This document shows, in pieces, positions 1 to 26,328 of a stretch of 26,328 bases of DNA. Origin of the DNA: a virus. The notes below the pieces were generated by a model. That model ran no database searches. It was not told where the DNA came from and saw only the letters and a program-made list of their open reading frames with translations. Numbering within the stretch: position 1 is the stretch's first letter; every line of letters starts with the position of its first letter. Location: positions 1 through 26,328 of IMG/VR virus record IMGVR_UViG_3300025769_000710; one strand, given 5' to 3'. Both the position numbers and the translations under genes were made by a program.

Positions 1-262
1 GAAAGTATGTAGGTTTTTGTATAGGTAATGGTGATGCTACAGGATAACGTTGAGTCATTGCTTTTCGGTATGCTTTTTGACGTGCAACAGCTTGTCTAGC
101 TTTAATAGGAGAACCTTGTTTCTTTTTTAAAATACTCATAGCATCTTGTGGAGATAATCCACGTTGTTGTGCATTTTTAAATCTAAGAATCATGCTTGCT
201 TGTGCTTCAGAGTATTTCTTTTTAGAATTACCAGCACCTACAATTAATGGTACGTTAGGCAT
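1..262 (-). CDS. hypothetical basic protein, partial (C-terminus beyond window)
   Basis: An open frame starts at ATG 262 and runs without a stop to the window edge, giving 87 complete codons. The start shares one base with the holin stop (TAATG), the usual coupling in this genome. The product begins MPNVPLIVGAG and is rich in Lys, Arg, Gln and Ala, with a probable helical region (residues about 17-70) followed by a Pro-rich stretch. I do not recognise the family. Being last in the visible late operon, after the holin, it could be a packaging, lysis or virion-associated protein, but nothing in the sequence decides this. Confidence 0.7.
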   Translation of the reverse strand, partial: MPNVPLIVGAGNSKKKYSEAQASMILRFKNAQQRGLSPQDAMSILKKKQGSPIKARQAVARQKAYRKAMTQRYPVASPLPIQKPTYF

Positions 263-471
263 TATTTACTCACCTTACCTTGTGGTTTACCTAATTGTTT
301 TTTAGCAAACTCTTTAACAACTACTAACGCTGCTGCACCACCTGATAACGCAGCTAACTGTAAAGCCTCTGCATCTACACCAACTAATGGAGCAACTGTT
401 AAAGCAGATATAAATGCTTCAACAAATGTCCATACAGTTTTTTCTAAAATATCTTTATATTCTTTACTCAT
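262..471 (-). CDS. holin candidate (r1t-like, two membrane segments)
   Basis: A 69-residue protein with a short charged N-terminus, a hydrophobic segment at about residues 14-31 beginning WTFVEAFISAL, a polar turn with Asp, a second hydrophobic segment at about 36-53, and a Lys-rich C-terminal tail. The WTFVEAF opening and two-helix hairpin with basic tail match the layout of small r1t-type phage holins, which make lesions in the inner membrane to release endolysin. It abuts the 428-residue gene upstream (TAAATG) and overlaps the next gene by one base. The DUF5675-like gene two genes upstream fits a lysis neighbourhood. Assignment rests on layout and motif memory, not on a search. Confidence 0.6.
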   Translation of the reverse strand: MSKEYKDILEKTVWTFVEAFISALTVAPLVGVDAEALQLAALSGGAAALVVVKEFAKKQLGKPQGKVSK

Positions 472-1758
472 TTAAGCCTCTGGTTTCTTTTTATATCCAG
501 GTAACATACCTAGAATTTCTTCTATATTTTGCTTAGGTAATAGCATACCACCTAATTGTTTACCTTTCAAACCTTTAGCAGCTGCTTTTATTATAGGTAT
601 CATTGAAGCCATTGGAAAAGCTTGTGCGCCTTTACCTACATATGGTTTAACTTTAAATGGTTTACCTAAATTTTGTGGTTCAAGACCTGTAGTAGGTTTA
701 GCTGGTTTTACTTGTGTACGATAAAGTTCACGTTTTTCACTAGCAGTCATTGTATCTTCATATTGAGGTTTAGTACCAAGTGTGCTTTCTAATGTAGCTT
801 TTTTAATTTCACCTGTTTCAAAATCAAATTCAGTTTTATATTGATTAATTTGTTCTTCAGCAATTTGTGCAGCATAATCAGCACCTTGTTTTTTGTAACC
901 TTCAATGATTGCTTTATCAGATGCAAGTCCGCGTTCTTTTAAATATTGACTTGCAGGTATTTTACTTGTAATAGGTTTACCACTAGGCTCTTGACCTACA
1001 CGCATTTCAGGAACATTGACAGATTTAGGTGACATATATTCAATACCACCAGGTGATACTTTACGTTCTGGTGTCATAGTAATATCTGAAACTTTAGTTG
1101 GTTTTTCTTTTTTAGCAGCGCTTTGTGGTGATTGTGCTGGTTCTGGACCAATAGTAGCAGCACTACCTTTGACATTAGGGTCTACTTTTACAATAGCTTC
1201 TGCACCGCTAGCTAATTTAACATCTACTTGTTGTTTAGGTACATCTAATGACAAAGCTTCTTGTGTCAATAGCGGTCCTTTAACTTGATAATAAGGTGGT
1301 TTACTTCCTACACCTTGTTTAATTACTGGAGGACCTTCTGGAGTTCTAGCTTTAACTAAAGACTCTTGCGCTGTAACTTCCATAGGTTTACCTAATCGTT
1401 CTTTTTTAAGTTCTAAAGCTGCAGTAATTTGCGCTTTCTCTTGTTCTAAAAATGAAACTGTATCTCTTAAACCTTTTTCATAATCTACTGCTTTTTTAAC
1501 ACCACTAGCTGTACGTCCTTGTGGAGGTGATACACGAAATTTACTTTCAGATAATGCTTTATTTGCTCTAGCTAAATTATCATCAATTGATTTAAGCATC
1601 TCTTGTTCTACAAATGTAGCTTCTTTGTATGTTTGTTGTGAAGTACCGTAATCTAAAAAGTCAGGAGATGGACCTTGTGTAGCAGAACCTTTCTTACCAC
1701 TTGACATACCACCTGTACCTTCTATTTCATCAATATAATCTTGTATTGGGTCTGACAT
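472..1758 (-). CDS. hypothetical protein, Pro/Lys-rich, probably extended
   Basis: 428 residues. The N-terminal 60 residues are Gly/Ser-rich. Residues about 50-120 are helical and charged and could form a coiled coil. The middle is dominated by Pro, Lys, Thr and Val and looks disordered, and the C-terminal 40 residues carry a hydrophobic, Lys-rich patch with GLKGKQLGGML and MLPGYKKK. No enzyme motif is visible. The start shares a base with the preceding stop (TAATG at 1758). Size and composition suit a virion-associated or tail-tip protein, but I do not recognise the family. Confidence 0.75.
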   Translation of the reverse strand: MSDPIQDYIDEIEGTGGMSSGKKGSATQGPSPDFLDYGTSQQTYKEATFVEQEMLKSIDDNLARANKALSESKFRVSPPQGRTASGVKKAVDYEKGLRDTVSFLEQEKAQITAALELKKERLGKPMEVTAQESLVKARTPEGPPVIKQGVGSKPPYYQVKGPLLTQEALSLDVPKQQVDVKLASGAEAIVKVDPNVKGSAATIGPEPAQSPQSAAKKEKPTKVSDITMTPERKVSPGGIEYMSPKSVNVPEMRVGQEPSGKPITSKIPASQYLKERGLASDKAIIEGYKKQGADYAAQIAEEQINQYKTEFDFETGEIKKATLESTLGTKPQYEDTMTASEKRELYRTQVKPAKPTTGLEPQNLGKPFKVKPYVGKGAQAFPMASMIPIIKAAAKGLKGKQLGGMLLPKQNIEEILGMLPGYKKKPEA

Positions 1759-2360
1759 TAAAGCATCCTTTTTTTATCTAGTTTAGCAGATAAAACTTGT
1801 ACTTCACCACTTATCTCTTGTAATTTTTCCATAACTGTACTTGTAAGTATGACATCATCAGTTGCTTTATTAGATATATTTTTAACATCACCATCATAAT
1901 CTATATACTCTACTTCTACATCTAAACCTGATTCAATAGCAGCTAATACACGAGGATATACAAGCTTATATGCGTCACGACTTGAACCTATAAACCCATC
2001 TTTAGATACTAGGTTACTAGTTTGTGTATTTCCCAACAATAAACATCCAGCAGTATTTTCATCAGTATTACCTGAATGCCATAGTATCCATTCAAACCCA
2101 GGTACATCTAGTACCCATATCATACCTTTATGAAAATCAGCACCATAACGTGATAAATAACGATTATGAAAGCCACCTTCAGTACGTAGACCTAACTTAT
2201 AAGTGCCAGCAGGTATTCTAGTTTCACCCCAGACTTTAACATCACGTTGTTCATCTTCTAATGTGTAGCATAGAAATGTACGTTTACCATTGTTGACTTC
2301 AAATAGCAATCCTGATGTACTATCTTTTTGACTACTAACTCTAAGAACTTCGTATTTCAT
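1758..2360 (-). CDS. DUF5675-like protein, possible cell-wall/lysis role
   Basis: 200 residues. The first 140 match the DUF5675 pattern as I remember it: a TLEDEQRD segment (residues 33-40), then GETRIPAGTYKL (45-56), a HKGM motif near 77-80, and a WHSGNTDENTAGCLLLG block near 94-110. The His...Thr-x-Gly-Cys arrangement recalls the HxxN/SxGC active site of L,D-transpeptidase-like enzymes, so a peptidoglycan-acting role is plausible but unproven. The last 50 residues form a separate charged, helical tail ending in Lys-Arg. The start at 2360 lies inside the end of the four-cysteine gene and has only a short AGGA close to it. It lies two genes before the holin candidate. Confidence 0.65.
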   Translation of the reverse strand: MKYEVLRVSSQKDSTSGLLFEVNNGKRTFLCYTLEDEQRDVKVWGETRIPAGTYKLGLRTEGGFHNRYLSRYGADFHKGMIWVLDVPGFEWILWHSGNTDENTAGCLLLGNTQTSNLVSKDGFIGSSRDAYKLVYPRVLAAIESGLDVEVEYIDYDGDVKNISNKATDDVILTSTVMEKLQEISGEVQVLSAKLDKKRML

Positions 2361-2508
2361 TTCCTACACCTTCCCATACTGCACACCAACCATAAGGTGC
2401 TACTTTTTCATTGAATAATACGCAATGATTATTAGAATAATGTTTACAATTACTACAATACTCACCAGCTTTAGGACTTCTATCGACATATTTTCCTGGT
2501 AACGCCAT
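2341..2508 (-). CDS. four-cysteine mini-protein (HiPIP-like Cys pattern)
   Basis: A 55-residue ORF starts at ATG 2508 on a TAATG junction with the preceding gene and ends at TAG 2343-2341, overlapping the next gene by 20 bases. Cysteines lie at 18, 21, 29 and 42 (CxxC-x7-C-x12-C), and the last sits in PYGWCAVWE. A terminal GWCxxW after a CxxC resembles high-potential iron-sulfur proteins and similar small Cys proteins in marine phages; the spacing between the second and third Cys is shorter than in classical HiPIPs. It could bind a 4Fe-4S cluster or zinc. There is no signal peptide. Coupled junctions on both sides and conserved-looking Cys make it a real gene. Confidence 0.65.
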   Translation of the reverse strand: MALPGKYVDRSPKAGEYCSNCKHYSNNHCVLFNEKVAPYGWCAVWEGVGNEIRSS

Positions 2509-2636
2509 TACTTTTTTTTACGTATTTTTTTAATTTTATTATTATGTGTTTTAGCATATATAAAGTTTTTAGTTTCACGAATAACTGTACCTCTATAGGT
2601 TTTGCCACCCCACTTCCAACTTACTGTTTTAGCCAT
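2508..2636 (-). CDS. small basic beta protein (Tudor/SH3-like candidate)
   Basis: I take the ATG at 2636, just after the preceding stop (2640-2638), giving 42 residues; a longer in-frame extension reaching 2768 overlaps the upstream gene out of frame and looks like a shadow. The protein starts MAKTVSWKWGGKTYRGTV and ends in a run of Lys and Arg. The W-K-W-G-G...G-T-V pattern resembles the first strands of small Tudor/SH3-like domains such as the HVA1 (DUF2945) type, and the basic tail suggests binding of nucleic acid. It ends on a TAATG junction. Function unknown. Confidence 0.6.
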   Translation of the reverse strand: MAKTVSWKWGGKTYRGTVIRETKNFIYAKTHNNKIKKIRKKK

Positions 2637-2637
2637 G

Positions 2638-2931
2638 TTACCACTTAACTTTATGTGACCAATACTTAGCAGATAATTTAGATTTAGGTTTACCTTGTGC
2701 ATTATGTCTAGCATAATAAGACTTTTTACGTGCTTTATCCTTTTTAGTTTTAGGATTTTTACCTGCACCTTTTACACCTTGTTGTCCAAATCTAATTAAC
2801 TTGTATTTGTTACCTTCTTTAGCCATAACAACATGCGATTTAGTTTTGTGGCTAGGTGTACGTTTAGGTTTATTGACACCTTTGAGGCCATTTTTTTTCA
2901 TAATAGCTTTAACTCTATCTGGAACTGCCAT
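2638..2931 (-). CDS. small basic phage protein, FGQQGVKGAGK motif
   Basis: 97 residues, strongly basic. AGGAG stands five bases before ATG 2931. Helical N-terminus (MAVPDRVKAIMKK), a strand region KYKLIRFGQQGVKGAGKNPK, then an ARKKSYYARHN motif and a C-terminal SAKYWSHKVKW. The combination RFGxxGxxGxGK, SYxARH and YWxxKVKW recurs, as I recall, in small proteins of marine phages, where it is left unnamed. The charge and the Trp/Tyr/Arg pattern suggest binding of nucleic acid or packaging of virion components, which is inference. Its start overlaps the 43-residue membrane ORF by 17 bases. Confidence 0.75.
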   Translation of the reverse strand: MAVPDRVKAIMKKNGLKGVNKPKRTPSHKTKSHVVMAKEGNKYKLIRFGQQGVKGAGKNPKTKKDKARKKSYYARHNAQGKPKSKLSAKYWSHKVKW

Positions 2932-3046
2932 TATATCTCCTGTTTTCTTTACGTACTAAGTATAGTGATATTACGTCAATAAAACTATTCGCAATGACAA
3001 TTAATACTGCCATCAGGACAGTTACATATTTGAATAATTGTTTCAT
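2915..3046 (-). CDS. tiny single-pass membrane protein
   Basis: A 43-residue ORF starting MKQLFKYV, coupled to the upstream gene by an ATGA overlap (ATG 3046-3044, TGA 3045-3043) and ending at TAG 2917-2915. Residues about 7-31 form one hydrophobic segment, followed by a basic tail (VRKENRRYNG). It is the third of four adjacent short genes with one membrane helix each. Holin, antiholin or spanin-like roles are possible, with no diagnostic motif. A 21-residue Cys-rich reading frame lies in another frame over the same bases (3050-2985); I judge the membrane frame more likely because it has the ATGA coupling and fills the gap. Confidence 0.5.
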   Translation of the reverse strand: MKQLFKYVTVLMAVLIVIANSFIDVISLYLVRKENRRYNGSSR

Positions 3047-3246
3047 CCATTTAATTTAAATAATAGCTCACTAAATAAACTCTCCTGCATATCTAAATCT
3101 TTTTCTAGTATGCGTAGTTGTTCCATCATTGAACTATGTGCTAGTTGTAATTCCTCTATAGTGTTAAATAACCAACCTATTATTGCAATTAATGCTGATA
3201 ACAAAATTGGTATTAAAGTTTTTGTATCTATTTTTAATGTTGACAT
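3043..3246 (-). CDS. small membrane-anchored coiled-coil protein
   Basis: 67 residues. GGAG lies four bases before ATG 3246. After a short N-terminus (MSTLKIDTK) there is a membrane helix at about 10-27 (TLIPILLSALIAIIGWLF), then a helical, heptad-like region of about 38 residues rich in Glu and Leu (IEELQLAHSSMMEQL...). An N-terminal anchor plus a coiled coil is the layout of i-spanins (Rz-like) and some holin accessory proteins, though it is shorter than usual i-spanins. It sits between two other small membrane proteins. Function is inferred from layout only. Confidence 0.65.
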   Translation of the reverse strand: MSTLKIDTKTLIPILLSALIAIIGWLFNTIEELQLAHSSMMEQLRILEKDLDMQESLFSELLFKLNG

Positions 3247-3253
3247 TGTTCTC

Positions 3254-3430
3254 CTACATTATGGCAGCAACAACAACACCACCTACTGCTACCAGTAATC
3301 CTAATACTTTATAAAATTCTGCTTTATCTAATTTTTGGTCTAGCTTTTCTTCAATTTTTTCAAGTTTATCTAATATCATTTGATTTAATTCCTTCTGGGT
3401 ATATCCATTACTTGATTTTGAAGTAGCCAT
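3254..3430 (-). CDS. small coiled-coil protein with C-terminal membrane helix (XhlA-like layout)
   Basis: A 58-residue ORF from ATG 3430 (TAATG junction with the previous stop) to TAG 3256-3254. The N-terminal half is polar, residues about 12-38 are a charged helix with regular Leu/Ile spacing (ELNQMILDKLEKIEEKLDQK), and residues about 41-58 are a hydrophobic segment reaching the C-terminus. Cytoplasmic coiled coil followed by a terminal membrane helix is the layout of XhlA-type haemolysin/holin-accessory proteins. Homology was not tested. The AGGAG of the next gene directly follows its stop. Confidence 0.6.
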   Translation of the reverse strand: MATSKSSNGYTQKELNQMILDKLEKIEEKLDQKLDKAEFYKVLGLLVAVGGVVVAAIM

Positions 3431-3588
3431 TATGGAAGGTCATCCTCTGACATATAAATATCATCTGACCAGGAATATGCTTTATCGTAGTAGTTACGAT
3501 TTTCCCAATCATAATTACTTATTCTTTTAATAAAGCTACTAATATCTTTTAAAAAAAATCCTAGTAGAAAACCTACAATAAAATCCAT
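3430..3588 (-). CDS. tiny membrane protein with acidic tail
   Basis: I choose ATG 3588, giving 52 residues; an in-frame ATG 25 codons upstream would run into the end of the halogenase gene and adds no plausible domain. The protein starts MDFIVGFLLGFFLKD, a hydrophobic segment of about 13 residues that is short for a full span, followed by an aromatic, charged region ending in acidic residues (MSEDDLP). No strong ribosome binding site is visible, so it may rely on coupling to the halogenase, whose stop lies 17 bases upstream. Function unknown; it opens the run of small membrane genes. Confidence 0.5.
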   Translation of the reverse strand: MDFIVGFLLGFFLKDISSFIKRISNYDWENRNYYDKAYSWSDDIYMSEDDLP

Positions 3589-3605
3589 AAATCGGATTAT
3601 ATCAT

Positions 3606-4856
3606 TTATTGTATTAATTTTGTGTAATCTATATCTTTTATTTTTGTGTAATGTTGATACCAAGATAATGAACTCATAGGACCATGTGCAAAATCTGCTT
3701 TATCATGTGGATTTGTCCAACTCATACAATGCATAACCATTTCTTGTACTCCTTGAGAGGGAGTTTTAAAATAAGTTATTGCTTTATGTAAAGCATCTTT
3801 CCAAAAACTATTTTGTTTTTTATATGGAGATAAATAATGCAACATAATTGTATCTTTACATGCCATGTAATCATTGTGTATGGCTTCATTAGCGTACTCT
3901 GCACTATGTTCTCCTGCTATATATCCCCATATATGTCTATATGTTTGTGTGTTAAGCCATGATGTTGTTGCTTCCATAGGTTCTAAAAAATATCCTGATA
4001 ATCCTAAATACATATAATTATCTTTTATAATATTTTTTCTAATGTAATTATCAAATTTTAAACTGTATATATCATTAGTAACATTTACTTTTTCTTTATC
4101 TAATAATTCTTTAAATAATTTTTCAGCTTTTTCTTTTGAGTGTAAATTTCTGTTATACAAAAATCCATAGGTACATTCATCTAAAGTATCTATTGCCCAA
4201 CACCAACCTATGTCATGTGCTATATGCCTTGAACCATTAAATGGTTTTTTATTTTTAATTTTTGTTTTGTATATCAATGCAGAGTTTACAGGTATATCAT
4301 TATGTAATTCAAAATTTTTACTGTTTATATCACTAGGCATACCTGTACAATCTATAACATAATCGAATGTTTGAATAGAGTTATCTTCAAATATTAAATC
4401 CCATTTTTTATTTGTATATTTTTTATCTACAACTTTTTTGTTGTATATTTTTAAATTTTGATTTTTAATATCAATCCATTCGTTTTTGTTCATACGAACT
4501 GCACCATGTTCTTTTAAATTATTTAATACCCAATCTGACATTAAAGCAGTATTAAAATGTATGCCTGAAAGATGTGGTGGAAATGTATGATACCATTCTT
4601 TGTTACTTCCCCAATTTTCATACTTTATAAATCTTTTAGGAATTGCTCTAGTTTCTTTGCTGTGTTCAATTAAATCGTATCCTAATGAAAAATGTAAATC
4701 CATTGGAGTTATGATAGTTGTTGCTTCTCCTACTCCAACTAATGGTGTATGTTCATCATAAATTAAAGTTAAAGTTGTGTCTTCGATAGGAAAGCGAAGA
4801 AAATGTGCAGTGGCAAATGCACCTACACCTGCACCAATAATAGCTATATTTTTTAT
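3606..4856 (-). CDS. flavin-dependent halogenase (tryptophan halogenase family), apparent ATA start
   Basis: 416 residues read from ATA 4856. In order: a Rossmann FAD site IAIIGAGVGAFATAHF (residues 4-19, GxGxxG), GVGEATT (41-47), a conserved Lys at 74 in PKRFIKYENW, which aligns with the catalytic Lys79 region of PrnA, DYVIDCTG (165-172), the family GWxW motif as GWCW (217-220), and EPMEAT (292-297), with Glu295 matching the second catalytic Glu. These enzymes use FADH2, O2 and halide to make a hypohalite that reacts at the Lys. A cyanophage member (VirX1) is known to iodinate small aromatics. It is shorter than the usual 500-540 residues. The first ATG, 4703, would remove the FAD motif. No flavin reductase is visible. 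The substrate is unknown. Confidence 0.87.
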   Translation of the reverse strand: MKNIAIIGAGVGAFATAHFLRFPIEDTTLTLIYDEHTPLVGVGEATTIITPMDLHFSLGYDLIEHSKETRAIPKRFIKYENWGSNKEWYHTFPPHLSGIHFNTALMSDWVLNNLKEHGAVRMNKNEWIDIKNQNLKIYNKKVVDKKYTNKKWDLIFEDNSIQTFDYVIDCTGMPSDINSKNFELHNDIPVNSALIYKTKIKNKKPFNGSRHIAHDIGWCWAIDTLDECTYGFLYNRNLHSKEKAEKLFKELLDKEKVNVTNDIYSLKFDNYIRKNIIKDNYMYLGLSGYFLEPMEATTSWLNTQTYRHIWGYIAGEHSAEYANEAIHNDYMACKDTIMLHYLSPYKKQNSFWKDALHKAITYFKTPSQGVQEMVMHCMSWTNPHDKADFAHGPMSSLSWYQHYTKIKDIDYTKLIQ

Positions 4857-5575
4857 TCTTCTTCCTGTCTAGCTATTATTCTATATCCATTTTGAAAATG
4901 TGATGTGAGCCTTTGTCTATAACTTTGTATATAATCGTAATCTTCTTTTGTAGCTTGTCTAACTTCTAAATCTAAAACATCTTTTCTATTGAAAGGTACT
5001 ACATGTATAAGAGGAGTACCTGCTGATATCTTTACAACTTCATCAGGTACAATATCTATTTCAATAGGAAAATTAACCATAGGTGCAAAGTCTGAACGAA
5101 CTACACCAGGTAATATTCTTATACCTTTGTGAAAATCATAAAACATTTCTGTAATTCTTATGCTGTAATTTTTTGGTGTTTTCATAAACCATACATTGTT
5201 TATTTTCATTGCACCACCACCAGGTATGTTAGCCATAGGTGCTTCACCTATTTGTTCTTTACTGTGTGTACCAAATGCTGCATCAATACCTTGTAAATTA
5301 TTTTTCATAGCTTGTCTTACATGCAATTCACCATTGGTATTAAGAAAGTGCATGTCTGTCCATGCAGGTATAACAAATCCTTCGTTCATATACTCTACGA
5401 TTGCAGGACATGCTTTTATAGTTCTAGCCTTTTCTTTTTGTAAATCTTCAGTAAAACCATCAAACACTCCAGGTTTCATTTTTTTGTACCACTCTGGCAC
5501 ATATTGACTAGCAGGTATAGGTGGATAATTTTCTGCTACACCTTCTTCAAAAGTTATAAATTCTATTTTACTAAT
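4853..5575 (-). CDS. halogenase-cassette protein B, apparent ATT start
   Basis: Unrecognised family, 240 residues if read from ATT 5575. The in-frame GTG 5500 would remove 25 residues, including PPIPA (18-22) that leads into PEWYKK, and has no ribosome binding site, whereas ATT has AAGGAG nine bases upstream. Beta-rich, soluble, no signal peptide. Landmarks: Cys56-Pro57, VIPAW (68-72), a Gly/Pro loop NIPGGG near 116-121, and I183...G186...P188...FN (195-196). The first protein of the cassette has the same landmarks, so the two are distant paralogues. It lies directly before the halogenase (overlapping it by four bases) and may supply or bind its substrate; that is inference. Confidence 0.7.
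   Translation of the reverse strand: MSKIEFITFEEGVAENYPPIPASQYVPEWYKKMKPGVFDGFTEDLQKEKARTIKACPAIVEYMNEGFVIPAWTDMHFLNTNGELHVRQAMKNNLQGIDAAFGTHSKEQIGEAPMANIPGGGAMKINNVWFMKTPKNYSIRITEMFYDFHKGIRILPGVVRSDFAPMVNFPIEIDIVPDEVVKISAGTPLIHVVPFNRKDVLDLEVRQATKEDYDYIQSYRQRLTSHFQNGYRIIARQEEE
4863..4866 (-). promoter_or_regulatory. Shine-Dalgarno supporting the ATA start of the halogenase
   Basis: AGGA at 4866-4863 stands six bases before ATA 4856-4854. In this frame the last upstream stop is TAG 4871-4869, and no ATG, GTG or TTG occurs between it and the GxGxxG motif. The ATA overlaps the upstream stop as ATAA, much as ATGA or TAATG do elsewhere in the window. Confidence 0.55.
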
Positions 5576-6297
5576 TTTTTTGGTCTCCTTTTTATAATTG
5601 TTTTTATATGTGAAAAAGTGTTGTGTGTGTATTCATTAATACTTTGTGTATGGTTCATCATTTCTTTTAAATCATTATTCCATGGCACATATTTAAACTC
5701 ATGCACAGGTTTATTAAACAACAACTCAACTATGGGTTGTCCTTTTTTAATTTGTAAAGGTTGATTAATGTCGTCCCATTGATACGCAGCATTTATAGGT
5801 CTAAGCCATGAGTATATATTAAAGCTACCTCCAATAAAATTACCAGGGTACATATCTTTATATTGATATTCTTCAGGTCTGCGTAAATGTATTTCCATAT
5901 CTTTGTCATCACTAAAAAATACATAAGGTAATCTTAACTGAACTGATGGTATGCCATTTGCCCATCCTTCTTCATCAGTTACTATAAGTACAGACATACG
6001 AGTATCAGAACCAAACATAGCATGAGCTGACATACTATTTAATTTTTTATCAAATGGTGCATTTAATCTAAATATTTTTTGATTGTTTTCTAATTGCCAT
6101 GATGCTTCTGCATATATATTTGCCCATGCAGGTATATAAAATCTACGCTTATTACCAAAATTAACTGATGGACAACCTAGTCTTTTATGTGTTTGTACTT
6201 GTTCAAATTCAATAGGGTCATCAAACAAAGCTAAAGGAACTGTTTCGTGCGATACATCATATGAACCAATCATTGTATAACCTACAACATTTTTCAT
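5563..6297 (-). CDS. halogenase-cassette protein A (paralogue of B)
   Basis: 244 residues, ATG 6297 with AAGGTGG just upstream. Soluble, beta-rich, aromatic. Landmarks: Cys42-Pro43, YIPAW (54-58), HAMFGSD (92-98), FNIYSWLRPINAAY (159-172), IKKGQP (183-188) and FN (194-195); the C-terminus is basic (IKRRPKK). Pairing CP, IPAW, FG, IxxGxP and FN with protein B gives matching order and near-identical positions from residue 183, hence distant paralogy. I recall similar 'SWxRPxNA...GxP' proteins in marine phages without a known role. Its last 13 bases overlap B's proposed start. Possible roles are substrate-binding partner, tailoring enzyme or virion protein; none is shown. Confidence 0.75.
   Translation of the reverse strand: MKNVVGYTMIGSYDVSHETVPLALFDDPIEFEQVQTHKRLGCPSVNFGNKRRFYIPAWANIYAEASWQLENNQKIFRLNAPFDKKLNSMSAHAMFGSDTRMSVLIVTDEEGWANGIPSVQLRLPYVFFSDDKDMEIHLRRPEEYQYKDMYPGNFIGGSFNIYSWLRPINAAYQWDDINQPLQIKKGQPIVELLFNKPVHEFKYVPWNNDLKEMMNHTQSINEYTHNTFSHIKTIIKRRPKKLVK
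5585..5590 (-). promoter_or_regulatory. Shine-Dalgarno supporting the ATT start of protein B
   Basis: AAGGAG at 5590-5585 lies nine bases before ATT 5575-5573, within the 3' end of the preceding gene. No ATG, GTG or TTG lies in frame between it and the conserved PPIPA segment. It would be unexplained if translation began at GTG 5500. Confidence 0.55.
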
Positions 6298-6309
6298 ATT
6301 TCCACCTTT

Positions 6310-6675
6310 CTATTTAAAACTACAATGGATACTTTCTTTAGTATAGGTATGTTCTGAATTTATTTGATGACTACTTACATGGTCAGATATTTCTGTTTGT
6401 TTAGATACAACATCATTCCAAGTAATACCATCAAATCCATAATTATAAGTATGTGCTGTTATTTTAACTTTATAACCATCACCATTTTGTCCGTCATTAT
6501 TGTAATCATATTGTAATTCCCATGTTTCAGGAACTGACAACTCAACAGATGGATAGAAAGATACATGTTCTGTGCCACTATCTCCCATGTTAATTACAGT
6601 ATGAGTTACATCATCAGGAATACTATCAACAAATGTTTGACTTGCTTGGTCCTCAGGGTTGTGATAAACATTCAT
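6310..6675 (-). CDS. hypothetical beta-rich protein, probably fibre-associated
   Basis: 121 residues, ATG 6675 directly after the Gly-rich fibre gene. It has no membrane segment. Rich in Thr, Ser, Asp, Tyr and His, with alternating polar and hydrophobic residues expected of beta strands, and an Asp/Asn-rich stretch DYNNDGQNGDGYKVK (residues 57-71) that resembles a loop for calcium binding. Position between fibre genes and the halogenase cassette suggests a small tail or head-fibre protein, but no family is recognised. Confidence 0.65.
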   Translation of the reverse strand: MNVYHNPEDQASQTFVDSIPDDVTHTVINMGDSGTEHVSFYPSVELSVPETWELQYDYNNDGQNGDGYKVKITAHTYNYGFDGITWNDVVSKQTEISDHVSSHQINSEHTYTKESIHCSFK

Positions 6676-6676
6676 A

Positions 6677-7648
6677 TTAATAACTTGGTGTATAAGACCA
6701 TTGTCTTATACCTCCTGCACCTCCAGCTCTGTTTCCACCATTAGCTTGTATAGTTCCATTATTAGTATAGTTACCACCACGAGCAATATTTATTGAGCCA
6801 CCACCTGAACCTCCACCTCTATGCCATGCCCAACCTGTTGCACCATTCTTACCATTAGCTTGTATATTTCCATTGTTAGTAAAATCTCCACCACAAATTA
6901 TTATTAATAATCCACCTGTTCCATCAGAGTTACCTTGATTTTGTTGACCTGCAGGATTACCTGCTCCACCACCAAAACTAGCACCTGCACCATAACCTGA
7001 GTTCTGAGAACCACCTGCTCCACCATTGTTAGAACCAGCGCCACCTGTTACACCGTTACCACCAGTACCTCCACCTGCACCACCAGAAAATGATGTACCA
7101 CGACCACCTGGTCCAGGATAATCGTTAGATGATGCTGTACCACCACCACCTGTAGTACCATTTGTATTGCTACCTGCTGTATCTTTATTAGCACCTAGTG
7201 CAGGAATATTTTTAACACCATCAATATGTACAGTTTGTCCAACAGCACTAGCACCTCTAGCTGTCATAGATATTGTTCCATTGTTTACAAAATTACCTGA
7301 TGTATATATATACCAACCACGCTTTCTAGTATTAGGTGTAATGGTTGCTCCCGAAGCAATATCAACATCTCCTGTAAATCTTGTCATTAATCCATAAGTA
7401 TCTGCTGTATTAGAACCATAGTTAGTAGAAGCATTGACATCAGGGTCAGCTTCCATAACTTCCATATTTAAATTAACACCATTTACATTTACAGTATTAC
7501 TTTCGTGATTAGATGTACTTACAGTTTGTACTGTACTTTCCATTGGCATAAGTGCTATATGATAATCTAAATATGCAGATTGGTCTGTACCATCATAAGT
7601 TATACCGCCTGAAGTTACTATTGCTTTAGACAATCCTAAAGGTGACAT
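6677..7648 (-). CDS. glycine-rich fibre/adhesin protein
   Basis: 323 residues. AGGAG overlaps the preceding stop and lies six bases before ATG 7648. Residues 1-115 are a mixed beta region, likely the attachment part. A motif NFVNNGTI / DFTNNGNI / NYTNNGTI occurs three times (near 119-126, 255-262 and 293-300). Residues about 162-236 are extremely Gly-rich (runs of GG and GGG with Ser, Asn, Ala), and a second Gly-rich patch lies at 265-313. Gly-rich loop domains of this type occur at receptor-binding tips of phage fibres such as T4-like gp38 adhesins. I infer host-surface binding; such genes vary quickly between related phages. Confidence 0.75.
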   Translation of the reverse strand: MSPLGLSKAIVTSGGITYDGTDQSAYLDYHIALMPMESTVQTVSTSNHESNTVNVNGVNLNMEVMEADPDVNASTNYGSNTADTYGLMTRFTGDVDIASGATITPNTRKRGWYIYTSGNFVNNGTISMTARGASAVGQTVHIDGVKNIPALGANKDTAGSNTNGTTGGGGTASSNDYPGPGGRGTSFSGGAGGGTGGNGVTGGAGSNNGGAGGSQNSGYGAGASFGGGAGNPAGQQNQGNSDGTGGLLIIICGGDFTNNGNIQANGKNGATGWAWHRGGGSGGGSINIARGGNYTNNGTIQANGGNRAGGAGGIRQWSYTPSY

Positions 7649-7657
7649 ATAAAACTC

Positions 7658-8533
7658 CTATCCAAGTGCTAATTGTGAAAATACTAGGTAGTCTGTTCCA
7701 TCATAAAATACTGATACAACATCAATAGCACTAGCATCTGTTGTTAATGTTAGTCCTGCAGCACCTGGTGTTTTAAAAGTTGTGGAGTTTATTTGTGTAG
7801 GTGCAGTATGACTACCTGTACTTTGTCTAAGTATTACGGTAATAGTTGTACCTGCACCCATATTGTTTATGGTCCAAGTTGTTATATTATCATCAAGTGT
7901 TATGTCAAAAACATTTCCATCTTGTACATCTAATGTAAGTGTGTTTGATGTAAAGCTAGTGCCACTATCAGAAGTAGTAGCAATATCTTCTTTATAATCT
8001 TTAGCTACAAACTTTGTAAGTTCTTGGTCACCTGCATCTACAGCACCTGTTAATGTACCACCTGATAAAGGTAATTTAGTATCAGCATATGCTTTAATTG
8101 ATTGTTGTGTAGCACCTTTTGTAGCACTATCAGATGTCATAGTATCTTCATCTAAAAATAATGATGTGTTAACTGCTGTACCATCAGAGTTAATTATTGT
8201 ACTTACTCTATCATTAACATCTTTAAACATTTCTCCAACAACTGCCATACGAATTGTTGTTCCATCTGCATGTGATGGGTCAGTTGCATGTCTACCTTCA
8301 ACATCCCTACCACCTGTTACATCAGCTATTACGCCAGAAATAGAATTTACTAAAACTACTTCTCTTTTAGTTAAACTATCTGGGTCTATTACTAAATAAA
8401 AAGGTCCTGCTATTGCAGAAGTACCATCACTTGTAGGTGCTGCTGATAGTGTAATTGATGTATCAGATGCACCAATATTACCATCTGCTGTGGTTTCAAA
8501 AAAGTTACTAAAATTTAATTCTTGTGCTGTCAT
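7658..8533 (-). CDS. tail fibre-type structural protein
   Basis: 291 residues on a TAATG junction at 8533. Three parts: an N-terminal beta region with VTGGRDVEGRHATDPSHADGTTI (cut here: VTGGRDVEGR at 72-81, then HADGTTI at 88-94), a motif seen in phage tail and baseplate proteins; a short helical linker (about 101-150); LPLSGGTLTGAV (154-165), a common repeat of phage fibre stems; and a C-terminal beta domain with SVFYDGTDYLVFSQ near the end. This is the usual make-up of an adaptor fibre that carries a separate tip, here possibly the Gly-rich protein encoded next. Specific partner is inference. Confidence 0.75.
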   Translation of the reverse strand: MTAQELNFSNFFETTADGNIGASDTSITLSAAPTSDGTSAIAGPFYLVIDPDSLTKREVVLVNSISGVIADVTGGRDVEGRHATDPSHADGTTIRMAVVGEMFKDVNDRVSTIINSDGTAVNTSLFLDEDTMTSDSATKGATQQSIKAYADTKLPLSGGTLTGAVDAGDQELTKFVAKDYKEDIATTSDSGTSFTSNTLTLDVQDGNVFDITLDDNITTWTINNMGAGTTITVILRQSTGSHTAPTQINSTTFKTPGAAGLTLTTDASAIDVVSVFYDGTDYLVFSQLALG

Positions 8534-8712
8534 TAAGCTACTTTCTCCGTATTAATTGTATTACCAAATGATGATAATCCAAAACTTGCTAATCCTACTA
8601 TAGCAGAATAACTGATATCGTCTGTGAAATCAACATCTTCATCTATAGGTTTATTGCCAATAGTATCTATTCCTAAACTACCACCTTCTTTTAATAGTAA
8701 TAACATTGACAT
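8533..8712 (-). CDS. small hypothetical protein
   Basis: A 59-residue ORF from ATG 8712 to a stop that shares a base with the fibre gene start (TAATG). AGGA lies eight bases upstream of the ATG. It starts MSMLLLLKEGGSLGIDTIG, followed by an acidic middle (DEDVDFTDD) and a Gly/Ser-rich hydrophobic end (ISYSAIVGLASFGLSSFG). It fills the gap between the beta-propeller gene and the fibre gene exactly. Family not recognised; a small structural or chaperone protein is possible. Confidence 0.6.
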   Translation of the reverse strand: MSMLLLLKEGGSLGIDTIGNKPIDEDVDFTDDISYSAIVGLASFGLSSFGNTINTEKVA

Positions 8713-8736
8713 AATTAATATCCTACCATATATTTT

Positions 8737-10716
8737 TTATCCACCAAATCTCATTTTACCTAATATATCTATACCAAATACATAAGTACTAGACACATCT
8801 TCTACAACAGGTTGTCTAGTACCACGTACAGTAATTACAGCAAAATGTGTATCTGAGCCTAAAACATCACCTGATGGTATTGGATAGCTTATTCTTTCAA
8901 CAACACCTCTAATAATTTCGTTAGGTTGAAATATTTCTAATGTAACTGAATTACCTTCAAGTTTTCTTAATTCTTGATACAAACTATCTCCAAGACCTTT
9001 TACTGTAATTGGTTTTCTATTAGGTCTTTCAACTCTATCACTTAAATTAACTGGTATTTGAGCCACTACTAACTCTGGTCTAGCTAATGCACGAAACTGT
9101 ATTGATTTAACTTTAGGTGTATTTACACCATTATTTGAACGTAATATTACTTTTCCAATAATATATCTAGCAACTGCTGATATTTGTTTTTCAGTATCTC
9201 CAATACCTGAAGTTTGTTTTAAAGCTAATAAGTAACTTTCATCATCAATATTATCCAATGCTTCAAAAGTATTTGAATACCTTAATTCAACTTCTGTACT
9301 GTTAGGCATATCAAATGTAGATACTTCTGCACCTACAAACTGTTTACTTTCTGCTGTAAAAAAATCTGCAGCAGATGTTATAAGGTAACCTTCATCTTCA
9401 TATGTAGATGTTTCTTTATATACATCAGAACCTTCAACTACTATTACAAATTTACCATCAGATTGTGTAATACCTGATACGTAACTATTGCCAGCTGTTT
9501 GTAAATCTCTAGCCAAACCACCTGTTGGTAAGTAATATCGCCACAAATTTACTTCATTTTCATCTTCTTTAACACCCATATAAACACTATCACGACTTAC
9601 AAACATAGCGTGTGGTGTTGTATCTACGCTATCTACAACAAATTCTTTTACTAATTGTCTATTAGCTAATACATATAAATCATCTGCATTAACAAGTTCT
9701 GCTCTGTATAACCTACCTACACTTCTTGTATTTTCTTTAGTACCAAAAAATATAATTCCTTCAGCAGCAGCAAGAGAATGTATTTCTTCAAAAGGTATTT
9801 TTGTTTGTCCTTGATTTACAAATATACCAGATGATAATTTAAATGAATATATATTACCATCAGTACTAGCAGCTAAAACTACAGCACCACCATCAACAAT
9901 ACCTGTTATTTGATGTGTAGGTTCTACTTCTATTATTGCATCTACTGGTGCAAAAGCTGATGACCAACTATCTTCAAACGCATTTCCTTCCCATACATAC
10001 TCTGCAGTACCATCATTACCAGTTACAAATAAAGTGTTTTTAACAAACCATATACCTGTTAATCCACCGCTAGTATTAAAAGATGTGTTATGTGTTTCCC
10101 AACCGTGTCCATCTGGTTCATAATGTATAAACTCTGAGTTAGATGTACCATCAGCAGTAGTAAAATATACTGTATTTCCAAATGCAGCAGCACCTGTAAA
10201 GTTATAAGTTGCACCATTAGTTGCAGCTAAAATAGTACTCCAAGTTTCTGTACTAGCATCATACTCATGTACAGTTGTACCATCAGTAACGTATATATTA
10301 CCGTTAGTAGTTTGTGTCATATAGTTATTGCTATTACTAAAAGATAAACTTTCTGCAGCTGTTGTGTATAACAAATGTATATGATATGAAGTTTCATCAT
10401 CTCCGTGAAATACATCTATACCTTTGCTATCCCAAAATCTATTAACATCATCTGGTTTTCCATCAGCTCTATGTGCAGTATCTAGTCCTTGACCTGCATC
10501 AAATCTATTTCTTGAATATATACGACCTAAGTTAGATGTAAAGTCTTCAGGATTTTGTTTAACATTAACTTGTTGTCCTGCTTGTACATCAGATGATTGT
10601 ATAGTCATTTCACGACCAGGACCTATTGCAGTACGCAATAAAACATTTTCAATTCTACAATCATACCCGTATCTTCTTGGGTTACTAATAAGACTTGTAG
10701 TAGCTACTCTAGGCAT
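8737..10716 (-). CDS. beta-propeller tail protein (nozzle/tail tubular B-like candidate)
   Basis: 659 residues, TAATG start. Residues about 120-450 contain recurring 40-60-residue units of the form 'hydrophobic strand, turn with Asp/Gly, strand, W/Y' (e.g. NIYVTDGTTVHEYD, TVYFTTADGTS, TLFVTGNDGTAEYVWEG, GNIYSFKLSSG, VYMGVKEDENEVNLWRYY), which I read as a propeller of six to eight blades. The C-terminal 200 residues are another beta region with TVKGLGDSLYQEL and IRGVVERISYP. Podoviral nozzle proteins (T7 gp12-like) have a propeller and follow the adaptor gene, as here. A propeller-bearing minor tail protein is the alternative. Confidence 0.65.
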   Translation of the reverse strand: MPRVATTSLISNPRRYGYDCRIENVLLRTAIGPGREMTIQSSDVQAGQQVNVKQNPEDFTSNLGRIYSRNRFDAGQGLDTAHRADGKPDDVNRFWDSKGIDVFHGDDETSYHIHLLYTTAAESLSFSNSNNYMTQTTNGNIYVTDGTTVHEYDASTETWSTILAATNGATYNFTGAAAFGNTVYFTTADGTSNSEFIHYEPDGHGWETHNTSFNTSGGLTGIWFVKNTLFVTGNDGTAEYVWEGNAFEDSWSSAFAPVDAIIEVEPTHQITGIVDGGAVVLAASTDGNIYSFKLSSGIFVNQGQTKIPFEEIHSLAAAEGIIFFGTKENTRSVGRLYRAELVNADDLYVLANRQLVKEFVVDSVDTTPHAMFVSRDSVYMGVKEDENEVNLWRYYLPTGGLARDLQTAGNSYVSGITQSDGKFVIVVEGSDVYKETSTYEDEGYLITSAADFFTAESKQFVGAEVSTFDMPNSTEVELRYSNTFEALDNIDDESYLLALKQTSGIGDTEKQISAVARYIIGKVILRSNNGVNTPKVKSIQFRALARPELVVAQIPVNLSDRVERPNRKPITVKGLGDSLYQELRKLEGNSVTLEIFQPNEIIRGVVERISYPIPSGDVLGSDTHFAVITVRGTRQPVVEDVSSTYVFGIDILGKMRFGG

Positions 10717-11723
10717 TATGTAGGATAGTTTATGCTATTAAGTGTTACTGGTTCTGGATATTTAGCTCTTAAATTTTTTCTAGCTTGTTGTATTAATACT
10801 TGTTGATACTGCAATAAACTGTTTCTAAGACTATTAGAACTACCTACAGGATAACTTTGTATAGCAATTTGTTCAGTTATATATTTAGCATTGACTTTAT
10901 TAATATCTTTTCCAGCTAACATTTGAGCAGCGACACCAGCCATAACAATTGGCTCGTATTCTGTTTCTAAACCTACTGATGTTAATGTTGTACTCTCTGA
11001 TGTTGGAGATACAAATTTCTTTTTAAATGTAACATAACACTCATAACCAGAAGCTATTCCTTGAAATTGTAATGCATGTACTACTTGTGGTCCAGATGTA
11101 TATGTTTTAGTTCTTTCAATGCTATCTTCATCAGTCCAAGTAAAACCATTAGGTAAATCTACCATTTCTACTGCTACACCAATAAACTTAAGTCCTGTTT
11201 CATCATTACCAGCACTAAAATCTGTATATTGAGATATTGCTTTTATAGGTGCTACTAAATAATTATTGTTATCTACATCAGTACCATAAGTACCTATAAT
11301 CTTATAACCAGTTCCTGATGTTAATGTTTTAGTTTCTACTGCAAATATTGTAGGATAAAGATTTTCTATTTGGTCAGATACAGCATCAAAAACATTTTTA
11401 CGAGGGAAGGTAGGTGTAACTTTAATTAAATCACCTGAACTATGAGCTGCAGCAGTTGTGCCTCTAGCACCTCTTACTACTGTTATTTCATTAGTAACAG
11501 TATTAAGAGCTGTAGAAAACATTAATTCTTGTCCTACTTCAATAATACAACCAGCATCAAGTGCATCTTCTTCTTCAACACTAAACATATTTCCTGCATA
11601 AGATATTGTTGTATCTGAATCAGTTATGCTACTTGTTATATATGAATAAGATTCAACACTTTCAGGTGGTTCTAAATATTCTCTATAAACCCTATCTACT
11701 AGGTCGCCTATTGTTGTACTCAT
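10716..11723 (-). CDS. head-tail connector/adaptor candidate
   Basis: 335 residues; AGGAG five bases before ATG 11723. N-terminal helix (MSTTIGDLVDRVYREYLEP), a beta section with VVRGARGTTAAAHSSGDLI (residues 82-100), a motif seen in several phage tail-associated proteins, then FPRKNVFDAVSDQIENLYPTIF (106-127), which resembles the helix of connector proteins, a mixed beta domain, and a helical C-terminus (about 260-325). It lies between the capsid genes and the propeller gene, where adaptor proteins (T7 gp11-like) are expected. No homology search was possible. Confidence 0.6.
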   Translation of the reverse strand: MSTTIGDLVDRVYREYLEPPESVESYSYITSSITDSDTTISYAGNMFSVEEEDALDAGCIIEVGQELMFSTALNTVTNEITVVRGARGTTAAAHSSGDLIKVTPTFPRKNVFDAVSDQIENLYPTIFAVETKTLTSGTGYKIIGTYGTDVDNNNYLVAPIKAISQYTDFSAGNDETGLKFIGVAVEMVDLPNGFTWTDEDSIERTKTYTSGPQVVHALQFQGIASGYECYVTFKKKFVSPTSESTTLTSVGLETEYEPIVMAGVAAQMLAGKDINKVNAKYITEQIAIQSYPVGSSNSLRNSLLQYQQVLIQQARKNLRAKYPEPVTLNSINYPT

Positions 11724-11731
11724 TAGTACTC

Positions 11732-12064
11732 CTAACTAGACTTAAATATAAGTTGTATTTTTCTATCTGCTGCTTCAGTTCCGTTAGATGTAACTCTTAT
11801 AAAACCAGATGATGCAAAAGCCCAACCACTAGGGTCTACTCTTACTACATCTCCTGCAGTAACTGTGTAAGTAACTGCTGTTCCATCTGTTTCTACTACA
11901 TCTACCCAAGTAGTTCCATCAAATGAAAAATCAAATGTTACGGATGTACCTGTCATAGTTGCAGGAAATACGATACCAGATAATAATAATCCGCCTGTTT
12001 GTACTCCTGTAGAATTACTAGCATCTTCTGAAACGTCAATTAAAGCTTGTTTTGATATTTGCAT
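11732..12064 (-). CDS. small beta-rich virion protein (decoration/connector candidate)
   Basis: 110 residues, AAGGA four bases before ATG 12064. Starts MQISKQALIDVSEDA, then nearly all beta strands: Thr/Val/Ser-rich with FDFSFDGTTWVDVVETDGT (residues 45-63) and an end block FIRVTSNGTEAADRKIQLIF. 'DGTxW' followed by 'IRVxSNGTxAAxRxI' is a pattern I know from small structural proteins near phage capsid genes. It follows the major capsid gene after a hairpin, so a capsid decoration or small neck protein is likely. Not a known enzyme. Confidence 0.65.
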   Translation of the reverse strand: MQISKQALIDVSEDASNSTGVQTGGLLLSGIVFPATMTGTSVTFDFSFDGTTWVDVVETDGTAVTYTVTAGDVVRVDPSGWAFASSGFIRVTSNGTEAADRKIQLIFKSS

Positions 12065-12082
12065 AATGTCCTTACTATAGCA

Positions 12083-12120
12083 GAAGAAATGGGAGGAAGG
12101 TGGATTCCCCCCAAATCTTC
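12083..12120 (-). other. stable hairpin after the major capsid gene, no U-tract
   Basis: On the minus strand, 12120-12083 folds as GAAGA/TCTTC (5 bp), a 2x2 TT/TT mismatch, then TGGGGGG/CCTCCCA (7 pairs including one G-T), with a 10-base loop (12106-12097). It begins ten bases after the capsid stop. The following bases are not T-rich, so it is not a classical intrinsic terminator. It may be an attenuator or protect the capsid mRNA 3' end. Confidence 0.6.
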
Positions 12121-12130
12121 AAATTAATTT

Positions 12131-13249
12131 CTAAGCTACGCCAGAAATCTTTAGGTGATAGGAAGGAGGACCGAAGTCGTATCCCATCTCCATGTAGATT
12201 GCTTTTGCAATTTTTGCAGAATCATCTTGGTCAATATCTCTTACGAATACTGTTCCGTATCCAGGGATATTTGTAAAGACTGGCTGTATGAAAGCAAAGT
12301 CTAAGATGAATGCTGTGTTTGCAGGTAAGATATTAGGGTCAATGACCATAAGACCAATTGAACCAAATGGTGTAACAATTGTGTCAATATCAATACCAGC
12401 GATAGCTCTATCTCTAGGAAGGATAGCACCTGTAATTCCAACATTACCTTCTAGTAATTCTTTGTTTAAGTCAAGCAATTGCTTTGGACTTACGCAAAGT
12501 ACTGGTTGTTGCATTGGAGCATGTGCGTCATATAATCTCTTTAGAGATTCTGCGACTGCATCCCAAGAAAGAACTTGAGCTGCTCCGCCACCATCTCCAT
12601 CAACATCGTTGTAGTATACGTTACCACCAACGAATGTTGGAGCTGCTGTATTATCAGCATTAGCATTTAATGCTACCCATTCTGAAAGACCTCTCATTTC
12701 ACGAGTACCAGCTCCTGGAGTGACGTTAGCACCGTCAGAGAAAGTACCGTTAAATGCGAACCATTCAACTTCTCTAGCTACTTTTTCAAGAGCTAAAGAC
12801 ATTTGCTCTGCAAATTCATCAACAATTGGATTGCTGTTAGCAAGACCTAATTCAGTTCCTGCAGCGTTAGTTCCATCTCCAGCTGATTGTGCAACAGCTG
12901 CTGCTGATAGCGTAAATGGATTTTGATGTTGATATGTTGCCATAGCTGTGTAGGTCATCTTTACACCTTTATGGAAAATTTGAGTAACGCTTGTGTAAGC
13001 TACTCTATCTCTTCCAAGATATTCTGTAGGAGCTGCACCTTCTTGAGCTTTATCTGGCTCAGAAGAAACTGTATGTGAGTCTGCAGCTTGGATTTGCCAG
13101 AAAGTAGATTGAATAACCTTACCTCCGTTTAATCCTCCTGTAGCAGAAAGAAATGGTGTTCTTTGACCACCTACACGGAATAATTCCCCAGAAAAGTTAT
13201 TAATATTCTGAGAATAAATTGTGTTACCTGTCAAGCTTATGCCTGCCAT
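12131..13249 (-). CDS. major capsid protein, HK97-fold (SU10/DUF5309-like)
   Basis: 372 residues. N-terminus MAGISLTGNTIYSQ, then RVGGQRTPFLSATGGLNGGK (26-45), QAADSH and EPDKAQEGAAPTEYLGR (64-80), VTQIFHKGVKMTYTAMA (88-104), a long acidic helix EFAEQMSLALEKVAREVEW (145-163), and a beta-rich second half with FGSIGLMVIDPNILPANTAF and a closing DYGFGPP-like segment. The order matches the SU10/DUF5309 type of HK97-fold major capsid proteins. The gene is visibly less AT-rich than its neighbours and has the strongest Shine-Dalgarno of the window, as expected for the most abundant virion protein. It directly follows the scaffold gene. Confidence 0.85.
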   Translation of the reverse strand: MAGISLTGNTIYSQNINNFSGELFRVGGQRTPFLSATGGLNGGKVIQSTFWQIQAADSHTVSSEPDKAQEGAAPTEYLGRDRVAYTSVTQIFHKGVKMTYTAMATYQHQNPFTLSAAAVAQSAGDGTNAAGTELGLANSNPIVDEFAEQMSLALEKVAREVEWFAFNGTFSDGANVTPGAGTREMRGLSEWVALNANADNTAAPTFVGGNVYYNDVDGDGGGAAQVLSWDAVAESLKRLYDAHAPMQQPVLCVSPKQLLDLNKELLEGNVGITGAILPRDRAIAGIDIDTIVTPFGSIGLMVIDPNILPANTAFILDFAFIQPVFTNIPGYGTVFVRDIDQDDSAKIAKAIYMEMGYDFGPPSYHLKISGVA

Positions 13250-13255
13250 AATAAA

Positions 13256-13260
13256 CCTCC
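13256..13260 (-). promoter_or_regulatory. strong Shine-Dalgarno of the capsid gene
   Basis: GGAGG at 13260-13256, six bases before ATG 13249. It is followed by TTTATT and preceded by TAATACGACAATATAC (13276-13261). Confidence 0.8.
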
Positions 13261-13287
13261 GTATATTGTCGTATTAAATTTGTTTAC

Positions 13288-13749
13288 TTATTTTTTATCT
13301 TGTTCAATCAAATTAAGCTTTGCTCTTAAACTGTCCTTTACAGTACCGTTTTGTATAACATTAGCTAATTGTTCGTTCAAGTTTTTTGGTACATCTGAAC
13401 TAGAATTTGCATCAAGTGCAGCTACTCTAGCACGTGCATCATCTTGTACCACTGGTTCAGGTTCAGGTTGTGTTATTTCCTCAACTTGACCTGTAGTTTC
13501 AAAACCATACTCGTCTTTAGCAAACTGTGCGATAGATTCTGCATCAACAGGACCATCATACACTTGTTTCAACGCTTTACCGAAACCTTTGTCAGTAGAT
13601 AAACCTAGCTTTCCAAAAACATTATTAATTTCTTTATCTTTAAAAGAAGCTAACTCTGCCTCTAGTTTTTTGATAGTTTCATCTTTTCTATCAATAGTTT
13701 CTCTCATTTGTTTTACACCATGTTCATTAGGTGCATCAAATTCTTCCAT
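13288..13749 (-). CDS. capsid scaffolding protein
   Basis: I choose ATG 13749 (153 residues) because GGAGGT ends four bases before it; the in-frame GTG at 13761 would place the start in front of that Shine-Dalgarno. Residues 1-40 are a charged, heptad-like helix (MRETIDRKDETIKKLEAELASF), followed by a compact helical part, a Pro/Glu linker (EEITQPEPEPVVQ near 93-105) and a basic helical C-terminus (KDSLRAKLNLIEQDKK). Small, acidic-then-basic helical proteins directly before the major capsid gene are typical scaffolds; their C-terminal basic helix binds the capsid protein. No protease is visible beside it. Confidence 0.75.
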   Translation of the reverse strand: MEEFDAPNEHGVKQMRETIDRKDETIKKLEAELASFKDKEINNVFGKLGLSTDKGFGKALKQVYDGPVDAESIAQFAKDEYGFETTGQVEEITQPEPEPVVQDDARARVAALDANSSSDVPKNLNEQLANVIQNGTVKDSLRAKLNLIEQDKK

Positions 13750-13753
13750 TAGT

Positions 13754-13759
13754 ACCTCC
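13754..13759 (-). promoter_or_regulatory. Shine-Dalgarno deciding the scaffold start
   Basis: GGAGGT at 13759-13754, followed by ACTA and ATG 13749. It stands outside the last proposed leader helix (which ends at 13765), so it would be exposed in that fold. Confidence 0.75.
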
Positions 13760-13761
13760 AC

Positions 13762-13945
13762 TATGTGTTAACCTATCAGACAAGACCATAGGCATCTTGC
13801 CGTGGTGCTACCTATAACACTTGACTTATACCTCTGGTAGCTAATAGCTATAAGTCCATTACTCTACGATTTTTAATACGAGCTTTCAACGTAGGCTTCG
13901 AAAGCTGATTGCAGGTCTATTATTTTGCGGACCACGCAACGCTAT
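13762..13945 (-). ncRNA. candidate structured leader RNA before scaffold/capsid genes
   Basis: No ORF explains these about 185 bases, and by hand count the stretch 13960-13761 is near 40% G+C, richer than its surroundings. Minus-strand helices: H1 TTGCG/CGCAA (13939-13935 with 13929-13925); H2 AGCTTTC/GAAAGCT (13906-13900 with 13887-13881), whose loop CTACG (13894-13890) is complementary to CGTAG (13868-13864), a possible H-type pseudoknot; H3 GACTTATA/TATAAGTC (13856-13849 with 13830-13823); H4 GTGTTA/TAACAC (13820-13815 with 13770-13765) enclosing H5 ACCA-C-GGCA/TGCC-TA-TGGT (13806-13785). A promoter precedes it and a Shine-Dalgarno follows. It could be a cis-acting control element or a stand-alone RNA. 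The fold was found by eye. Confidence 0.55.
13847..13858 (-). repeat. 12-base direct repeat, copy 2 (leader)
   Basis: TGGACTTATAGC on the minus strand at 13858-13847, identical to 13979-13968. This copy forms the 5' arm of leader helix H3. Confidence 0.7.
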
Positions 13946-13951
13946 ATGAAT

Positions 13952-13980
13952 ATTATATACTTAGTCTGCTATAAGTCCAA
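13952..13980 (-). promoter_or_regulatory. sigma70-type promoter for scaffold/capsid transcription
   Basis: A perfect -10 box TATAAT lies at 13957-13952. The -35 region is weaker: TTGGAC at 13980-13975 with a 17-base spacer, or TGGACT one base on with 16 bases (four of six matches). Transcription would start near 13945 and give a leader of about 195 nt before scaffold ATG 13749. The promoter overlaps the last codons of the preceding gene. It suggests extra transcription of the capsid module by the host RNA polymerase. Confidence 0.6.
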
Positions 13981-14995
13981 GTACTTCGTCACCTTTTTTA
14001 GCAGCGCCTAATGTAATGCCCTGTGAAGATGCTATGTCAGCTTGTGTACGTTGTACACGTTTTTTAGCTTCTTGTCTACCTAAAGCAGCTTCTTCAAGTG
14101 TAAATAAATCTAAATCTCTACCTACAGTTTTAGCTGATTGCATAATGTCAGCAGCAGATTCATAAAGAGTACTTGCTGTTTTAAGTGTCATACCTGCTTT
14201 TCTTAGCTCATCAAACCTTTCAAATGATGTAGTAAATCCAGCTGCAGCAGCTCTAGCTTCTATTTGTAATGTAGTTAACTCGCCTTTAAAAAGACCATCT
14301 TCAACATCTTTGTTAATTAATGCGCCAAATATTGCATCATCTGTAGCTTCAATATTATAATTTCTAGCAAATAATTCTCTTACTTTAGGAATATCATCTA
14401 TAACCATGTTATAAACTAAATCAATCCTATCTTGAAACTCTACTGGTGCAACTCCTGTTTTTACTAAATCTTTAAATTGATTTTCAAATTTACTAAAATC
14501 TGTAATTCCATATTCAGACAAAGTGTTTTTATAAGAATATACATTACTGATTGCTTCTAATTCTGACATTACTAATGAACCATCTTCTCTTACTAAATAA
14601 CCAAAATCTCTTTTCCATTCAGAAGTGTTTCTAGTAATACCTAAAGCAGCATCTGCATTTCCTGTTCTAGCCCAGTTTTTTGCAAATATATCTAATAAGT
14701 CATCAGAAAAAAAAGAATAAATATTTTGTGCTACACCTAATCCAGTTGCGTAATCAAAATTTGATGTAGAAGATGTAGTAGTTGTAGTATCAGTAGATTC
14801 AGTTTCAGGTACAAATTTAACAGTTGTACCATCATCTAAGGTTATATTACCGTCATTATAGGATACGACACCAAGCTTTTCGAATTCTTTTATTTTTGAT
14901 GTAAGTGTCCAACCTTGCTTTTCATAATCTTCTACTAAAGCAGCATCGACCATTGAATAAGAACCAGTATCTGTACGCATTTGTACTAAAGCCAT
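13961..14995 (-). CDS. putative internal virion protein (helical, Ala/Asp-rich)
   Basis: 344 residues, TAATG start. N-terminal small beta unit (YSMVDAALVEDYEKQGW, residues 13-29), a Thr/Ser-rich linker near 66-78, then an all-helical body. A stretch with LFARNYNIEATDDAIFGALINK (about 208-229) and LQIEARAAAAGFTTSFERFDEL (243-264) has the form of repeated helical units that I recall from large structural proteins of actinobacterial phages. No catalytic motif or membrane helix. Last of five large genes between portal and scaffold; its end carries the promoter for the capsid module. Confidence 0.6.
   Translation of the reverse strand: MALVQMRTDTGSYSMVDAALVEDYEKQGWTLTSKIKEFEKLGVVSYNDGNITLDDGTTVKFVPETESTDTTTTTSSTSNFDYATGLGVAQNIYSFFSDDLLDIFAKNWARTGNADAALGITRNTSEWKRDFGYLVREDGSLVMSELEAISNVYSYKNTLSEYGITDFSKFENQFKDLVKTGVAPVEFQDRIDLVYNMVIDDIPKVRELFARNYNIEATDDAIFGALINKDVEDGLFKGELTTLQIEARAAAAGFTTSFERFDELRKAGMTLKTASTLYESAADIMQSAKTVGRDLDLFTLEEAALGRQEAKKRVQRTQADIASSQGITLGAAKKGDEVLGLIAD
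13968..13979 (-). repeat. 12-base direct repeat, copy 1 (promoter -35 region)
   Basis: TGGACTTATAGC at 13979-13968, lying in the last codons of the upstream gene and in the -35/spacer region of the promoter. The second copy lies 121 bases downstream in the leader. Confidence 0.7.
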
Positions 14996-16191
14996 TAACT
15001 TTTACCTCCTGTTATTCTAAAGTCTTGACCTTTAATAACTCCTGAACCAAAACTTTTAGTTAAAGCTGTTAATAAATCAGTTGTAGGTTGTGCATAACCA
15101 CGTTCTAAACCTTCTAAACGAATCATTTCTTTTTGTTTACCAATATCATTAGTTGTAAGTATTTTATCAAATATTCCATCTTCTTCACTTACATCAACAC
15201 CCCAGATAGCACTAACTAAATTTTTACTATTGTTCATTATATTTATCCAAGGTATATCTTTATCCCAATTAGAGTTAAAAGCATATCGTTCTTCTTTTAA
15301 TTGATTTTCAAAATCTTTTGCAAAATCTGGATTATTTACATATGAACCTGCTAAATCACTCATTTGCGACAAGTAAGGTGCATGTAATGATTTAGGCAAA
15401 TAAGTATCTAATAAATTTTGTATTTTATCTTCACCTTTATTTGAAAAACCAATATCTCCATTATCTAATACTTTTTGAAAATCTGCTGATACTGTATAAT
15501 TAGAATTTTTTTGTGTAGCTGCAGTTAATTCAGTTGTTAATCTGTTATTACCCCAAGCACCAGATGCCCATTTTCTAGCAGCATATTTCATACTATCAGT
15601 ATCTAATGTTGCTTCTAATGTTTCTAATATACCGATAACTAAATTATATCCATCAGTTTCTAAAGACTCAGCAGCTAGCTTATCTTTACCATATTTTTTC
15701 ATACGATTAAACATATCTCCGCTATAACCGTATTCGTTTATTAAACTATAAAATCTATTTTCAGGGTCTAGTTCTAAATTTGTTTGCCAATTTTCTGGGT
15801 CTTCAATCATTGCTTCAGCAACTAACATTAAGTATCTATCATCATTGCCCCATGGCTCACTTTCAGCCATTGTTTTTACTTTTTCAATAGTTCCAGAAAT
15901 TACATTACCTTGATTTTGTATATCATAAATATCACCAGCAGCCCATAAATTATTGTTATCTTTTATATCCTGCCATTGTTTTGCATCATAATTTTTATAT
16001 CCTGCAATTGGTGTAGTAAGTTTTCCTAATGAATTAAAACCAATACTAGGTGCATCAGTAATATTACCTAATTGGTCTTTAGTTAAAGTCCAATAAAAAA
16101 TAGTATCGCCTTCTTGATATGCTAAATAAAACTGTCCTTCAACTTGAATTAACGTAGTACCTTTTGGACCATAATTTATTTCATATGACAT
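14995..16191 (-). CDS. putative virion protein, unknown family
   Basis: 398 residues, TAATG at both ends. Residues 1-60 look like a small beta domain (LIQVEGQFYLAYQEGDTIFY), the rest helical with many Trp, Tyr, Asn and Asp (WGNDDRYLMLVAEAMIEDPENW near 113-134). A Gly/Ser-Asn/Arg segment with RKWASGAWGNNRL lies near 206-218. No membrane span or enzyme motif. The position in the gene set that precedes the scaffold suggests an internal head or ejection protein; that is inference. Confidence 0.6.
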   Translation of the reverse strand: MSYEINYGPKGTTLIQVEGQFYLAYQEGDTIFYWTLTKDQLGNITDAPSIGFNSLGKLTTPIAGYKNYDAKQWQDIKDNNNLWAAGDIYDIQNQGNVISGTIEKVKTMAESEPWGNDDRYLMLVAEAMIEDPENWQTNLELDPENRFYSLINEYGYSGDMFNRMKKYGKDKLAAESLETDGYNLVIGILETLEATLDTDSMKYAARKWASGAWGNNRLTTELTAATQKNSNYTVSADFQKVLDNGDIGFSNKGEDKIQNLLDTYLPKSLHAPYLSQMSDLAGSYVNNPDFAKDFENQLKEERYAFNSNWDKDIPWINIMNNSKNLVSAIWGVDVSEEDGIFDKILTTNDIGKQKEMIRLEGLERGYAQPTTDLLTALTKSFGSGVIKGQDFRITGGKS

Positions 16192-17069
16192 TATTTACCT
16201 AATCCTTTAATCATACTAAAAACTTGTTCTGTAGGAGTTTTACCTTTACCTAGTTTACTTTCTGCATATTTAGTTTCTAACCACATACCAGGAGATAATT
16301 TCATATTCTGTGCAAAGATATTTCCAGCTGTTTTTAATATGTTTTCTTCTGTTTGACTTGCAATATCTTTTTCACCCATTAATGCAGCTGATTGACCTAA
16401 TTGGGCTTGTGCTAAACCACCTTCACCAGCACGTAATATACCAGCTAAAAAGTTAGCAGCTTCTGCTTTTACCCACCAAGCAGCAACTGAGCCTAAACCT
16501 GCAGCTCTAAGTCCTGCTTCTAAACCTTCTGATATAGGGTCAAGTACTGCACCTAGTTTAGATATACTACCTTTAGGCAAATTATTTTTTGTTTCTATAT
16601 CATCTACTATATTTGTAGGTGTGTCTGCTGTAAGTAAATAATTATATTGTGCAGATAATTCTTGTTGAAACTTTGACATACCTTCAGGTTTTTTTCGTGG
16701 GTCAATAGGATTACCTTCTGCATCTAAATCCCAATTTTCTATGTCTGCTAATACTGCATCTTCTATTGGAGATGGTTCTTCCCAATCTAACAAAATAGAA
16801 TTTATATCTTCTAGTTCTCCTGGTCCATAAGGTTTTTGTAAATTATATTGGTCTTTAAATAATTCAAGTTTATCTGCAACATCTTTATTAGTATATTCTA
16901 ATAATTGTTCTGCTTTATCAGCAGGAAGTCCTTTAACAAATTCATCATAATCCAAATATCTTTTAAGTAAACCTTCTTTTAATGGTGATGTTTGTATGTC
17001 ATTTTTAATAATTCTTTCTAATTTAAGTCTTTCATCTACTACATTTGTAGGTGTATTATTATCTTCCAT
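16191..17069 (-). CDS. putative virion protein with membrane-active segment
   Basis: 292 residues, TAATG at both ends. The first 170 residues are helical, charged and Pro-containing. Residues about 173-245 are Ala/Gly/Leu-rich (GLEAGLRAAGLGSVAAWWVKAE, ANFLAGILRAGEGGLAQ) and look amphipathic, as expected for a protein that meets or crosses a membrane during DNA entry. The C-terminal 45 residues are basic. Family unknown. Together with neighbours it may form an ejected complex. Confidence 0.6.
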   Translation of the reverse strand: MEDNNTPTNVVDERLKLERIIKNDIQTSPLKEGLLKRYLDYDEFVKGLPADKAEQLLEYTNKDVADKLELFKDQYNLQKPYGPGELEDINSILLDWEEPSPIEDAVLADIENWDLDAEGNPIDPRKKPEGMSKFQQELSAQYNYLLTADTPTNIVDDIETKNNLPKGSISKLGAVLDPISEGLEAGLRAAGLGSVAAWWVKAEAANFLAGILRAGEGGLAQAQLGQSAALMGEKDIASQTEENILKTAGNIFAQNMKLSPGMWLETKYAESKLGKGKTPTEQVFSMIKGLGK

Positions 17070-18259
17070 TAGCTACCTAACCTCCAAGCAAGATATTCTT
17101 TTTGCATTTTTTCTACTTGAGCAGCATCTTGCATAAATTCTATATCAGATTCTAATTCTTCAGTAAGCTGTCTTTGTGCAGCTTCTAAAGGATTTTCTAC
17201 TGAAAACTCAGGTTTTAATTCTTTAAACTCTACATAACCACCAACTGGTTGTTGTTCTGCACCCATTGCTTTAAATGCATCAGCACCATAATATGTGTTA
17301 TAAACTTCATTAGCTCTAATAGCTTTATCTTGTGCTATTAATGCTTGTACATATGGTGACCAATCTTTAGCAATTTGTTCAGCAAAATCAGCTTTACGTC
17401 TATCTGACATTTCTTTATTATGTAATGATTTATAAAGACTAAATAATTCATCTTCTAATTTTTGCTGAGTAGGTTCAATAACTTTAGCTCTAATTTCTTT
17501 AGCAGCTTCTATATCAATTGTTTTTCTATCAGCTTTAGCTTGGTTAAGCCATTCATCTAAAGCAATACTAAATATTTCTCTTGATTCAATTACTTGTTCA
17601 CTTAGTTGTGTATTTGCAAAATCTACACCACCAAATAATGAATTTATTTTTCCATCAATAGTACCTTGTTCAAAACCTTGCATGATTTTATCTTGCAAAC
17701 TATTACGTTCAAATCCACCTGGTGCATAACTGTCCATTTGTTCTATTGCATAGTTCATAACTTCTGCAATAAAAGCTTTTGTTATATTACCTTTAATACC
17801 ATTTACTTCATCACCTAAATCTTCTTCAGTTATATATCCAGCTTCAATTGCTTTATCTTGAATAGCTGCTGTTTGTGAAATAGTTAATGAACTTATAAAA
17901 GCATCAAAAAAGTTTGTAGCAGGAAATATATTATTTTTATCTACTTTAACTGTTTGTATCTGTCCATCTACAATTACAGGATTACCCTTTTCATCTTTAA
18001 CAGTTAGATATCTATCATCTGATGTAACACCAAATGGATTAATTGGAACAATAGGTTCATTTTTATTCGCTAAATTTGTTAAAGCTTGATTTACCCATAA
18101 AGAAATGCTTTGAATAGGTGTAGTTTCATCTAGTAATAATTGTTCTAATACAGCTGATACTTCTGTATTTAGTCCATAACCTGAAGGATTATTTATAATA
18201 TCATTTACTTTTAAACCTGTTTCTTGTTCTAAAGCAGCTATTTCTTCTGGTGTAGCCAT
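17069..18259 (-). CDS. putative virion protein, helical
   Basis: 396 residues, TAATG at both ends. Starts MATPEEIAALEQETGLKV. Mostly helical with a small beta insertion around residues 77-115 (RYLTVKDEKGNPVIVDGQIQ) and long charged helices from about 210 to the end, including a Glu/Gln-rich coiled-coil-like end (EAAQRQLTEELESDIEFMQD). No catalytic motif, signal peptide or membrane span. Unrecognised; probably structural by context. Confidence 0.6.
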   Translation of the reverse strand: MATPEEIAALEQETGLKVNDIINNPSGYGLNTEVSAVLEQLLLDETTPIQSISLWVNQALTNLANKNEPIVPINPFGVTSDDRYLTVKDEKGNPVIVDGQIQTVKVDKNNIFPATNFFDAFISSLTISQTAAIQDKAIEAGYITEEDLGDEVNGIKGNITKAFIAEVMNYAIEQMDSYAPGGFERNSLQDKIMQGFEQGTIDGKINSLFGGVDFANTQLSEQVIESREIFSIALDEWLNQAKADRKTIDIEAAKEIRAKVIEPTQQKLEDELFSLYKSLHNKEMSDRRKADFAEQIAKDWSPYVQALIAQDKAIRANEVYNTYYGADAFKAMGAEQQPVGGYVEFKELKPEFSVENPLEAAQRQLTEELESDIEFMQDAAQVEKMQKEYLAWRLGS

Positions 18260-21200
18260 TACGGATTAATTACCTCTCTTACAGCATCAGAACCTAATGT
18301 TCTTCTTTTTTCCTCTAAAGCTGTAGTATAGTCTAACATTTCTGTATCTCCAGCAAATAAACGTATAATTACATTTTGATAAACAGATAAAAATTCTGGA
18401 TATTCAAGTATCGTTGCATATGCAGCATCAGCAGCACGTTTTCTCATAGTAATAGCTACAGGGTCTTTAGAGTTTCTCCACCATGTAGTAGAACCAGTTC
18501 CGCTAAGTACTTGCGATTCTTTAACTAGCTCAACCCAATAATTATTGTAATATTCTTTAAAACCACGACCAGCTTCATAATTACTAGGAAAATCTAATGT
18601 AGTCCAATATGTTTCCATTTCTTCAAAAATATCTTGTGGTGTAGCTGTTTTACGTTTACCGTAAGCATCATTGTATCCAGGATATGCTTCTTCTAATGCA
18701 TTAGTATATGCTTTAATTAAAAAGTCAGAATATTTATTATCTCCAAAAGTAGCTCTTGTTTTTTCAGCATATCTTTGTTTTCTAAACCAAGCAGCTGTGT
18801 CATTTGCAGCATATAAGTATTCATTAGGATTTCTAGTAGTTTCAAATATCATTTGGTCAAATGTACGTTCTGCTTGTGGATTAGAAGGATTTAAAAAGTT
18901 GTATGAGTTAGGTAATAACTGTATTTCTTTTTCATGTTCTTTTTTCCATTGAACAACAGAACGGTCATAAACTTTTGCACCAGCTGTTCTATCTTTAGTT
19001 GTAGTAGTAATATATGCATGGTCTATACCGTAAACATCATAAAATTCTTCAGCTGCTGCTAATTGATTACCAAAATGTTTTTCAACTAATTTACTGTATT
19101 CTTCAGATAAAACTGCAGTTGACCACCATTTACCTGTTTTATCTGTTATTGCTGATTTAAGAACAAAACCAGTTGGTAAAGCAAACTGTGCTAATGCTCT
19201 TATGTTTAATGATTGTTGAGCTTTTAATGCAGACCATCTTAAAGTAGCTTTATCTAAAATTTCTGGTGTTAATTGTCCAGGTTTGTAAGGATAACTTTCT
19301 GCACCTGTTTTTTGAAAGTAAGTTAATAATTCATCAAAACCAATAACTTCACGTTTGCCATCCCAGTTATCCATTAAGTCATTAATATATTTATCTAACT
19401 CACCATTCTTAAGAAGTCTTTGTTGGTCATAACTACTTTTAACTGCTTCGTATAGGTTTAATGTAGATTCAGCACGCATAGTCATATGTACATCATTCAT
19501 ATCCCAATTAATAAAATTGTTATCTTCATCAACATATGTGTCACTAAATGTTTCAGCAATTAAATCAAGGCCACCTTTACCATATTTTGTACCAGCTCTA
19601 TACTTTGAAAAATATGGATTTTTACTACCTAATATTGCTTCTTGTAAATCTTTTGGTGGTGGAAAATCTCCAAAAAATTGGTCTTGAAATGATTGATTTA
19701 CTTCAGTAGCATCCATAAGTTCATTTAAATAAAACTGTATCATCGGTTGTGTAGAAGGAAATTTTTGTGTACTAACCATATTTAAACCACCTGAATAACC
19801 TTTAGCTACCATTTTAAAGTTAGCACCATCACCATAAAGCATATTGTTATATCTTTCATTCCAAGGATATAAAAATACTGACTCATCTGATACAGGGTCT
19901 ACACCGAAAAAACCTTGCCCACCATAAACTTCTGTACCTTCTAATGTTTTTAATCCTTTATTTGCATAATTAATATTTCTGCCCATAAATGGATTTTTCA
20001 TAAATGCTGTTCCCCAACGTTTACCTATTTCGATAAATACTTCAGGGAATGGAAATACATTTCTTGTAACGTCAGATATTCTATGCCTATTTTTAGTATC
20101 ATACAAAAATGATTTCATTGTTGTAACAGCATAAGCATTAGCTAAATCAGACCAAGCTTTGTAATTTGTTTGTGTACCAGATTGTAATGCAGCTCTACCT
20201 TTTATTTTTTTAATCATATAGTTAGGTATTTTTGCTTCAACTGCTTCATTAATAAATTTAGCTTGTGTTGCTTTATCAAATTTATGTATGTTTGAAGATA
20301 AAAATATCCAACGATATTGTTTAAATATCGGACTTCTATTTAATCTTGCTAATGGAGATGACAATAATGTTTCAAATATGCTACCCATTAAATTATCATA
20401 ATCTTGTAAAGCTCTATTTAAACCAGCATATTCAGGATTTTTTGGAAGTATTGCATAACCAAAATCATATAACAACTCTCCATCATCACCTACAGCTGTT
20501 ATATAACTTTTAATTGCTTTATTTAGTTTAGCTCTATCTTTTGGTTTATAAATTTCATACATATTGTCATATTTAGGAAGCATGCGTACTATAGTGTCAT
20601 TTATTTCATCATAAAATGTACCTGTAGCTATTCCTTTACGTAATTCTGTGCTACCTGTAAAACCTTTACTAACATTAAAATCATCTGTACCATCTGCTAA
20701 TCTAAAATAATCTACGCCTTCTTCTAGTGACATACCAGTATTCATTCGTATTTCAAATTCACGTTCTCTTAAATAACGTAACCAATCTTCTTGTTTTCTA
20801 ATATCATATTTACCTATTTGAGTTTGAGTAAAAGTTGAACCTGTTGCATCAATAAGTTGTTGCCTCATTTCTGCAGCTTCTTTTGAAGTAGACCATGCAA
20901 AAATATCATCCCAGCTTTCAAATCCAGCTACCCTACGTGATATAGGGTCTAAATATAATTTTTCAAATTGAAATAATCTTGCATTAACAGAATTTTCATT
21001 TAATCTTCCTGATTTTGTAGTAGGAGAAACAGGAACATATATTGTATTTTTTTTGTTAATTTTTGCAGTATTAAAATTATTGTAACTTAAATTAGCTGAA
21101 ATAGCTTCGTGATGTAGGTGACTTAAAGTTATTTCATTTACATCTTTACCACTATCCATAACTTCTTTCATAATTTTTTTAACCCATGAACGTTTAGGTA

Positions 21201-24156
21201 AATAACCATAACTAAACAACCATTGAAAATAAAACAAAGGACTATCTAACATTCCTTTTATATCTGGATGCACTGCAAAATATACTTGTTCTTCTAATAA
21301 AACTCTTTGTGTTAATGCAGGTTTTACAATTGTTTTAGGTTTAAATAATCTACCCATCCAACCATCTAAAACTAATGTAAATATATCTCTATCAATTTGT
21401 TTACCAGGTATTTTTAACCCTTTAATACCTTCATCTCCTAATTCTTGTATTAATGTTTTAACACCATCCATAAAAGTTAAATTTTCTAAATCAGGTATTT
21501 CATCAAAAAATACACCTAATGTTCTATCTACTACTCTTCTATTTAACAAAGGCGCACCCATATTTGCTGCTTCAGATAATTTAGTAATTGTTGGTATAAA
21601 AGTTGTTTCACCTGTATCAGGATTTGTCATGCGTGCAGTCCAAGGACTATTAATCATTTTACCTTTAGGGTCAATAAGATAAAGCTGTATTTGTTCTTCG
21701 TTATTAAATACTTTGTCATAATGTCTTTGTAGAATTTCAGCACGTTTAGGATTACGTGCAAGAGCAACATCATCTATTTGTGCTTCTGCTAATTTTCTTG
21801 CAAATTTATTAACATTGTTAATTGTATATTTCATATCAAGAAATTCATTTAATAAATCGTTTGCTTTATTTAATCCCATACCTGTAGTCATAAGTTGTTT
21901 AACAACATTGTTATAACCTTCAGTCCTATTAGAATATGAAATCATTTTTCCAGGTAATATAGATAATTTTTTTCTCCAGTATGGTGACATACCTGCTGTC
22001 ATTTCAGAATAAAAACCTAGATTTCTACCTAAACGCTCACCTGTTTCTTTCCATTTATAAAAATCGTTTACATTAAGCGCATTTACATCATTTGCAATAT
22101 TAGGCTTAACAGTCTGCAAACGACTAGCAACACCCCTATAAACGCCTCTAAATGTAGTATCAACGGTTTCTATAGCCTTTCCTACACTTCTACCTGCAAT
22201 TGAACCTATTGATGGTAAACCAGAAACTCTACCACCTGTTACTTTTTTAACAGCTTCGTTAAGTAATAAAGACTGACCTTTTGGTAATGTATTTAAAAAG
22301 AACGGTGTATCTACACCTTTAACTTTATAACCATCGCCATAAGCATAAGTAAAAATATTTTTAATTTCTTGTCTATCATCTGTTTTAGATAACAATTGTT
22401 TTATTTCAGGTGGAAAATTTCTTGTCCAAGAGTTATTGTCAAACTCTAATAAATTAGAAGTTTTTGATATATCGTCAATTATTCCAGCTTCGTCTAGTCT
22501 ATTTACTAATTTAGCTTCAGTACCTGCAAAAACACCCTTAACAGTGCCGCCAATAAGACCATACTCTTTACGTAATTTTCTTGTTTCTTTACGAGCTAAC
22601 TCTAATGTTTCTTTTAATTCAGGTACAAAGTTTTTATTTTTTGTATTTACTATATCAATAGAATCAAGAGTACCTTGTATATCTTCAACAGCTTTACCAG
22701 TTAATGGATTTTTTTGATTTGTATTTACCCAATCAGTTACTATTTCAGATTTTTTAACTGGACTATATAGTTCTTCATAATCGTTTAATCTATTAACAAC
22801 TTTAAGAAGCTCTCTACCTTTAAATAATTTACTAATAACTCCACCAGTTACTAACTCAGGAATAATTCTAGCTTTACCATCAATCCAACCAGACATAGAA
22901 TTATATGCTTCAGAACCTACACGGTGTTGCATAGATGCTTCATACCTACCTTGTGAATAAGGTATCTTTACGCCTAGTTTTTCATTAATATTCATTTCAT
23001 TTCGCATACCAGCTTCCTCTGCCATTTCAGGATTGTATATAAATCTCCTACCAGCAAATGCTTCTATACGATTAGGATTTTGAATAGATGTCCAATTTAT
23101 TTCACCGTCTTCATTTGGTTTAACAATTGGCTGACCAATTTTAGAATATATATATTTCTTAGCTTCATTTTCAGGCATTACTTTAAGTAAGTCTTGATAC
23201 TCAGGCATATTTTCTGCCATAAGTGATTCAACAGAAATAATCTTACTTCTGTTGTAATTAAGAGGTTGCCCTAAATTAATTTGATTTAACATTTCAAATA
23301 AATAAGGACTACCACCTAATTCTTTAGCTTCTTGAGCAAATTTAATCCATTGTTTAGTTTCAGCTAACCAATTTTCTTTTTGACCTAAACCTTCAACTTT
23401 AGTTGCACTTACATCAATAGGGATAAATTTTTGTGCTTCTTCTTTTGTATAACCTGCTTCCATGTATCTATCTAAAGCATTTAACTGCTGTGCATACGCC
23501 CAAGTTCTTGAGTTAAACATCATATGATTATTTTTAACTAAATATTGACCACCAGGAATAGTAAATAACATTTTTTGTAAAGGATTTAAATTATTATATT
23601 CTTCAGTAGTAACAAATTCATTTGTTTCTCGGTTGTAATATGGTTTATCAGTTAAAGTACCTGAAACATTAAAAGGATTGTATTTTACATTTAATTCTGA
23701 TAATGCGTCTTGTAATGCAACAAACCATAAAGAAGTTTGTGTTTTACCAACTTTTATTTGTTTATCTTCACCTCTAAAAGTACCTACAACATATTCTGGA
23801 ATAGAACCTAAACCAAATAAAATATCACCATAGTTCATGGTCATATCTTCAATATATCTACCTTGATTGTTTTTTTCTCTAGTTGCTTCCCAAACTTCAC
23901 CTTTTTGTGCTAATTGATTTTTTACATAATCATCTGTTAAATCTTGTATTGATTGACTATCTACAGGTAATTGTTCGTTTTTAGCTAAAGGGTCTAATAT
24001 TTCAATAGGCAAAGCACCATAACGTTCAGATAACGCACTTAATCTAGTTGCATACTGTGGATTATCTTTTAAATATTTTTCTGCAGCAGCATACTTTTGA
24101 CGTTCAAGATTTGCGTTTATTCCAAACTCTCTTTGACTAATAAAGCTATTTAACAT
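18259..24156 (-). CDS. giant structural protein, likely internal/ejection protein
   Basis: 1965 residues, 22% of the window. It abuts the preceding gene (TAAATG). Rich in Asn, Tyr, Lys and Trp, mostly helical. A section near residues 400-720 has Gly/Val/Ile-rich stretches (PELVTGGVISKLF, VTGGRVSGLPSIGSIAGR) that might contact membrane. Around residues 1370-1480 lies a conserved-looking block with NVFPFPEVFIEIGKRWG and DESVFLYPWNERYN, which reminds me of a giant structural protein of actinobacterial phages. I looked for RNA polymerase and lysozyme motifs and found none. It lacks the regular heptads of a tape-measure protein. Virion location is inferred from size, context and composition. Confidence 0.6.
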   Translation of the reverse strand: MLNSFISQREFGINANLERQKYAAAEKYLKDNPQYATRLSALSERYGALPIEILDPLAKNEQLPVDSQSIQDLTDDYVKNQLAQKGEVWEATREKNNQGRYIEDMTMNYGDILFGLGSIPEYVVGTFRGEDKQIKVGKTQTSLWFVALQDALSELNVKYNPFNVSGTLTDKPYYNRETNEFVTTEEYNNLNPLQKMLFTIPGGQYLVKNNHMMFNSRTWAYAQQLNALDRYMEAGYTKEEAQKFIPIDVSATKVEGLGQKENWLAETKQWIKFAQEAKELGGSPYLFEMLNQINLGQPLNYNRSKIISVESLMAENMPEYQDLLKVMPENEAKKYIYSKIGQPIVKPNEDGEINWTSIQNPNRIEAFAGRRFIYNPEMAEEAGMRNEMNINEKLGVKIPYSQGRYEASMQHRVGSEAYNSMSGWIDGKARIIPELVTGGVISKLFKGRELLKVVNRLNDYEELYSPVKKSEIVTDWVNTNQKNPLTGKAVEDIQGTLDSIDIVNTKNKNFVPELKETLELARKETRKLRKEYGLIGGTVKGVFAGTEAKLVNRLDEAGIIDDISKTSNLLEFDNNSWTRNFPPEIKQLLSKTDDRQEIKNIFTYAYGDGYKVKGVDTPFFLNTLPKGQSLLLNEAVKKVTGGRVSGLPSIGSIAGRSVGKAIETVDTTFRGVYRGVASRLQTVKPNIANDVNALNVNDFYKWKETGERLGRNLGFYSEMTAGMSPYWRKKLSILPGKMISYSNRTEGYNNVVKQLMTTGMGLNKANDLLNEFLDMKYTINNVNKFARKLAEAQIDDVALARNPKRAEILQRHYDKVFNNEEQIQLYLIDPKGKMINSPWTARMTNPDTGETTFIPTITKLSEAANMGAPLLNRRVVDRTLGVFFDEIPDLENLTFMDGVKTLIQELGDEGIKGLKIPGKQIDRDIFTLVLDGWMGRLFKPKTIVKPALTQRVLLEEQVYFAVHPDIKGMLDSPLFYFQWLFSYGYLPKRSWVKKIMKEVMDSGKDVNEITLSHLHHEAISANLSYNNFNTAKINKKNTIYVPVSPTTKSGRLNENSVNARLFQFEKLYLDPISRRVAGFESWDDIFAWSTSKEAAEMRQQLIDATGSTFTQTQIGKYDIRKQEDWLRYLREREFEIRMNTGMSLEEGVDYFRLADGTDDFNVSKGFTGSTELRKGIATGTFYDEINDTIVRMLPKYDNMYEIYKPKDRAKLNKAIKSYITAVGDDGELLYDFGYAILPKNPEYAGLNRALQDYDNLMGSIFETLLSSPLARLNRSPIFKQYRWIFLSSNIHKFDKATQAKFINEAVEAKIPNYMIKKIKGRAALQSGTQTNYKAWSDLANAYAVTTMKSFLYDTKNRHRISDVTRNVFPFPEVFIEIGKRWGTAFMKNPFMGRNINYANKGLKTLEGTEVYGGQGFFGVDPVSDESVFLYPWNERYNNMLYGDGANFKMVAKGYSGGLNMVSTQKFPSTQPMIQFYLNELMDATEVNQSFQDQFFGDFPPPKDLQEAILGSKNPYFSKYRAGTKYGKGGLDLIAETFSDTYVDEDNNFINWDMNDVHMTMRAESTLNLYEAVKSSYDQQRLLKNGELDKYINDLMDNWDGKREVIGFDELLTYFQKTGAESYPYKPGQLTPEILDKATLRWSALKAQQSLNIRALAQFALPTGFVLKSAITDKTGKWWSTAVLSEEYSKLVEKHFGNQLAAAEEFYDVYGIDHAYITTTTKDRTAGAKVYDRSVVQWKKEHEKEIQLLPNSYNFLNPSNPQAERTFDQMIFETTRNPNEYLYAANDTAAWFRKQRYAEKTRATFGDNKYSDFLIKAYTNALEEAYPGYNDAYGKRKTATPQDIFEEMETYWTTLDFPSNYEAGRGFKEYYNNYWVELVKESQVLSGTGSTTWWRNSKDPVAITMRKRAADAAYATILEYPEFLSVYQNVIIRLFAGDTEMLDYTTALEEKRRTLGSDAVREVINP

Positions 24157-24609
24157 TTATTTTTGTGCTTGTCTTGCGTTATATAGTTGTTTAAATATTA
24201 AATTATCAGGATTACCAGATACCAATGTTTCTAGTAATATATCGTAATCATCAGCTAACAATTGCGGTGGGGGAGGAGTGTTTCGACTTAATATTCCACC
24301 TTCAGTTGCACTTTGTTCAGGACGTTCAGTACCACCCATAATAATATTTTGTAAACTACCTGTAGTTCTACTAGGAGCTGCTTGTACTTTAACGCCTTCA
24401 TCTTTTGGTAAACCACCTACAGCTTCTTGCGCTTTAACAAATTCTTTGTTTTCATTGTAACCAGCATTAGGTAATCTACGAATAGGTTGTTTAGCATTAG
24501 CAGCACCGCCATCTGTTCTATTCATACCTGGACCTGCACCAGGACCTGGAGCTTTAACAAAAGCTGGTTTCTTTGGAGTTCTTTCTCCGCCTCTACGATT
24601 CTTTGCCAT
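24157..24609 (-). CDS. basic disordered protein, MAKNRRGGERTPKKPA type
   Basis: 150 residues, AAGGA eight bases before ATG 24609. The first 50 residues are Arg/Lys/Gly/Pro-rich and disordered (MAKNRRGGERTPKKPAFVK, PGPGAGPGMNRTDGG), the middle is Gly/Ala-rich, and the C-terminal 30 residues form helices (LLADDYDILLETLVSGNPDN). The opening RRGGERTP...P is a pattern I recall from small proteins encoded near the portal in actinobacterial phages, of unknown role. It could bind DNA or the portal. It overlaps the preceding small ORF by 17 bases. Confidence 0.65.
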   Translation of the reverse strand: MAKNRRGGERTPKKPAFVKAPGPGAGPGMNRTDGGAANAKQPIRRLPNAGYNENKEFVKAQEAVGGLPKDEGVKVQAAPSRTTGSLQNIIMGGTERPEQSATEGGILSRNTPPPPQLLADDYDILLETLVSGNPDNLIFKQLYNARQAQK

Positions 24610-24757
24610 TATAAAATTCCTTTGTAATTAATATCAATAAGCCAGGTTGTGGCTGTATAATTTCAAGAACATTTTCAGATAATATATCTAATTCGTCAAT
24701 GACACCATATTCTTGATACACCATTTCCCAAAACTCACCTTCGTAAAATTCATCCAT
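24593..24757 (-). CDS. small acidic protein after the portal
   Basis: 54 residues from ATG 24757, one base after the portal stop; a longer in-frame version starting at 24802 would overlap the portal's Gln/Met-rich end and is less likely. Acidic and aromatic start MDEFYEGEFWEMVYQEYG, then ILSENVLEIIQ and a short hydrophobic strand LLILITKEFY. No strong Shine-Dalgarno, so translation is probably coupled to the portal. Unknown function. Confidence 0.5.
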   Translation of the reverse strand: MDEFYEGEFWEMVYQEYGVIDELDILSENVLEIIQPQPGLLILITKEFYNGKES

Positions 24758-24758
24758 T

Positions 24759-26328
24759 TTATAAACCAAAAGCAGCTGCCATGTTAGGAGGTTGTCCTCC
24801 ACCTTGCATCATTTGTTGCTGCATTAATTGTTGTTGCATCATAGCCATTTGTTCAGGAGATACTTGTGGCTCTTCTGGAGTATAAAACTGTTTAAATATT
24901 TCCAATATTGCTGCTGGATTTTCATAAACAGCTATAGCTGCCATAGTAGCTTGTGCATCACCTTGAGCAGACCTTTGTAATAATGCATCAAATAAAACAC
25001 TTTCTGCTTTATTTTTTCTAATACGTTCTTGTACTTTTTGTATATTTTCTAAACCATCAATGTTATCTTGCAATGTTTCGACATCAATAACACCAGCTTG
25101 TAGTAACTGCAAACCAGTAACAATTTTTTGTGGTTCGTCAAAACCAGCCATAACACCATAAACACGTCTAGTTCTATAGTCACCACCAATATCTTGTAAT
25201 GGTGTATAGTTTTCAGAAAATGCAGTTCCGTTTAAATAACCTGCCATAGGTTTTTTACCTACAGCTTGAGAGTAAGATAAAACTGTATCCATCTCTAAAC
25301 GTTTAGCATCCATTTCAACTAGACCATGTTTAATGATTTCTCTATACTCGTTAATCATTAATGACATTGCACCGTTAAGTTCTTGCAGACCAGCACCAGT
25401 AACAAAACTGTTTGGTGACTGTGCATCATCAGTAACTGGGTAACCACCTACTAAACGAAGCTGTCTTTCCAACCTATCGATTTGTTGAAACAATTGATAT
25501 GGCATATTGTTTTGTGGTTTAGAAACTTGTGTACCAGGAGCTAGATAGTTAACAGCAAATCTACCTTTTCTATATTGTCCTGATTCTATCTCTCCTGATA
25601 TGTTAGTTTCTGTAAATACAGAATCTTCCATAGCAATTGCTGACATAATATTAATCTTTGCCATCATTGCCATTAATCCAATTACATGGTCGTATTGACC
25701 TTTAAGCATGTCAAAAGATACTCTCTTAACAAATACAAATGGTGGAGTTGATAGTACGTTAGGAATAAAATCTAAAATTAATCTACGTTCTGGGAATATT
25801 ATGTATGTACCACCTTGGTCATAATACTCGACAACACGAACACCTTGGGATGTATTATCTTCCCACTGTTGTTCACGGTTAGTATCATATGACATAAATG
25901 GTGTAGCATAATCTTGATATTCTTCACCTGTTTCGTCATCATCATCTTGTTTTAAAATTTGTTCTGCAAACTCAGGATATATCTGTGCAAGTTTATATCT
26001 AGGTACTCTACGTACAACAGCTAACTCTCTAGGTTTTTGGTCTGGACCAAAGTTACCTGGGAATGTATCAAACGGGTCACGTAGTTCAGCACTAGGATAA
26101 TAAAAACCATTTTTATCTCTTTTAGTTGTAATTACCCATGCACAGAAACCATAACCTGGTAGCCATCTAGAAGCTTGTGCTAATTGTAAACTTAAGTTTT
26201 GTTTTTCATCATAGCTAGTAACAATACGTTCTAGTTTTTCTGCTCTGTTTTTTGCTCTAGCAGAATCTACTGCATTAGGAATATCTACACGTACATTAGG
26301 TACACCTGATATTTTTTGTGCAAGTCTA
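24759..26328 (-). CDS. portal protein, partial (N-terminus beyond window)
   Basis: The frame is open to the window edge; 522 residues are visible, and the ATG at 25895 is internal. Mixed alpha/beta body with GYGFCAWVITTKRDKNGFYY, DPFDTFPGNF, a Trp/Tyr-rich beta section, a long central helix region (YDHVIGLMAMMAKINIMSAI) and GRFAVNYLAPGTQVSKPQ, then IDRLERQLRLVGGYP and SPNSFVTGAGLQELNGAMS, which has the look of the stem and tunnel-loop part of portals. The C-terminus is Gln/Met-rich (QMAMMQQQLMQQQ). First structural gene in the transcription order and followed by virion genes. I recognise the overall type but not the subfamily. Confidence 0.75.
   Translation of the reverse strand, partial: RLAQKISGVPNVRVDIPNAVDSARAKNRAEKLERIVTSYDEKQNLSLQLAQASRWLPGYGFCAWVITTKRDKNGFYYPSAELRDPFDTFPGNFGPDQKPRELAVVRRVPRYKLAQIYPEFAEQILKQDDDDETGEEYQDYATPFMSYDTNREQQWEDNTSQGVRVVEYYDQGGTYIIFPERRLILDFIPNVLSTPPFVFVKRVSFDMLKGQYDHVIGLMAMMAKINIMSAIAMEDSVFTETNISGEIESGQYRKGRFAVNYLAPGTQVSKPQNNMPYQLFQQIDRLERQLRLVGGYPVTDDAQSPNSFVTGAGLQELNGAMSLMINEYREIIKHGLVEMDAKRLEMDTVLSYSQAVGKKPMAGYLNGTAFSENYTPLQDIGGDYRTRRVYGVMAGFDEPQKIVTGLQLLQAGVIDVETLQDNIDGLENIQKVQERIRKNKAESVLFDALLQRSAQGDAQATMAAIAVYENPAAILEIFKQFYTPEEPQVSPEQMAMMQQQLMQQQMMQGGGQPPNMAAAFGL

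Follow-up and report, generated by a model that had tools for sequence, protein, structure and literature searches.

What use does a phage make of 199 nt without an open reading frame (ORF) directly ahead of its putative scaffold and capsid genes? The question is raised by a metagenomic IMG/VR virus record, analysed here over a stretch of 26 328 nt (the window), which derives from an uncultured, probably marine phage; all the relatives compared with it are likewise metagenomic contigs. The gap lies on the minus strand (13762-13960), and an earlier note, made from the letters of the window, had described it as the only large one. It is the largest intergenic gap, but two other sizeable ones exist, at 4704-4852 (149 nt) and 2932-3042 (111 nt), near a tryptophan-halogenase-like gene (3606-4703) and small genes. 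That a phage carries a gene of the tryptophan halogenase family (minus strand; Pfam PF04820, E 1e-26), adjoined by a weak DUF6065 match at 4853-5500, is an observation apart. The landmarks around the gap are the following.

13961-14995, minus strand: gene upstream of the leader, 344 aa
13952..13979, minus strand: sigma70-like promoter overlapping the 3′ end of the upstream gene, with -35 TGGACT at 13979-13974 and -10 TATAAT at 13957-13952
13747..13759, minus strand: Shine-Dalgarno (SD) GGAGG (13759-13755) and ATG (13749-13747) of the putative scaffold gene
13288..13749, minus strand: putative scaffold protein gene, matching phrog_7813 (unknown function)
12131..13249, minus strand: major capsid protein gene (Pfam SU10_MCP, E 3e-43; phrog_1328, major head protein)

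The phrog_7813 ORF (157 codons) is taken as a putative scaffold gene from its size and its place ahead of the capsid gene. Its start is likely ATG 13749 and not the GTG 13761 of the ORF list; the GGAGG, which bears out the strong SD noted previously after the leader, is separated from this ATG by 5 nt, and GGAGGTAC, in the SD/start region, is invariant across 60 sequences of the window's own leader family (family A, see below). Elsewhere in the window, position suggests that the 378-aa gene at 24759-25895 encodes the portal protein; between it and the capsid module lies a 1965-aa ORF (18259-24156, minus strand), unusually large for its position.

The perfect TATAAT announced in the earlier note is indeed present at 13957-13952 on the minus strand, with the -35-like hexamer TGGACT upstream at a spacing of 16 nt, and the promoter stretch TGTATAAT is nearly invariant among relatives. 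The -10 box is followed after 7-9 nt by the first paired base of PK1, the first structural module, in representatives of all eight leader families, and after 7-10 nt by the first invariant base in 59 of the 60 family-A members. Since transcription usually starts 6-8 nt past the -10 box, PK1 would begin at about +1 to +3, the start site itself being placed by promoter spacing. As a side observation, the 12-mer TGGACTTATAGC occurs twice on the minus strand, in the -35 region within the upstream gene (13979-13968) and in the 5′ strand of PK3 (13858-13847), and most members of family A have GGACTT in both positions.

From promoter to SD, the leader transcript of the minus strand comprises four consecutive H-type pseudoknots (PK1 to PK4), whose eight helices form four interleaved pairs (S1 and S2 in each).

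13911..13943, minus strand: PK1, S1 AGCG (13943-13940) with CGCA (13929-13926)
within 13911..13943, minus strand: PK1 S2, GC (13937-13936) and GGUC (13933-13930) with GACC-U-GC (13917-13911)
13864..13905, minus strand: PK2, S1 GCUUUC (13905-13900) with GAAAGC (13887-13882)
within 13864..13905, minus strand: PK2 S2, CUACG (13894-13890) with CGUAG (13868-13864)
13807..13856, minus strand: PK3, S1 GACUUAUA (13856-13849) with UAUAAGUC (13830-13823)
within 13807..13856, minus strand: PK3 S2, GCUACC (13841-13836) with GGUAGC (13812-13807)
13761..13801, minus strand: PK4, S1 GGCAAGA (13801-13795) with UCUUGUC (13785-13779)
within 13761..13801, minus strand: PK4 S2, CUAUG (13791-13787) with CAUAG (13765-13761), ending 1 nt before the SD

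Five helices and one possible pseudoknot, between CTACG 13894-13890 and CGTAG 13868-13864, had been proposed before. The structured leader and this H-type pseudoknot, which is PK2 S2, both stand; the number of helices does not, as eight conserved ones are arranged in four tandem pseudoknots.

A search with the capsid protein in IMG/VR returned 80 loci, 70 of which share the window's leader sequence family while the remainder have unrelated leaders. A leader of similar length occupies the same place in all of them but one, a contig truncated inside the scaffold gene, which answers the earlier reservation that the gap might be absent from close relatives. In one locus (L070, 3027-3233) the leader is present and about 350 nt of extra sequence separate it from the matched part of the upstream gene. 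After further capsid searches the set reached 163 unique leaders in eight sequence-unrelated families (A, 67; F, 46; E, 39; B, 4; C, D and G, 2 each; d, 1), only unique sequences being counted because many fetched loci repeat the same contigs. A chain of three to four H-type pseudoknots is found in all eight families, with a wholly different sequence from one family to another; on our reading of the alignments there would be four pseudoknots in A, C, D and d, and three in B, E, F and G. PK1 is weak in D and d.

Is this structure real? Nested minimum-free-energy folding is misleading as a test of it, since such folds cannot hold pseudoknots: the nested fold is unremarkable, at -46 kcal/mol against -41.8 ± 4.3 kcal/mol for shuffled sequences (z -1.0). 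The pseudoknot-aware chain search of the window gave z -5.2, none of 100 shuffles being as good, and thus disposes of the suspicion that the fold is no better than that of shuffled sequence. Pairing was then assessed, without editing, on the alignment of 60 distinct family-A sequences. For the 46 pairs of the eight helices, 98.1% of the cells are paired, compared with 31-44% when the partners are slid by one to three columns. The covariation among homologues that the earlier note had asked for is present: 22 of the 46 pairs have changed on both sides, in 149 cells (shuffles give 12.1 and 27.4, respectively; 0/500), the covariation score is 0.211 against 0.089 ± 0.004 for shuffled alignments (0/500), and 41 double compensatory events are reconstructed by joint parsimony. 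Broken pairs occur only in PK1 and PK3-S1, at the variable end pairs of those stems. Under a phylogeny-aware null, in which the substitutions of each column are replayed on random branches of a tree built from the same alignment (a limitation of the test), all four stems of PK3 and PK4 reach p<=0.0005, and the almost invariant stems of PK1 and PK2 p 0.0185-0.097.

The compensatory variants can be followed module by module. PK1 S1 has three canonical pairs in the window and four in most relatives (AGCG/CGCU in most of family A); it becomes GACG/CGUC in L044 and L077, AGUG/CACU in L078, and AGUCG/CGACU in family C (L496). In PK2, CUGCG/CGCAG replaces the S2 pairing in 11 of 60 sequences, and GAUUUC/GAAAUC is found in L078-80. 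The PK3 S1 core is GACUUAU/AUAAGUC across family A, and PK3 varies to GUUAUC/GAUAAC, CCUACC/GGUAGG and GUUACA/UGUAAC; PK4 varies to CACGG/CCGUG and CACAG/CUGUG. Loop stretches are highly conserved inside families (AGAGUAA, CAAGUG, GUUGCGUGGUCC).

When pairs are taken one at a time in family A, with an R-scape-like null over all 20 503 column pairs, no helix pair falls below E 0.05, because so little varies in this alignment; even so, four of the top five pairs in the scan are helix pairs (E 0.15-0.65). Whole helices and other families were therefore tested. Both stems of PK1 and PK2-S1 reach p<=0.0005 in family F, as does PK1-S1 in family E, where PK3-S1 reaches p<=0.0015. The helices of family F are GUGCC/GGCAC or CUGCG/CGCAG and ACGA/UCGU, GUGA/UCAC or GCAG/CUGC in the first pseudoknot, then a variable PK2 stem with CAAGG/CCUUG, and then CUAGC/GCUAG, CUGGC/GCCAG or CAAGC/GCUUG. 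Those of family E are, in order, CCC/GGG or CUGC/GCAG, CUACUG/CAGUAG, and UCAUAC/GUAUGA or CUGAUG/CAUUAG, the register of PK1-S2 being AGGUC/GACCU. Family C has AGUCG/CGACU, UACGG/CCGUA, AAUAGA/UCUAUU and CGAC/GUCG; between D and d, CUACG/CGUAG is exchanged for CCUCG/CGAGG, and CACAC/GUGUG adjoins AGGAG. Chains predicted de novo from single sequences are weak in B, D, d, F (L353) and G (z -1.3 to -1.8), so the structures of these families rest on comparison. We conclude that the leader structure is real, the comparative sequence evidence being decisive.

One could argue that the inverted repeats and the promoter mark a DNA site (for packaging, recombination or an operator), or that a protein was missed. 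Within the helices, however, 79 cells hold G-U and 4 hold A-C, an excess that shows selection on the RNA of the minus strand and not on DNA or the other strand; interleaved pairings covary, and indels of any length argue against coding. We consider a DNA site or a missed protein extremely unlikely.

As the earlier note had surmised, the leader corresponds to no known RNA class and is not a tRNA. Rfam gave no match at the gathering threshold in the window, and at a permissive threshold a single irrelevant snoRNA match on the plus strand (E 1.2), outside the leader; there was none either in nine relatives covering other leader families, and ARAGORN found 0 tRNA or tmRNA genes in the window. By DNA similarity the leader is absent from the named phage records of INPHARED, where only chance matches of 20-35 nt occur. 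The nearest capsid among named phages, that of Mycobacterium phage Mendokysei, is about 29% identical, too distant for the leader RNA to be expected, and neighbouring genes used as queries led to no closer named phage. A PK1-core pattern was searched in bacterial genomes; the matches listed look like chance, and none of them has a credible full-model score.

These searches bear on a further possibility, a ligand-sensing riboswitch that would gate capsid synthesis. The preQ1 and SAM-II switches work with single H-type pseudoknots, and here the loops are highly conserved within families and the last pseudoknot adjoins the SD. But the conserved loops differ completely between families that serve the same gene, no alternative pairing sequestering the SD was noticed, and no riboswitch model of Rfam, preQ1 and SAM-II included, has a match in the window or the nine relatives. 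Such a switch therefore seems to us very unlikely.

Which transcript does the leader belong to? Directly downstream of the capsid gene lies a second conserved structure.

12083..12120, minus strand: terminator-like stem-loop directly 3′ of the capsid gene (GAAGA/UCUUC, UGGGGGGAA/UUCCUCCCA, loop UCCACC, T-rich 3′ side)

It is found in all eight leader families, and both strands of its stem have changed among them (e.g. L353, L325, L400), in pairings that include GGGUGG/CCACCC, GUGUGGC/GCCACAC and GGGAGUAG/CUGCUCCC. Because it resembles an intrinsic terminator, leader, scaffold and capsid probably form a discrete mRNA of about 1.86 kb. The UCCACC loop is nearly invariant and the 3′ flank UCUGCUAUAGUAAGGA is conserved; loop and flank are conserved beyond the needs of a terminator, and the loop resembles an anti-SD.

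No terminator was found in the window within the leader or between it and the scaffold gene, and this weighs against another proposal of the earlier note, that of a separate RNA for packaging or host control. The leader would then be cut from the mRNA and act in trans, in packaging like the phi29 pRNA or, in the manner of ToxI, as a decoy that draws off a toxin or host factor. Stable trans-acting RNAs do include compact pseudoknot chains, and this chain is self-contained. Yet the structure ends at the SD of the scaffold gene: the chain stops 0-1 nt short of it in families A and D, which have no conserved spacer that could be a cleavage site, and a few to about 9 nt short of it in the others. 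The family-E motif was located in 88 contig stretches, and the capsid gene follows 612-669 nt downstream in all 69 that are long enough, the other 19 being cut short; it was never seen away from the capsid operon. Moreover, the modules are not repeats of one sequence, and Rfam, phi29 packaging RNA included, has no match in the window; the absent terminator itself argues against a free RNA. This proposal has consequently lost ground, and we now hold it to be quite unlikely.

The element has the marks of a cis-acting leader, since its conserved structure lies between the promoter and the start codon and adjoins the same gene each time; from its position and strand a role in cis is likely. The chain persists despite a complete change of sequence, which suggests that the knotted shape itself must matter for capsid production. 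A shape kept without its sequence, from +1 on, fits a physical role, in which the 5′ end is shielded and the SD left free. Judging by the spacing of the promoter, transcription would begin no more than about 3 nt from PK1, if not at PK1 itself, and the RNA would fold, as covariation indicates, into three to four consecutive H-type pseudoknots from its 5′ end down to an unpaired SD. Most likely, the 5′ end would thereby be hidden from 5′-end-dependent decay (through RppH/RNase E or, according to the host, RNase J), the compact rod leaving the SD open; together with the post-capsid stem-loop, the 5′ pseudoknots would give a long-lived mRNA for the most abundant proteins of the phage, and the last pseudoknot, near the SD, would be a point where ribosome loading could also be adjusted. 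It is well established that RNase E is impeded by base pairing at the 5′ terminus (Bouvet and Belasco, and Arnold et al. for the ompA leader; both references in PMC3997798). The earlier note had considered that the leader might tune capsid and scaffold synthesis or protect the mRNA, and such a role is likely. The fuller reading, a cis-acting 5′-terminal leader of a discrete scaffold-capsid mRNA that both protects the message and sets scaffold and capsid output, has in our estimate about an even chance of being right.

One difficulty is that a single stable 5′ hairpin suffices to protect an mRNA, so simple protection leaves three to four maintained pseudoknots unexplained. Another comes from the scaffold gene. 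Leader family tracks the lineage of the scaffold protein and not that of the capsid: across leader families scaffolds are at most 55% identical, whereas capsids up to 97% identical stand behind different leaders. As such capsid genes follow unrelated leader and scaffold genes (L320-L550), these phages seem often to recombine between their scaffold and capsid genes. The association of leader with scaffold may point to regulation by the scaffold protein, which counts against plain protection. Unassembled scaffold (or capsid) protein could bind the chain and block ribosome loading or speed decay, so that scaffold synthesis would keep pace with its consumption; the scaffolding protein of P22 is reported to lower its own synthesis post-transcriptionally (King, Wyckoff and Casjens). 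The distance of 0-1 nt from last pseudoknot to SD in families A and D would suit such an operator, and several similar modules in a row would suit an oligomeric protein. However, leader and scaffold gene are adjacent and linkage alone could explain their co-segregation, the SD is unpaired, and with a primary sequence wholly different between families protein-RNA recognition would have to co-evolve. Feedback by the scaffold protein is the main rival to 5′ protection; we regard it as possible but doubtful, and the two roles are compatible.

Structured 5′ leaders are a known kind, to which this one would belong by its sequence features, but our literature search found no precedent for a tandem-pseudoknot leader in phage mRNA. 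The closest described design is the STAXI motif of bacteria, a pseudoknot repeated two, usually three times in a row, which lies near DNA-handling genes (ssDNA-binding protein, integrase, topoisomerase, antirestriction) and frequently has UUCG tetraloops (Weinberg et al. 2010, PMC2864571). The phage modules differ from it in sequence, start at the promoter and precede putative scaffold and capsid genes, and the STAXI model of Rfam has no match in the window or the nine relatives. ToxI, the type III antitoxin, also has tandem pseudoknot units upstream of a gene. Its units are short repeats, nearly identical to one another, with a terminator and the toxin gene behind them; here four unlike modules, with no terminator in the leader, are followed by putative scaffold and capsid genes. 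Several pseudoknots (PK1-PK4), some in tandem, are also combined in the pseudoknot domain of tmRNA (PMC1168896), whereas our leader has neither tRNA-like domain nor tag reading frame, in agreement with the negative ARAGORN and Rfam results. Consecutive pseudoknots make up the upstream pseudoknot domain of tobamoviruses, which takes part in replication and translation (PMC4683447); that domain belongs to the 3′ UTR of plant RNA viruses, whereas the present chain lies at the 5′ end of an mRNA from a bacteriophage. Among phages, the T4 gene 32 leader carries a pseudoknot in the 5′ leader of the mRNA of an abundant, self-repressing protein. That leader has one pseudoknot, accompanied by an operator that is unstructured, and its sequence is unrelated; here only the co-segregation of leader and scaffold is seen. 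Stabilising leaders of the ompA type (references in PMC3997798) are simple hairpins, in contrast with the pseudoknot chain; the phage leader would share with them a place at the extreme 5′ end of a strongly expressed message, where structure is expected to retard 5′-end-dependent decay.

Hundreds of coat subunits go into a phage head, and assembly requires them in a set proportion to scaffold; to our knowledge, RNA-level setting of head-protein output in tailed phages is known in few systems. At its boldest, the material could be taken to define an undescribed, widespread class of phage RNA, a chain of three to four pseudoknots from the first nucleotide to the SD that would be bound by free scaffold and would couple head-protein synthesis to assembly, its architecture remaining constant as the module sequences are re-invented from one scaffold lineage to the next; we think this unlikely, if not negligibly so. 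The comparison brings to light a conserved architecture of RNA, not represented in Rfam, that is tied to the scaffold-capsid operon across at least eight sequence-unrelated leader families. It also shows that phage leaders can harbour structured RNAs missed by nested-fold statistics. Two old questions thereby become testable, namely whether 5′ pseudoknots stabilise phage late mRNA and whether the scaffold protein feeds back on its own message.
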